A stretch of DNA of 64,000 nucleotides from Lachnospiraceae bacterium (GTDB lineage Bacteria; Bacillota; Clostridia; Lachnospirales; Lachnospiraceae), in the NCBI GenBank assembly GCA_024696825.1, contig JAILGL010000096.1, positions 1 to 64,000 on the forward strand. The letters are read 5' to 3'. This document shows, one piece after another, positions 1 through 64,000 of this stretch. Each line of letters starts with the position of its first letter. The stretch's first letter is position 1. Position numbers and translations under genes: made by a program. Below the pieces are notes generated by a model. It did not search any database. It was not told the origin of the DNA and worked only from the letters and a program-made list of their open reading frames with translations.

Positions 1-548
1 AGGGAAAGGGCTCTGGAAAAATTAATACCCATAAGGTAATCCTCTTTGGCACGAAGATAGGCTGAAGCTGAAAGGTTATCATACTCCTTTATACTCTTAG
101 CTTCCTTAATTCCTCTCTTAATCTCATCCTCTGTCTGAGAATCAATCCAAACCCTTCTTTTATCCTTGGTGTCAGGCACCTCTGCCATCATATCCACCAG
201 GCGGTAAATGTACTCTCCTTCACGTCCGGAGTCAGTACAAACATATATTCTTTCAACATCGTCTCTGTTTAAGAGACCCTTTACTATATCAAATTGTTTC
301 TTAACATTGTCTATAACCCTGTATTTATATTCCTTTGGTAAAAATGGAATAGTCTCTAAGCTCCATTTTTTAAGGTCCGGGTTATAACTCTCAGGATAAC
401 ACATAGTAACTAAATGTCCCACACACCAGGTAACTATGCATTTATCCGATTCCATATAGCCATTTGATGTATTACCCTTAACCTTCAAGGTATTGGCAAA
501 TTCTCTGGCAACACTAGGCTTCTCTGCAATAAATAAGTATTTTCCCAT
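1..548 (-). CDS. topB: DNA topoisomerase III (N-terminal part, truncated by window edge)
   Basis: Minus-strand translation from ATG at 546-548: MGKYLFIAEKPSVAREFANTLKVKGNTSNGYMES...CTDSGREGEYIYRLVD; Toprim-type TopB N-terminus. Confidence 0.85.
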   Translation of the reverse strand, partial: MGKYLFIAEKPSVAREFANTLKVKGNTSNGYMESDKCIVTWCVGHLVTMCYPESYNPDLKKWSLETIPFLPKEYKYRVIDNVKKQFDIVKGLLNRDDVERIYVCTDSGREGEYIYRLVDMMAEVPDTKDKRRVWIDSQTEDEIKRGIKEAKSIKEYDNLSASAYLRAKEDYLMGINFSRALS

Positions 549-628
549 ATTAAATCTCTTTCTTTAAAAAATAGTCTATCTGTTTAGATCTAATTGTCAT
601 ATGTTCCTTCTTATACGCCCATTTTAAA

Positions 629-644
629 TTAAGCGGCCGCTTAA
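629..644. repeat. Perfect 16-bp GC-core palindrome TTAAGCGGCCGCTTAA
   Basis: Read directly in AT-rich topB-glyA intergenic region. Confidence 0.6.
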
Positions 645-663
645 ACTTCGACTCAATTCAAAA

Positions 664-714
664 ATATAACTCAGACAGAGATTTAAAGACATGGAAAATC
701 TCCATCTGAGCTAT
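664..714 (-). terminator. Two-helix stem-loop downstream of glyA, probable terminator
   Basis: Outer CTCAGA/TCTGAG and inner GAGATTT/AAATCTC helices, followed on minus strand by TTATATTTTTG. Confidence 0.6.
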
Positions 715-847
715 AATAATTAATCAAACTCTATTAAAGGTCCCCACCTACATTTTATTATACACTCCTATTATTAACTAAATGCTTAAAATAAATAACC
801 ACATAATGGAAACTAATACTAAACATTTATAAACCCATTAATACAAA

Positions 848-2089
848 TTACTCATATAAAGGATACTTTGAAGTAAGACTCTTAACGATTTCATAAGCCT
901 TATCTGAGTTAGCTGCAGGATCGTCGATTACAAGTGCGATAGCCTCAGCAACCTTATCCATATCATCAGTCTTAAAGCCTCTTGTAGTAACAGCAGCAGA
1001 ACCAAGTCTGATACCTGAAGTTACAAATGGTGACTGAGGATCATTTGGAATAGTATTCTTATTAGCAGTAATATGTACATTATCAAGGTTCTTCTCAACC
1101 TCTTTACCTGTAAGACCCTTAGTAGCAAGGTTTACAAGCATTAAGTGATTATCTGTACCACCTGAAACAATGTCAACGCCACGATTTAAAAGACCATCGC
1201 TAAGTGCCTTTGCATTGTCAATTATATTCTTTCCATACTCCTTAAATGAAGGATCAAGAGCTTCCTTAAAGCATACAGCCTTAGCTGCGATAACGTGCAT
1301 AAGAGGACCACCCTGAATTCCAGGGAATAAAGCCTTATTTAACTTATGCTCTGTAGCAAACTCCTCACTTGAAAGGATAAGACCACCTCTAGGACCACGA
1401 AGAGTCTTATGAGTTGTGGTTGTAGTAACATGTGCATATGGAATAGGACTCTCATGATATCCACTTGCAACAAGACCAGCGATATGAGCCATATCAACCA
1501 TAAGAAATGCATTTACCTTATCAGCAATTTCTCTAAATCTCTTGAAATCAATCTTTCTTGCATAAGCTGAAGCACCAGCTACGATAAGCTTTGGCTTGCA
1601 CTCTAAAGCAATCTTCTCTACTTCATCATAATCGATGAAACCATCTGCGTTAACACCATAAGGTACGCAGTTAAAATACTTACCTGAAATATTTACAGGG
1701 CTTCCATGAGTAAGATGACCACCCATGTCAAGGTTCATACCCATAAATGTATCTCCCGGCTCCATAAGAGCGAAGAATACAGTCATGTTAGCCTGAGCAC
1801 CTGAATGTGGCTGAACATTAGCGTATGTACAGTTAAAGAGCTCCATAGCACGGTTACGTGCAAGATCCTCTGCAACGTCTACAAAATCACATCCGCCATA
1901 ATATCTCTTTCCAGGATATCCTTCAGCATACTTGTTAGTAAGTGTGCTTCCCATAGCAGCCATAACTCCACGGCTTACAAGGTTCTCTGAGGCGATAAGC
2001 TCGATGTTATCCCTCTGTCTGTTAGTTTCATCCTCAATTGCCTTTGCAATCTCAGGATCGATTGCTTTTACTTCATCAAGTGAATACAT
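848..2089 (-). CDS. glyA: Serine hydroxymethyltransferase
   Basis: Family motifs: [25 protein letters not shown], full length 413 aa. Confidence 0.97.
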
Positions 2090-2163
2090 TTAAAAATCCT
2101 CCTAAGTTATATATTTTTAATAATACAAAAAATGAAATATCATTATATTTAACATATGAAAAA

Positions 2164-3435
2164 TTAAGCTTCGTCAATAGCCTTTCCTATATCATTTCTC
2201 ATATATTTATTATCAAATGTAACCCATTCTGTAGCCTTATAAGCATTAGCTCTGGCTTCCTTAAGGTCTCTACCCTTGGCAGTTACACCAAGAACTCTTC
2301 CACCATTGGTTACCATACCTTCTGCAGTCTTTTTAGTACCTGCATGGAAGCAATAATAGTCATCCTTACCCTTAAATTTCTCAAGGCCCTTTATAACCTT
2401 GCCCTTTTCATAGTTAACAGGATAACCGTCAGAAGCAAGAACAACACAAACTGCTGCATTATCCTCAAACTGAAGATCTATCTTATCAAGCTTTCCATCT
2501 ATACATGCATCGATAACCTCGATAATATCATTCTTCATACGAGGAAGAACCACCTGAGCCTCAGGATCACCGAAACGTGCATTATATTCAAGCACCTTAG
2601 GACCATCCTCTGTAAGCATAAGACCTACGAAAAGAATACCTACAAAATCTCTACCCTCAGCCTTCATGGCATCCATGGTTGGCTGGAAGATTTTTTCCTC
2701 ACAGAAAGCCTTAACCTCATCATTGTAAAATGGACTTGGTGAGAATGTACCCATACCACCGGTATTAAGACCTTTATCGCCATCAAGAGCTCTCTTATGA
2801 TCCTGAGCACTTGTCATAGGCTTAACATGAGTTCCATCACAGTAGCAAAGTACGCTAACCTCACGACCTGTCATAAACTCTTCTATAACAACTGTATTAC
2901 CTGCATCACCAAACTGCTTATCTAACATAAGAGTTCCGATAGCTTTCTCAGCCTCCTCTAAGTTCTGGCAAATTAAAACACCCTTACCAAGAGCAAGACC
3001 ATCAGCCTTTATAACAATAGGGAATTTCTGATTTTCCAGATAGATAAGAGCCTCCTCTGGAGAATGAAATACCTCATAACTGCAGGTTGGAATATTATAT
3101 TTCTTCATAAGGTCCTTAGAAAAACTCTTAGAACCCTCTATAATAGCTGCATTTTTTCTAGGTCCGAAAACTCTTAAGCCTCTTTCCTCAAATACATCTA
3201 CAATACCACCTACAAGTGGATCATCCATACCTATAATTGTAAGGTCGATCTTATTCTCTTCAGCAAAATCTGCAAGCTTGTTAAATTCCATTGCATTAAT
3301 TTCCACGCACTCTGCAATCTCTGAAATACCGCCGTTACCGGGTGCACAGTAAATCTTATCAACCTTATCACTTTTACTCACACTGAGAACAATCGCATGC
3401 TCTCTTCCACCACTACCAATAACTAATACTTTCAT
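2164..3435 (-). CDS. purD: Phosphoribosylamine--glycine ligase
   Basis: MKVLVIGSGGREHAI start, ATP-grasp features, 423 aa. Confidence 0.97.
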   Translation of the reverse strand: MKVLVIGSGGREHAIVLSVSKSDKVDKIYCAPGNGGISEIAECVEINAMEFNKLADFAEENKIDLTIIGMDDPLVGGIVDVFEERGLRVFGPRKNAAIIEGSKSFSKDLMKKYNIPTCSYEVFHSPEEALIYLENQKFPIVIKADGLALGKGVLICQNLEEAEKAIGTLMLDKQFGDAGNTVVIEEFMTGREVSVLCYCDGTHVKPMTSAQDHKRALDGDKGLNTGGMGTFSPSPFYNDEVKAFCEEKIFQPTMDAMKAEGRDFVGILFVGLMLTEDGPKVLEYNARFGDPEAQVVLPRMKNDIIEVIDACIDGKLDKIDLQFEDNAAVCVVLASDGYPVNYEKGKVIKGLEKFKGKDDYYCFHAGTKKTAEGMVTNGGRVLGVTAKGRDLKEARANAYKATEWVTFDNKYMRNDIGKAIDEA

Positions 3436-3457
3436 TTACATCCTCCTGAATAAAATG

Positions 3458-4084
3458 TTACTCACTTATATGAGCTATGCCATCAGTTACACTAACCCTG
3501 CCATCACCTATAAGTGCTATAGCCTTAGGAAGTATCTTCCACTCAGCTTCTTCCATTACTCTTCGCTGAAGTATCTCAGGGGTATCCCCTTCCTTAACTT
3601 CAACTGCTTTCTGAAGTATTATCGGGCCATGGTCCGCCTCTTCATCCACAAAATGCACAGTAGCACCTGTAACCTTATTACCTGTGCTAAGCACGCTCTC
3701 ATGAACCTTAAGTCCATAATAGCCCATACCACAATGTGAAGGAATAAGAGAAGGATGAATATTAATAATCCTCAAATGATATTCCTTAATAAGATTCTCA
3801 GGCACAATTACAAGATAACCTGCAAGTACGATTAAATCCACTTCATATTTCTTTAAAGTGTCAATCATAGCCTGTCCAAATTCTTCTCTGGAAGAATAAT
3901 TCTTAGGAGAGATAAACTCTGCCTCAATTCCTGCTTCCTTAGCTCTTGTAAGCGCATATGCATCTTCTTTATTACTTATAACAACCTTAATCTCACTATT
4001 ATTAATAACACCAGCATTAATGCTGTCTATAATGGCAGCGAGATTGGTTCCACCACCTGAAACTAAAACTGCTAACTTCTGCAT
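3458..4084 (-). CDS. purN: Phosphoribosylglycinamide formyltransferase
   Basis: MQKLAVLVSGGGTNLAAIID, NIHPSLIP motif; start adjusted to the ATG with RBS AAAGGG upstream. Confidence 0.95.
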   Translation of the reverse strand: MQKLAVLVSGGGTNLAAIIDSINAGVINNSEIKVVISNKEDAYALTRAKEAGIEAEFISPKNYSSREEFGQAMIDTLKKYEVDLIVLAGYLVIVPENLIKEYHLRIINIHPSLIPSHCGMGYYGLKVHESVLSTGNKVTGATVHFVDEEADHGPIILQKAVEVKEGDTPEILQRRVMEEAEWKILPKAIALIGDGRVSVTDGIAHISE

Positions 4085-4139
4085 TATTAACCCTTTCATC
4101 TAAAATCAGAATGAAATGTAGCTTAAATATCACCTGAAA

Positions 4140-5168
4140 TTATAATAATGTAACTCCCTTATCTGCCGCCTTAATATCACCGATAATATAAGCCTTCTTA
4201 CCTGTAGCAGTAACAGCCTTAACTGTTTTATCAGCATCAGCAGCATCAACTGCAAGAACCATACCAAGACCCATATTAAATGTATTAAACATCATTTTAT
4301 CTTCTATATCTCCGTCCTTCTGAATCATTTCAAATACAGGAAGAACAGGGAATGAATCAAGCTTAACCTGTGCGTGTGCACCCTCAGGAAGCATACGAGG
4401 AATATTCTCGTAGAAACCGCCGCCTGTAATATGGCTTAAGCCCTTAATTGTAACACCTGCATTTTTAACACTGTTAAATGCTTCTACATAAATATTAGTT
4501 GGCATAAGTAAAGCCTCGCCAAGGCTCTTACCACCAAGACTTTCATAGGTCTTAGAAAGAACATCATAGTTCATATCAAAAACCTTTCTAACAAGAGAAA
4601 AACCATTAGAATGAACACCTGAAGACTCAATACCTACAAGTACATCACCCTCCTTAATATTCTCTCCTGTAATAATATCCTTTTTATCAACTACACCTAC
4701 GGTAAATCCGGCAAGATCATACTCATCTACCGGCATAAGATCAGGATGCTCAGCAGTCTCACCACCAACTAAGGAAGCACCTGCCTGTCTACAACCCTCA
4801 GCCACACCACTTACGATAGTAGCAATCTTCTCAGGATAGTTCTTACCGCATGCTATATAATCAAGGAAAAATAAAGGCTCTCCGCCGGAGCAGATAACAT
4901 CATTCACACACATAGCAACGCAATCAATACCAATGGTATCATGCTTATCCATTACAAATGCGAGTTTAACCTTTGTACCACATCCATCTGTACCAGAAAG
5001 AAGTACTGGGTTTTCCATGTTCTTAATAGCAGACAAATCAAATGCTCCGGCAAATCCTCCGATTCCACCAAGAACCTCAGGTCTCATAGTCTTTTTAATG
5101 TGCTCCTTCATAAGCTCCACTGACTTATATCCTGCTTCAATGTCTACACCGGCTTTCTTATAATCCAT
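4140..5168 (-). CDS. purM: Phosphoribosylformylglycinamidine cyclo-ligase
   Basis: [48 protein letters not shown]; start after GGAGGG RBS. Confidence 0.96.
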
Positions 5169-5282
5169 ATTTCCCTCCATTTGTTAAGTTATTTATTAAT
5201 AATATATTTTAATACCAACCTCTAAAATAAGTTTGTTATAATCTCCACATAAAGAAGCTAAGGCTTCTCTTACAAAGATAAA

Positions 5283-6548
5283 TTAACCAACATCATTTAA
5301 GAAGCTGCTATATTCCTCAACAGCCTTAGCTGCAGCCTTCTTACTAACTGCATAAATATCATCAAAATTATAAAGAAGTAAAGAACTAACATAAGGGGAT
5401 ATAGCACCCTCCTTAACCTTTTCCTTTATAACCTCTGTTGCTGTTTCTTTATCCATACCTGCTCTATAAGGTCTGTCCTCTGTAATTGCAGTAAATATAT
5501 CTGCAACCGCAAGAATTCTCGAACCTAAGGAAAGCTTCTTAGCAGGAAAATGGAAAGGATAACCTGTACCATTCATCTTCTCATGATGGAAGGCTGCCCA
5601 TTCTGTAATCTGCTCAAAGCCACTAACAGGCTTAAGCAAAAGATATGTATAGAAGCTGTGTTCCTTAATAATATTGAACTCATCTTCCTCTAATTTACCC
5701 TGTTTTTCAAGAATCTCCTTTGGAGTCTTTAATTTACCTATGTCATGAAGGTTGCCTGCAATTTTAACCATCTTGCATTCATCCGAAGAAAATCCAGCCT
5801 TCTTAGCAAGAGCAACTGCTGTAGCTGCAACACCTGCAGAATGCATGGATGTAAATGGGCTTCGGAAGTCGATGATATGGGCGAATATTTCGGTCAGCTC
5901 TATAGCGTCATTAATTGAAAGCTTAATGGAACTAATGGAATCATCCATAATTTCATTAAGAATCTGTGGCTCAAACTGAAGGTAAAGCCACATAGCCTCT
6001 CTATCGCTAATAGCAAGAAATGCATCGACAATCTCCTCGTTAAAGGTACTGCCCTTTTCCTTTACGACAAATTTTTTAACATCCTTAACCTGACTTATAG
6101 CTGGCTCATATTTGTTAAGATGAAGAACTATACTGTCAGCCAGATGAATTATATGTGAAAGATATGGAACCTCCTGACCATTATAGGTCTTACCTTCACC
6201 ATGATTCCAAGGCATGTGATGATATTTGACAATCTCTGAAACCTTGTCAAACATATTAAAATTCTGTAAAAGCTTTGCACCAACAAAGGCATGCTTGTGC
6301 TCTCTACCTGTTCCATCCGGAGTAACTTCAATGGTATCACCATAAGCTATCGCACCAACGTCGTGAAGCATAGATGCAATAATAAGTGTACGCATGTCAT
6401 CCACAGATACATTTAACTTCTTTGCTATATTATAAGCAAGATAAGCAACCTGTGAATGGTGATCATTAATCTCTGGATTTATGAGGTTAATAGCCTTTGT
6501 AATACAAAGAAGTAGATCATTTAAATCAGTGATATAATCTCTTTCCAT
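5283..6548 (-). CDS. Tandem HD-domain / HD-GYP-type phosphohydrolase
   Basis: Two HD regions (MLHDVGA...; NLHDIGKLKTP...HHEKMNGTGYPF). Confidence 0.8.
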   Translation of the reverse strand: MERDYITDLNDLLLCITKAINLINPEINDHHSQVAYLAYNIAKKLNVSVDDMRTLIIASMLHDVGAIAYGDTIEVTPDGTGREHKHAFVGAKLLQNFNMFDKVSEIVKYHHMPWNHGEGKTYNGQEVPYLSHIIHLADSIVLHLNKYEPAISQVKDVKKFVVKEKGSTFNEEIVDAFLAISDREAMWLYLQFEPQILNEIMDDSISSIKLSINDAIELTEIFAHIIDFRSPFTSMHSAGVAATAVALAKKAGFSSDECKMVKIAGNLHDIGKLKTPKEILEKQGKLEEDEFNIIKEHSFYTYLLLKPVSGFEQITEWAAFHHEKMNGTGYPFHFPAKKLSLGSRILAVADIFTAITEDRPYRAGMDKETATEVIKEKVKEGAISPYVSSLLLYNFDDIYAVSKKAAAKAVEEYSSFLNDVG

Positions 6549-6606
6549 TACCCTCTCTCTTTCCTTACCTTAAAAAACTCGAATACAATCCCTCTCCTAA
6601 AAGATT

Positions 6607-7035
6607 CTATTCGTCCTCCTTTGTAAACATTTCATTCAATGTTCTCCAACCCAGTACTGCACATTTAACTCGGGCCGGCATGTGTGAAACATTAGATAAA
6701 GCACCAGCTTCCTCTAATCTCTCAAGCTCCTCCTCGCTGATTTTTTCCTTAATCATTCTCATAAATATATCGGCAAGCTCTAAAGCTTCCTCCTTATTTT
6801 TCCCAATGATTAAGTCCAGCATAATGTCGGCAGACGCCTGACTAATAGCACAACCCTGTCCTACGTAAGCACCGTCAACTATGACATCGTCTTCAACCTT
6901 AAGTTTAAGAACAATATCATCTCCACATGAAGGATTTACACCCTCCAGAGTATAATTCGCATCCGGAAGCTCGTGTTTATGCATAGGATGGATATTATGA
7001 TCAGTCAGAATCTCATTGTAAAATGTATCACTCAC
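6607..7035 (-). CDS. sufU: Fe-S cluster assembly scaffold / sulfur acceptor SufU
   Basis: NPSCGDDIVL, GQGCAISQASADIM, CAVLGW motifs; adjacent to sufS. Confidence 0.93.
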   Translation of the reverse strand: MSDTFYNEILTDHNIHPMHKHELPDANYTLEGVNPSCGDDIVLKLKVEDDVIVDGAYVGQGCAISQASADIMLDLIIGKNKEEALELADIFMRMIKEKISEEELERLEEAGALSNVSHMPARVKCAVLGWRTLNEMFTKEDE

Positions 7036-8251
7036 TGTATCCCATCTCCCTTCTTATGACTTTTAGAGCCTCCGCAAATCTCTCTATATCCTCCTCAGTA
7101 TTATAGAAAGACAAACTTGCTCTGGTGGTTGACATAACCCCAAGATATTTCATAAGTGGCTGAGCACAGTGATGACCAGCTCTAACGCATATACCATGTG
7201 AATCCAGTATAGCCGCCACATCATGAGGATGTACGTCATCTATGGTAAATGTGATTATACCGTGATGATTATCATGATTCTTATCCCCGATAACGTGAAT
7301 ATGAGGAATGTCTTCAAGCTTAGTAAGACATAAATCAGTGAGATAATCCTCTCTCCTTTTAATCACATCAAACCCAATATTATTAATATAATCAATGGCT
7401 GCATGGAGCCCTACGGCAGCACCTGCATTAACAGTACCTGCCTCAAACTTATGAGGGAGCTCTGCATAAGTTGCCCCTTCAAGTGTAACATATTCTATCA
7501 TCTCTCCGCCATATAAAAATGGTGGCATTTTATCTAAATATTTTTCCTTGCCATAAAGAACTCCGATTCCCATACCAGAAAGCATCTTATGACCTGAAAA
7601 TGCAAGGAAATCCACATCCAGATCCTTTACATCCACAGGAACATGAGGCACACTCTGAGCACCATCTGCTATAAATATAGCGCCTCTTTCATGGGCAAGA
7701 GAAGCAAATCTCTTAATCTCATTCTCACAACCAAAAACATTAGATACATGAGCCATAGAAACTATCTTAGTTTTGTCAGTAAGGTAACTTAAATACTTTT
7801 CTTCCGTTATCTTACCGTCCATCTCACACTCTATATACTTAAGTACAGCACCAGTCTTTTTTGCTGCCTGCTGCCATGGAAGCATGTTACTGTGATGCTC
7901 CATAACAGTTATAAGAATCTCATCCCCCTCCTTTAAGAAGGTCTCAGCATAGCTTACAGCCACGAGATTCAAGCTTTCTGTGGCATTTCTGGTAAATACT
8001 ATCTCTGTGGTACTATTAGCATTAATAAATGCTCTTACTGCCTCTCTGGCATTCTCATAATCCTCTGTCGCCTTAACGGATAATTCATACAAACCTCTTA
8101 AAGGATTGGCATTATCATGCCTGTAATAACTATCCATAGCCTTAAGAACTGATTCAGGTTTCTGAGAAGTCGCAGTACTGTCAAGATAAACTATATCTTT
8201 ATCCTTTAAAATGGGAAAATCCGCAAGGATTCTCTTATCCTCTTCAGTCAT
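7028..8251 (-). CDS. sufS: Cysteine desulfurase SufS
   Basis: YLDSTATSQKP, FSGHKMLSGMGIG, RAGHHCAQPLM. Confidence 0.95.
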   Translation of the reverse strand: MTEEDKRILADFPILKDKDIVYLDSTATSQKPESVLKAMDSYYRHDNANPLRGLYELSVKATEDYENAREAVRAFINANSTTEIVFTRNATESLNLVAVSYAETFLKEGDEILITVMEHHSNMLPWQQAAKKTGAVLKYIECEMDGKITEEKYLSYLTDKTKIVSMAHVSNVFGCENEIKRFASLAHERGAIFIADGAQSVPHVPVDVKDLDVDFLAFSGHKMLSGMGIGVLYGKEKYLDKMPPFLYGGEMIEYVTLEGATYAELPHKFEAGTVNAGAAVGLHAAIDYINNIGFDVIKRREDYLTDLCLTKLEDIPHIHVIGDKNHDNHHGIITFTIDDVHPHDVAAILDSHGICVRAGHHCAQPLMKYLGVMSTTRASLSFYNTEEDIERFAEALKVIRREMGYSE

Positions 8252-8270
8252 AATAACTCCTCTTTATAAT

Positions 8271-9437
8271 TTATTCGTCTTCACTCGCACCGTAAAGAAG
8301 CTTACTAATATCATTTTTAACATCTGAGTCTGAAATCTTAGCGATTATAGAATCAGTTTTAGCCTTAGCCATAATATCATAAACCTTCTCTTTTGCAATA
8401 CCCCTGGTCTCAAGATAGAAGCTAATCTCATCATCAATACGACCAATGGTAGCACCGTGAGTACCTGAAACATCCTCCTCTGCACAGAGAATAAGTGGAA
8501 TGGTCTTATTATGAACCTCATCATCCATAAGAAGAACATCCTCAACCTCATGACCAACTGAACCTGAAGAACCATTTTTAAAATCAATGCTTCCGCGGAA
8601 GGTTTTCTTAGAAGTGTCATAAAGCACACCGGCAACATTAATACTCGATAATGTCTTTTTACCAAAATGATTAGAAATGTAATTAAGATCTAACACATGG
8701 TCACTATTAACGTCATAGCCGATATTAACATCAAGCTCTGACTTATCACCTATAAGGTCAGTTCTAAGGCCCGAATAAATGCTTGTATCGCCCTTAAAAA
8801 TCTGAACCAGATTAAAGTTACCCTTATCTTCCACAGTAACTCCTATATCATTAAAAACAGTTACATTAGGAACAGAACCATAGACCTGCACCAAAGTAAG
8901 CTTTGCATTCTCAGCCACCTTAGCCTTAAATGAAGCAATAAAACTAGCTTTATCGGCCCCATCCTTAGCTTCAGTCTTAGCCTCAGTAGCACTATCACTT
9001 CCTGAAGCATCATTCGCTTTAATCTCCTCGGCACATTTCATATATATAGTAAGTGAAGCTCCCTTAGAAACCTCAACATACAAGCTATCTAACTCGCTTA
9101 GAGAACCATCAGGTTCAAAGCTAAGCATAACCGGCTTCTCTACATTTTTATCTTCATCAACGTAGATATGAAGCACCTTGTTATCGGTATCTTTATATAA
9201 TGAATTTACGACCTTATCGTAAATCTCATCTCCCATACCAGTCTTTACCTCGGCTATAGCACTGCCCTCGACGATATCAACCTTTCCATTATCACCGATA
9301 AGAGAAGTCACAGCCTCAGCATCTGTCTTTATGTCTTTATTAATAAAATCCTTTACAATGCTCACATTAGCATCATTCATTCTCAAATGATTCCATGTAG
9401 GAGCAGGAATATTATTAACCTTAATCAACTCACTCAT
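8271..9437 (-). CDS. sufD: SufD-like Fe-S assembly protein
   Basis: GTHGATIGRIDDEISFYLETRGI C-terminal SufBD motif; between sufB and sufS; start reset to the ATG with an AGGA RBS. Confidence 0.9.
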   Translation of the reverse strand: MSELIKVNNIPAPTWNHLRMNDANVSIVKDFINKDIKTDAEAVTSLIGDNGKVDIVEGSAIAEVKTGMGDEIYDKVVNSLYKDTDNKVLHIYVDEDKNVEKPVMLSFEPDGSLSELDSLYVEVSKGASLTIYMKCAEEIKANDASGSDSATEAKTEAKDGADKASFIASFKAKVAENAKLTLVQVYGSVPNVTVFNDIGVTVEDKGNFNLVQIFKGDTSIYSGLRTDLIGDKSELDVNIGYDVNSDHVLDLNYISNHFGKKTLSSINVAGVLYDTSKKTFRGSIDFKNGSSGSVGHEVEDVLLMDDEVHNKTIPLILCAEEDVSGTHGATIGRIDDEISFYLETRGIAKEKVYDIMAKAKTDSIIAKISDSDVKNDISKLLYGASEDE

Positions 9438-9466
9438 GATAATCCTTTCATACAACCAGGTTTATT

Positions 9467-10873
9467 TTATCCAATGCTACCCTTCATCTCAAGACGAATA
9501 AGGTTATTCATCTCAACTGCATATTCAAGAGGAAGCTCCTTAGAAACTGTATCAGCGAAACCGCTTACTATAAGGGCTCTCGCATCATTTTCAGATAAGC
9601 CTCTGCTCATAAGATAAAATACTGCCTCGTCGCTAATTCTTCCTATCTTTGCCTCATGTCCTATATCTACATCCTTGGTCTTAATATCCATAGCAGGAAT
9701 CGTATCAGAACGAGACTCGCTATCGAGCATTAAAGACTCACAGGAAACGCTGGATTTAGAATTAACTGCTTTCTTATTAACAACCACAGAGCTTCTAAAT
9801 GTACTAATACCGCCTCCCTTAGAGATAGAACGTGTATTAACATAGGATGAAGTATCCGGCGCATTGTGAACCACCTTGCAGCCGGTATCAAGATTCTGAC
9901 CCTTACCGGCAAATGTAACGCCCGTAAATTCAGATCTTGCACCCTTACCCTGAAGCACACTCATAGGATAGAGATAAGAGGTATGAGATCCAAATGAACC
10001 TGAAACCCATTCAATCTTACCGCCCTCTTCTACTATGGCACGCTTAGTATTAAGGTTATACATATTCTTAGACCAGTTTTCAATGGTAGAATATCTCATC
10101 TTTGCATTCTTACCTACGAAGAGCTCTACGGCTCCTGCATGAAGATTTGCAATATTATACTTAGGGGCTGAACAACCCTCTATAAAGTGGAGGTCTGCAC
10201 CCTCATCAACGATAATAAGGGTATGCTCAAACTGACCTGCACCAGGAGCATTAAGTCTAAAATAAGACTGTAACGGAATCTCTACACTAACTCCAGGAGG
10301 AACATAAACAAATGAACCACCTGACCAAACAGCACCGTGAAGAGCTGCAAACTTGTGATCTCTAGGAGTTATAAGCTTCATAAAATGCTCTTTAATCATC
10401 TCCTCATAAGGACCGTGCATGGCACTTTCCAAATCAGTATAGACAACTCCCTGATCCTCAACTTCTTTTCTAACATTATGATAAACCAGCTCAGAGTCAA
10501 ACTGAGCACCAACACCTGCAAGAGACTCTCTCTCTGCCTGAGGAATACCAAGTCTTTCAAATGTCTCTTTAATGTCCTCAGGAACCTCATCCCAAGTAGC
10601 ACTCATCTTGGTATTAGGTTTAACATAGGTTACTATATCATCCATATTAAGGCCATCAATTGGTGGACCCCAATTAGGAATTCCCATCTCATTATATATA
10701 TCTAAAGCCTTAAGTCTGAATTCCCTCATCCATTCCGGATCATTTTTTCTCTCGGAAATCTCTTCGACTATATCAGGCGTAAGACCGCTTTTTATGGAAT
10801 AAGCATCTTTATTCTCATATCTGAAATCATATATGCTGCGGTCGATATCATCAACATACGTCTTTTCCTTCAT
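9467..10873 (-). CDS. sufB: Fe-S cluster assembly protein SufB
   Basis: SufB family sequence (WSGGSFVYVPPGVSVEIPLQSYFR, CSAPKY). Confidence 0.97.
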   Translation of the reverse strand: MKEKTYVDDIDRSIYDFRYENKDAYSIKSGLTPDIVEEISERKNDPEWMREFRLKALDIYNEMGIPNWGPPIDGLNMDDIVTYVKPNTKMSATWDEVPEDIKETFERLGIPQAERESLAGVGAQFDSELVYHNVRKEVEDQGVVYTDLESAMHGPYEEMIKEHFMKLITPRDHKFAALHGAVWSGGSFVYVPPGVSVEIPLQSYFRLNAPGAGQFEHTLIIVDEGADLHFIEGCSAPKYNIANLHAGAVELFVGKNAKMRYSTIENWSKNMYNLNTKRAIVEEGGKIEWVSGSFGSHTSYLYPMSVLQGKGARSEFTGVTFAGKGQNLDTGCKVVHNAPDTSSYVNTRSISKGGGISTFRSSVVVNKKAVNSKSSVSCESLMLDSESRSDTIPAMDIKTKDVDIGHEAKIGRISDEAVFYLMSRGLSENDARALIVSGFADTVSKELPLEYAVEMNNLIRLEMKGSIG

Positions 10874-10921
10874 GATTAATCTTCCTTTAAAATTTGTTTC
10901 TATAGGATTTAAACCTAAATA

Positions 10922-11662
10922 TTACATAAAGCTTTCAAATCCATTCTCGTTAATCTCTGTAACAAGAGAACTGTCACCCTCTTTAACCATCCTACCATCT
11001 ACAAGTACGTGAGTTTTATCAACAGATAAAGCCTCTAAAATCTTAGTACTGTGAGTGATAATAATAAGGGCACCCTTAACCTCTTCTTTATAAATTCTAA
11101 TACCCTCTGATACTGTTCTAACAGCATCTACATCAAGACCGGAATCAGTCTCATCAAGGATAGCAAGCTTAGGCTTTAACATAAGAAGCTGTAATATCTC
11201 AGCTTTCTTCTTCTCTCCACCTGAGAAACCTACATTAAGGTCTCTTTCTGCATAGGTTGCATCCATATCTAAGGACTGCATAACCTTTTTAAGCTCTTTC
11301 TTAAAATCCCAAAGCTTAATTCTCTCACCTGTACGCTCCTCTAAAGCACTTCTAATAAAGTTACTAAGAGTTATACCAGGAACCTCTATAGGGTTCTGGA
11401 AAGATAAGAACATACCCTTTTTAGCCACCTTATCAGTAGTAAAATCAGTAATGTCTTCACCATCAAATAAAATACTTCCACCTGTTTTATCATATCTTGG
11501 GTTACCCATAAGAGCAAAACCCAAAGTTGATTTACCGGCACCGTTAGGTCCCATAATTACATGCGTCTCACCGCTGTTTATATCCAAATCAACACCATGA
11601 AGAATCTCTTTATCCTCTACATTAACCGTAAGATTCTTCACTTCAAGTAACTTAGACTGCAT
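10922..11662 (-). CDS. sufC: Fe-S assembly ATPase SufC
   Basis: ABC ATPase: MGPNGAGKSTLG, FSGGEKKKAEILQ, LAILDETDSGLD. Confidence 0.97.
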   Translation of the reverse strand: MQSKLLEVKNLTVNVEDKEILHGVDLDINSGETHVIMGPNGAGKSTLGFALMGNPRYDKTGGSILFDGEDITDFTTDKVAKKGMFLSFQNPIEVPGITLSNFIRSALEERTGERIKLWDFKKELKKVMQSLDMDATYAERDLNVGFSGGEKKKAEILQLLMLKPKLAILDETDSGLDVDAVRTVSEGIRIYKEEVKGALIIITHSTKILEALSVDKTHVLVDGRMVKEGDSSLVTEINENGFESFM

Positions 11663-11724
11663 TGTAAAAATCCTCTCTTCCTATATTTTATGCATAAAAT
11701 GCCTATTATTAGCCATACTATTCT

Positions 11725-11753
11725 ATTATAAACTTTTACCGCTTGAATGTAAA
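11725..11753 (-). promoter_or_regulatory. Sigma-70-type promoter for sufCBDSU
   Basis: Minus strand TTTACA-N17-TATAAT, about 60 bp upstream of sufC. Confidence 0.7.
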
Positions 11754-11764
11754 TATATAAATAC

Positions 11765-11812
11765 AAAAAAAAGAGTTTACCGCGCAGTTCTTTTTGCGAT
11801 AAACTCTTTTCA
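11765..11812 (-). terminator. Rho-independent terminator after the 1886-aa gene
   Basis: AAAGAGTTTA...TAAACTCTTT stem followed by a T run on minus strand (A run also present on the other side, so possibly bidirectional). Confidence 0.75.
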
Positions 11813-11898
11813 TTTTTTATATTATTTATAGCTACTGATATATATCAGTAATATTTAAAATAATTACTGTCTTACTACTTACTTATACGACTTTAGCA

Positions 11899-14800
11899 TT
11901 AGTCAAGATCGAAGAGATATACATCCTCAGATGTTGCTGTTTCTTCTTCTTCCTGTGGCTCTAAGTAGAGGTAAGCAACAGATACATGATTGTCTGTTTC
12001 AATAACAAACTTAACTGTGTTGTAGTTTGCATCATACTTGTTATAAAGAACGAAGTATGAGTTACGGTTCATTAAGTAGTTACCATCCTCTGTAGTAAAT
12101 CCGTTAGAAGAAGCATCAAGTCTGTAGTAATTCTTTCCTCTCTTCTCATAGATAGAAGTAATCTTCTTACTTGTACCAATCTCCTTATTATCAGATGTTG
12201 TACAGAGATAAGCATTAAACTTCTTAATCTTACCATAGAGCTTAAGCTTCTCTATTGGTGAGAAGAATATCTTGTTAGTGTTGTAAATAGTATTACCATC
12301 TGCATCAGACTGTGGATTAGCTGAAATCTTCTCAAGATCTGCTGTAGCAATACCACTTGCATCTGTATCAACACCCTCTCTCTCTCTAACCTTTTCAGCG
12401 AAGCTGTCTGGTCCATAGTAGAGAAGATCATAAGTATAAGCATGAGTAAAGATTTCTGTTACATTAGTTACAGCTGCATCAGAATCAACATTCTCATTAT
12501 CAGGATCTGAATTATCCTTATTCTCATCATATCCCTCTGGAGGAATGATTGTTGTATCTGTACCACCGTCACCTTCTGCAACTTCTCCTGTCTCACCCTT
12601 GTAGTACTCTTTATAGTTATAAGATGTCTTTTCATCTCTCTGTCCTGCAAGACCAAGTGAATAGAAGAACTTATCAACTAATGTCTTATTAGTTCCAAGA
12701 CTCGCCATCTCATATCCTGCAGAATCAGCATCAGTTACTGTAATCTCATCAAATACAGTCTTTTCCTTATCCTCATTATTAGGATTGATGTCTGTTACAT
12801 CAGTAATGATAACTGAAGGTGTTGACTGATTCTGAGCTGATACAAGTGTATTAATGAAGAGCTGTGTCTCCTGAGGTGTATTATTAGCATACTTAGTAGC
12901 TTTTCTAGCTGCCTTAGCATTACCACCTGCTAAATCAATACCACAATATGATACATTTGCAAGTGTGTATACATAGTAGTTATTAGCAGCATCATTTGGT
13001 GAAATACCATAGGTTGAAAGCTTCCAATTATCATCAGCACTGTAATCTGTTAAATCATGGAAATCTTTATCAATAGCCTTATCATCATAGTAATCACCAG
13101 CAAGTGAATACCAAACATTAACATTTGGATTATAAAGGTTAAGTGTATAATCCTTAGCTACTGTACCATAAATTCCGATGTTCTCATCGATTTCATATGG
13201 TGTCTGAGTTACAGCACCCTTGTTATTTCTTGAAATGTTAGAAGCACTCTGACCACCTGTACCAAAGTTAAGCCTTCCGCCTGAAACACTTACCCACTTC
13301 TTATTCTGGAATGGCTTGTAAGAATTATCATCAGCTGAACCATCTTCTAAAGCTCTAACATATGTATAATCCTTAACATCAGCGCTTATATCTGCTCCAT
13401 CAATCTTAAACTTAGAATCATAACCAGTTGCCTTAGAATCATATCTGTTAAGACCTAATACTCTCTTATATACTTCAAAGTTATCACTACCTGCATCACC
13501 TGAGTTAAGAGCGTCACCTGTAAATACGATTCTTGATCCTGCTGTAGCAACATATGCAATATATGAAACTGCACCAAAATCATTATATGATGCATCGTCA
13601 AGAAGCTCAGAAGCATCTGTTACAACGAGCATATTGTATGTTCTACCATCAGCAATTGTAAGGTCATTAGCTGTACCTGCCTCTGATGGATAGAAATAGT
13701 TAACTGTACTATCAACAGCTGTATACTTAGTTACATTTGCTGAACTCTCTGAAAGTCCATCAAACTTAGCTACATAATCACTAATTGAGATTGTCTCAAT
13801 TGTTATGCCATCATAGTAATCATAGAACTTAGAACCAGTCTTCTTAGTATATGTATAGAAATCACTTCCTGTATCCTTAAGAGCAAGCTCTAAGTTAGCA
13901 CTTGGATTATCAATCTTATCATCAGGTACTATCTGAAGAATCTTAAGATCACTATCATACTCTTCTCCTGTAGCTCCCTCTGACTTCTTAGTAAGTGCCT
14001 TATAAACCTCAGCACTAATACTTACTGAACCTCTAAGAATAGATGAATCATTTTCATTAGAAGTATTATAAATCTCAATCATGTATGTAAGGTTACCAAC
14101 TGCAAGTGCTTCCTTCATCTCTGATGAAAGTGAATTAAGATCAAGCACAAGTGAACCCTTATCGGTTGCATTATACTTACCACCTGTAGCACCCTTTATA
14201 GTAACACCTGCTACATCATTTCTATCTGATGAAGCTGAATCATAAAGAAGCTCATCTTCTCTACTACCCTTAGAATCTTCATCAATTATTCCATTATGAC
14301 TTGAGTCAAGATAAAGTCTTACACCATAAGTGCCTGAACCTGACTTGTTAATAGTATATGCAAATTCAACTTCTGTATCACTAGTTGTAAGGACCTTACC
14401 ATCAGGATCCTTTGTATATGAAATCTTTGACTTACAAAGTTCCTTAATATGATCAATTACGTCATCATCATAAAAATCTACCATTCCATATGCTGTATTA
14501 ACATTTCCATTTGAAGAACTGTCAGTAACATACTTTAAGTATGAACGCATATTAGAAGATGAATCTGTAAATTTATTAATACCATTCTTTAAGTTCTTAT
14601 CTAAAACAAGAATTCTCTTAGACTTAAAGAACTTAAGAAGTGAATTATACTTTGAAGTTGTTAAATCATTACCTGATGTTCTAGCTGTTCCGGATGAAAT
14701 AACATATTCATCTCCTACGTGAGTATAACTGAATCCACCTGAAAGATCACTACTGTTATAATTAACTAAATCTGTTGGATCATCACCAATTAAGTTAAAC

Positions 14801-17544
14801 TTACGAGTCTGGTTTCCGATAAATACCATATCATAATTGGTAGTAATATCATCAAGGTTACCATTAAGCTCATTAGTAGTCATGTAATACATCTCATATT
14901 CGCCATCATAATCAGTTGATGGAAGGTATGCCTTCAATACATTCTCTGAAAGAATGAAGTCATTACTTGGCTCAATTTCAAGAACCTTAAGAGCTATATC
15001 ACCATCAAGATCATCATCATCAGTATCACCACCACGGTTGTACTGAAGAAGGAAGTGAATGATATCAGCCCATGTGAAGGATGAAGTATCATCTAAGTTA
15101 GTATCACTCTCTTCGTCATTGAAGTAATCTTCAAGCTCATCATAACCATCAAGACCCGAATTAGAGTTTACATATGAAGTACCAAAAAGTGTTGTAATAA
15201 CGTTGTTACCATTATATACACAACCATAACCGTGAATAGCCTGGTTACTCTTTGGATTCAGGAATGAGTTACCATTCTGAGCATAAATCTTATATTTATC
15301 AATATAATTTACCTTGTTTCCAAATACATCTGTTGCAGTAATATAACTACCTGACTGCTTGTAATCACATGGTAAGAATGTCTGTGGACACCAGTATGTT
15401 GCAGCATCACCACTATGACTTGTACATGAACCTGTACCATTAATATCCTGTATTACCTTCTCACCATTAGAAGATCTCTTTCCTTCAACAAAGTAACTGT
15501 TAAAGTTAATAGGATCCATTAAGTTCTGCATAAGAAGGAACTTATATACATTATTATTTACACCTGAGTTACTGTATTTAATACCCTGAGTGTTCTCATC
15601 TAATGTTGTATATTCAAGATAGTTAGCAGAAACATTCTTTGTGAAATAATTACCTGTTCCCTGGAAAAGTGAAGCAGGATAAATGATTGGTGCTCTGTTC
15701 TTCTTATACATATCGAAGCCATTAACCTTCTTAAACATACGAAGTGCACAATCAAATGAAATATCATTCTGCTTACTTGAATCAGCCTTTAACTTTCCAA
15801 AGTCATCACCAAGCTGAGTCTTAGACTTTCCTGTATTAACTCTTATAGTTGAAGCTACAGGGTCATTATCATGGAAAGCAGTAAGAGCATCTGAACCAGA
15901 AAGACCAAATCTGTTATTGTATGAAAGAATACTATCAAAGAACTTTCCGCTTCCATTCATACCTGTTTCATCTGCCTGATGTAAGTACATAAGGTCTGCT
16001 CTGTCAATCCACTCTGGATGCTCAACAAGTTCCCAAGGCTCTGCAACCTTATAAACTATACTGTAATTTTCAACTGCATCCTTGCCCTTTTTATACATGT
16101 TCAAGCAGTTTGTAAAGAAGTCATTTAAGCAAATAAGCTTAGAGTTATTAACAGTTACATAATAACCTGTATCAGTTCTGGTTGTATATTCTCTGTCACC
16201 TAATGTAAATGAAATCTTATCTGTAGCTGAATCAGCACGTCTGTTATAGTTTCCTGTTTTCTTAATATTCGTTATAGTTGCACTATTAAGAGAAGTTGTA
16301 TCGGTTTCAAGTGAAACCCAAATCCATGAACCGTTACCATAACCTACATTAACAAAGTTTGGTGCATATTTGCCACTGTAAACAGTAGTATCTTCATGGT
16401 TCATAGCTATATTATCAAAATTATAAAAACTATTTAAGTAATTGTTTAAGGCAGTCTCTGCTTTTGTCTTAGCATCATCTGTTGTTGCAGAATCAATATC
16501 AGCCTGAAGTGCTGCTACCTTATCTGCAAAATCCTTCTTAACCTCATCCTTGAAAGACTCAATCATAACATTTCTGATAACACTCATCTCAGTCTGTCCA
16601 TCAGAGTTATAATAGAAGTTCCAATTTGAAAGGCCTGATTTTTCCTGGAAATACTTTGTATAGCATGATAAGCCATATCTATACCAATCTGTTCCCATAT
16701 TACTTCTTATATCTGCTATACTGCCACCTTTTTCAGCGACAAGTTCAGCTTCATGCTCTGAACAGAAAAGATCAAAGAAAGCTACCTTAAGAGCATTATC
16801 AGTTGAATACTTTTCTTTCATCTTGGTCTCAGCCATTGCATCAAGACAATAATCCTGGATATAGCCTACCTTATCATTAGTAGTAAGCTTTTCTCCTGCG
16901 TACTTAAATGTACCCTTACCAGTACCAACATATTCATAATAACCTGCACAAGAAAGCTCATCTGTCGCTTTCTTTCTCCAGTCCTTGGTATAATACTGCT
17001 GGTTACACTGATCACTGGTAAATCCCTCAGCACCGTAGTTCTTTTCTTCATAAATATGCTCATCTATAAATACCTTTGAAACCTGAGCATACTGTGTCTG
17101 AATATTAGGAAAACTACCAATAGAAAAACCACCATTAGAAGTACCAACACCACCTGCATTAGAACCACATTTTAAGAAAGTCTCACCCATATCAAATGGC
17201 TGACAACCATCAATCATGTAACCGAAAAATGCATAGTTACTGTTAGGTGTAATCTCAAGAACTAAAAATGGGTTCTCTGGAGTACCTAAAGTCTTAGCAT
17301 AATCGCTATCTGCGGTATAAATACCGTCTCCATCACTATCACTAATCTTCTTGTTAAAGTCTGAGAGTTCATTAACTACACCACGTGAAATCTTACTGGT
17401 AGTAGTATCATCTGCAGCCTTTGAACTAAAGATATGATGAACTAAGAAATAAGCCCCTGTAGCAACTACTACTATCGCAAGTATAGCAACAGCCAGTAAT
17501 CTTAAGGATTTACCTCTGTTCATTGCCTTCGCCTTTCCATTCAT
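11899..17544 (-). CDS. Very large membrane-anchored extracellular protein, DUF5057-like, pilus-locus associated
   Basis: N-terminal single TM (LRLLAVAILAIVVVATGAYFLV), about 1880 aa extracellular; repeated VLEIxPS/T motifs (FLVLEITPNSN, LKVLEIEPSND, LKILQIVPDD). Confidence 0.6.
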   Translation of the reverse strand: MNGKAKAMNRGKSLRLLAVAILAIVVVATGAYFLVHHIFSSKAADDTTTSKISRGVVNELSDFNKKISDSDGDGIYTADSDYAKTLGTPENPFLVLEITPNSNYAFFGYMIDGCQPFDMGETFLKCGSNAGGVGTSNGGFSIGSFPNIQTQYAQVSKVFIDEHIYEEKNYGAEGFTSDQCNQQYYTKDWRKKATDELSCAGYYEYVGTGKGTFKYAGEKLTTNDKVGYIQDYCLDAMAETKMKEKYSTDNALKVAFFDLFCSEHEAELVAEKGGSIADIRSNMGTDWYRYGLSCYTKYFQEKSGLSNWNFYYNSDGQTEMSVIRNVMIESFKDEVKKDFADKVAALQADIDSATTDDAKTKAETALNNYLNSFYNFDNIAMNHEDTTVYSGKYAPNFVNVGYGNGSWIWVSLETDTTSLNSATITNIKKTGNYNRRADSATDKISFTLGDREYTTRTDTGYYVTVNNSKLICLNDFFTNCLNMYKKGKDAVENYSIVYKVAEPWELVEHPEWIDRADLMYLHQADETGMNGSGKFFDSILSYNNRFGLSGSDALTAFHDNDPVASTIRVNTGKSKTQLGDDFGKLKADSSKQNDISFDCALRMFKKVNGFDMYKKNRAPIIYPASLFQGTGNYFTKNVSANYLEYTTLDENTQGIKYSNSGVNNNVYKFLLMQNLMDPINFNSYFVEGKRSSNGEKVIQDINGTGSCTSHSGDAATYWCPQTFLPCDYKQSGSYITATDVFGNKVNYIDKYKIYAQNGNSFLNPKSNQAIHGYGCVYNGNNVITTLFGTSYVNSNSGLDGYDELEDYFNDEESDTNLDDTSSFTWADIIHFLLQYNRGGDTDDDDLDGDIALKVLEIEPSNDFILSENVLKAYLPSTDYDGEYEMYYMTTNELNGNLDDITTNYDMVFIGNQTRKFNLIGDDPTDLVNYNSSDLSGGFSYTHVGDEYVISSGTARTSGNDLTTSKYNSLLKFFKSKRILVLDKNLKNGINKFTDSSSNMRSYLKYVTDSSSNGNVNTAYGMVDFYDDDVIDHIKELCKSKISYTKDPDGKVLTTSDTEVEFAYTINKSGSGTYGVRLYLDSSHNGIIDEDSKGSREDELLYDSASSDRNDVAGVTIKGATGGKYNATDKGSLVLDLNSLSSEMKEALAVGNLTYMIEIYNTSNENDSSILRGSVSISAEVYKALTKKSEGATGEEYDSDLKILQIVPDDKIDNPSANLELALKDTGSDFYTYTKKTGSKFYDYYDGITIETISISDYVAKFDGLSESSANVTKYTAVDSTVNYFYPSEAGTANDLTIADGRTYNMLVVTDASELLDDASYNDFGAVSYIAYVATAGSRIVFTGDALNSGDAGSDNFEVYKRVLGLNRYDSKATGYDSKFKIDGADISADVKDYTYVRALEDGSADDNSYKPFQNKKWVSVSGGRLNFGTGGQSASNISRNNKGAVTQTPYEIDENIGIYGTVAKDYTLNLYNPNVNVWYSLAGDYYDDKAIDKDFHDLTDYSADDNWKLSTYGISPNDAANNYYVYTLANVSYCGIDLAGGNAKAARKATKYANNTPQETQLFINTLVSAQNQSTPSVIITDVTDINPNNEDKEKTVFDEITVTDADSAGYEMASLGTNKTLVDKFFYSLGLAGQRDEKTSYNYKEYYKGETGEVAEGDGGTDTTIIPPEGYDENKDNSDPDNENVDSDAAVTNVTEIFTHAYTYDLLYYGPDSFAEKVREREGVDTDASGIATADLEKISANPQSDADGNTIYNTNKIFFSPIEKLKLYGKIKKFNAYLCTTSDNKEIGTSKKITSIYEKRGKNYYRLDASSNGFTTEDGNYLMNRNSYFVLYNKYDANYNTVKFVIETDNHVSVAYLYLEPQEEEETATSEDVYLFDLD

Positions 17545-17781
17545 AACAAATGCCTCCATTCTCTTAAATAGTTAAATAGTTAATAATTTTTATAACAGGC
17601 AATATGTCTCCATAATTCGCCTATATTCTAATATCTATTATAAAATTTACCGTATAATAAAACAACTTAAAAATAATTAAGAATTCTTCATTTTTTGTCA
17701 TTTTTTGGACTTTTTTGAAAGAATTATTTTTCTAAAATTTTTTAATCCAAAAATCGTCTCAAACCCCTATAAACACTTAAA

Positions 17782-17814
17782 AAGCGCCGATTCTAATATT
17801 TAGAATCGACGCTT
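17782..17814 (-). terminator. Terminator after the minor pilin genes
   Basis: AAGCGCCGATTCTA/TAGAATCGACGCTT stem with TTTTT on minus strand. Confidence 0.7.
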
Positions 17815-17898
17815 ATTATTATTTAAATATTATGATAGTTTCTTAAGAATTGTTTCATTTTCTTAAGATTTATAACTAAATTATCAACAATTACCTCA

Positions 17899-18465
17899 TT
17901 AAGGCGTTTTTACAGCCGGACCTGAAGCAACCTCATTACGAATCTTAAAGGTCTGTGTATCTGAAAACTTAGCAATCTTATTCTTCATGGTAACACCTAT
18001 TTTAACGGAACCATTAGTATCTATTTTAGATACATTGGCATTAAAGCTTTCAACATACTCTGCCATAAGATTCTCATCACTTACAATACTTGGAATAGTT
18101 GTATCAGGATCATCATACTCCTTAAAATACAAGCATTTCTTAGTGCCATCATATTGAACAACCTTTATATTACTAGCAGCCTTCGTACCATAGTCAGAAG
18201 TTTTAGCAACTGTTCTGTCTGGTGTATAGAAAACCAAGGTATTAGTACTGCTGTCATAGGTTATATACTGTGACTGCATAGCCATAGTTTCAAGCTGAGC
18301 CATAAGAGTCTGTGTCTGAAGCTGTAAATCTACAGTACTTTTAGTATTCTTATAACTCTTAGTACCATTAACCAAGAAAACAAGAATGGCACCTGATATT
18401 ACAACCATCATTCCGACAGCTATAACCATTTCAACCAGAGTATAACCTTTATTATTATTTTTCAT
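17899..18465 (-). CDS. Type IV pilin-like protein with prepilin N-terminus
   Basis: NNNKGYTLVEMVIAVGMMVVISGAILVF class III signal; start after GGAGG RBS. Confidence 0.85.
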   Translation of the reverse strand: MKNNNKGYTLVEMVIAVGMMVVISGAILVFLVNGTKSYKNTKSTVDLQLQTQTLMAQLETMAMQSQYITYDSSTNTLVFYTPDRTVAKTSDYGTKAASNIKVVQYDGTKKCLYFKEYDDPDTTIPSIVSDENLMAEYVESFNANVSKIDTNGSVKIGVTMKNKIAKFSDTQTFKIRNEVASGPAVKTP

Positions 18466-18516
18466 ACCCTTTCCTCCAATTATCATTAATTATCACAACC
18501 TATTATCACTTAATTA

Positions 18517-19095
18517 CTATTTTTTAGTAAGCGTATGTCTTCCAGTAGTCTTAATCATCTTAATCTGGAACTTTCCATCAGAGCCTTCCAAATATATAGT
18601 AGCAGTTGTGAAATCATTAATTGTACTAAAATCTCCACCTAGCTGACAAACCTTAAAGGAACCATCAGCTTTATTATAACCAATCTTTAATATGTCACCT
18701 GAAATCTCTGTTTTTCCACCAGACACTCCGAAGTACATTTTAATATTACCAGGTATAACAAAACCTTTTTTCTTAATAGTAGAAGTAACAGCTGATGAAT
18801 TAGTAGCACCATCCTGTCCTAATGTGTTATCAATAACAGCCTTATACTCATCACCATCTTTAAACACATACATATAATAACCATTCGTGGAAGTATCTTT
18901 ACTCATGGTAGATACAAGGATGGTGTCAAGCTTACTATTAAGAAGCTCTGAACCCTTTCTAGCCTTAGCATTACCAATATAAGCCATCATACCAATTATA
19001 CTTGAAGCTAAGATTGCCATAATAGCAATGGTAATTATAAGCTCTATAAGAGAAAAACCAGCTTTACTTAAATCTTTACACTTTTTCACTTTCAT
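18517..19095 (-). CDS. Type IV pilin-like protein with prepilin N-terminus
   Basis: KAGFSLIELIITIAIMAILASSIIGM. Confidence 0.87.
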   Translation of the reverse strand: MKVKKCKDLSKAGFSLIELIITIAIMAILASSIIGMMAYIGNAKARKGSELLNSKLDTILVSTMSKDTSTNGYYMYVFKDGDEYKAVIDNTLGQDGATNSSAVTSTIKKKGFVIPGNIKMYFGVSGGKTEISGDILKIGYNKADGSFKVCQLGGDFSTINDFTTATIYLEGSDGKFQIKMIKTTGRHTLTKK

Positions 19096-19109
19096 GCACC
19101 TCCTCACCA

Positions 19110-21572
19110 TTAATCTACATTCTTAACCCAGTTAATGGTAGATACATTACTGGTCTTACTGTGTTCAGCTTCATCTTTTTCTTCAACAGCTTTTCTGTAG
19201 AAAGGCTGGAATGCATTGTATACAAGATTATACGCCTCATCATCACTTCTTGCTGCGTCATCAAGAAGAGCAGCTATAAGTTCTGAATCAGCTGTAAGCT
19301 TACTTCCTGCGTTGTTATTAAGTATAACATCACCACCGGAGATAATAAGACCATTAAAGCTTGTTGCTTCAACATTTACATTACCTGTAGCAATTATTAT
19401 ACCATTGTCTCCATCAGAGTTCCTAAGGTTAATAGCTGTTGCAGGATTATCAACAATCCATACAAGGCAATCTACACCATCAACAGTCACATGCATTTTA
19501 ACAGGACCATTCAATGAAACATAATCTGTAACCTTAGTTCTATCTATAAGAGTATCAAAGAGATTACTCTTATAATTACCCGTTGTATCAAGCCCTGACT
19601 TAGTATTAGAAGTACCACTATCTCTAAGTCTGTACTCTCCTGCTGATGCCATATTAAGAGCTTCCTCACATTCATCAAGAAGTGAAAGCTGCTTAGATGT
19701 ATACTGCTGATTAAGATTCTTCTCAAATATAATAAGCGAAGAATTAATATCTGTAGGATCAGCATTAGAAACCTTAACACTTACATCACCTGCAGCATTT
19801 AAATCATAAAGGATATTTCCTGCTGAAGTAATAAGTGCACTAGCCTTACTAGATGATATAATACCATACTGTTTATTTAAGTTATTAATATTACCAGTTG
19901 TATTCTGTGTTCCTGTCATAAACTTGCTGTAGAATCTCTCTGCACTACTATGAGTTGCATCCTTAGCAGGATCAACCATAAGGTAGAAGTACTGAATCTC
20001 TTCAGCTTCGATATCTACATCATGACGATAGTAGCACTTAACAGGCTGATCATCATAGTAATACTCTGAACAATCAAAGCCTAAATACTTATCACTATAA
20101 CTCTTATAATCAAACATATAAGTCTGTGAATTATAGGTAAACTTTTTAGTTTTATTAGCAGTCTCAGCTGCATCTGTACTACAGGTTTTAATATACTTAG
20201 CTGGTATAAAGTAAGCTATCTGGTTAGACTTAACTGTCATAGATTCACCAAGAGCAAGAGCTGAGTTCTTAGCAACTGCATTAGCGTCCTCTGTAGAACC
20301 AGCATGTGGCTTATTGGAAATATATGATGTACCTGCTACAAGCATTCTGTCAAGGTTAGAGAAGTTAAAGTTCTGACCCTTACCATTGAGAGATATAGCA
20401 CTACTGTCATATGAAGCAATATTAGTTAAATCATAATTACCAGCCGCATTTGTTACCATGTTATTAACATCATTAAAGTTATAACCAAAATATGAACCTT
20501 CAAGAGAAACCTCATCAAATCTATCAGTAACACTTAAGTCGTCTGCTACATTAATATGAGATCTTTCTCCTGTAATATTCAATGTGTTGTGCTTACCAGC
20601 CTTCTTCTGAGCATCTGAATAAGCATCTGTTTTTTGTGTTGCTATATTCTCAGCCCAAATATAACTGTCTACACCTGCAGTTAATGGATTAAGACTTACA
20701 TTAGCATTACTTCTAAGTAATACATCACCCCTTGTAATAATCTCATTAGCTGAAATGTTTATATTAGCACCATCTGAAAGAATACCTACATAAGAATCAT
20801 CATCTCCTGAAGTTCTGTTAATGGTTCCTGTATAAACACTACCTATAAGGTCATACACACCACTAATAGTACCCGGCTGATTATAAAGCTGATCATCAGC
20901 TATAACTATATAATCAAGATACTTAGACTTGGAATCAAGAGTAATATCAGGAACACCAATCTTAATATCAGTGGTAATACTGGTATAATAACCCATGGTA
21001 CTCTTATTCTTAACTCTTACATTCTTAAGAACTATATAACCTTCATCAAAATAATACTCTATCTTATTATCCTTAGAAGAACTATGCTTTGTATAATATG
21101 ATGTCTTACTCTTACCTAATACAGTAAGATAATCCAAAAGCTTATTATCGTTATAATATAATTCTTCATTATTTTTAATCTTATCATCAATCTTTGCTAT
21201 AGTTGACTGATTGGTTCCTTCAGAAGATCCCAGTGCCAAAGCATGTATCATATTGGTAAGGAATTCTTCTTTATAGGTATCTGAAAGCTTAGTACCTGAA
21301 GAACCACTTGAAGCCTTATTAAAATTACTAAGAGCTGTACTGTAGCAATCCTGTGCATATACAGCAGATTCATTTTTAAGTCCTGTAGTTAAAAGATCTA
21401 CAACTGACTCAGTATCATAAAAATTAGTAGCTCCATGCTTCTGTGCAGCTTTAAGTCTTATATTATTAATAGTCATGGTTATGACTGTTACACCAAGTAT
21501 AGTCATAAAGGTCATGGCTATCATAACCATAGCAAGAGATGAACCTCTTTTATCTTTAAGTAATCTTTTCAT
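19110..21572 (-). CDS. Large PilX-like minor pilin/pilus assembly protein (820 aa)
   Basis: KRGSSLAMVMIAMTFMTILGVTVITM hydrophobic N-terminus, position among minor pilin genes. Confidence 0.65.
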   Translation of the reverse strand: MKRLLKDKRGSSLAMVMIAMTFMTILGVTVITMTINNIRLKAAQKHGATNFYDTESVVDLLTTGLKNESAVYAQDCYSTALSNFNKASSGSSGTKLSDTYKEEFLTNMIHALALGSSEGTNQSTIAKIDDKIKNNEELYYNDNKLLDYLTVLGKSKTSYYTKHSSSKDNKIEYYFDEGYIVLKNVRVKNKSTMGYYTSITTDIKIGVPDITLDSKSKYLDYIVIADDQLYNQPGTISGVYDLIGSVYTGTINRTSGDDDSYVGILSDGANINISANEIITRGDVLLRSNANVSLNPLTAGVDSYIWAENIATQKTDAYSDAQKKAGKHNTLNITGERSHINVADDLSVTDRFDEVSLEGSYFGYNFNDVNNMVTNAAGNYDLTNIASYDSSAISLNGKGQNFNFSNLDRMLVAGTSYISNKPHAGSTEDANAVAKNSALALGESMTVKSNQIAYFIPAKYIKTCSTDAAETANKTKKFTYNSQTYMFDYKSYSDKYLGFDCSEYYYDDQPVKCYYRHDVDIEAEEIQYFYLMVDPAKDATHSSAERFYSKFMTGTQNTTGNINNLNKQYGIISSSKASALITSAGNILYDLNAAGDVSVKVSNADPTDINSSLIIFEKNLNQQYTSKQLSLLDECEEALNMASAGEYRLRDSGTSNTKSGLDTTGNYKSNLFDTLIDRTKVTDYVSLNGPVKMHVTVDGVDCLVWIVDNPATAINLRNSDGDNGIIIATGNVNVEATSFNGLIISGGDVILNNNAGSKLTADSELIAALLDDAARSDDEAYNLVYNAFQPFYRKAVEEKDEAEHSKTSNVSTINWVKNVD

Positions 21573-21597
21573 ACTCTTATCTCCTCTTTATGTTCTA

Positions 21598-22824
21598 TCA
21601 ATATGCCGGATTAGATATATCTACATTAAATCCGGTAGAGCTGTAAACAGTCTCAACAGCACCAGTTGAACTATCATAAACATCTTTTCCTTCTTTAGCA
21701 CCATCAATTTTATAAACTCTGACAGTCGCCCTACAAAGTCTGGATACATCAGTTTCCTTCTCTGCAAGTTCATTGGATACAGCAACTCCCATAATAGTAG
21801 CAGGAATACCTGTCTCAATATTAGTTGCTACATTAAATCTGTTAGGGTTACCAACTATAGCTCCTGAACCTATACCCTTTACAGAATCCATACTGGTTAC
21901 ACTAAGATTATAAGTTGTAGGAACAAACGTAGGATCATCTGATTTATCCTGACGAACTATAAAGATATTAACCTTACCACTGGATAAACCATTAATATAA
22001 TCTGTATCTACATCTAAAATAAGAGAATCACCAGTATTTCTTGCATCATAGAAAAGATATACATTCATACCATCTTCTTCTATAACTGACTTCTTAATAG
22101 AAGCCGCCTTAGAAACATAATCATAGGATGTACTAGTTCCTAAATATGAGTAATAAGAACCTGTTGTCTTATAATCAAACTGATCTCCTATTCTTACATC
22201 ACAGTAATCACCATTACCTTTTATAGTAATCTTAAGACTTCTGTCAATATCATTATCCTTAATATCACTTTCACCGGCTGGTTTGGATACTCCAGGATTC
22301 TCTAATGCATAAGTATAAACTCTATCATAGAAAAACTGTTTAGCACTAGCCATATCAAGCTGAGTATCTGTAGCAAACACGTCCTTCTTTTCATCCATGG
22401 AATTAAGCTTATAATCCACATAAGAGTAATCTACTCCCGCCTGACTAGAGTACTGCTTTACTGGAGTTAAGTTAGCTACAGCAAGATAAGATTTATTATC
22501 TACCATAACCTTCTTATATATCTCATTAGAAGTAGTACCATCAGCATAGGTTATAACCTGGCCATCTTCCCATCCGCCGCCTAAAGCATTAGCTGAAACA
22601 GCACCTTTAGAAGTAATGTCATAAGTTGCTGATTTTAATTCCTCTACTACGCTATCTCCAACAAGGGTTCCACCCTGTTGAACTCTAGCTCTCTCATTAA
22701 ATGCCGCTGAATTAGAAAAATACATAAGAAGTGGTATAGATATAATAGCAAGTACAGCAACACTGATTACTACTTCTAGCAAAGAGAAACCACTTTTATC
22801 ATTTTTAAATTTTTTCAACTTCAT
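21598..22824 (-). CDS. Type IV pilin-like protein (minor pilin, about 408 aa)
   Basis: DKSGFSLLEVVISVAVLAIISIPLLMYF. Confidence 0.85.
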   Translation of the reverse strand: MKLKKFKNDKSGFSLLEVVISVAVLAIISIPLLMYFSNSAAFNERARVQQGGTLVGDSVVEELKSATYDITSKGAVSANALGGGWEDGQVITYADGTTSNEIYKKVMVDNKSYLAVANLTPVKQYSSQAGVDYSYVDYKLNSMDEKKDVFATDTQLDMASAKQFFYDRVYTYALENPGVSKPAGESDIKDNDIDRSLKITIKGNGDYCDVRIGDQFDYKTTGSYYSYLGTSTSYDYVSKAASIKKSVIEEDGMNVYLFYDARNTGDSLILDVDTDYINGLSSGKVNIFIVRQDKSDDPTFVPTTYNLSVTSMDSVKGIGSGAIVGNPNRFNVATNIETGIPATIMGVAVSNELAEKETDVSRLCRATVRVYKIDGAKEGKDVYDSSTGAVETVYSSTGFNVDISNPAY

Positions 22825-22935
22825 CACCACCTCTTGCATAATTTTTTTCATACCTTTTGTTTCTTTTCCTTTTCCTCTACCTTACTCCACTTAACCAATT
22901 ACACAAAACAATTAAAACCTTAATACACGCAAAAT

Positions 22936-22966
22936 ACTGAGGAGGCGGGTTATCCGCCCCTTCAGT
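22936..22966 (-). terminator. Intergenic GC-rich hairpin between PilO-like and minor pilin genes (weak terminator or processing site)
   Basis: ACTGAGGAGGCGG/CCGCCCCTTCAGT stem with only a short T stretch after it. Confidence 0.5.
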
Positions 22967-22987
22967 AGTAAAATACAATCTTAAAAA

Positions 22988-23749
22988 TTATCTAGCCTTA
23001 AAGGAATAAAGATTTGTTCTTCCTTCCCTTTCAGAATCAAGAACTGGAGCCTTATACTCACGTCCTGTATCCTGGAAACTATAAATATTAGTCTTCAAAG
23101 TTGTTGTAAGCTGTCTGGTAGAATCTCCTACAACACAGTTAAACTCAGCTATATTCATCTTTTCCTTGTTTTCATTAATATAGTTAACAACCTTCTTCAT
23201 TGAATCATAGGTACTATTGAAAGTTAAATCAACTTCAGATCTATTACCTGTATAATTAAGAGAATTATTTATTAAATCTGAAGCAGCATTATCTGTAGAT
23301 GAAATAGTTACTTCATCACCTTCTGACATAGTATCTGCTGTTTCGTTTTCAGAAGAAGTGCCATCTGCAGCATTAAGAACACCCTGACGTCCTGTGTAAA
23401 ATGGAAGATTCATATTAAATGCCTCAGCACTAATCTCAACTCCCTTTATACTTTCACACATATCATGATAATCAGCAATGATATTTTCAACCTTCTGATC
23501 CTCAGGATATTTCTCTAAAATACTTTCAACATTAGCAACACTCTGAGCTGTCTGCTCTAATACATCACCCTTTTTAGCATCCATGTTCTCTAACTTTTTA
23601 ACCTCTTCAGCTAAGGTTACATTTTTTGAATGATAATCATTAGCTTTAGAAAAAAGTAACTTAAATCCTAAAAAGTAAGCAGCTGCTAAAAATATAATAC
23701 CAATTAATACAAATATAATCGCTTTATCTCTATCTTTTATCTTATTCAT
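22988..23749 (-). CDS. pilO: PilO-like type IV pilus inner-membrane protein
   Basis: Short cytoplasmic N-terminus, one TM, coiled coil, directly downstream of the PilM/N fusion. Confidence 0.65.
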   Translation of the reverse strand: MNKIKDRDKAIIFVLIGIIFLAAAYFLGFKLLFSKANDYHSKNVTLAEEVKKLENMDAKKGDVLEQTAQSVANVESILEKYPEDQKVENIIADYHDMCESIKGVEISAEAFNMNLPFYTGRQGVLNAADGTSSENETADTMSEGDEVTISSTDNAASDLINNSLNYTGNRSEVDLTFNSTYDSMKKVVNYINENKEKMNIAEFNCVVGDSTRQLTTTLKTNIYSFQDTGREYKAPVLDSEREGRTNLYSFKAR

Positions 23750-23763
23750 CTCAACTTACCCCC

Positions 23764-25488
23764 TTACTCTTCTGTAGAAACCGCTGAAGAAGAAGCTCCT
23801 GCAGCAGCACCTGTTGCTGGGAAAACAGTCTCTAATTCATTAAGTTCACCCATTGTACAAGTTAATGAATATATCCACTTATCATCATCCTCATCATGAG
23901 TAACACCCTGCATAGTTAAATTTGATAAAGGAGCTACTTCAGATCCATCCTCGTTTGTAACCTTTACATTACGAAGATTCATAAGAATTCTGGCAACTGA
24001 AATATCACTAGAAGATACTAAAGATAAATTCATCTCATCTCCAGCAAAATTAAGTCCTTCAACATAAGTAGTACTAGGGATAATCTCTTCTAATTTATTA
24101 ATAATCTGAGCAATGTATTCTGTCTTTAACTTAGTAGAAGAATCCATTTTAGTCATATTAGTCTCAATTGTAGTAACCTCAGCATTCTCATCATATATAG
24201 CCTGAACTGATGATAAGGTATTCTTAGCAGTTGTAAGTTCTGCATTCTTACCCTTCTCAGTAAAGAATCTAATAGCACAGAAACCAGTAAATGCTACTGC
24301 TACTACTGCAGCAAGTATAGCAAACATCTGGAATGCCTGAAGGTTGACATTCTTACCTGCACTTTCCTTAACCTTAGACTTAAATCCAACAGGAGCCATA
24401 GCAGCACCAATAACAGCTATATACTCTGTCTGATTATAAAGTTCATCGGCATATCTCTTAGGGAATGTTGTATTAACAAGATGCTCCATACGGTTAATAG
24501 GTACATCGATTTCACTTGCGAAGAGTTCATCAATTCCTACAACCTTAACACCCATACCTGTAATATAGATGCTTGTAAGAGCAACATCCGGATGCTGTGA
24601 ACGGAAGAAATCAAGTACTCTTATTACACTCATAATAAGATCGCCTGTCGCATCAGTTGCAACCTTACGAATTGCCTGTCCTTCAACAGCCTGCGAATAC
24701 TGATCTGATGTAAGACGAGCACTCTCAACCTCTTCAAGACCTTCATAATCAAGAGTTCTACAAAGAAGTCTGTCTCTGGTAAGCATCTGACAAGCTACAT
24801 CCAAGCTATCTACAGAGTTATCTTCATTATCAACTATAGCCTGAGCAATGTTAAATACACCCATAGGAATAGTTCTCTGCATTATCTGCTGGCCCTCATT
24901 CATGAAGTTAATCATAGAAGTAGAACCACTAATCTGAATACATGCACAATAACTGAGAACTATCTCGTTTTTAAGAACCTGCATAGAACCATTACCGAAG
25001 TAATCAAGACTCATAATATTGAATCCCATTGATTCTGCAAAGTTATAATAATTCTCAACTAATGAATCAGGAGCAGCAAGGAGCATAACCTTGAAGCTTG
25101 TATCCTTACCTTCCTTGGTTCTTTCAAGAACTGAATGAGCTACAGAATACTCTGATAAGTCTACAGGGAAATAATCCTGTGCTGTAGCTTTAACAAGATC
25201 ACCAATCTTATTTTCTTTTACATTTGGCATGTCAACCTCACGGGTTACAATCTTAGAACATGCAATAGAAAATACTACTGATTTCTCTCTCATGCCCGCA
25301 TTTGCAAGCTGTTCCTTCATAGCTCGAGCAAGTACATCTCTGTCTCTTATGAATCCGTCATTAACAACTTCATCAGGAGTAGCAAATGTTACAGCTCTGT
25401 AAACGTGTGGATTTTTCTTTAAGTAGTCAATTTCAGCTACCTTCGTAACCTTCTGACCAATCTCAATACTTAGTACATGTTTAGCCAT
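23764..25488 (-). CDS. pilM: PilM-PilN fusion (actin-like ATPase domain plus TM/PilN-like domain)
   Basis: N-terminal PilM-like VLSIEIGQKVTKVAEID...; TM at FQMFAILAAVVAVAFTGFCAIRFF, followed by coiled coil and PilN-like periplasmic domain. Confidence 0.8.
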   Translation of the reverse strand: MAKHVLSIEIGQKVTKVAEIDYLKKNPHVYRAVTFATPDEVVNDGFIRDRDVLARAMKEQLANAGMREKSVVFSIACSKIVTREVDMPNVKENKIGDLVKATAQDYFPVDLSEYSVAHSVLERTKEGKDTSFKVMLLAAPDSLVENYYNFAESMGFNIMSLDYFGNGSMQVLKNEIVLSYCACIQISGSTSMINFMNEGQQIMQRTIPMGVFNIAQAIVDNEDNSVDSLDVACQMLTRDRLLCRTLDYEGLEEVESARLTSDQYSQAVEGQAIRKVATDATGDLIMSVIRVLDFFRSQHPDVALTSIYITGMGVKVVGIDELFASEIDVPINRMEHLVNTTFPKRYADELYNQTEYIAVIGAAMAPVGFKSKVKESAGKNVNLQAFQMFAILAAVVAVAFTGFCAIRFFTEKGKNAELTTAKNTLSSVQAIYDENAEVTTIETNMTKMDSSTKLKTEYIAQIINKLEEIIPSTTYVEGLNFAGDEMNLSLVSSSDISVARILMNLRNVKVTNEDGSEVAPLSNLTMQGVTHDEDDDKWIYSLTCTMGELNELETVFPATGAAAGASSSAVSTEE

Positions 25489-25653
25489 AGTACCTATCCT
25501 CCCTTTTCTGAATATAAAAATATTAATTTATAATCACAATAAACTAATACAAGATAATATTTGGTATATCCCCATACCAAATTTTGCTATCTTTGCATCA
25601 CACAACGCTTAAAACAACTCAAACGCTCTGTGCTGCAAAGATAAGTTGACATG

Positions 25654-26412
25654 TTACACTCCAAGCACACCAAGATACCAATTCATAATTAATTCACCCA
25701 CAAATATCGCTATAAATAAGCCTCCCGCAAGATACGGTCCAAAAGCAAGTTTATGCTCTGCCCCCTGTACCTTCATCCTTATTAAATGTATAACAGATCC
25801 AAGTATGCATCCTATTAAAAAGCCCACAACAGTACACTTCCAGCCAAGTAAAAGTCCTGCACCAGCCATAAGCTTAATATCCCCACCACCCATAGCTCTA
25901 CCGGTGGTCACAAGGAAAATAATTAATAAAAACGCACTAATAGAGAACATACCTATTATATGTTCCCTAAAATTCTTATAATCCACCGCAGTGGACACTA
26001 TACCAAGTATGAATATAAAAATGTTAAAAGAATCTGGTATTATATACATTCTCCAATCCACAACAGCTATCGCGATAAGAGCAGTTGTAAAAAGGCATAA
26101 TAACATACTCTGTACATTTATACCATTAAAAATAAATATTAATGTATAACAAACACCATTAATCCCCTCAACCAAAGGATACTGCAATGATATGTGCTCT
26201 CCACACTTTCTACACTTACCTTTTAGAAAGATATATGAGAATAAAGGAAATAAATCATACCATCTAAGCTTATATCCACACTTCATACAATGAGAACTTG
26301 GAATTATACTCTCCTCACTAGGAATTCTCAAAATACATACATTAGAAAAACTACCTATGACTATTCCATAAAAAAAAGCCAATATATAAATAGCTATCTC
26401 TATAGGTTGCAT
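25654..26412 (-). CDS. pilD: Prepilin peptidase (A24 family)
   Basis: GSFSNVCILRIPSEESII, CMKCGYKL...CRKCGEHIS zinc cysteines, MGGGDIKLMAGAG motif. Confidence 0.93.
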   Translation of the reverse strand: MQPIEIAIYILAFFYGIVIGSFSNVCILRIPSEESIIPSSHCMKCGYKLRWYDLFPLFSYIFLKGKCRKCGEHISLQYPLVEGINGVCYTLIFIFNGINVQSMLLCLFTTALIAIAVVDWRMYIIPDSFNIFIFILGIVSTAVDYKNFREHIIGMFSISAFLLIIFLVTTGRAMGGGDIKLMAGAGLLLGWKCTVVGFLIGCILGSVIHLIRMKVQGAEHKLAFGPYLAGGLFIAIFVGELIMNWYLGVLGV

Positions 26413-26489
26413 AAGTTAAATCTCCTTCTAATTAAAGTATGTATAATCACAAAAAAACAAGGGTAAATATGTAAACACAACGAAAACTT

Positions 26490-26550
26490 TAGATAGGACC
26501 AGCCTGCCAAGTGACCGGTCCATTACAGTCCGTATGTACAGACATATCTA
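26490..26550 (-). other. Predicted three-way-junction structured RNA between pilA and pilD
   Basis: Closing stem TAGATA/TATCTA (6/6), hairpins GGACCAG/CCGGTCC-type (one wobble) and GTCCGT/ACAGAC-type (one wobble). Confidence 0.5.
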
Positions 26551-26596
26551 CCCTCTTAAATTTAATTTAAATTACTATATCTAAGTAAACAAAAGA

Positions 26597-27091
26597 TTAC
26601 TCTGAAATAGCCTCCATGTTCTTATCAAGGTCAGCCTTTGTCTTATTATTAGATGCAGCTACATAAGTAACAACCTGTCCCTTTGAGTCAGCAGGACCCT
26701 TAGCTGTTCCATCAGCACTGTAAGCAGTATAAATACCAAGACCTGAAGCTTTGAAAGCTTTTGACTTAAACTTAGCCTGAATCTGAGCTGCTGTTGCATT
26801 ATCCATAAGGTCAGGAAGGTTTTCCTTAAGTGTTGTACCAATAGTAGTATCATAATCCTGGTCAAATGAAGCAACTGCTGCATCATTCTGAGCGATAGCA
26901 GATACAACTGCAGTTGTAACTGTTGATAACTGCTGCTGATCTTTAGACTTACGTGACTTCTCCATATAAGGAATAACCTGGCTAGCTACGATACCAACAA
27001 GGATAGCCATAATTGCAATAACGATAATTAACTCTACAAGAGAGAAACCTTTTTTACTATTTTCTTTTAACTTTGCTACATAATTTCTCAT
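26597..27091 (-). CDS. pilA: Major type IV pilin (prepilin)
   Basis: KKGFSLVELIIVIAIMAILVGIVASQVIPYMEKSR class III signal; 164 aa. Confidence 0.9.
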   Translation of the reverse strand: MRNYVAKLKENSKKGFSLVELIIVIAIMAILVGIVASQVIPYMEKSRKSKDQQQLSTVTTAVVSAIAQNDAAVASFDQDYDTTIGTTLKENLPDLMDNATAAQIQAKFKSKAFKASGLGIYTAYSADGTAKGPADSKGQVVTYVAASNNKTKADLDKNMEAISE

Positions 27092-27159
27092 ACTTTTAAT
27101 CTCCTTTAAATTAAATTATTTATCTTAAACTGTTCTTGGCAACAGTTAGGATACATTTT

Positions 27160-28368
27160 TTATGCATTCTCAACAGCTGAGTAAATACTGAGCATAGGAA
27201 GCATAACTGCACCGATAATTGGTACTACTATGAGAGCCATAACTATAATAATAACTGGCTCTAATACTGTTGATATAGTCTGTGTCGCACGCTCAACTTC
27301 TTCTTCATAGAAATCAGCACAACGATCAAGCATCTCTTCAACATTACCTGTTTCCTCGCCAATTCTTGTCATCTGATAAAGAAGTGGTGGGAACACTCCA
27401 CTAGCTTCAAGAGGCTGACTTAAAGGTACACCTCTTTCTACATCTTCTTTTGCATCCTGAATAACCGCCTGAATAACTCTGTTGCTCATAACCTTACCAC
27501 ATATCTCTATAGCATTTACAAGTGGTATACCACTAGCTGTAAGAGTACTCATGGTACGAGCAAATCTAGCAGATGCAGATTTTATACTAAGATCTCCTAT
27601 AAGAGGAAACTTAAGTGTCATTCTACCGATTGCCATAGCTCCGTCATCCGTTTGTTTCCAAGCATTAATCGCTATAACAATAGCAACTATAACTATAAGA
27701 ATAATATACCAGGAATGCTGAACTGCCTTACTGAGTGCCACAACTGCAAGTGTAAGTGCAGGAAGCTTAGCTCCGGCTTCATCAAAAGTCTCCTGGAATG
27801 AAGGAACAACCTTTACAAGCATTATGATTACAACACCGATAATAACTACAAGAAGTACTACCGGATAAATAAGAGCTGATGTAACCATGTTCTTAACCTT
27901 ATTATCTTTTTCAAACTGCTCAGCCATTCGAATAAAGGAAGTTTCCAAACTACCACTGGCCTCACCGGCTTCAATCATGTTAATAAGAATCTCCGGGAAA
28001 ACTGTTGGATACTGTGAAAAAGCTCCTGCTAAAGTCTCACCCTTTTCTACAAGGATACGACAATTCTTAACTGCTTCCTTAAGTCTCTTATTACTAGACT
28101 GATCTTCCATCATACCTAAAGCCTGAATAATAGTAACACCTGCATGAAGAATACTTGCCATCTGAGTACAGAACATCGACAAGTCCTTAGCTGGTACACC
28201 ACCACCTATAGTAATCTCACTATCAAGAGCACTAGGTACTCTTATCTCTACAGGAATGAGTCCTTCAGCTTTAAGTGCTGATTTTACGGCATCTTCATTA
28301 CCGGCCTCTATCTGGCCTTTTTTCTTCTTACCCTCTGGCGTAAGGGCTGTATAAACAAATTTTGCCAC
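27160..28368 (-). CDS. pilC: Type II secretion F / PilC-family inner-membrane platform protein
   Basis: Two T2SSF repeats, FCTQMASILHAGVTIIQAL, RIGEETGNVEEML. Confidence 0.93.
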   Translation of the reverse strand: MAKFVYTALTPEGKKKKGQIEAGNEDAVKSALKAEGLIPVEIRVPSALDSEITIGGGVPAKDLSMFCTQMASILHAGVTIIQALGMMEDQSSNKRLKEAVKNCRILVEKGETLAGAFSQYPTVFPEILINMIEAGEASGSLETSFIRMAEQFEKDNKVKNMVTSALIYPVVLLVVIIGVVIIMLVKVVPSFQETFDEAGAKLPALTLAVVALSKAVQHSWYIILIVIVAIVIAINAWKQTDDGAMAIGRMTLKFPLIGDLSIKSASARFARTMSTLTASGIPLVNAIEICGKVMSNRVIQAVIQDAKEDVERGVPLSQPLEASGVFPPLLYQMTRIGEETGNVEEMLDRCADFYEEEVERATQTISTVLEPVIIIVMALIVVPIIGAVMLPMLSIYSAVENA

Positions 28369-28471
28369 TTCATCACCCTTTTCTTTCTATAGATTTTATC
28401 CCCACCTGTTCATATTTTCAAAGTTTATTCATACTTTGTACATATTTGTGAACAGATAATTACATACACAT

Positions 28472-28500
28472 AATATACTACAGTTTCAAGGTAATTTCAA
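28472..28500 (-). promoter_or_regulatory. Putative promoter for the pilC-led operon
   Basis: Minus strand TTGAAA-N17-TATATT, about 105 bp upstream of pilC. Confidence 0.55.
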
Positions 28501-28527
28501 GTGGTTTTTTGTTTTTTTCTCCTAAAT

Positions 28528-28571
28528 GTTGCACAATTTTTCATATAATTTTTGTGCAACTTGCACAAAAA
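28528..28571. promoter_or_regulatory. Cluster of TTGCACAA sites, including TTTTTGTGCAA-C-TTGCACAAAAA palindrome
   Basis: 11-bp arms with 1-nt centre at 28549-28571 plus a further TTGCACAA at 28529-28536, just upstream of the predicted pilC -35. Confidence 0.55.
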
Positions 28572-28638
28572 AATATAAAATCTTAATAAATTATACCTGT
28601 TTTTTGTTCATATTTGGCAGTTTTTTGTCTGTAAACTC

Positions 28639-28666
28639 TTGATATTTTCTATTAATATGTTAAAAT
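28639..28666 (+). promoter_or_regulatory. Putative promoter for tRNA-Ser
   Basis: TTGATA-N16-TAAAAT ending 12 bp before the tRNA. Confidence 0.55.
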
Positions 28667-28677
28667 ACCGTATGTTT

Positions 28678-28765
28678 GGAGAGTTAGCGAAGTGGTCATA
28701 ACGCGCCGCACTCGAAATGCGGTCACCATTCACTTGGTACGAGGGTTCGAATCCCTCACTCTCCG
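28678..28765 (+). tRNA. tRNA-Ser (CGA)
   Basis: Acceptor GGAGAGT/ACTCTCC, long variable arm, anticodon loop CTCGAAA, T-loop GTTCGAATC. Confidence 0.95.
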
Positions 28766-28843
28766 ATTTTTCTATTTATACTATTTAATAAGAATATTCT
28801 TATTGAATTTTATCATTTCTTAGAGTATAATGCAATATGTTGC

Positions 28844-28927
28844 GCGGAAGTGCTGGAATTGGCAGACAGGCATGATTCAGGTTCATGTGTTGGTAACGAC
28901 GTGTGGGTTCAAATCCCATCTTCCGCA
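28844..28927 (+). tRNA. tRNA-Leu (CAG), CCA not fully encoded
   Basis: Acceptor GCGGAAG/CTTCCGC, anticodon stem CATGA/TCATG with loop TTCAGGT, variable arm, T-loop GTTCAAATC. Confidence 0.93.
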
Positions 28928-28929
28928 TA

Positions 28930-28965
28930 AATAGAGGGTCCCTATTTCATAGGGGCCCTCTATTT
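28930..28965 (+). terminator. Terminator-like hairpin after tRNA-Leu
   Basis: AATAGAGGGTCCCTA...TAGGGGCCCTCTATT stem. Confidence 0.65.
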
Positions 28966-28969
28966 ATGT

Positions 28970-29009
28970 GCACGAGCTCTTTGAAGCCAGTGGCTTCAAA
29001 GTCTCGTGC
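28970..29009. repeat. Nested inverted repeat GCACGAG-CT-CTTTGAAGCCA-G-TGGCTTCAAAG-T-CTCGTGC
   Basis: 7 + 11 bp arms read directly. Confidence 0.8.
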
Positions 29010-29061
29010 AGCTGGTGCTGCACTCGGTCGGCGCAGAACCGATGTCCACCGGACATCGTGC
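29000..29061. repeat. 62-bp direct repeat, copy 1
   Basis: AGTCTCGTGCAGCTGGTGCTGCACTCGGTCGGCGCAGAACCGATGTCCACCGGACATCGTGC, identical to 29241-29302. Confidence 0.95.
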
Positions 29062-29062
29062 G

Positions 29063-29207
29063 CCCCATCTTCCGCATTGTGTACCACTACGTTATGGTAA
29101 AAGAATAGGCGCCTTCGGTCGGTATAACCCCGATTTTCCGCATTGTATACCACTACGTTATGGTAAAAGAATAGGCGCCTTCTGTCGGTATAACCCCGAT
29201 CTTCCGC
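29063..29207. repeat. Tandem ~65/66-bp repeat, each unit bounded by CCCCgATYTTCCGC (tRNA-3'-end-like)
   Basis: CCCCATCTTCCGC at 29063, CCCCGATTTTCCGC at 29128, CCCCGATCTTCCGC at 29194; shared TTGTRYACCACYACKTTATGGTAAAA. Confidence 0.85.
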
Positions 29208-29240
29208 TTTGTACACCACCACTTTATGGTAAAATCAAAT

Positions 29241-29302
29241 AGTCTCGTGCAGCTGGTGCTGCACTCGGTCGGCGCAGAACCGATGTCCACCGGACATCGT
29301 GC
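29241..29302. repeat. 62-bp direct repeat, copy 2
   Basis: Identical to 29000-29061. Confidence 0.95.
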
Positions 29303-29324
29303 TTCTCGCCTTCGGCTCGGTCGG

Positions 29325-29357
29325 TGCTAAACGCGTGCCACTGGCACGCAGCACCCC
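29325..29357. repeat. Nested hairpin GGTGCT-AAAC-GCGTGCCA-C-TGGCACGC-AGCACC (approximate bounds)
   Basis: 8-bp apical stem plus 6-bp basal stem. Confidence 0.65.
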
Positions 29358-29394
29358 ATCTTCCGCTTTGTGTTTTATTATGTTTTATAAAAAC

Positions 29395-29425
29395 AACCAC
29401 CCCACCAGCTATTGGTGGGGTGGTT
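29395..29425 (-). terminator. Terminator of the 944-aa LRR protein gene
   Basis: 13-bp stem AACCACCCCACCA/TGGTGGGGTGGTT followed by GTTTTTATAAAA on minus strand. Confidence 0.7.
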
Positions 29426-29509
29426 ACATTTGATGTATAATTCTCTATCATTACTTTTCGTTATTATATCAAGTTTCTTATTTTATATAGTTTCTTTTTA
29501 TTTCTACCG

Positions 29510-32344
29510 TCACGTTAGTTTTATTTTAACTGTTACGGTTTTCGTGTAGGCTTTATAGTATTCGTCTCCGGCGGCTTTTAACTTTACTTTGATTTTTAGT
29601 GTCCTTCCTTTTTGGGCCTTTTTATATTTTTTAACCGTTATTATTCCCTTTTTGTTTATGGTTAGATATTTGTTAGAGCCTTTTTTAACCCTTGTATAGG
29701 TAAGAGTTCCGACTGAATTTTTAACTACTATTGCCTTTTTAACCTTTTGAGCCTTCTTTTTAAGCTTTGAAGCTTTCACCTTTTTAGTTTTAACCTTCAC
29801 CGTCACGGATTGCTTCTTCTTTTCTGAAGAGGTTTTTGAATCAGATGAAGCTGAAGGTGAGGCTGAAGTATCCGGTGATACAGACGGTAACGCTGAGTTC
29901 TGTGGATCTATGGATGTTGATGGAGACGAGGTTGTTTCCGGTGAACCAGACACTGTTGGTAAAATTGAGGCTCCCGGTTCACTTGTCTCTTCTGGAGAAT
30001 CTGAGGCTTTCGGTTCTCCAGATTCACTTGGCTCTTCCGTCTCTTTTTGATAACCTGGATCATCCGTCGCATCTGGCTCAGTCTTATCACATGTACGAGA
30101 TGCAATTATCACTATTTCTTTTTCAGGATTTTCTGCTGCTTCAGGTTCCATATTAGTATATCCTATAATACGAGTCGAAGTTATGTATTTATTACTGTCA
30201 AAATCATAGTTAAATCTATAGCCAAATTCAGCTTTTACATAAACCTTGCAATAATACGTCTTTCCATATTCAACTTTTTGATCCCTATCTGTTATCATAC
30301 CATCTTCTAAACTATACCATTCAATATCACATATATCTACTGTACCATCATTATTAGCACTGCATGAGCAAGGAAATCCATAACCGTCTATCAAATCATC
30401 GATATAGAAAGATATATGATCCAGATAATCCACAAAATCAATTTCTATATTATTTAAAACTGTATTTCCATCCTCTGCAATTTCTATTTCATTCCATTCC
30501 TCCTCTGTTCCATTATAGTAAACATATTTTAAATCATTTACTAAACAAAAAGCATCTTCTGAAATAGATTTTACCCCACTTCCAATATAAAGCTTTTCAA
30601 AATTCGATCCTTCGAAGGCTGCATAACCTATAATTTTTAATGTGTCAGGTAAATGATACTCATTTATTTCATGACAATCCGAAAAAGCATAACTTAGTAT
30701 GATTTTAACGGGATATCCCTCTATATATTCCGGCACATATAATATTTCACTCTCTTCATTAGTTCCATATATATGAACTTCATTGTTTATTATTTGATAA
30801 CTTAATTCATGTCCTTCATTATATACCACCTTACTTTCATCCTCTAAAATGTCATTATATCCACCAATGTCTATTTTATCAAAATTTTCCTTTGTGGAGG
30901 CATATTTTACACTAACAATTTTATTGGCGTACTCAAAGGCAGAATCTCCTATATAAACAACCGTTTCAGGTATATATACATTTTTTACTTCAGTTTCAGT
31001 AAAAGTCTCATCATTTATACTTGTAACAGGATAATCATCAATTTCTTCAGGTATGTTAGCTACTGTGGTGGTTCCGATATATTTAACTATTTCTACTACA
31101 CCACTATCTTCATTTATCCGATATATGAAATCTTCAGTTGTCTTTGTATCTGAGTAATCAGGTGCAGCCTTGCATACAAAGTCCACAAATATACAAGCCT
31201 TTTCTTTAGGGTCTGTATCCATAAGTAATACCGCTTTTCCTGTAGCATAACCATTATTAACAGTGACAGAAATATTTGGTATTTCTACTTCATCTGAAAT
31301 TGTTGTACCAAATTTAAACTGCCTTGCCGCCTTTATAAATATTTTTGCCCTATACTTTTTACCCACTTCAAAAGGATTGCCATTCTGGTTACCATCAGGA
31401 TCATCTGTCATATTAATCCATTTCACTCCCTCAAACACACAGTTGGCACTTGTTTTTATATTTGCCCTTGGCTCTTCCCCATCAACCGGAGCTCCCAAAT
31501 TATATATGGTCACCATATTAACTGTTTCTGCATAATGCATCTTTACACTGTTAAGAACTGTATTTTTAGCACTCTCAATGTAAATCTTATTCCACTCATT
31601 TTTATAACCGTTATAATAAATATCCGTCAGGTAATTCATATTATTAAATACACTTCCTCTAATAATTTTTACACCTGAACCAATATATATTTTTTCAATT
31701 TTAGAACTATCAAAAGCTCCATAACCTATAAATTCCAGAGAATCAGGAAGATAACACTCCTTAACATTTAAACATCCTGCTAAAGCCATATAATCAATAC
31801 CTGTTACAGGCAGATACTCAATGGTTTCAGGTATATTTAATGTCTTTACACTATCATTGGTATCATATATTCTTATTTTCTCTTCTATTTTTCTATAGCT
31901 TAATACTCCACCATAGTTGTAAACCATATCACATTCATCAATATAATAACTATTATATATATTTTCACTAATTGCTTCCCAGTCACTTATAGTTGAACCA
32001 TAACAAATGAGTATTTCCGAGCAGTCATTATCACCAAATATTGACTCACCAATTACTTCAATGGTTTTAGGTATTATTATTTTTTTAAAATCAACACCAG
32101 AAAAGGCCTGGTCAGCTATTTCAGTTACTTTATGCCCATCAATTTCTTCCGGTATATAAATCCTTTCATCAGAACCAATATACTTTGTAATTGTAGCCTC
32201 ACTATTAGCACCACCATAATCATATTCAAAATATTCATTAGAAGCGCTATCTCCAGCCTTAGCTTCTTTAGGCGAAATCACAGTAAAGCCTGAAATCATC
32301 GCAAATGTCAATAAGATACTTACCATTTTTTTAAATCTTTTCAT
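29510..32344 (-). CDS. Secreted BspA-like leucine-rich-repeat (LRR_5) surface protein
   Basis: Signal peptide; repeats such as IPEEIDGHKVTEIADQAFSGVDFKKIIIPKTIEVIGESIF; S/T/P/E-rich linker; Lys-rich C-terminal domain. Confidence 0.85.
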   Translation of the reverse strand: MKRFKKMVSILLTFAMISGFTVISPKEAKAGDSASNEYFEYDYGGANSEATITKYIGSDERIYIPEEIDGHKVTEIADQAFSGVDFKKIIIPKTIEVIGESIFGDNDCSEILICYGSTISDWEAISENIYNSYYIDECDMVYNYGGVLSYRKIEEKIRIYDTNDSVKTLNIPETIEYLPVTGIDYMALAGCLNVKECYLPDSLEFIGYGAFDSSKIEKIYIGSGVKIIRGSVFNNMNYLTDIYYNGYKNEWNKIYIESAKNTVLNSVKMHYAETVNMVTIYNLGAPVDGEEPRANIKTSANCVFEGVKWINMTDDPDGNQNGNPFEVGKKYRAKIFIKAARQFKFGTTISDEVEIPNISVTVNNGYATGKAVLLMDTDPKEKACIFVDFVCKAAPDYSDTKTTEDFIYRINEDSGVVEIVKYIGTTTVANIPEEIDDYPVTSINDETFTETEVKNVYIPETVVYIGDSAFEYANKIVSVKYASTKENFDKIDIGGYNDILEDESKVVYNEGHELSYQIINNEVHIYGTNEESEILYVPEYIEGYPVKIILSYAFSDCHEINEYHLPDTLKIIGYAAFEGSNFEKLYIGSGVKSISEDAFCLVNDLKYVYYNGTEEEWNEIEIAEDGNTVLNNIEIDFVDYLDHISFYIDDLIDGYGFPCSCSANNDGTVDICDIEWYSLEDGMITDRDQKVEYGKTYYCKVYVKAEFGYRFNYDFDSNKYITSTRIIGYTNMEPEAAENPEKEIVIIASRTCDKTEPDATDDPGYQKETEEPSESGEPKASDSPEETSEPGASILPTVSGSPETTSSPSTSIDPQNSALPSVSPDTSASPSASSDSKTSSEKKKQSVTVKVKTKKVKASKLKKKAQKVKKAIVVKNSVGTLTYTRVKKGSNKYLTINKKGIITVKKYKKAQKGRTLKIKVKLKAAGDEYYKAYTKTVTVKIKLT

Positions 32345-32434
32345 ATCATTTGTCCTCCTTAAAAAAACTTTAGACAGTTTCCCTATATTTAATTTTCACG
32401 TATAATTATTTATATTTTACCAAAAAAAACAAAG

Positions 32435-32461
32435 AAAGTCACTAGCATAAGTGCCAGTGAC
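32435..32461 (-). terminator. Terminator after response regulator
   Basis: AGTCACT/AGTGACT hairpin followed by TTTCTTTGTTTTTTTT on minus strand. Confidence 0.7.
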
Positions 32462-33127
32462 TCAATCATCTTTTAATGTGGTAACTATTAATTTGTTCTC
32501 TATTACAGCTGCAAGCATTTCATGCTTGTTACTAAACCCACCCTTTTCTATTATTTTATCTAGATTCCATCTCACTCCATTTTTAGAAAGGTCCATGCTC
32601 TCGGCTATCTCATCATAGGTTAGTCCTTTTACAAATAGTCTTAAGATTTCCAGTTGTTTTGGATTTATTTCTGCAGAATGCATTTCATTAAGCTCTACAT
32701 TAGGAGACTCATCCGGGAAAATATTCTCACCCTTTAAAGTCCTATTTATAATCTCCAAAAGATCCTCATTGCCGTAATCCTTATACCACAGGCTATTAGC
32801 CGCACCTTCCTTTGATTTATCTAACACCTCAGGATCAATAAGAGATGTAATTATAACCACCTTGGTGCCCTGTCCCATATTTCTAATATTTTTTCCTGCA
32901 GCAAGGCCCGAATGGTTATGCAGGGTCTGCACATCCATTAGAACTAAATCCACCTTCTCTCTACTGCATATCTTTTCAGCTTCAAATGCATCTCTAAGTC
33001 TCGCAACTATCTTAAAGTTACCTGCATCCTCAATCATTCCCACCAAATGCTTTTGCATATATATATTATCTTCGACAATTATTGTTTTGATTAAACTTTT
33101 GGAGTTTTTTTCATTATTGATAATCAT
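32462..33127 (-). CDS. Response regulator, REC plus C-terminal HTH (LuxR/NarL-like)
   Basis: KTIIVEDNIYMQKHLVGMIED, VDLVLMDVQT, LTYDEIAESMDLSKNGVRWNLDKIIEK. Confidence 0.8.
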   Translation of the reverse strand: MIINNEKNSKSLIKTIIVEDNIYMQKHLVGMIEDAGNFKIVARLRDAFEAEKICSREKVDLVLMDVQTLHNHSGLAAGKNIRNMGQGTKVVIITSLIDPEVLDKSKEGAANSLWYKDYGNEDLLEIINRTLKGENIFPDESPNVELNEMHSAEINPKQLEILRLFVKGLTYDEIAESMDLSKNGVRWNLDKIIEKGGFSNKHEMLAAVIENKLIVTTLKDD

Positions 33128-33222
33128 ACCTTTTACCTTCTGTTGTTTGTGATTATTTGTAACTATTATTTGTAATGCTTTTATTATCTAATTCATTATA
33201 AATTCTAAGAATAAATATAGTA

Positions 33223-34422
33223 TTAAAATATTATCTCAAGCTTAAATTCAGGCTTATAATAAACCTTCATTAAAAGACCAGCTTTTTCAAGCTTCTTTCT
33301 AAGAGAAGAAAGCCCTCCCCCTTCTTTTATTTCCCCTGAAGGAGTTATACCATCATTAGTTATTATAACCTTTTTTTCACTAATAGCAACTTTAACCCTG
33401 CTTCCCTTTGCATGAATGTAACAGTTTGTTACACTTTCTGCTATTGCTAAGGTGACAGCATCCTCTATATGCTTATCCTTTGGCATATCACCTTCTATAT
33501 AAACTGTAATTCCAAGCTCCTTTGCAGAAGCCTTTACTTCTTCTAAACTCTTACTACCTTCCTCATGCTTATAATTAGAAAAATACGACACAGCATTTCT
33601 AAGCTTTTTCATTTCATTTTCTGTATTGAAAATGTTGCTTTCACTGTTTTCCAAAATTTCAGAAAGAGCTATAAGACTTCTTCCTATGTCATTATGCACC
33701 TTCATTTTAAGATTTAAGGTCTCTTCTTCACGAATTCTGTCTGAGAGAATATCATACATTTTAGACAGTTCTTCATTAGTTTCTCTTAAATGTATATTCT
33801 CACTTTTTATTCTCTCTCCCACCTCATATATTTCCGTTACATCCTGAGCGATTATTTTCGTAAATCCCTGCACTTCTTTACCTTCAAGTACTGCGCTGTG
33901 AAACTCCCAGCTGCTTCCATCAGAAAAGACATTTAACCCCTCTGTTTTCATATCACTAAGCAGCTGCGGCGCACTTCCATTTAACTCAGTTATAAGCTTA
34001 TTCATCACATGATTTATAAGCACAATTCTACCACTGTTATCAGTAAAACAAATTCCGGAATTAAGATTATCAAATGCTTCTTTTATGGAATTATCTGACA
34101 AATTATTTTTCATACGTTTATATTCCAGAATAAGTCCAAAAAGAGAATATATAAATGCTACGATTATAAATATACAAATAATTATATATGGTATTTTTAC
34201 AGGTTCTGTTTCTCTCACTTTATCATAGGACGCCCTTAAAAAACTAATTAATATTAACAGCCCAAAAAATATAATTATATCTACATATTTTTTGATATTC
34301 TTTTCTGAATTAATTAACTCATTTAACAAGAGAAAAATATGTATAATTATAACAGTAAAAAGTATAACACAAATCAGGTTTTGATTCGTTACAGAAGCTT
34401 CAGAAAATGTCATGCATTCCAC
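33223..34422 (-). CDS. Membrane sensor histidine kinase with PAS-like domain
   Basis: TM segments; KMKVHNDIGRSLIALSEIL H-box; AIAESVTNCYIHAKG N-box; GGGLSSLRKKLEKAG G-box. Confidence 0.8.
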   Translation of the reverse strand: MECMTFSEASVTNQNLICVILFTVIIIHIFLLLNELINSEKNIKKYVDIIIFFGLLILISFLRASYDKVRETEPVKIPYIIICIFIIVAFIYSLFGLILEYKRMKNNLSDNSIKEAFDNLNSGICFTDNSGRIVLINHVMNKLITELNGSAPQLLSDMKTEGLNVFSDGSSWEFHSAVLEGKEVQGFTKIIAQDVTEIYEVGERIKSENIHLRETNEELSKMYDILSDRIREEETLNLKMKVHNDIGRSLIALSEILENSESNIFNTENEMKKLRNAVSYFSNYKHEEGSKSLEEVKASAKELGITVYIEGDMPKDKHIEDAVTLAIAESVTNCYIHAKGSRVKVAISEKKVIITNDGITPSGEIKEGGGLSSLRKKLEKAGLLMKVYYKPEFKLEIIF

Positions 34423-36158
34423 CCCCTTTTTATATCTAATATAAAGGAGGTTCCATCCTCATCATTTTCAAGAGATAATTCACTTAAACTATCTCTTGAT
34501 TTTGTATTAAAAATCCCACTTAATTTTACACCTATATTCTCTCCTAATTTTCCACTAAATCTATCATCAAAAATCACATCTGAAAGTATATTAATTCTAA
34601 GATTATTTTCTACATCTGTCACCCTTATATTTATATAGTTTCCATCCTCTAAAACTTCCTCTACTATTGTCTCAAAAAATTCATATATTTTCATATAAGT
34701 TTTTAGGTTTATTTTCTTATCTGTGGTAATTAAAAATCCACCTTTTATATTAAAGTTTTTTAGTGCTCTAAAGGATTCATTTAATGCACTTTCAAATCTT
34801 CTTTTATTCTCTTCAAAATCATCTTTTTCAAAAGCATTTTCATCCTTGGAAAGAACAAAATCCTTACTACGTTTTATATAACTTCCAAGGAGAATTATTT
34901 TGGATAATATTTTCTTCTTTTCTTCCTTATCTTTTGTTTCACCATAGCTTTTCACAAGACTATTAATACTATCTAACTGCCCCTGGGTTCTATCCTGTAA
35001 AAGATCATAGAGACGGTTTTTTTCAGCTACGGTTCTATGTTCTTTTTCTTTCTCATATTCGTATTTTAAAAGTGCATTTCTTTCAACCAATTCATCCTGT
35101 CTTTCCTTTAAGGTTTGGTTTAATTCTAAGAGTCTTTTTATGTCTTCTATCCAAAGCACATGTCCGCCATTTATTTTCATATTATTAAGGCGTTTTTTAT
35201 CCTCTAAAATAAGAGATTTTTTCTCTGCTTTTTTCATAGCTTCAGGACTTATATTTTCACTGAAATCCGCACTATATCTGACATTATATTTATCATCAGT
35301 TATCTGTATCGAGTTTTCTGCTGAAGCCTCAAACAAAGCCTTATACATGGTATTAGACTGAATAAGGCCTGTACTTATACAACTCTCAAAAAAACCTGCA
35401 AAAAGAAGTGTTGAAGCTGCAGTAAAATCACCAAAATATTCTCTTACAAAAGGCACATTTAAAATAAGCGCCAAAAAGTATAATATAGCTATTATAAATG
35501 GCACAAAAGGAAGCCATATGTACTTTTTGGTTCCGGGAATTCTGCATTTTTTTATCATGGTTATTATGGCCCCAACCACACATAGAATTCCCCATATTAT
35601 AATAATATAATAAAAGGTTTCAAGACTTCTGTTAAACTCAGTTTTTACAGTAACATTTTTAGGAAAACTAAAGACTAATTCATGAAAATCATTAGTAAGA
35701 ACTAAGGCTATTAATATAAAGGTAATTGCATTAAATATATAGGTCCATTTTGGGAGCGTGTAATCCTCAGCCTTCCCAAGAGAAATAGCTAATAGCAGTG
35801 CACATAATGGTATTAAAAGAAGCGGTATATAATATAAATACCAAAAATTTCTTATGAGATTTTCATCTAAAATAAAACGGAACTTTACCTCGCGAATTAT
35901 AAACCAAAGTGCCATGGTTAAGGCTACCAACATAAGAAGCTTCTGTGCTCCCTTTTGGATAACCCTCTTTTTTATGGACACTGCCCACGCAAAATAAAGT
36001 CCGATATATAAAAATGTTCTTATAAAATTAAGTAATTTATCTATAGGCTGATATTCCACAAAAACTACCAGTCTGCGGCATAAAAAGGCTGTGATTATGG
36101 TTAATAAAACCAAAAGACATTTTATTAAATAATCATTTTGTCTCTGGGATAATTCCAT
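34410..36158 (-). CDS. 7TM-type sensor / histidine-kinase-like protein with divergent catalytic core
   Basis: Multiple N-terminal TMs, PAS-like and coiled-coil region, LLGSYIKRSKDFVLS, degenerate ATPase-like C-terminus; overlaps the HK gene by 13 nt. Confidence 0.65.
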   Translation of the reverse strand: MELSQRQNDYLIKCLLVLLTIITAFLCRRLVVFVEYQPIDKLLNFIRTFLYIGLYFAWAVSIKKRVIQKGAQKLLMLVALTMALWFIIREVKFRFILDENLIRNFWYLYYIPLLLIPLCALLLAISLGKAEDYTLPKWTYIFNAITFILIALVLTNDFHELVFSFPKNVTVKTEFNRSLETFYYIIIIWGILCVVGAIITMIKKCRIPGTKKYIWLPFVPFIIAILYFLALILNVPFVREYFGDFTAASTLLFAGFFESCISTGLIQSNTMYKALFEASAENSIQITDDKYNVRYSADFSENISPEAMKKAEKKSLILEDKKRLNNMKINGGHVLWIEDIKRLLELNQTLKERQDELVERNALLKYEYEKEKEHRTVAEKNRLYDLLQDRTQGQLDSINSLVKSYGETKDKEEKKKILSKIILLGSYIKRSKDFVLSKDENAFEKDDFEENKRRFESALNESFRALKNFNIKGGFLITTDKKINLKTYMKIYEFFETIVEEVLEDGNYINIRVTDVENNLRINILSDVIFDDRFSGKLGENIGVKLSGIFNTKSRDSLSELSLENDEDGTSFILDIKRGWNA

Positions 36159-36235
36159 AGTCGCCTCCTTTTATTTTAGTAATTAAGAACTTCTATTGTA
36201 GAAATTCTTTTAAGAAATTTATCTTTAAAATCTAT

Positions 36236-37297
36236 TTAAGAAATCATATCAGAAAGCTCATATATTTTCTCTAAAGTATCAGCCTTATTAACTTCTCTTC
36301 TAAGAGTAGCTGCGCCTTTAACCCCTCCTGTATACCAGGCAAAATGCTTTCTCATTTCATTAATTCCTGTATATTCTCCCTTAAAATCCACAAGCATTTT
36401 AGCATGTTTTTTTATCATATTTTTAATGGCTTCGCCATCGCTCATACCATTTCTAGCCTCTGTATGTGCCTTTATACAAAGCTTTTCAAGCAAGGCATTA
36501 TCGTAAAAACTAGCATCCGATACAACTCCCAAATCACTTATAAATCCTTCATTTTTAAGGTCTTCAAAAAGTATCAGGCACTCCTTAAATATCCATGGAT
36601 TTCCTCTTGCGCCTCTTGCTATCATAACAGCATCTGCCTTGGTTTCAGACAGGGCACAAATTGCATCCTTCGCACTAAATATATCTCCACTTAAAACCAC
36701 AGGGATATTAACATTTTCCTTAACTTCTTTTACTATATCCCAGTCAGCCTTTCCCCTATAATACTCTTCCCTGGTTCTGCCATGAACGCAGATAGCACTG
36801 GCACCTGCTTCCTCCATAGCCATTCCAAATTTAACTGCATTTATATTATCCTTGTTAAAACCCTTTCTAAACTTAACAGTTACAGGCTTTTTTAAACTAC
36901 TGCTCATCTGCTTTACAATCTCTTTGGAAAGTTCTACATCAAGCATTAGAGCGCTTCCCTCATGGTTATTAACCACCTTTGGAACCGGGCATCCCATATT
37001 AATGTCATATATATCAAAATCCATCCCCTCTATACGAAGGGCCATATCTCTCATTATGTCAGGATCCGAGCCAAAAAGCTGTAAGGCAAGGGGGGAATCC
37101 TCTTCATTAGTAGCCCATAAAAGCTCAGTATTTTTATTATTATAATAAATACCCTTAGCACTTATCATCTCTGTACAGCCAAGTCCCGAGCCCATTTCCT
37201 TGCAAATATTGCGAAATGGCAGGTCTGTAACACCTGCCATTGGTCCAAGTATAAATTTATTTGGTATATTTACGTTACCAATATTAAATCCATTCAT
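36236..37297 (-). CDS. dusB: tRNA-dihydrouridine synthase
   Basis: LGPMAGVTDLPFRNICKEMG, DINMGCPVPKVVN, VHGRTREEYYRGKADW. Confidence 0.94.
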   Translation of the reverse strand: MNGFNIGNVNIPNKFILGPMAGVTDLPFRNICKEMGSGLGCTEMISAKGIYYNNKNTELLWATNEEDSPLALQLFGSDPDIMRDMALRIEGMDFDIYDINMGCPVPKVVNNHEGSALMLDVELSKEIVKQMSSSLKKPVTVKFRKGFNKDNINAVKFGMAMEEAGASAICVHGRTREEYYRGKADWDIVKEVKENVNIPVVLSGDIFSAKDAICALSETKADAVMIARGARGNPWIFKECLILFEDLKNEGFISDLGVVSDASFYDNALLEKLCIKAHTEARNGMSDGEAIKNMIKKHAKMLVDFKGEYTGINEMRKHFAWYTGGVKGAATLRREVNKADTLEKIYELSDMIS

Positions 37298-37364
37298 TCT
37301 ATCTATTCGTCCTATTTTTATCCAATAAACAATATAATATATAATCTTACTTACAAGCTTCTAA

Positions 37365-38138
37365 CTATCTTCCACCCTGCTTTTTGAAAAGAATCTGAAG
37401 CCCCTTCAAGGTAAGATCAGGATCATAGATATCTATCTCATCAGTATTGTCTGATATTATCTTTCCAAGACCGCCTGTAGCAACTACCTTTATATCCTTG
37501 CGACCGGTCTCATTTTTAATGTTATTTATAATAAATTTTGACTGTCCAACCATTCCATAGAAAAGACCTGACTGCATGGAAGCAACAGTTTCTTTACCGA
37601 TTATTTTATCCACAGCTTTAATTTCGATTTCAGGAAGATTTGCAGTATCATTCCATAAAGCCTTCGCAGATATTTTCATACCGGGACTTATAACACCACC
37701 CTCAAATGTACCGTCCTCTGAGATGTAATCGTAGGTAGTAGCAGTACCATAATCAATAACTACTATAGGTCCACCATAGAGTTCATAGGCTGCAACAGCA
37801 TCAACTATTCTGTCAGGACCTGTCTCTCTTGGATTAATGGTCGCAATCTTTAAACCTGTCTTAATGCCTGCACCTACCATAATAGGCTCACAGCCAATAT
37901 ATTTCATAATGGCCTTTCTAAAGGAATACATAATCTTTGGAACGACGCTGGATATAATAACATGACCTATGCTGTTTATATCGAATTTTTTAAGATTAAT
38001 AATATTACAAATAAGCATTCCATACTCATCAGAGGTTCTATAAGCTCCAACTGAAAAATGGAATCTTGTAAGTAATTTATCATCCTCAAATATTCCAAAG
38101 GTTACATCCGTATTCCCAATATCAACTGCTAATAACAT
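37365..38138 (-). CDS. coaX: Type III pantothenate kinase
   Basis: MLLAVDIGNTDVTFGIF, GPDRIVDAVAAYELYGGPIVVIDYGTATTYD. Confidence 0.96.
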   Translation of the reverse strand: MLLAVDIGNTDVTFGIFEDDKLLTRFHFSVGAYRTSDEYGMLICNIINLKKFDINSIGHVIISSVVPKIMYSFRKAIMKYIGCEPIMVGAGIKTGLKIATINPRETGPDRIVDAVAAYELYGGPIVVIDYGTATTYDYISEDGTFEGGVISPGMKISAKALWNDTANLPEIEIKAVDKIIGKETVASMQSGLFYGMVGQSKFIINNIKNETGRKDIKVVATGGLGKIISDNTDEIDIYDPDLTLKGLQILFKKQGGR

Positions 38139-38165
38139 TTTTCTCTCCTATCGCTTTTACAATTA

Positions 38166-38522
38166 TTATAATTCTTCACCCAAATATACTACACGATAAT
38201 ACTTCTCTAAGGATGATAAAAATTCTCTCTTATCCTTCCTTATTTTTCTAATCTTTAACTCACTTCCGATGTCATCAAAAAATGCATCTGTTTCCTTAGC
38301 TGATACAAGGAAATTAAGATTACCCTCTTTGTCAAACATAAGTGTAAGTATACCACCTATTTCCTCTGTGTAAAGCACACACATAATCTTAAGTTCATCC
38401 TTAATCTGACTTGGCAAATCGCTAAATTCCTCATCCAGATAATACTTCTTTTCGTACGAGTTAGAAACCGCAAGAATCACCATATCATCTGGTACTTTGT
38501 CAATAGGATTTCGTAGTTCCAT
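38166..38522 (-). CDS. Conserved protein of unknown function (DUF6145-like)
   Basis: MELRNPIDKVPDDMVILAVSNSYEKKYYLDEEF; start moved to the ATG with RBS GGAG. Confidence 0.6.
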   Translation of the reverse strand: MELRNPIDKVPDDMVILAVSNSYEKKYYLDEEFSDLPSQIKDELKIMCVLYTEEIGGILTLMFDKEGNLNFLVSAKETDAFFDDIGSELKIRKIRKDKREFLSSLEKYYRVVYLGEEL

Positions 38523-38559
38523 AACAAATCTCCTTCTAAAATCAAGTAAAATTAAAGCT

Positions 38560-39585
38560 TTAATCAATCTTTTTCCTAATGGAAACTTCTCCGGAAAGCA
38601 CTCTTGTAAGCTCTCCATCAACCTCCACTAAAAGCTCCCCTGACATATCTATACCCTTAAGAATTCCATGTCTTATATCCTCAGGACGTGTGTCCTCTAT
38701 CATACCGTTATATATACTTATTTCTTCTCCTATATCTAAGAGAAGTGCTGTATATTCATCCTTTATAAGCCCTATGCCTTTACCTTCTATAAACTTTTCA
38801 TATAGCACTGAAAACTCATTTAAAATATCAGCTATAAATGCATTTCTGTCTATAAACTTTCCTGTAGCCTGGTAAAGAGATATGGCGCAGGATTCTATCT
38901 CCTTATTAAAGGATTTATTATTAACATTAAGTCCAAAGCCGCATACAATATGTGAAATGTAATTTTCAACGGCATTCATCTGAGTGAGAATACCACATAC
39001 CTTTTTACGGTCAATTAGAACGTCATTAGGCCATTTTATGCCAACCTCGTGTTTCTCAGTGTCTATAAGCTTTTTAACTGCCTTAGTGACCGCTACAGCG
39101 ATTACAAGGGTAATAGAGCTTACCTCCTGAGGAAGCATATCCGGCTTTAAAATAATACTGGTATATATCCCCGTATCCTTTTCACTTATAAAACCTCTTC
39201 CTCTTCTACCCATTCCACCGGTCTGCTCATTGGCAATAATTACTTTTCCGTGAATGCTTTTGTCCGGCTGATTTATGGCCTCTCCCGCAAGTCTCATAGC
39301 TAAAAGATTAGTGGAGTCCACCTGTTCCTCATAGATAACATCATAATCTATATAACCCTTTACTAGTCCTGCCTCAATTCCAGCCTTGGATAACTTATCT
39401 CCCCTGTATAAAAGCTTATATCCGCTTTTTCTGTCGCTTTCAATGATGTAACCTTCTTTTTTCAAGGCGTTAATTGCTTTCCAAACAGCCTGCCTGGAAA
39501 CATCAAGCTTACCACACATATACTGTCCTGACAGATATTTACCATCTGCCATTATAAGCATTTTTAACAGTTCATCCTTTATCAT
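38560..39585 (-). CDS. birA: Biotin--[acetyl-CoA-carboxylase] ligase / biotin operon repressor
   Basis: N-terminal [46 protein letters not shown]. Confidence 0.94.
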
Positions 39586-40592
39586 AGAAAGTTTTCTCCA
39601 AGAGTTGCTGCCATAACCGCTTTTATAGTATGCATACGGTTTTCAGCCTCCTCAAATACTATGGATTTATCTGATTCAAATACTTCATTGGTAACTTCTA
39701 TTTCCTTTAATCCAAACTTTTCAAATACCTCGCGTCCAACACCAGTATTAAGGTCATGATAAGCAGGAAGACAATGCATAAATACTGCACCCTCTGAAGC
39801 ATTATCCATAACTTTTTTATTCACCTGATAAGGCATAAGTGAATCAATTCTTTCCTTCCAAACCTCAGTAGGCTCACCCATGGACACCCATACATCAGTA
39901 TAGATAATATCAGCATCCTTAGTACCCTTCATAACATCTTCCTCAAGGGAGATAGAACCACCTGAAGCCTTAGCGTATTCTTCACATTCCTTAACAAGCT
40001 CTGCATTAGGAAAATATTCCTTAGTGGTACATGCTGTAAATGAAAGACCAAGCTTAGCACAGGCAATCATAAGTGAATTACCCATATTAAATCTTGCATC
40101 ACCCATATAAACAAGCTTTAAGCCTTTAAGCTTCCCAAAATGTTCACGAATAGTAAGCATATCTGCAAGCATCTGAGTTGGATGGTATTCATCTGTAAGA
40201 CCATTCCATACAGGCACCTTTGAATACTTAGCAAGCTCTTCAACTATAACCTGACCATAGCCTCTGTACTCGATTCCATCAAACATACTTGAAAGAACTC
40301 TGGCAGTATCTGCTATACTCTCCTTCTTACCTATCTGTGAACTTGTAGGATCAAGATAGGTTACGCCCATACCAAGATCGTTTGCCGCAACTTCAAAGGA
40401 ACATCTTGTTCTGGTACTTGTTTTTTCAAAAATAAGTGCCGCATTATAACCTCTGTAAACATCTACAGGCTCATGATTTTTCTTCTTTTTCTTAAGTAAT
40501 TCTGCGAGATCAATCATATATATAATCTCTTCAGGAGTAAAATCCTTTAATGTAAGAAAATCTCTACCTTTTAAATCCATATCTGTCTCCAT
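39582..40592 (-). CDS. argF: Ornithine carbamoyltransferase
   Basis: [38 protein letters not shown]. Confidence 0.96.
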
Positions 40593-40627
40593 TTCTGCAT
40601 GTATTGCTTATATTTCTTATATTTCTC

Positions 40628-41560
40628 TTATTTCTGATCCTTAACTGTCTCTACAAGACTCTGAAGAGTACCTGCTGTAGCTGCTATATTAGATGGAACG
40701 ATTATCTTGGTAGCCTTTCCATCAGCAGCCTTTGTAAATGCTTCGAGACTTCTAAGCTCTAACACTTCCTTGCTTGGGTTAGATTCATTTAACATCATGA
40801 TACCCTCAGCAGTAGCCTTCTGAACCTCTCTAATTGCCTGAGCTCTACCTTCTGCTTCACGAATCATAGCTTCTCTGTTAGCCTCAGCTCTAAGAATCTG
40901 AGCCTGCTTCTCTGCCTCAGCGTCAAGGATTGCAGCCTGCTTCTTACCTTCTGCAACAAGAATCTGTGACTGCTTCTCACCTTCTGAACGAAGGACAGCC
41001 TCTCTCTTCTCTCTTTCAGCCTTCATCTGCTTCTCCATGGCATCTCTAATAGGTGCAGGTGGCATAATGTTCTTAAGCTCAACTCTGTTAACCTTAATTC
41101 CCCAAGGGTCTGTAGCTTCATCTAGAGAAGTACGCATCTTAGTATTAATAAGCTCTCTTGAAGTAAGAGTCTGATCAAGTTCAAGATCACCAATAATATT
41201 TCTGAGGGTTGTGGCTGTAAGATTCTCGATAGCATTTATCGGATGATCTACGCCATAAGTATAGAGCTTTGGATCTGTTATCTGGAAAAAGATAAGTGTA
41301 TCAATCTGCATGGTAACATTATCCTTTGTAATAACCGGCTGTGGTGGGAAGTCTAAAACCTGTTCCTTTAAAGTCACCTTGTTGGCAACCTTATCGATAA
41401 ACGGAATCATAAAGTGAAGACCTACATCCCATGTTGCCTGATAAGCTCCGATTCTTTCAACAATATAACTCTTAGCCTGTGGTACAATACGTACACAGGA
41501 AGCAATTATAGCAATAATAACTACAACTAAAAATACAATTAAATATGATGCTCCTTCCAT
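40628..41560 (-). CDS. SPFH/Band 7 (stomatin/prohibitin-like) protein
   Basis: VPQAKSYIVERIGAYQATWDVGLHFMIPFIDKVA; coiled-coil AEGKKQAAILDAEAEKQAQ. Confidence 0.9.
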   Translation of the reverse strand: MEGASYLIVFLVVVIIAIIASCVRIVPQAKSYIVERIGAYQATWDVGLHFMIPFIDKVANKVTLKEQVLDFPPQPVITKDNVTMQIDTLIFFQITDPKLYTYGVDHPINAIENLTATTLRNIIGDLELDQTLTSRELINTKMRTSLDEATDPWGIKVNRVELKNIMPPAPIRDAMEKQMKAEREKREAVLRSEGEKQSQILVAEGKKQAAILDAEAEKQAQILRAEANREAMIREAEGRAQAIREVQKATAEGIMMLNESNPSKEVLELRSLEAFTKAADGKATKIIVPSNIAATAGTLQSLVETVKDQK

Positions 41561-41651
41561 CGTTACATCCTCCTATTTTTTAATAAATTTTTATATATAA
41601 TTCTCTTAAAAATATTTTTTAAGAACTATAGTCAAATGCATAAACAGTTAA

Positions 41652-42080
41652 TTATTTATCCAAACTAACTATAGCCTTAACGCCCTCAATTCTTATAATC
41701 TTTACGATATTTCCTTTTTCGATATTAGAGCCATCCTCAGAACGGGCAGTCCACTCAACTCCCGCTATTTTAATGGCGCCTGTTTCCTCAATGTTATCAA
41801 TATCTTCTATAACCTTTGCAGTCTTACCAACATGACTGTTAGCATTAGTCTGCTCTCTGCTGTTGTTAAAATATTTTACAGCCACAGGCCTTGTAAAGAT
41901 TAACAAAATAATAGAAACCACAAGACCGATAAGTATCTGCAGCCATACAGGGGCGCCAAGTAAAGCTGCCACAAAAGCAACCAGACATCCGCCACCAAAC
42001 CAGATACAAATCAGGCTTGTACTAATAATATCAATAACAGCTAAAACTGCAAAAGCAATCAGCCAATAAAATGCGTGCAT
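41652..42080 (-). CDS. NfeD-like membrane protein
   Basis: TM helices plus OB-fold-like C-terminus GKTAKVIEDIDNIEETGAIKIAGVEWTARSEDG; start moved to the ATG after GGAGG. Confidence 0.85.
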   Translation of the reverse strand: MHAFYWLIAFAVLAVIDIISTSLICIWFGGGCLVAFVAALLGAPVWLQILIGLVVSIILLIFTRPVAVKYFNNSREQTNANSHVGKTAKVIEDIDNIEETGAIKIAGVEWTARSEDGSNIEKGNIVKIIRIEGVKAIVSLDK

Positions 42081-42105
42081 AATAACACCTCCAAAAATAA
42101 GGTTT

Positions 42106-42204
42106 ATGTGTAGTGACAATATTTGCTATGCAAATATTGCGGAATAGGGTTCGCTATGTGTGGTGACAATATTTGCTACGCAAATATTGCAGAGTAAGGC
42201 TCAT
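42106..42204. repeat. Two tandem ~50-bp units, each with a 23-bp palindrome CAATATTTGC-TAY-GCAAATATTG
   Basis: Copies at ~42106-42155 and ~42156-42204; palindromes start at 42119 and 42169 region, period 50 bp. Confidence 0.85.
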
Positions 42205-42228
42205 AATGATTCAACAAATTAAACAGCC

Positions 42229-43239
42229 TTACTTGTATCCATTAGGGTTCTGTGACTGCCATCTCCAGGAATCCTCACACATCTTCTTTAAGTCCCTCTT
42301 AGCTTCCCAATGAAGCTCTTCTCTTGCCTTCTTAGGATCTGCATAGCACTCATCTATATCTCCGGCTCTTCTTGGAGCAATCTTGTATGGAAGCTCCTTA
42401 CCACAAGCCTTTTCAAAAGCATGGATAACATCTAAAACGCTATATCCGATTCCTGTTCCAAGGTTATAGGTAACAAGTCCAGGGTTTTCTGAAAGCTTCT
42501 TAAGAGCTGCTGTATGGCCTTCCGCAAGGTCCATAACATGGATATAATCTCTAACTCCTGTTCCGTCAGGTGTATCATAATCATTACCAAATACATTGAT
42601 ACACTCAAGCTTTCCTGCAGCAACCTTTGCAACGTAAGGTACAAGGTTGTTTGGAATACCATTAGGATCTTCACCCATAAGACCACTTTCGTGTGCTCCG
42701 ATAGGATTAAAATATCTTAAAAGAGCTATATTAAAGCTGTTATCTGCTGTATAAATATCTCTAAGCATATCCTCGATAATAAGCTTTGTACGACCATAAG
42801 GATTAGATACTGAAAGAGGAAAATCCTCTCTAATAGGCACTGACTCAGGCTTTCCATAAACTGTTGCAGATGAAGAAAATACAAGATTTCTTACACCATG
42901 CTTCTTCATGGATTTAAGCAAATTAAGTGTACTCTTAAGGTTATTATCAAAATAAGTAAGAGGAATCTCCCAAGACTCTCCTACTGCCTTAAGTCCTGCA
43001 AAATGAATAACGCTCTCGATATCTTCTGCATCAAAGATTTCATCCAGAGCCTTTTCATCTAACATATCCACCTTATAAAACTTAGGTAAAACACCTGTAA
43101 TCTCTTTAACCCTGTTAAGAGATTCTTCGCTTGAATTACAAAGATTATCAACCACAACTACATCATAGCCTGAATTGATAAGTTCTACTGTAGTATGACT
43201 TCCTATAAATCCGGCACCACCGGTAACTAAAACTCTCAT
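42229..43239 (-). CDS. galE: UDP-glucose 4-epimerase
   Basis: MRVLVTGGAGFIGSHTTVELI, SSSATVYG, YGRTK; start at the ATG after GGAGGGTTATC. Confidence 0.96.
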   Translation of the reverse strand: MRVLVTGGAGFIGSHTTVELINSGYDVVVVDNLCNSSEESLNRVKEITGVLPKFYKVDMLDEKALDEIFDAEDIESVIHFAGLKAVGESWEIPLTYFDNNLKSTLNLLKSMKKHGVRNLVFSSSATVYGKPESVPIREDFPLSVSNPYGRTKLIIEDMLRDIYTADNSFNIALLRYFNPIGAHESGLMGEDPNGIPNNLVPYVAKVAAGKLECINVFGNDYDTPDGTGVRDYIHVMDLAEGHTAALKKLSENPGLVTYNLGTGIGYSVLDVIHAFEKACGKELPYKIAPRRAGDIDECYADPKKAREELHWEAKRDLKKMCEDSWRWQSQNPNGYK

Positions 43240-43318
43240 GATAACCCTCCACTTCTTCATAATATGTATAGATAGTAACAATTATATATATAATCCGCTG
43301 ATAAGTCAAGAAAACACG

Positions 43319-45076
43319 CTATTTCTCCTTGGTCCAATCAATCTCTTTTAAGTTATATTTTTCAAGTAATTCTTTCTTGATATAAACCTTTTTAGCTGCA
43401 GCTACTGTAGGATATTCCTGATAATACTTATAGACCTTGGCACCCTTAAGCACCTGTATACAGGCGTATTCAGGCTCTGTATCTGAGTCTGCATCATCTT
43501 TAGAATCCTTTAATCCTGCCTTTTTAATTATCTGATTATAATCAAAATCACCAATTACTATATCAGGATAACCCATACGCGCCCATTCTTTATAGTTTTT
43601 AAGCCTGTCTTCATTTGATGGATACTTGTTAATAGAGTATAAAACCCAATTTTTACCATCATAAAACCTATAAAAATTATCTGCCTCAGGTAAAAGTGCT
43701 GCTACCACAGGAAGATTTGATGAGGATATCTTAAAATCCCCTTCCTCCTTAGAACCTTCATCTGCAGTTGCAGGAGCATAGAGAATACTTAATTCTTCCA
43801 GCTGGTTTTCTTTTATATAATTACTAAATTCCACACCTGAACTATAATTTCTCTTAACCTCTAAGACTGAAGAATATACAGTCCATGAAATAGGAATCAT
43901 AAGAGAAAGAATAAGAATAAGCCTTACCAAAAATGTAAGATCCAGTTCATCCTCAGAACTATTTTTAGATTTTAGGGGACCTGTAACCTTACCCGTAGTA
44001 TTTTTAAAGGTAAGCCTTTTATTTCCCACCATTTTTACTCTGTCCTCACATATCCATAACCAAAAGAGAACAAATGAAGCGACAATCACCAGGTGATGGG
44101 CATAAAAATATATTAACCCTGCACATACTGACATTAAGGAATATGGGATAATAAACTCAAATAGACTCTTTTTATATTTCTTAATTCTTGAAATAAGTAT
44201 CATTAAAACCACGCCCATTGCTGCCATCATAAAATTATTAAAATTAAGCAATGTTACACTTCCAATACTTTTATCATCTGTTAAAACTGAAGTAAGAATA
44301 CAGTCCGGTATAGCTACAAAAAGCATATATAAAAGCTTTGCTATGAATGGACTTTTTTCCTCTGACATCTGAACAGCAACATTTTTTACAGGTATAAGCC
44401 GAGCAGCGATAAATACTGCCATTATAAGGAGCGCAGAAAACGCCGGAATATACTTTTTTAACTTAGAAAAAATGTTATTAAAAGACCTTCCATTTTTCAC
44501 AATTATCTCATATAACCACACTACAGTCAGACCAAACATAAGTATTAGCCCATAGGCACTGGTAGCGCAGATAAGCATTATTACAAGAACTGTTCTAACC
44601 GGTCTTATATGCTTTTTATTCCAGAGAGTTGCAAGAATCATAAAGCCCATAAATGTTATGGCATAGCCTCTGGATATAACTCCATTTTGGAAAAATAAAA
44701 AGAAATTAAATGGAATAAATATTTTTATAAACCATGGAAAACGTGATTTAAATAATAAGAACCACACTCCTACTCCCATAGGAATTATGGCTGCGATTTT
44801 AAGTCCCACAAGATATGGAACACCTGCTTTTGCAAATATAGAGAGCCACAACCACCAAAGGGATGGATGACATTCGATATGAGGAAGCTTAAAAAGCATC
44901 TCATAGTAAGATGCGTCCCTTGCTATAACCCAGGCTTGCGCTTCATCATACCAAGGCTCGTGAAATATAGAAATTATAGACACAGAAAGGATGTAAACTG
45001 CAAATGTAATCCATAAAATTATCATTTCTTTTTTTGTACCTGAAATAGATTTTTTACTCTTAATCTTTTCTTTCAT
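43319..45076 (-). CDS. Polytopic membrane protein, GT-C glycosyltransferase-like
   Basis: About 10 TMs; EPWYDEAQAWVIARDASYYEMLFKLPHIECHPSLWW acidic first-loop motif. Confidence 0.65.
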   Translation of the reverse strand: MKEKIKSKKSISGTKKEMIILWITFAVYILSVSIISIFHEPWYDEAQAWVIARDASYYEMLFKLPHIECHPSLWWLWLSIFAKAGVPYLVGLKIAAIIPMGVGVWFLLFKSRFPWFIKIFIPFNFFLFFQNGVISRGYAITFMGFMILATLWNKKHIRPVRTVLVIMLICATSAYGLILMFGLTVVWLYEIIVKNGRSFNNIFSKLKKYIPAFSALLIMAVFIAARLIPVKNVAVQMSEEKSPFIAKLLYMLFVAIPDCILTSVLTDDKSIGSVTLLNFNNFMMAAMGVVLMILISRIKKYKKSLFEFIIPYSLMSVCAGLIYFYAHHLVIVASFVLFWLWICEDRVKMVGNKRLTFKNTTGKVTGPLKSKNSSEDELDLTFLVRLILILSLMIPISWTVYSSVLEVKRNYSSGVEFSNYIKENQLEELSILYAPATADEGSKEEGDFKISSSNLPVVAALLPEADNFYRFYDGKNWVLYSINKYPSNEDRLKNYKEWARMGYPDIVIGDFDYNQIIKKAGLKDSKDDADSDTEPEYACIQVLKGAKVYKYYQEYPTVAAAKKVYIKKELLEKYNLKEIDWTKEK

Positions 45077-45151
45077 TACAGCTACCTCCTTCCATATTTT
45101 TATTATAAATACGATCAATTATTAACTATTAAACAAATCTAAATATCGATA

Positions 45152-46033
45152 TTACATAACTGTTTTAATGTCCAAATCCAGCTGTTTTTTTAACTCCTCC
45201 ACACCAGAAAATTTCATCTCAGGTCTTATAAATTTTTCAAGAAAAACCTGTATTTTTTTACCATAAATATTCCTGTCAAAATCTATTATATAGGTTTCAA
45301 GATTAACATTAAAATTCCCTACTGTAGGCTTTTTCCCGAGGTTAGTTATTCCCTTATAGAATCTCTCATCTCCCTCTATAAGAACCCTACTTTCATATGC
45401 CCCAAGCTTAGGGATTAATTTACACTCGCAAACCTCCACATTTACAGTTGGAAAACCTATGGTTCTTCCTAATTTTTTACCCTCTATGACCTCTCCCATA
45501 AAATGATATTTATCGCCTAATAATTCATAGGCTTCTTCAATTTTACTATCTGTAATAAGCTCCCTTATATAGGTGCTGCTGATTATTATATTCTTGTATT
45601 TTAACTTGCTAAATACATTTAATTTATAGCCATATTCTTTAGATAATTTTTCAAGTAAATTTACGTCTCCCATTCTCTCTTTTCCAAAGCGAAAATCTTC
45701 CCCTACAGCTACATTTTTTGCATCTAATTTTTCACAAAGAATATCCTTTATAAAATCAGTCGCACTTACATTTTTTATAAGAGAAAAAGGTAGAGAAATA
45801 TAATGCTTTATGCCAAGCTTTTCAGCTAACTTAATCTTCTCTTTTTCAGTATATATAAATTTCTCAGAATCGCCATTACATTCATGCTTAAAGGTAAACA
45901 TTACAGGCTCTAAGTCTTTATTCTCTGTTACATTATTTATAAGTAATCTGTGACCTTTGTGGAGTCCGTCAAACTTACCTATACATACAGAAGTATTATG
46001 TAATTTTATATCCAAATTTTCATATACTTTCAT
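45152..46033 (-). CDS. ribF: Bifunctional riboflavin kinase/FAD synthetase
   Basis: VCIGKFDGLHKGH, GEDFRFGKERMG, GRTIGFPTVNV. Confidence 0.94.
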   Translation of the reverse strand: MKVYENLDIKLHNTSVCIGKFDGLHKGHRLLINNVTENKDLEPVMFTFKHECNGDSEKFIYTEKEKIKLAEKLGIKHYISLPFSLIKNVSATDFIKDILCEKLDAKNVAVGEDFRFGKERMGDVNLLEKLSKEYGYKLNVFSKLKYKNIIISSTYIRELITDSKIEEAYELLGDKYHFMGEVIEGKKLGRTIGFPTVNVEVCECKLIPKLGAYESRVLIEGDERFYKGITNLGKKPTVGNFNVNLETYIIDFDRNIYGKKIQVFLEKFIRPEMKFSGVEELKKQLDLDIKTVM

Positions 46034-46060
46034 GTAAATTTTAAGACTCCTTTCTATTTC

Positions 46061-47074
46061 TTATAAGAACATTTTTACAGGCTTAAGTTCATTCTTTTTT
46101 ACTTCATAAATAGCCTTAAATTCTCCTGAATAATCAGCTACTCTAACCTGCATTTTTTCTTCTAATTTTTCATGAATATTTACTGCTTCATCTTCCATAA
46201 ATATCATATCAAATTTTAATTTATTACCATTTAGAAGAACTTTTTCAAATTCTTTTTTAACACATACCTTTTTAAGCTCTATAAATACATTTTCTACTGG
46301 CATAAATATTCCAAGCTTATTTATTTCTTCAGTTAATTTTTCTTCCGAAAAATCAACCTTTTCAGAAGCTTTATTATCTAAAACCTTCTTAACACTCTCT
46401 TCCACCTCTTTAAGAGTAAGACTATCCTCTATTAAAAAGCTTCCGGACTTAACTCTTTTAAGCTCAGTCATAACAGCAAAGGTATTACATTTTACACCCA
46501 AATCATCTATAAGAGTTCTTATATAGGTTCCTTTAGAGCACTCTACATAAAGAGAAAATTCAGCATTACTCACATCTATGTCACTCACCTTAATGTCATA
46601 TATAGTGACCTTTCTTGCCTTTCTCTCTATCTCCTTACCCTCTCTTGCAAGCTCGTAAAGCTTTTTTCCATCCACCTTTATAGCTGAATACATAGGGGGA
46701 ATCTGTTCTATCTCCCCCTTAAATGAATCCATTACATCCTGAAGATTATTAAGGATTTCAGTCTTTTTATTCTCTATATCACAGTCAGTTTCAGTAACCT
46801 CTCCCGTAATATCAAGGGTATCTGTTCTAATTCCAAGCTTAACCCTTGCTATATAAGCTTTTTTCTTTTCCATAATCAGGTCACATACCTTAGTTGCATT
46901 TCCTATGCATACAGGAAGAACACCCGTAGCCATAGGGTCTAAGGTTCCTGTGTGACCTATCTTTTTTATCTTGAGAATTCCTCTTAGCTTCGCCACCACA
47001 TCGTGAGAAGTAAAGCCCTTCTCTTTATTAATATTAACTATTCCATTAATATTAAATCCATATTTAGAATTCAT
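46061..47074 (-). CDS. truB: tRNA pseudouridine(55) synthase
   Basis: GIVNINKEKGFTSHDVVAKLR, GHTGTLDPMATGVLPVCIG. Confidence 0.95.
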   Translation of the reverse strand: MNSKYGFNINGIVNINKEKGFTSHDVVAKLRGILKIKKIGHTGTLDPMATGVLPVCIGNATKVCDLIMEKKKAYIARVKLGIRTDTLDITGEVTETDCDIENKKTEILNNLQDVMDSFKGEIEQIPPMYSAIKVDGKKLYELAREGKEIERKARKVTIYDIKVSDIDVSNAEFSLYVECSKGTYIRTLIDDLGVKCNTFAVMTELKRVKSGSFLIEDSLTLKEVEESVKKVLDNKASEKVDFSEEKLTEEINKLGIFMPVENVFIELKKVCVKKEFEKVLLNGNKLKFDMIFMEDEAVNIHEKLEEKMQVRVADYSGEFKAIYEVKKNELKPVKMFL

Positions 47075-47146
47075 ATTTTAAAATTCCTATTTCTATAACT
47101 AATATAATTTATTCTTTGAAACTAATAAACTAATCTTTAACAAACC

Positions 47147-48124
47147 TTAAATCTGGCTTTCAAGCTCTGTTAAAAGGTTATTTAGCACATCTCTATGTGA
47201 GCCATACATCTCTACACCTGCAGCTCTTAAGTGTCCGCCACCGCCAAAAAAAACAGCGATTTTACTAACATCTACATAGTCCTTAGATCTAAGAGAAACC
47301 TTATATTCCTTAAATCCTATCTGATGTAAAAGTATGGCAACCTCCACTCCGATAGTAGCTCTAAGCTCTTCAACTATTCCCTCTATATCCTCTGTCTCAG
47401 CCTCATAGAGATTCATCATATCCATGGTTATAGTTGTAAATATACATTTTCTGTCAAAGGTAAACATACTCTCTGTAAGGGCTCTTCCAAGAAGCTGTGA
47501 CTGAGTATAGGTTCTGTTATTAAGGTTAGAATCTATTATCTCCTGGAAATTAATACCTATCTCCATAAGCTCTCCGGCTACAATCATAGTACTCTTCTTA
47601 GTATCAGGGAAGCAAAATCCCCCTGTATCTGTAACTATACCTGTATAAAGAGCCTCTGCAATTTTCTTATCTATATAGTCTTTTTCCATATGATGATAAA
47701 GAAGCTCGCAGGCACTTGAACCATGAGGATCTATTACATTTACATCTCCAAAACCTTCATTACTTACATGATGATCCATAACCACCTTAAGGTCAGCATC
47801 GTCAAAATAAGCTCTTGCATCACCCATTCTGTCAGGTGAACTTAAGTCAAGAGCAAAAAAAATATCAGCCTTCTTATCAGGAAGTGTAGTAGTTATAACA
47901 TCCTCTGCATTCATATAGGAAAATACCTTTGGAACCACTGAAAGATAAGCATACACCTCTAAGTCAGGTCTTACCTTTTCAATATATTTTTTAACTGCCA
48001 CACAGGCACCCACGCAGTCTCCATCAGGTCTTACATGACCTGACATCATTACAACCTTGGCATCCTTCTTTAAATCTAGTATTTCTTTTATATCTATTGT
48101 ATCTGTATTAATACTCTCAAACAT
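47147..48124 (-). CDS. nrnA: DHH-family phosphoesterase (NrnA-like)
   Basis: SGHVRPDGDCVGA, ALDLSSPDRMG, MDHHVSN, GGGGHLRAAGVEM. Confidence 0.9.
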   Translation of the reverse strand: MFESINTDTIDIKEILDLKKDAKVVMMSGHVRPDGDCVGACVAVKKYIEKVRPDLEVYAYLSVVPKVFSYMNAEDVITTTLPDKKADIFFALDLSSPDRMGDARAYFDDADLKVVMDHHVSNEGFGDVNVIDPHGSSACELLYHHMEKDYIDKKIAEALYTGIVTDTGGFCFPDTKKSTMIVAGELMEIGINFQEIIDSNLNNRTYTQSQLLGRALTESMFTFDRKCIFTTITMDMMNLYEAETEDIEGIVEELRATIGVEVAILLHQIGFKEYKVSLRSKDYVDVSKIAVFFGGGGHLRAAGVEMYGSHRDVLNNLLTELESQI

Positions 48125-48511
48125 TTAATCCTCCTGCTCATCTGTGTCATCATGATTTTCTTTTTCGCTGATTTCTCTAAGCTTATCAAATATTTCTGCC
48201 TCATATTCGATAGAATTGTCTATTCTAAAGCTGAGATTCGGTGTAACCCTCATATTCATCTTTTTAGCAAGCATATGCTTAATTCTAGGGGTAGCACTTT
48301 TAAGTCCCTCTATGGTCCTCTCCTTCTCTCTTTCGTCACCTAAAACACTTACATATACAACTGCATTATGAAGATCCGGTGCCACATCCACTGAAGTAAC
48401 ACTGGTCATGGGATGAATTCTTGGATCCTTAATATCTGTAGCAAGAATCATGCTTATCTCTCTTCTTACCTCATCATTTCTTCTTTCGTACTTTACTGTA
48501 CCTTTTCTCAT
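48125..48511 (-). CDS. rbfA: Ribosome-binding factor A
   Basis: RRNDEVRREISMILATDIKDPRI; downstream of infB. Confidence 0.95.
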   Translation of the reverse strand: MRKGTVKYERRNDEVRREISMILATDIKDPRIHPMTSVTSVDVAPDLHNAVVYVSVLGDEREKERTIEGLKSATPRIKHMLAKKMNMRVTPNLSFRIDNSIEYEAEIFDKLREISEKENHDDTDEQED

Positions 48512-48606
48512 AGCGATAATCTCCATTTATTTATTATTTCACAGATAATCCCCTTAAAGCATACTGGAACGCTCCAAGGGGATTAATAGTTACAAATCAA
48601 TATTTA

Positions 48607-51477
48607 TCAGGTTCTTGGTACCTCTACCATCTTATAAGCTTCAATCTGATCTAATTCTGCGAAGTTGTTAAAGCCTTCTACAACGATACCACATTCATAT
48701 CCGGCATTAACCTCCTTAACATCATCCTTAAATCTCTTGAGACTGGAAAGTTCACCTTCAAATATCTGCTCGCCTTCTCTTGATATTCTAAGCTTAGCTC
48801 CTCTTTCAATCTTACCATCAAGTACATAACTACCTGCGATAACACCGATACCTGAAGCCTTGAAGAGCTGACGAACCTCTAAGTGAGCAATTACCTTCTC
48901 CTCAAATATAGGATCAAGCATTCCCTTCATAGCGGACTCAATATCCTCTATAGCATCATAAATAACCTTGTAAAGTCTTACGTCAACCTTTTCTCTATCT
49001 GCAATGTCCTTAGCATTATTATCAGTACGAACATTAAATCCGATGATAATAGCATTAGAAGCACTTGCAAGCTCTACGTCTGATTCGTTAATAGCACCTA
49101 CACCTGCATGGATAACATTTACTGCTACCTCTTCATTAGAAAGCTTTAAGATACTCTGCTTAACAGCCTCAGCTGAACCCTGAACGTCAGCCTTAACGAT
49201 AACGTCAAGCTTCTTAATCTTACCAGCCTGAATCTCTTCAAAGAGACCGTCGAGAGTAATCTTACTCTTGGTATCACCAAGAAGCTTCTCTCTGCTTCTC
49301 TCTACATAAGCTGCTGAAATGTTCTTAGCTTCCTTATCAGAATCTGTAGCTACGAATATCTCACCTGCATCAGGTACGTCATGAAGACCTAAAACCTCAA
49401 CAGGTACACTAGGTGTAGCCTTCTTAACATCTCTTCCCTTATCGTCCTTCATGGCACGAATCTTACCATAAGCCTTACCTACTGCAACATGGTCACCTAC
49501 ATGAAGAGTACCCTTCTGAACAAGGATTGTAGCAACAGGACCACGGCCCTTATCAAGCTGTGCTTCGATAACTACACCACGTGCATTTCTATTAGGATTA
49601 GCCTTAAGCTCTGCCACATCAGCAGTAAGGATAATCATCTCAAGGAGGTTATCAATACCTTCCTTAGTATGAGCTGAAACAGGAACAAATATTGTCTCAC
49701 CGCCCCAGTCTTCAGCAGTAAGTCCGTGTTCAACGAGCTCCTGCTTAACTCTTTCTATATTAGCACTAGGCTTATCAATCTTATTAACAGCAACGATAAT
49801 CTCAACTCCAGCTGCCTTAGCATGGTTAATAGCTTCTACAGTCTGTGGCATAACACCGTCATCTGCTGCTACTACGAGAACAGCGATATCTGTTGCCTCA
49901 GCACCACGCATACGCATAGCTGTAAATGCTTCATGTCCAGGAGTATCTAAGAAGGTAATCTTCTGCTCATTAATCTCTGTCATGTAAGCACCGATATGCT
50001 GTGTGATTCCACCAGCCTCACCCTTAGTAACCTGAGTTTCTCTAATAGCATCAAGAAGTGAAGTTTTACCGTGGTCAACGTGACCCATAACACAGACTAC
50101 AGGAGGACGCTTAACCATATCAGCCTCATCCTCTTCATCTTCCTTAAGAAGCTCTGCAATCTCGTCTACCTTTTCCTCTAATTCTGCTATTGCATTATAC
50201 TCAAGTGCGATTTCTTCTGCTGTTTCAAATGAAATTTCCTGGTTAAGAGTAAATACATTACCCTTAAGGAACTGATCCTTTATAAGCTTTGCTGGAGCAA
50301 GCTTTAACTTGTCAGCAAAATCCTTTATGGATATAACCTCAGGAATCTGAATATTCTTGATTGTATCCTCTGGCTCTTCCTGAACCTTAACCGGCTCTGG
50401 CTTAATGAAAGCACCCTTTCTGTTAGGATCCTTCTTCTTTCTTGTTCTTATGCCATCTGGATATAATGGATCGTAATCAAATCCCCTATCTTTCTTTCTG
50501 TTATATTTCTCCTTACCACCTCTATTATTCTGATCCTTACGCTTGTTCTGATCTCTGTTACCCCTGTTAAATCTTTCCTTAGCATCATTCTTACTATCAA
50601 ATTCAGGAGCAAAACTCTGACCTCTCTCAGTCTTCTTTCTGTTGAAGTTCTGATTCTTGTCAGCATTTCTATTATCTCTTCCGTCTCTATTATCTCTTCC
50701 ATCGTGACTGAATCTTGACTGTCTGTTATCTCTGTCGCCTCTGTCACCTCTGTTAAATCTGTCTTTATTATCTTTATTACCGCCTCTGTTGTCGTTACCC
50801 TTATTAAATCCTCTGTCAGATGAGAAATTCTTCTGCTTACCATCAGGGCGTTTTTTATCTTTTCTATTCTGGTTCTGATTCTGTCTTTTAGCTTTTTCTT
50901 CAGCCTTTCTCTTGGCAATTCTTTCAGCCTGCTCTCTTTCAAGCTTCTCCTTCATGTCATTAATATTACCAATGACTCTTCCCGGAGTAACCTCTTCTTT
51001 TTCCTTAGATTTGGATTTCTTAGGTTTTTCTTCTGTTGTCTTAGCTTCTTTAGACTTTTTAGTTTCTTTAACCTCAGCCTTATCATCTTTATCTTCAGTT
51101 TTCTTAGTAGTTTTAGGGCTCTTACTACTCTTTTCTTTCTTCTCTGAAGCAGCTGTCTCTTCTTTCTTATCCTCTTCAGCCTTTTTAGTAGTTTTCTTTT
51201 TGGATTTTTTCTCTTCAGTCTTAGTCTCGCTATCGTCACTTTTAGCCTTAGTTTTGGACTTCTTATCCTCTGTTGCTGTTATAAATATATCGTATGCATT
51301 AGGCTTTTTAATATTGACCATAAGAAACTTAATAGCTTCATCTTCAATACTACTTTGTACACTTTTAGCCTCAAATCCGTTTTCTTTGAGTAACCTTAAT
51401 ACATGCTTATTTTTAAGCTCCGGTAATACTCCTTGTAAACTTCTTGTGATTTCCATAATCCTTATTTTTGTTGCCAT
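48607..51477 (-). CDS. infB: Translation initiation factor IF-2, with long low-complexity N-terminus
   Basis: [42 protein letters not shown]. Confidence 0.97.
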
Positions 51478-51534
51478 ATACTGTTAAGACCTCCAAATCC
51501 TTAAAAAAACTAAAAACAATTAAATAATTCTCTA

Positions 51535-51834
51535 TCAGAGACTTGCACGAATTAATCCTGCAAACCCCTCATCTGTTACCGCCATAGATGCCCTGAATTC
51601 CTTTCCTATGGCATGACCTAACTCTTCCTTTGTGAGCACCTCTATAAGCTCTACCTCGTAAAAATCACAGGCATTTCTAAACTTCTTTTTAGTATTGTCT
51701 GAAGCATCTGCTGCAACTATTACCAAACAGGCTTTTCCATTTCTTATGCTCTCATGGGTCATTTCCTCTCCTGATATAAGATTCCCTGACCTTTTAGCAA
51801 GTCCGAGAGTTCCTGTAAATTTTTTCTGATTCAC
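51535..51834 (-). CDS. ylxQ: L7Ae-like ribosomal/RNA-binding protein YlxQ
   Basis: LGLAKRSGNLISGEE, LVIVAADASDNTKKKF; position in nusA-infB cluster. Confidence 0.9.
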   Translation of the reverse strand: MNQKKFTGTLGLAKRSGNLISGEEMTHESIRNGKACLVIVAADASDNTKKKFRNACDFYEVELIEVLTKEELGHAIGKEFRASMAVTDEGFAGLIRASL

Positions 51835-51858
51835 TTTAAGCCTCCATAGAACTTACTG

Positions 51859-52137
51859 TTACTTAAACTTTTCTCTCAATGAGTCATAAACCTCATCCTT
51901 AATCTCACACTTAAGCGAGCGTGTAAGTGATTTCTTTTTAATAGCCATATTAAGGCAATCAGCTGAGTTACAGATATATACTCCTCTTCCGTTTTTCTTT
52001 CCGGTTTCGTCTATACATATCTCTCCCTCAGGAGTTCTTATAACTCTTATAAGCTCATTCTTACTCTTTTTCTCCCCACATCCTACACACTGTCTAAGTA
52101 CTTCCTTCTTTTTTACAGCATTTTTCTTATTTGCCAT
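51859..52137 (-). CDS. ylxR: YlxR-family protein (RnpM)
   Basis: RQCVGCGEKKSKNELIRVIR, GRGVYIC. Confidence 0.92.
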   Translation of the reverse strand: MANKKNAVKKKEVLRQCVGCGEKKSKNELIRVIRTPEGEICIDETGKKNGRGVYICNSADCLNMAIKKKSLTRSLKCEIKDEVYDSLREKFK

Positions 52138-52149
52138 AATTACCTCATC

Positions 52150-53250
52150 TTACTCTTCATCGTCAGTAGCATTTGCTACATCACTTTCACATTTTATATC
52201 AATCTTGTAGCCTGTAAGCTTTGCTGCAAGACGGGCATTCTGTCCTTCTTTACCAATCGCAAGAGATAACTGATTATCAGGAACTGTAACCTCAGCAGTT
52301 TTTTCTTCTACATCTACATAAACCTCTTTAACTGTAGCAGGGCTAAGTGCGTTCTCGATGTAAACCTCAGGGTCTTCATTCCAAACAATGATATCAATCT
52401 TCTCACCACGAAGCTCTTTAACTACTGAATTAACTCTTGCTCCATTAACACCTACACAAGCTCCTACAGGATCAATGTTATCACTTTCAGCAAATACTGA
52501 CATCTTAGTTCTTGAACCTGCTTCTCTTGCAATGTTAATTATCTGAACTGTACCATCCTGAAGCTCTGTAACCTCTTCTTCAAATAATCTCTTAACAAGA
52601 TTAGGATGTGTACGGCTTACTGTCACTCTAGGATCCTTATGAGTTTCCATAACGTCAACTACATAAAGCTTGATTCTCTCAGTAGGCTTAAACCTTTCAG
52701 TTTTAACCTGTTCATTCTCATTAAGGACTGTATCAAGTCTTCCAAGATTAATACCGATATTCTTCTCAGTATATCTCTGAACAACACCTGTAATGATATC
52801 ATCCTTCTTCTCTTTATAATAATTATAGAGAACCTTTCTCTCTTCCTGACGAATAGTCTGTACTACTGTCTGCTTAGCTTTCTGAGCAGCTATACGACCG
52901 AAATTTTTAGGTGTAACTTCCTTAGAAACTATATCGCCAACCTCGGCTTTTTTATCAAATTCAAGTCTGGCCTTAGTTAATCTAATCTGAGTATTATCAT
53001 TGATAACATCCTCATCGTCCACAACCTCATAATCAAGAAATGCCTTAACCTCGCCATTCTCAGGGTTAACTGTTACTCTAGGGTTAACACCCTTTGCAAA
53101 CTGACTCTTACAAGCAAGCTTTAAAGAATCCTCTATAGCCTTAAGCATAACTGCCTTAGGAATCTGTCTCTCCTTTTCAATCTCATCAAGAGCACCTATA
53201 AAGTCAAGTCTGTCTGCCTCCGCACTTCTCTTACCCTTTCTAACTGCCAT
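52150..53250 (-). CDS. nusA: Transcription termination/antitermination factor NusA
   Basis: ALDEIEKERQIPKAVMLKAIEDSL, PVGACVGVNGARVNSVVKELRGEKIDI, NQLSLAIGKEGQNARLAAKLTG. Confidence 0.97.
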   Translation of the reverse strand: MAVRKGKRSAEADRLDFIGALDEIEKERQIPKAVMLKAIEDSLKLACKSQFAKGVNPRVTVNPENGEVKAFLDYEVVDDEDVINDNTQIRLTKARLEFDKKAEVGDIVSKEVTPKNFGRIAAQKAKQTVVQTIRQEERKVLYNYYKEKKDDIITGVVQRYTEKNIGINLGRLDTVLNENEQVKTERFKPTERIKLYVVDVMETHKDPRVTVSRTHPNLVKRLFEEEVTELQDGTVQIINIAREAGSRTKMSVFAESDNIDPVGACVGVNGARVNSVVKELRGEKIDIIVWNEDPEVYIENALSPATVKEVYVDVEEKTAEVTVPDNQLSLAIGKEGQNARLAAKLTGYKIDIKCESDVANATDDEE

Positions 53251-53260
53251 AACTGCCTCC

Positions 53261-53752
53261 TTAAAAATCTACTGCTAATTTCACAAGAGATATATCATCT
53301 CTCAAAATCTTTAACTCATTATCATCAACATCAACTACTATACTCTCTGTATCATACGACTTAAGTATTCCTGTAAGAAGCTTTGTCTTAACCGGCTTCT
53401 TACCACCCATATCCATAGAAACAGGCTTATACAAATGTACATCCACCAAAGAACCTATACTTCTTTCGAAGTCCTTCTCTTTCTTTAATGGCCTCGTAAG
53501 TCCTGGTGAGGAAACCTCTAAAATGTATGATTCCTCGATAAAATCATCCTCATCAAGCTTATCTGACAATGCTCTGTTAACCAGTTCACAATCGTTAAGC
53601 ATGATACCGCCCGGCTTATCGATATAAGCCCTTAGATAATAATTACCTGCTTCTTTTTCAAAGCTTAAATCCACAAGCTCAAATCCCTGTTCTTCCAGTA
53701 TAGGCATAATGAGCTTCTCGGTCTTTTCTTCGTAATCTTTCTTTCCAGACAC
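53261..53752 (-). CDS. rimP: Ribosome maturation factor RimP
   Basis: LVDLSFEKEAGNYYLRAYIDKPGGI, LEVSSPGLTRPLK. Confidence 0.95.
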   Translation of the reverse strand: MSGKKDYEEKTEKLIMPILEEQGFELVDLSFEKEAGNYYLRAYIDKPGGIMLNDCELVNRALSDKLDEDDFIEESYILEVSSPGLTRPLKKEKDFERSIGSLVDVHLYKPVSMDMGGKKPVKTKLLTGILKSYDTESIVVDVDDNELKILRDDISLVKLAVDF

Positions 53753-53854
53753 TTTCTATCCTTTCGAAGCATTATTTACAACAGTCCATAACCCCTGTTA
53801 TAAAAGCCTTTTGACTTATTTTCTTTAACCAAAAAATAAATCCACATCAATAAG

Positions 53855-53885
53855 AAAGTGGACTTTTTTTTCGAAAGTCCACTTT
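53855..53885 (-). terminator. Terminator-like hairpin downstream of the 1595-aa LRR gene or upstream of rimP
   Basis: AAAGTGGACTTT/AAAGTCCACTTT 12-bp arms. Confidence 0.6.
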
Positions 53886-54045
53886 AGTATCATCAACAAC
53901 TTAATAAGTCTATCACTTTTTTTTATAAAATTCAAGGGGTTTTCAAGAACTTTTTTATGTTTTTTATGCATTTTGCGATATTTCCACATAGTTAGTTCTT
54001 AAAAACCCCATATATTAAGTATTTTTATAAGTTAAATGTTAAGTA

Positions 54046-57000
54046 TTACTTTACTACAGTAAGAGTTATAACCTTCTTCTTTTTGTTAGTAGTTTGAACT
54101 ACAATCTTAGTTTTTCCTGCCTTAATAGCTGTAACTCTACCAAATGAATCTATACTTGCTACTGTTGGCTTCTTAGAAATCCAGGTAACATCAACAGTTG
54201 CATTCTTAGGTGTGGTAACTGCTGTAAGACAAGTCTTAGCACCTACCTTAATCTTCTTTTTACCATTTATCTTAACCTTCTTACATTTCTTAGCCTTCTT
54301 AAGTACCTTTATGGTAAATTTAGCCTGCTTAGATTTCTTTCCATCCTGGTAAGATCTGATGGTAATCTTAATGGTTCCTGCTCTCTTTGCTGTAAAGTAT
54401 CCGCTCTCTGTTATTGAGCCTATCTTACTCTTCTTAGGTGCGAAGAACTTAAATGTCTCTGTACAATCAGCATTAGTATAATATGGTGTAAGATACATAC
54501 CCTGACCACGCTTTACATAGGCAATCTTAGTATTACCATTATGAGCTTTAGCCTTAAGTCCTGTAGCCGGTGAAACAACCCTTACACTACATGTCTTAGT
54601 AATACCATCTGCAGTTCTTGCAGAAATAGTTGTAGTTCCAGCTCCTACGCCCTTAACAACACCTGTATTACTTACAGTAGCTACAGATTCATTACTTGAT
54701 GTCCAGGTAAATCTGCCACAGGCACCTACAGGTGTGTACTTTGCTGTAATTGCTCTAGTTGCACCCTTTTTAAGAGTAAAGGAGTCTGTTCCAAGTTCAA
54801 ATGTCTCTGTTGCACTAAATACAGTAACAGTCGCTTGTGCTGTAAGTCCTTCAGCGCTTGTACAGGTTATGGTAGTTGTACCTAAAGCTACACCCATTAC
54901 TGTACCTGCATTAGTAACAGTAGCAATGCTTTCATCAGCTGATACCCAGGTAACACTCTGTGATGCGTCATCTGGAAGGATTGACGCCATAACATTAGCT
55001 GATTTATTTACAACCACATCTACCTGAGTTTTATCAAGAGATATACTAGTTCCCCTTACATTAACAGTTACATTACAGGTTGCAGTTAAGCCATTATCAG
55101 TTGTTGCTGTAATTCTAACACTACCCTTCTTATGACCTGTAAGTACTCCGGACTCTGTGACAGTTGCTATACTTTCATCACTGGAGGTCCAGGTTATAAC
55201 AGGCTGAGCCTCAAATGGAATAACGTCAAGGTCAAGTTGTGTAAGCTCTCCAACATAATTTATAACGCTTGAATTATTAAACATAATAGTCTTAGCTACT
55301 GCAACATATCCTTCTTCAGTACTAATCTGACACTGAGCAGTTCTTCCTGATACAGGACTTCTGCCCTTAAGAGTAGCACTTCCTTCTCCTACAGTGGATA
55401 CAGTAACGGTATATACTACCTTACCATCATCACTGATATCTGTAGATTCAATCTTATCTATCTTAAGCACATCTTCATTACTGCTTTCAAATACTACCAA
55501 ATCAGGATGATTTATAATATTTTCCTTTTCACTCTTAAAGGCTGAACCATAATCAAGAGTAACCTTTAAAGTCTTTGTCTTTCCAACATCCATAACAGAT
55601 GAATTCTCAGTTATACTAAGTGAATTTGCAGCTCTTCTTACATCAACTGTAACAGGATATACCTTATCTGAAGCTGAAAGATTAAGTGTAGTACTACCAT
55701 ACTCACCAGCTTTAAGATATCCCTTGGTAACTCCATAACCCTTATTCTTTTCTGAGTCTGTCATAGTTGTAAAAGATGTACAGCTTACATCTGAAAGTGT
55801 AGCTATAGTATCATCCACAAGATTCCATTCCACATTATCTGTAGTATCTACAGGATAAATCTGACCTGAAAGTAATACATTTGCAGAACTACCCTTTTCA
55901 AGATAAAGAGTATTCTTACCATTATCTGTTACAAGATTAGTTGATTCTAAAACAATATCTTTTACAGGATTCTGAACTACAGAAACTGTATAATCATGTA
56001 CGAAGGAAAGAACAACTCCACATTCATTATACTTTTCAGATTCATTAGGATATAAATCAATATTGGCTGAAAGTCTAATATCTGTCTCTCCTAACTTCTT
56101 ACCATGAACTGATATCTGATTATTACCTGAAAGTGTTGTTTTTATATAGTCATTATTATCATACTTAAGTAAATCATTGCTGTCATCAGCATTATCCTTA
56201 GCCTTATCTAATATACTCATAGTCTTACAACTATCTGAAAAATTCTTAAAGCAATTGATTTCAAGAATATTATCCTGGTCATGATTCACATTAATCTTCT
56301 CTGATTTTTTAGAAGTATCATAGCTCGCCTTATCGTATGTAGTATTAATAGTTATATCATAGGTATTCATTCCTGCATATCCACCGAATAAGGTATTAGC
56401 CCATTCAGCAGTTATTGGAATAGTTACATTTTTAAGCATGAATGCATCTTTAAATGCATTCTGATCTACCTTAGTAACATCATTATACATAGATACAGTC
56501 TTTAAATTATAGCAGCCCTCACATACACTTGAAGGTATAACTGTTACAAGTGACGGAAATGCTATGGCTGTTATATTAGTTTTAGCAAAGGCTGAGGTTC
56601 CTATAGTGGTAAGAGAAGAAGCAAAAGAAAAATCCACTTCACTTAAACCATAAGTTTGTTGTGATTTAAGATGGTATAGCCCATCTTCTACATCTGAGTA
56701 TCTTGAACAATCTGAAAATGCTGATTTTCCGATGGACTTAAGAGCAGAGTTAAATGTGGCTTTAGTAAAATTCTTACAGCTATAAAAAGCTGAGTCTCCT
56801 ATTTCCTCTAATTCTTCAGGAAACTGACCATCTATATTACCATTATTATCTATAAATCCTTCTAATGCACAACAGTTATAAAATGCACTATTGCCAATTT
56901 TCTTTAAGCCTGATGGGAGGTGAATAGCATCTAATCCAACCGCCTTTGTATAATCATACTTTGCATCTTTATTCTCTATATCTAAATCTGCACATGCATA

Positions 57001-58833
57001 AAATGCTTCTTCAGGAATCTCTTCAACCTTGTCACTTATATATACTTTATCAAGGCCCATATTATTTTTAAATGAACCTTTACTTAAAGTTGTAAGAGTA
57101 TCCGGAAGCTGAGCCTTACCATCTTCCATTTTTCCTTTATATCCCATGGTATTTAATACATAATTATAACCAAAGGCATACTCGCCAATGCTTACTAAAT
57201 TTTCAGGTAGCTGTACACTCTCAAGCTTATAGCAGGAATAGAAAAATCTATAAGGCTCACTACCATAAGTACCATTTACAGCCTGATTACTACCAAAGCA
57301 CTTATCAGGTATTTCTGTTAAAGCACTTCCCTCTTTAAATGCTACACTTTTAAGAGTATGACTTGCAAATACAGCACCCTCTCCCATAGTTTCTACAGAA
57401 GCAGGAATTTCTAATTTAGTAAATCTTGAATATGCAAAGGCATAAGAACCTATTTCCTTAAGATTAGTCAGATTAGCAGGAAACTCTATACTGCTAACTC
57501 CACCTGCAAAGAAAGCATAATCATCTATCTTTTCAAGCTTGCTCTTATCCATTCCACCATTTACTCTTACAATAGTATCATCTCTGATATAATCTTCAAG
57601 ACTACCATTCTCTATTCTTATGTTTAATGTATCAAATACAGCAAAAGCACAGAATGGAATCTCTGTAATATTTGCTGAAAGAGTAATATCTGTTAAAAAT
57701 GAACAGCCATAAAAACATCTATCCTCAAGAGTTGTAACTGAATCAGGTATAACAATCTCTGTAAGATAAGTATACATAAAGGCTGAATCATCAATTTTCT
57801 TTAAGGTATTAGGAAGCTTTATACCTTCATGTAAAGCAAAAACGCTTGTTACAGTTCCTCTAAAGGTCTGCTTTTTAATTTCTGTAATATTATTTTCAGA
57901 AATATCTAAAGAAAGAATTCTACTACCCATAAAAGCACTTTCTTCTATGGCTGTGATGGTAGTAGGAAGCTTATCACCATACTCAGTAGGAATAGCCTTT
58001 GTAGAAGCATTTCCCTCATTAAAAGTCAAATAACTTGTCTGTACAAAAGCTGATGCTGCAATCATATTAATCTCAGGATCAAAAAATGTTACTTTAGTAA
58101 GGGCAGAACAGTTACTAAAAAGCTCCGCAGGAACAGTATGAGCTCTTGCTGAACTCTGAATTACAGGCACAAAGGCTGTTGTTATAGCGGTACATCCCTT
58201 AAATGCAGCTGTACCAAGATCCTTTAAGGTAGCCTTCATAGTAGCTATAGAAGCATCAGTTAAAGCAAGACATCCTACGAAAGCTGAACTACCAATATTA
58301 TCAACATTTGATAAATCTATAGAACTAAGCTTTATACAATCCTGGAAAGCATTATCTCCTATAGTTTTAATATTTGAAGATAAGGTTACGCTTGTAAGAT
58401 TACTACATGCATTAAACTCATAAGCATCAATATCCGTATCCTTACACTGACTTAAATCAATCTTAGTTACATATCTGGCATAACCAAGACCCTGGATATT
58501 ACTTACTGTTGAAGGGATTGTAAGCTCACCCTTTACAGCCTGATTAAACTTCTGAACAGTAACATCACCTACACTACCGGAATAATCAGGTACTGCAGCC
58601 TTGTACTCTTCATAGAGATAATTAAGAAGGTTAGCATCTGGAATAATATTACTATCCATAAGCTTACTTGCATCGATGGTGTCCTCGTTATGAGCAGATG
58701 CCTCCTTAATTAAGCCTCTTAACTTTTGTCCCAGGACGCTACTTACATCCACAGGAGCACAAACCACAAGAGATGCTGCAAGCACCATACTTACACCTCT
58801 CTTAAGGCTTCTCATAAAAATACTTTTTTTCAT
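54046..58833 (-). CDS. Giant secreted BspA-like LRR protein with multiple bacterial Ig-like (Big_2) domains
   Basis: Signal peptide; many LRR_5 repeats; Big_2 motifs such as VTWVSADESIATVTNAGTVMGVALGTTTITC. Confidence 0.9.
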   Translation of the reverse strand: MKKSIFMRSLKRGVSMVLAASLVVCAPVDVSSVLGQKLRGLIKEASAHNEDTIDASKLMDSNIIPDANLLNYLYEEYKAAVPDYSGSVGDVTVQKFNQAVKGELTIPSTVSNIQGLGYARYVTKIDLSQCKDTDIDAYEFNACSNLTSVTLSSNIKTIGDNAFQDCIKLSSIDLSNVDNIGSSAFVGCLALTDASIATMKATLKDLGTAAFKGCTAITTAFVPVIQSSARAHTVPAELFSNCSALTKVTFFDPEINMIAASAFVQTSYLTFNEGNASTKAIPTEYGDKLPTTITAIEESAFMGSRILSLDISENNITEIKKQTFRGTVTSVFALHEGIKLPNTLKKIDDSAFMYTYLTEIVIPDSVTTLEDRCFYGCSFLTDITLSANITEIPFCAFAVFDTLNIRIENGSLEDYIRDDTIVRVNGGMDKSKLEKIDDYAFFAGGVSSIEFPANLTNLKEIGSYAFAYSRFTKLEIPASVETMGEGAVFASHTLKSVAFKEGSALTEIPDKCFGSNQAVNGTYGSEPYRFFYSCYKLESVQLPENLVSIGEYAFGYNYVLNTMGYKGKMEDGKAQLPDTLTTLSKGSFKNNMGLDKVYISDKVEEIPEEAFYACADLDIENKDAKYDYTKAVGLDAIHLPSGLKKIGNSAFYNCCALEGFIDNNGNIDGQFPEELEEIGDSAFYSCKNFTKATFNSALKSIGKSAFSDCSRYSDVEDGLYHLKSQQTYGLSEVDFSFASSLTTIGTSAFAKTNITAIAFPSLVTVIPSSVCEGCYNLKTVSMYNDVTKVDQNAFKDAFMLKNVTIPITAEWANTLFGGYAGMNTYDITINTTYDKASYDTSKKSEKINVNHDQDNILEINCFKNFSDSCKTMSILDKAKDNADDSNDLLKYDNNDYIKTTLSGNNQISVHGKKLGETDIRLSANIDLYPNESEKYNECGVVLSFVHDYTVSVVQNPVKDIVLESTNLVTDNGKNTLYLEKGSSANVLLSGQIYPVDTTDNVEWNLVDDTIATLSDVSCTSFTTMTDSEKNKGYGVTKGYLKAGEYGSTTLNLSASDKVYPVTVDVRRAANSLSITENSSVMDVGKTKTLKVTLDYGSAFKSEKENIINHPDLVVFESSNEDVLKIDKIESTDISDDGKVVYTVTVSTVGEGSATLKGRSPVSGRTAQCQISTEEGYVAVAKTIMFNNSSVINYVGELTQLDLDVIPFEAQPVITWTSSDESIATVTESGVLTGHKKGSVRITATTDNGLTATCNVTVNVRGTSISLDKTQVDVVVNKSANVMASILPDDASQSVTWVSADESIATVTNAGTVMGVALGTTTITCTSAEGLTAQATVTVFSATETFELGTDSFTLKKGATRAITAKYTPVGACGRFTWTSSNESVATVSNTGVVKGVGAGTTTISARTADGITKTCSVRVVSPATGLKAKAHNGNTKIAYVKRGQGMYLTPYYTNADCTETFKFFAPKKSKIGSITESGYFTAKRAGTIKITIRSYQDGKKSKQAKFTIKVLKKAKKCKKVKINGKKKIKVGAKTCLTAVTTPKNATVDVTWISKKPTVASIDSFGRVTAIKAGKTKIVVQTTNKKKKVITLTVVK

Positions 58834-58928
58834 GTTGACCTCCCTGTATCATATAGATACATAAATTCTTTTGTTACTTTCTCATGGCAGTTTTTCAACA
58901 AAACCATAATTAAGACATATATACTTGA

Positions 58929-58957
58929 ATTATACTAAAAAATCTTCATAATGTACA
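58929..58957 (-). promoter_or_regulatory. Putative promoter of the 1595-aa LRR gene
   Basis: Minus strand TGTACA-N17-TATAAT. Confidence 0.55.
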
Positions 58958-58977
58958 GAGTAACATTATGAAGATTT
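58940..58977 (-). terminator. Terminator of prfC
   Basis: AAATCTTCATAATGT/ACATTATGAAGATTT stem followed by TTTTTAG on minus strand. Confidence 0.75.
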
Positions 58978-59049
58978 CCTTAAATTATTGTTATTTTTAT
59001 TATAATATTTAGACCTATAATTATTAATCTCTTAAGTATATTAAATCCT

Positions 59050-60645
59050 TTAGTTCTTTCTAAATTCCATAAGCTCTAATCCGTCATTATCCTCAAGAAC
59101 CATTTTAATCATCCAGTCGTTAACAAAGAGAAGTAATGGATTTCCCTTCATATCCTTAACAGCTTTAACATTATTCATTCTCTTAAGCTTGGTTGGATCT
59201 GTGGAAGGATCCTTTATCCAACGAATAAACTGATATGGTAGGGCCTCAAGTCTTACCTCACAGCCATATTCATTTTCTAATCTATGCTTTAAAACATCGA
59301 ACTGAAGCACACCTACAACACCCACTATAATCTCACTCATACCGGCTGTATACTCTTCAAATATCTGTATGGCACCTTCCTGAGCTATCTGTGTAATTCC
59401 CTTTATAAACTGCTTACGCTTCATGGAATTCTGATGTATAAGTCTACAGAAATGCTCCGGCGCAAAGGTAGGAATTCCCTCATATTCAAACTTGGTTCCG
59501 GGAGCTGCTATAGTATCACCTATGGAAAATACACCTGGATCAAATACACCTATAACATCACCTGCATAGGCCTCTGATATAACTTTTCTCTCCTCTGCCA
59601 TAATGGACTGCGGCTGAGAAAGCTTAAACTTTCTGTCAGACTGAACATGATATACGTCCTTATTTGCATCAAACTTACCTGAGCAAACTCTAAGAAATGC
59701 TATTCTGTCACGATGAGCCTTATTCATATTAGCCTGTATCTTAAATACAAAGGCTGAAAATGGACTTTCTACAGGATCTATTAATTCATCTCCTGCCCTT
59801 CTGGCAAGAGGTGTAGTAGCCATTTCAAGGAAATATTTTAAGAATATTTCTACTCCAAAGGTGTTAAGAGCTGAACCGAAAAATACAGGTGAAAGCTCAC
59901 CCTGTCTAACCTTTTCGATATCGAACTCATTACCTGCTTCATCTAAGAGTTCTATCTCTTCAGCAAGCTTCTCAAGTCCCTCTTCACCTACTATTTCCTT
60001 TATCTCATCAGAATCAATATCATAATCCTTTTCTTCTGCCTTCTTGGCACCACCTGTTGATACTGCTGTAAAGGTACGGACAGTCTTAGCCTTTCTGTCA
60101 TAGATACCCTTAAACTCCTTACCTGAACCAATTGGCCAGTTTATAGGACAGGTATCGATTCCAAGAACCTCCTCGATATCGCTCATAAGCTCAAAGGAAT
60201 CTCTGGCATCTCTATCCATTTTATTGATAAATGTAAATATAGGAATATGACGCATAACACAAACCTTAAAAAGCTTTATGGTCTGCGCCTCAACACCCTT
60301 AGAAGCATCGATAACCATCACGGCTGAATCTGCTGCCATAAGGGTTCTATAGGTATCCTCCGAGAAATCCTGATGTCCCGGAGTATCCAGTATATTTATA
60401 CAAAAATCATCATATTCAAACTGAAGAACTGAAGAAGTAACAGATATACCTCTCTCCTTTTCTATATCCATCCAGTCAGACACCGCATACTTAGAATTAG
60501 CCTTACCCTTTACACTTCCTGCTGTATTAATTGCACCACCAAAAAGTAAAAACTTCTCTGTAAGTGTTGTCTTACCTGCATCCGGGTGAGATATAATTGC
60601 AAATGTTCTTCTTCTGTTAATCTCTTTTTTTAAATCTTCAGACAT
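59050..60645 (-). CDS. prfC: Peptide chain release factor 3
   Basis: AIISHPDAGKTTLTEKFLLFGGAI, DTPGHQDFSEDTYRTL; RF3 family length. Confidence 0.96.
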   Translation of the reverse strand: MSEDLKKEINRRRTFAIISHPDAGKTTLTEKFLLFGGAINTAGSVKGKANSKYAVSDWMDIEKERGISVTSSVLQFEYDDFCINILDTPGHQDFSEDTYRTLMAADSAVMVIDASKGVEAQTIKLFKVCVMRHIPIFTFINKMDRDARDSFELMSDIEEVLGIDTCPINWPIGSGKEFKGIYDRKAKTVRTFTAVSTGGAKKAEEKDYDIDSDEIKEIVGEEGLEKLAEEIELLDEAGNEFDIEKVRQGELSPVFFGSALNTFGVEIFLKYFLEMATTPLARRAGDELIDPVESPFSAFVFKIQANMNKAHRDRIAFLRVCSGKFDANKDVYHVQSDRKFKLSQPQSIMAEERKVISEAYAGDVIGVFDPGVFSIGDTIAAPGTKFEYEGIPTFAPEHFCRLIHQNSMKRKQFIKGITQIAQEGAIQIFEEYTAGMSEIIVGVVGVLQFDVLKHRLENEYGCEVRLEALPYQFIRWIKDPSTDPTKLKRMNNVKAVKDMKGNPLLLFVNDWMIKMVLEDNDGLELMEFRKN

Positions 60646-60747
60646 TTTTTCTTCCTAACTTTTCCTTACTTTTCCTAGTATTTCCAGTTTTATATTATAT
60701 GCAGACATTTCAAATGTGTTTTATATTATATTAACACAACATTTAAA

Positions 60748-61260
60748 TTACATCTGCTTAATATATTCCTCATAGCCAATGCTGTTTAACTTATCATTCT
60801 TAGCTACAACCTGGCTCTTTAAATCCTTCTTAAATTCAACAATCTTCGCCTTAAGCTCATCATCTGAAACTGCAAGAATCTTAGCTGCAAGAATAGCTGC
60901 ATTCTTAGCTCCATCGATAGCAACAGTTGCAACAGGAATTCCTGAAGGCATCTGAACTATTGAATAAAGTGAATCCACACCACCAACAGTCTTAGTATAG
61001 ATAGGTACTCCGATTACAGGAAGGTCAAATATAGCTGCACACATTCCAGGAAGGTGAGCTGCTCCACCTGCACCGGCGATAATTACCTTTATACCGCGCT
61101 CCTCTGCAGTCTTAGCATAATCTACAAAAACATCAACTTCTCTATGAGCTGATATAACATTAACTTCATAATCAATTCCAAATTCCTTAAGTGTATCCAT
61201 TGCTTTACTCATTACTGGTAAATCTGAATCACTACCCATTAAAATACCAACTTTTGCCAT
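60748..61260 (-). CDS. purE: 5-(carboxyamino)imidazole ribonucleotide mutase
   Basis: VGILMGSDSDLPVMSKA, SAHRE, AGAGGAAHLPGM. Confidence 0.96.
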   Translation of the reverse strand: MAKVGILMGSDSDLPVMSKAMDTLKEFGIDYEVNVISAHREVDVFVDYAKTAEERGIKVIIAGAGGAAHLPGMCAAIFDLPVIGVPIYTKTVGGVDSLYSIVQMPSGIPVATVAIDGAKNAAILAAKILAVSDDELKAKIVEFKKDLKSQVVAKNDKLNSIGYEEYIKQM

Positions 61261-61366
61261 TTTGTCTTACCTCCAAAATTATTATTTTCAAATATTTTTA
61301 AATTACTTTAAATTATTATTATTCGCTTTAAAACAGCTTTTACAGTATATCACTTACTTTCCCACT

Positions 61367-62713
61367 TTACAATAAAAACTCACTTAAACACACATTACTT
61401 ACATCAGTGCCATAATCAGTAAATCTAAGCATTTTCCCGGACTCATCGAATTCTAAAATTCTATTCTCAATATATTTATCTATAACATCGCCATATATTT
61501 CGCGGGGGTCCATTTTAAATGCTTCTTTAAAATCCTTTAAGCTCACTCCCTTAGTCTTTCTAAGACCTAAGAAAAAGAACTCTTCCATCTGCGCCTTTGT
61601 ATCAAGTTTCTCAATGTCTTGATAGTATTTAATTATGTCTAAACCTTCTAAATGCTTCGAATCATCAGACTTGCTGGTGCTATCTAATTGCATTAAACCA
61701 TCAAGTTTTTCTACCTTAAGCATATATTCGCTAATATCTCTTTCATTACTAAACCTGATATTTTGAAGCTTTGACGCTGCGCCAAGGCCTAAGCCTAAGT
61801 AATCCCCACCACTCCAGTAGGTGAGATTATGCTTACATTCAAAGCCCTCCTTCGCATAATTAGATATTTCATATCTGTCATAACCCTTATCCTTTAAAAT
61901 GAGCTTCGTAATATGATACATTTCTCTTTCCATATCCTCTGAAGGAAGGTTTAATCGACCCATCTCATTTAACTCATAAAACGGTGTCTCCTCTTCGATT
62001 ATAAGGCTATAGGCTGAAATGTGACCAGGCTCTATGGAAAGGACTTTATCTAAGGTTTTAACATAAGACTCATAGGTCTGGTTTGGAAGAGCCTGCATAA
62101 GGTCTATATTAATATTATCTATGCCGGCTTTTTTTATAAGCTCATAGGTTTGTAAAAATTCCTCATAATTATGAATTCGACCAAGGGCCTTAAGCTCGCT
62201 GTCTTCAGTAGACTGAAGACCTATACTGATTCTATTAACATGGGAAGCCTTTAAATATTCATAGAAATCATCATCTACAGTTCCGGGGTTAACCTCCATG
62301 GAAAACTCTAGGGCCTGATTTAAAGCCTGCCTTGAATCCCGATTTAAAGACTTAAAAAACTCCAAATCCTCTTCCACATTAAATGCTTCAAATACAGCAT
62401 TTTCTATTTTTAAAAGACTGTCTTTATCAAGGACTGAAGGGGTACCACCACCTATAAAAATGGTGCTTACATAATGTGATTTACATAAATAATCTCCCCA
62501 GATTTTTATCTCTTTACAAAGAGAATCTACGTAATTTTTTACTTCTATACTGCATTTCTCATTGCATTTCCCACCACACTCACCTGTGCTTCTTAGCTTC
62601 TCTCCTATAGGGAAGGATAAAAAGTCGCAATAAAGACATTTCCTTATGCAGTAAGGAATGTGAATATACAGGGATATGGGTTTTTTAGTTATTTTAATTT
62701 CGGTATTATTCAT
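61367..62713 (-). CDS. hemW: Radical SAM HemW-family protein
   Basis: SLYIHIPYCIRKCLYCDFLSF (CxxxCxxC), FIGGGTPSVL, RISIGLQSTED. Confidence 0.92.
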   Translation of the reverse strand: MNNTEIKITKKPISLYIHIPYCIRKCLYCDFLSFPIGEKLRSTGECGGKCNEKCSIEVKNYVDSLCKEIKIWGDYLCKSHYVSTIFIGGGTPSVLDKDSLLKIENAVFEAFNVEEDLEFFKSLNRDSRQALNQALEFSMEVNPGTVDDDFYEYLKASHVNRISIGLQSTEDSELKALGRIHNYEEFLQTYELIKKAGIDNINIDLMQALPNQTYESYVKTLDKVLSIEPGHISAYSLIIEEETPFYELNEMGRLNLPSEDMEREMYHITKLILKDKGYDRYEISNYAKEGFECKHNLTYWSGGDYLGLGLGAASKLQNIRFSNERDISEYMLKVEKLDGLMQLDSTSKSDDSKHLEGLDIIKYYQDIEKLDTKAQMEEFFFLGLRKTKGVSLKDFKEAFKMDPREIYGDVIDKYIENRILEFDESGKMLRFTDYGTDVSNVCLSEFLL

Positions 62714-62752
62714 ACAAACCTCCATTTATCCCCTAAGCAGACTAACAATTTA

Positions 62753-64000
62753 TTAGTCTTCGTCGTCTAACTTTAACACACTCATAAATGCAGACTGTGG
62801 TATCTCAACGTTGCCAAACTGTCTCATTCTCTTCTTTCCTTCTTTTTGCTTTTCAAGAAGCTTTCTCTTTCTACTAATATCACCACCGTAGCACTTTGCA
62901 AGTACGTCCTTACGCACAGCCTTTACAGTTTCTCTGGCGATAATCTTGCTTCCGATGGCAGCCTGAATCGGAATCTCGAAAAGCTGTCTTGGAATCTCTT
63001 TCTTAAGCTTCTCACACATTTTTCTTCCACGCTCATAGGCTGTATCTGCGTGAACGATAAAGGAAAGAGCATCGATTTCTTCACGGTTTACTAAGATATC
63101 AAGCTTCACAAGCTTAGCTGCTGCATAGCCCTTCATCTCATAGTCAAGAGATGCATATCCTCTGGAACGGGATTTTAATGCATCGAAGAAATCATATATT
63201 ATCTCATTTAAAGGCAGGTCATACTTAAGAACCGCTCTGGTTTCCTCTAAGTATTCCATACCATTGTATACACCACGTCTCTCCTGGCAGAGCTTCATAA
63301 TAGAACCTAAGAACTCTGTAGTTACCATAATTTCAGCTGAAACTATAGGCTCCTCCATATGCTCTATCTCTGCAGGGTCAGGGAGGTTAGAAGGATTGGT
63401 TACCTCTATACACTCACCATTAGTTTTATAAACCTTATATATAACACTTGGAGCTGTTGTAACCAGATCCAGGTTGTATTCTCTCTCAAGTCTTTCCTGA
63501 ATAATTTCCAGATGAAGAAGTCCTAAGAAACCACATCTAAATCCAAATCCAAGAGCTATAGAGGTCTCAGCCTCATACTTAAGGGCAGCATCATTTAACT
63601 GAAGCTTTTCCAGTGCATCTCGAAGATCCTCATACTTGGCACCATCTGCAGGGTAAAGACCGCAGTAAACCATGGACTGAACCTCCTTATATCCAGGAAG
63701 TGCCTCACTACATGGATTCTCGCTCTTAGTTACAGTGTCACCTACCTTGGTTTCACTTACATTTTTAAGACTGGCTGTAATATAACCAACCATTCCTGCA
63801 CTAAGCTCATCAGTTGGAATAAATCTTCCTGCGCCAAATATTCCTACCTCAACTACATCTGCCTTGGCACCTGTAGCCATCATAAGAATCTCATCCTGTA
63901 CCTTAACTGAGCCGTCAAATATTCTGCAAAATATAATTACACCCTTATAGGCATCATATATGGAATCAAATATTAATGCCTTAAGAGGACTATTTACATC
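62753..64000 (-). CDS. lepA: Elongation factor 4, C-terminal part (truncated by window edge)
   Basis: Frame remains open to position 64000 ([38 protein letters not shown]...); LepA C-terminal [34 protein letters not shown]. Confidence 0.97.

Follow-up and report, generated by a model that had tools for sequence, protein, structure and literature searches.

In pilus operons the genes for pilin and for the assembly proteins are neighbours, yet the pilin subunit must be made in large excess; how Gram-positive type IV pilus operons achieve this is, to our knowledge, mostly not understood. The question arises at a type IV pilus operon in the 64,000-nt stretch of Lachnospiraceae DNA analysed here (the window), in which pilC lies 5' and pilD 3' of the major pilin gene pilA, and which runs on to pilM/N-like genes (Table 1). 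The same genome contains an RNase Y gene and RNase J-type genes. The 184-nt spacer between pilA and pilD includes a 61-nt segment that had been flagged as a candidate three-way-junction RNA (the original prediction). What could an RNA structure at this position do for the pilin message? We propose that the flagged element is probably the 3' half of a long-range loop-loop pairing that brackets the pilin cistron and marks or stabilises the pilA message.

Table 1. Features of the pilin locus. Positions count from the first nucleotide of the window.
Feature	Position	Strand	Evidence or remark
pilC-like inner membrane protein, gene upstream of pilA	27160..28368	(-)	PF00482
5' partner hairpin, pilC-pilA spacer	27121..27153	(-)	MFE fold, z -2.5
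Leader loop GCCAAG	27135-27140	(-)	kissing 7-mer UGCCAAG at 27135-27141
pilA, major pilin, cistron inside the proposed bracket	26597..27091	(-)	N-terminal methylation motif PF07963
Whole rod-shaped 3' element	26459..26555	(-)	MFE in context; basal helix 26555-26542/26472-26459
Three-way junction, alternative, possibly transient fold	26490..26550	(-)	folding
18-codon ORF MSVHTDCNGPVTWQAGPI (followed by stop) within the element	26489..26545	(-)	sequence; rejected as gene
3' partner, apical hairpin GGACCGGUC-ACUUGGCA-GGCUGGUCC	26496..26521	(-)	pairing probability 0.9997
Apical loop of 3' partner	26505-26512	(-)	kissing 7-mer CUUGGCA at 26505-26511
TTGTTTTTTT tract (T7), terminator-like, directly 3' of the rod	26451..26460	(-)	sequence and folds
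pilD, prepilin peptidase	25654..26412	(-)	PF06750, PF01478

The 61-nt sequence is present as quoted at 26490-26550 of the minus strand and, taken alone, does fold into a three-way junction (-23.5 kcal/mol, z -3.3). In its context, however, a rod is preferred: when folded together with 131 nt of context, the RNA takes the rod as its best structure (-41.8 kcal/mol, z -4.3), and forcing the junction gives -30.1 kcal/mol, about 12 kcal/mol worse, with a probability of 3e-9 for the junction closing helix. The junction is the best fold solely for transcription prefixes of about 80-100 nt and for this reason may be a transient folding intermediate. Only the right-hand hairpin, with the loop ACUUGGCA, is stable in both rod and junction. 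The original prediction had also stated that no T tract follows and had set aside a simple terminator. The basal helix of the rod ends in GGG/CCC and runs directly into TTGTTTTTTT, so the terminator-like reading is open again. With a stable stem and a U tract immediately after it, the element is a predicted intrinsic terminator; a simple terminator scan, restricted to loops of 3-8 nt and short stems, did not list the rod. What sets the element apart from intrinsic terminators, with which it shares the stable hairpin followed by a T tract, is the very long, AU-containing rod and an invariant apical loop that matches a loop in the pilA leader.

Two genomes of the same genus, G002 (L125/L069) and G003 (L072/L070), have the gene order of the window and, in the same spacer, a rod of the same architecture (z -5.7 and -5.4), with U-rich tracts 3' of the rods in the same place as TTGTTTTTTT. 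The apical loop ACUUGGCA is identical in the window, G002, and G003, while the stems differ: the 5' arms of the apical hairpin are GGACCGGUC, GGAUGCC, and GGAUGUCCC, respectively, each with a matching 3' arm. An RNA structure under selection in the spacer between pilA and pilD is supported, in line with the original prediction. Neither G002 nor G003 keeps the left hairpin of the junction or its 6-bp closing helix. Because the stems diverge, a BLAST search with the spacer against 41 relatives returned short chance matches only. No further copies of the element were found in its own genome.

Scanning for hairpins around the CUUGGCA motif revealed a leader hairpin about 30 nt 5' of the pilA start; its loop, UGCCAAG, is exactly complementary to the CUUGGCA of the 3' apical loop. 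The loop-loop duplex was computed at -11.4 kcal/mol. Complementarity of at least 6 contiguous nucleotides in the two loops, the threshold for kissing loops, is also present in G002 (8 bp) and G003 (6 bp), so that each of the three genus members whose locus is complete has both hairpins and complementary loops; in a fourth member, G001, the 5' hairpin is kept and the contig ends inside pilA. The leader hairpin occurs in the four same-genus and seven more distant genomes, its loop being shared with 10 relatives. In an alignment of 11 sequences GCCAAG is invariant, and the stem arms vary yet still pair. Six of the more distant relatives have no such hairpin in the pilA-pilD spacer and carry a CUUGGC hairpin in pilD, about 285 nt from its start. 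Several genomes are metagenome-assembled, including Lachnospiraceae and Clostridium MAGs.

Loop complementarity was evaluated across the family using the strongest leader hairpin, chosen by folding energy, of each of 82 Lachnospiraceae pilin loci. Loci were scored for a Watson-Crick complement of at least 7 nt to the leader loop in successive 200-nt regions, and the expectation was taken from mispaired genomes. Within 200 nt past the pilin stop codon, a complement was found in 22 of the 82 loci, against 3.1 expected. The same loci yielded none in the upstream region (2.4 expected) and three and two in the pilin gene regions (2.2-2.3 expected). Farther downstream there were about 6 per 200 nt up to 800 nt (3 expected), and 1 beyond that (2.9 expected). 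Control matches in the same 200-nt regions numbered nine for direct repeats, four for reversed, and one for complement-only sequences. In a full-permutation control the proportion averaged 5.9% and never exceeded 13%, compared with 23/85 (27%) observed. Removal of the two commonest loop families left 7 complements against 2.2 expected (n 51, p 0.006), although p-values of these loop-complementarity tests are optimistic, as the loci are related by descent and kinship was ignored. About half of the loci have no partner of at least 6 nt within 200 nt; some of these may use other sites and others may lack the interaction. Nine usable loci of other families had no match of at least 7 nt within 200 nt, and the bracket is therefore perhaps lineage-specific.

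Nine distinct loop/partner pairs distinguish the lineages, which amounts to compensatory change of the kind required for kissing loops. UGCCAAG/CUUGGCA is the pair of the window's genus, with the partner in the spacer. AUAGGGG/CCCCUAU forms the commonest class, its partner overlapping the start codon of pilD; in AGUAGGG/CCCUACU the partner lies inside pilD, near codon 100. The remaining pairs are AGAAGGG/CCCUUCU (L158), GGCGACUC/GAGUCGCC (L153, partner in a spacer hairpin), CCGAAACC/GGUUUCGG (L148), UUGAAACC/GGUUUCAA (L179), GAAACCA/UGGUUUC (L181), and UGUACCC/GGGUACA (L180). A CCTATG at the start of pilD and an AUAGGG in the leader tend to occur together (11/17 versus 2/55; Fisher p 2.6e-7, kinship ignored), and in one of the two exceptions the AUAGGG hairpin stands before an earlier tandem pilin. 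A genus sampled later retains the pair in 7/7 main pilin loci, five of them from new genomes, with changed stems; among the loops are UGUAGGGG, for which pairing is still possible through G-U. The partner sites vary between a spacer hairpin, the pilD start, the pilD interior, and positions before a second pilin or before pilM, and in some loci the downstream partner is not clearly within a hairpin loop. Across lineages, one thing stays constant: a pilin cistron lies between the two partners. As far as sequence comparison can tell, the two hairpins, their complementary loops, and the covariation of these loops across Lachnospiraceae form the supported part of our explanation.

Where the partner falls within pilD, the coding sequence itself can be examined. 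In the relatives with a CUUGGC hairpin in pilD, synonymous conservation of this gene peaks at the hairpin (IVFLANG; permutation P 0.03 for the 7-codon peak alone). A scan of synonymous conservation in group B pilD genes did not place the CCCUACU site at the top, in part because L198 deviates at that position. Separately, the pilD genes of L123, L124, L126, L127, and L105 have near-identical nucleotides at CTCCTGACATCCGCCCTT and AGGGGCAGATGCAGGAAGTG, besides the CUUGGC site, which suggests a larger RNA structure inside pilD. Near codon 100 of pilD, L110, L170, L172, L174, L175, and L199 keep TCCCTACTCTACTG at the nucleotide level; it covers Ser-Leu-Leu-Tyr and ends TCTATTG in L199, and the pilin leader loop of these genomes contains GUAGGG.

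Across Lachnospiraceae, a change in one loop is matched by a change in its partner, and we conclude from this that the 5' and 3' ends of the pilin message are probably paired. The leader loop UGCCAAG would bind the apical loop CUUGGCA of the terminator-like rod and place the pilin cistron in a closed RNA loop. Such a bracket would mark and protect a stable pilA message within the longer operon transcript and set it apart from the pilC and pilD portions. After a nearby cut by an endonuclease such as RNase Y, the 5' hairpin and its partner would resist trimming, and the rod with its T tract would end or slow transcription ahead of pilD. Pilin would then be abundant, and PilC and PilD scarce. We infer the pairing in the cell, the partial termination, and the enzymes involved, as well as the stabilisation; the original prediction had allowed for a processing site or a stabiliser at the 3' end of pilA mRNA, which comes close to this explanation. 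For the family as a whole, we lean slightly towards a bracket acting in cis: the leader hairpin would capture any site that happens to stand at the 3' border of the pilin cistron, be it a spacer hairpin, the next start codon, or a position inside the next gene, and make a closed-loop message, and the partner site would have been relocated repeatedly in evolution with the pairing kept. The loci with a partner inside pilD count against a bracket, as such a site would be disturbed by translating ribosomes. If true, the closed-loop bracket would be a general cis mechanism in a major gut family, and an example of a long-range mRNA interaction with a partner that moves between non-coding and coding positions. 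Single-locus RNA searches miss interactions whose partner site moves. In the papers that were searched, no report was found of pairing between a leader loop and a downstream site around a pilin gene.

The loop pairing could be real and yet serve mainly to repress pilD, with the leader hairpin covering or sequestering the pilD start and keeping prepilin peptidase low relative to pilin. The commonest class would suit this role, given that its partner CCCCUAUG, placed a few nucleotides past the Shine-Dalgarno sequence, overlaps the start codon of pilD. In the window's genus, however, the partner sits some 100 nt ahead of the pilD start and leaves the ribosome site of this gene free, and in other lineages it is 90-100 codons or so inside pilD, before a second pilin, or before pilM. 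Since the enclosed pilin is constant and the 3' site variable, we favour stabilisation of the pilin message over general repression of pilD, which we consider possible but unlikely. It is improbable that the 3' element acts simply as a partial intrinsic terminator or an attenuator of the usual kind and matches the leader loop by accident. This would account for the long rod, its GGG/CCC base, the T7 tract, and the U-rich tracts after the G002 and G003 rods, but not for an apical loop that stays invariant as its stems change and matches the leader loop, nor for a surplus of loop complements across the family that is limited to the region after the pilin. Terminator function as such is compatible with the kissing model.

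Strong conservation of leader loops within lineages (AUAGGG, GCCAAG) could also mean that each loop is bound separately by a protein or a trans-acting RNA and not by the other loop. This is very unlikely, as the downstream site differs between lineages in parallel with the leader loop, and a single outside ligand needs no such change. At the DNA level, the same 7-bp core is present at both sites in inverted orientation, with inverted-repeat arms, as if a recombinase inverted or exchanged the pilin gene; within a single genome, however, the arms of one site bear no relation to those of the other, with self-pairing alone being kept, and the cores move to start codons and coding positions, which leaves this reading hardly any weight. 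A ligand-sensing junction, another suggestion of the original prediction, we regard as extremely doubtful: it could appeal to the local fold of the isolated 61 nt and of the short transcription prefixes, but the junction is neither the fold in context nor conserved in its core, and Rfam covariance models gave no match at the gathering score and only one chance lncRNA hit when E values up to 5 were allowed. Finally, the stretch has an ATG with AAGAGGG upstream and a stop exactly at the hairpin end, and might encode an 18-residue peptide; neither frame nor sequence is kept in G002 or G003, and we rejected this ORF as a gene, the peptide being scarcely credible. The original prediction holds for an RNA structure in the spacer, without the junction as functional fold or ligand sensing; it did not include the leader hairpin with its complementary loop, the T-tract-flanked rod, or the family-wide loop covariation.

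Our preferred reading, the bracket around the pilin cistron, has partial parallels in known systems. In E. coli fimbrial operons of the papA type, differential segmental mRNA stability makes the major subunit abundant. The intercistronic stem-loops and the abundance of the major subunit resemble the present case; the papA-type system is RNase E-based and is not known to have a loop-loop bracket. In S. aureus icaR, the 5' and 3' UTRs of one mRNA pair over the cistron, as proposed here, but the pairing takes in the Shine-Dalgarno sequence and leads to repression and RNase III cleavage; it is not known as a loop-loop bracket kept by covariation across a family. The nearest precedent from experiment is the pilA2 gene of Clostridium perfringens, also a major pilin gene in a pil operon with a leader hairpin, a predicted 5' stem-loop that is weak (-4.6 kcal/mol); RNase Y cuts the 5' UTR, releasing a longer-lived monocistronic mRNA from the polycistronic operon transcript (PMC7395162). 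The window resembles this arrangement in part, having a hairpin in the major-pilin leader inside a pil operon, and by analogy a longer-lived monocistronic pilin mRNA might arise here from the polycistronic transcript. Unlike our proposal, the passages on pilA2 describe no pairing between the leader loop and a downstream site, and pilD is the first gene of that operon (PMC7395162).

The genome of the window has a second pilin-like gene (G000:C132, L103 2111-2707) with a similar N-terminus and without an obvious GCCAAG leader hairpin. In the window, a small ORF at 28947-29222 (-) adjoins two tRNA genes (28678-28765 and 28844-28927) and contains a repeated VVYxAEDRGYTDRRRLFFYHN unit; it is possibly a DNA repeat and not a gene. 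At 29510-32344 (-), a 944-residue protein is encoded, with leucine-rich-repeat-like segments, a Ser/Thr/Pro-rich stretch, and a Lys-rich C-terminus, which looks like a secreted surface protein.
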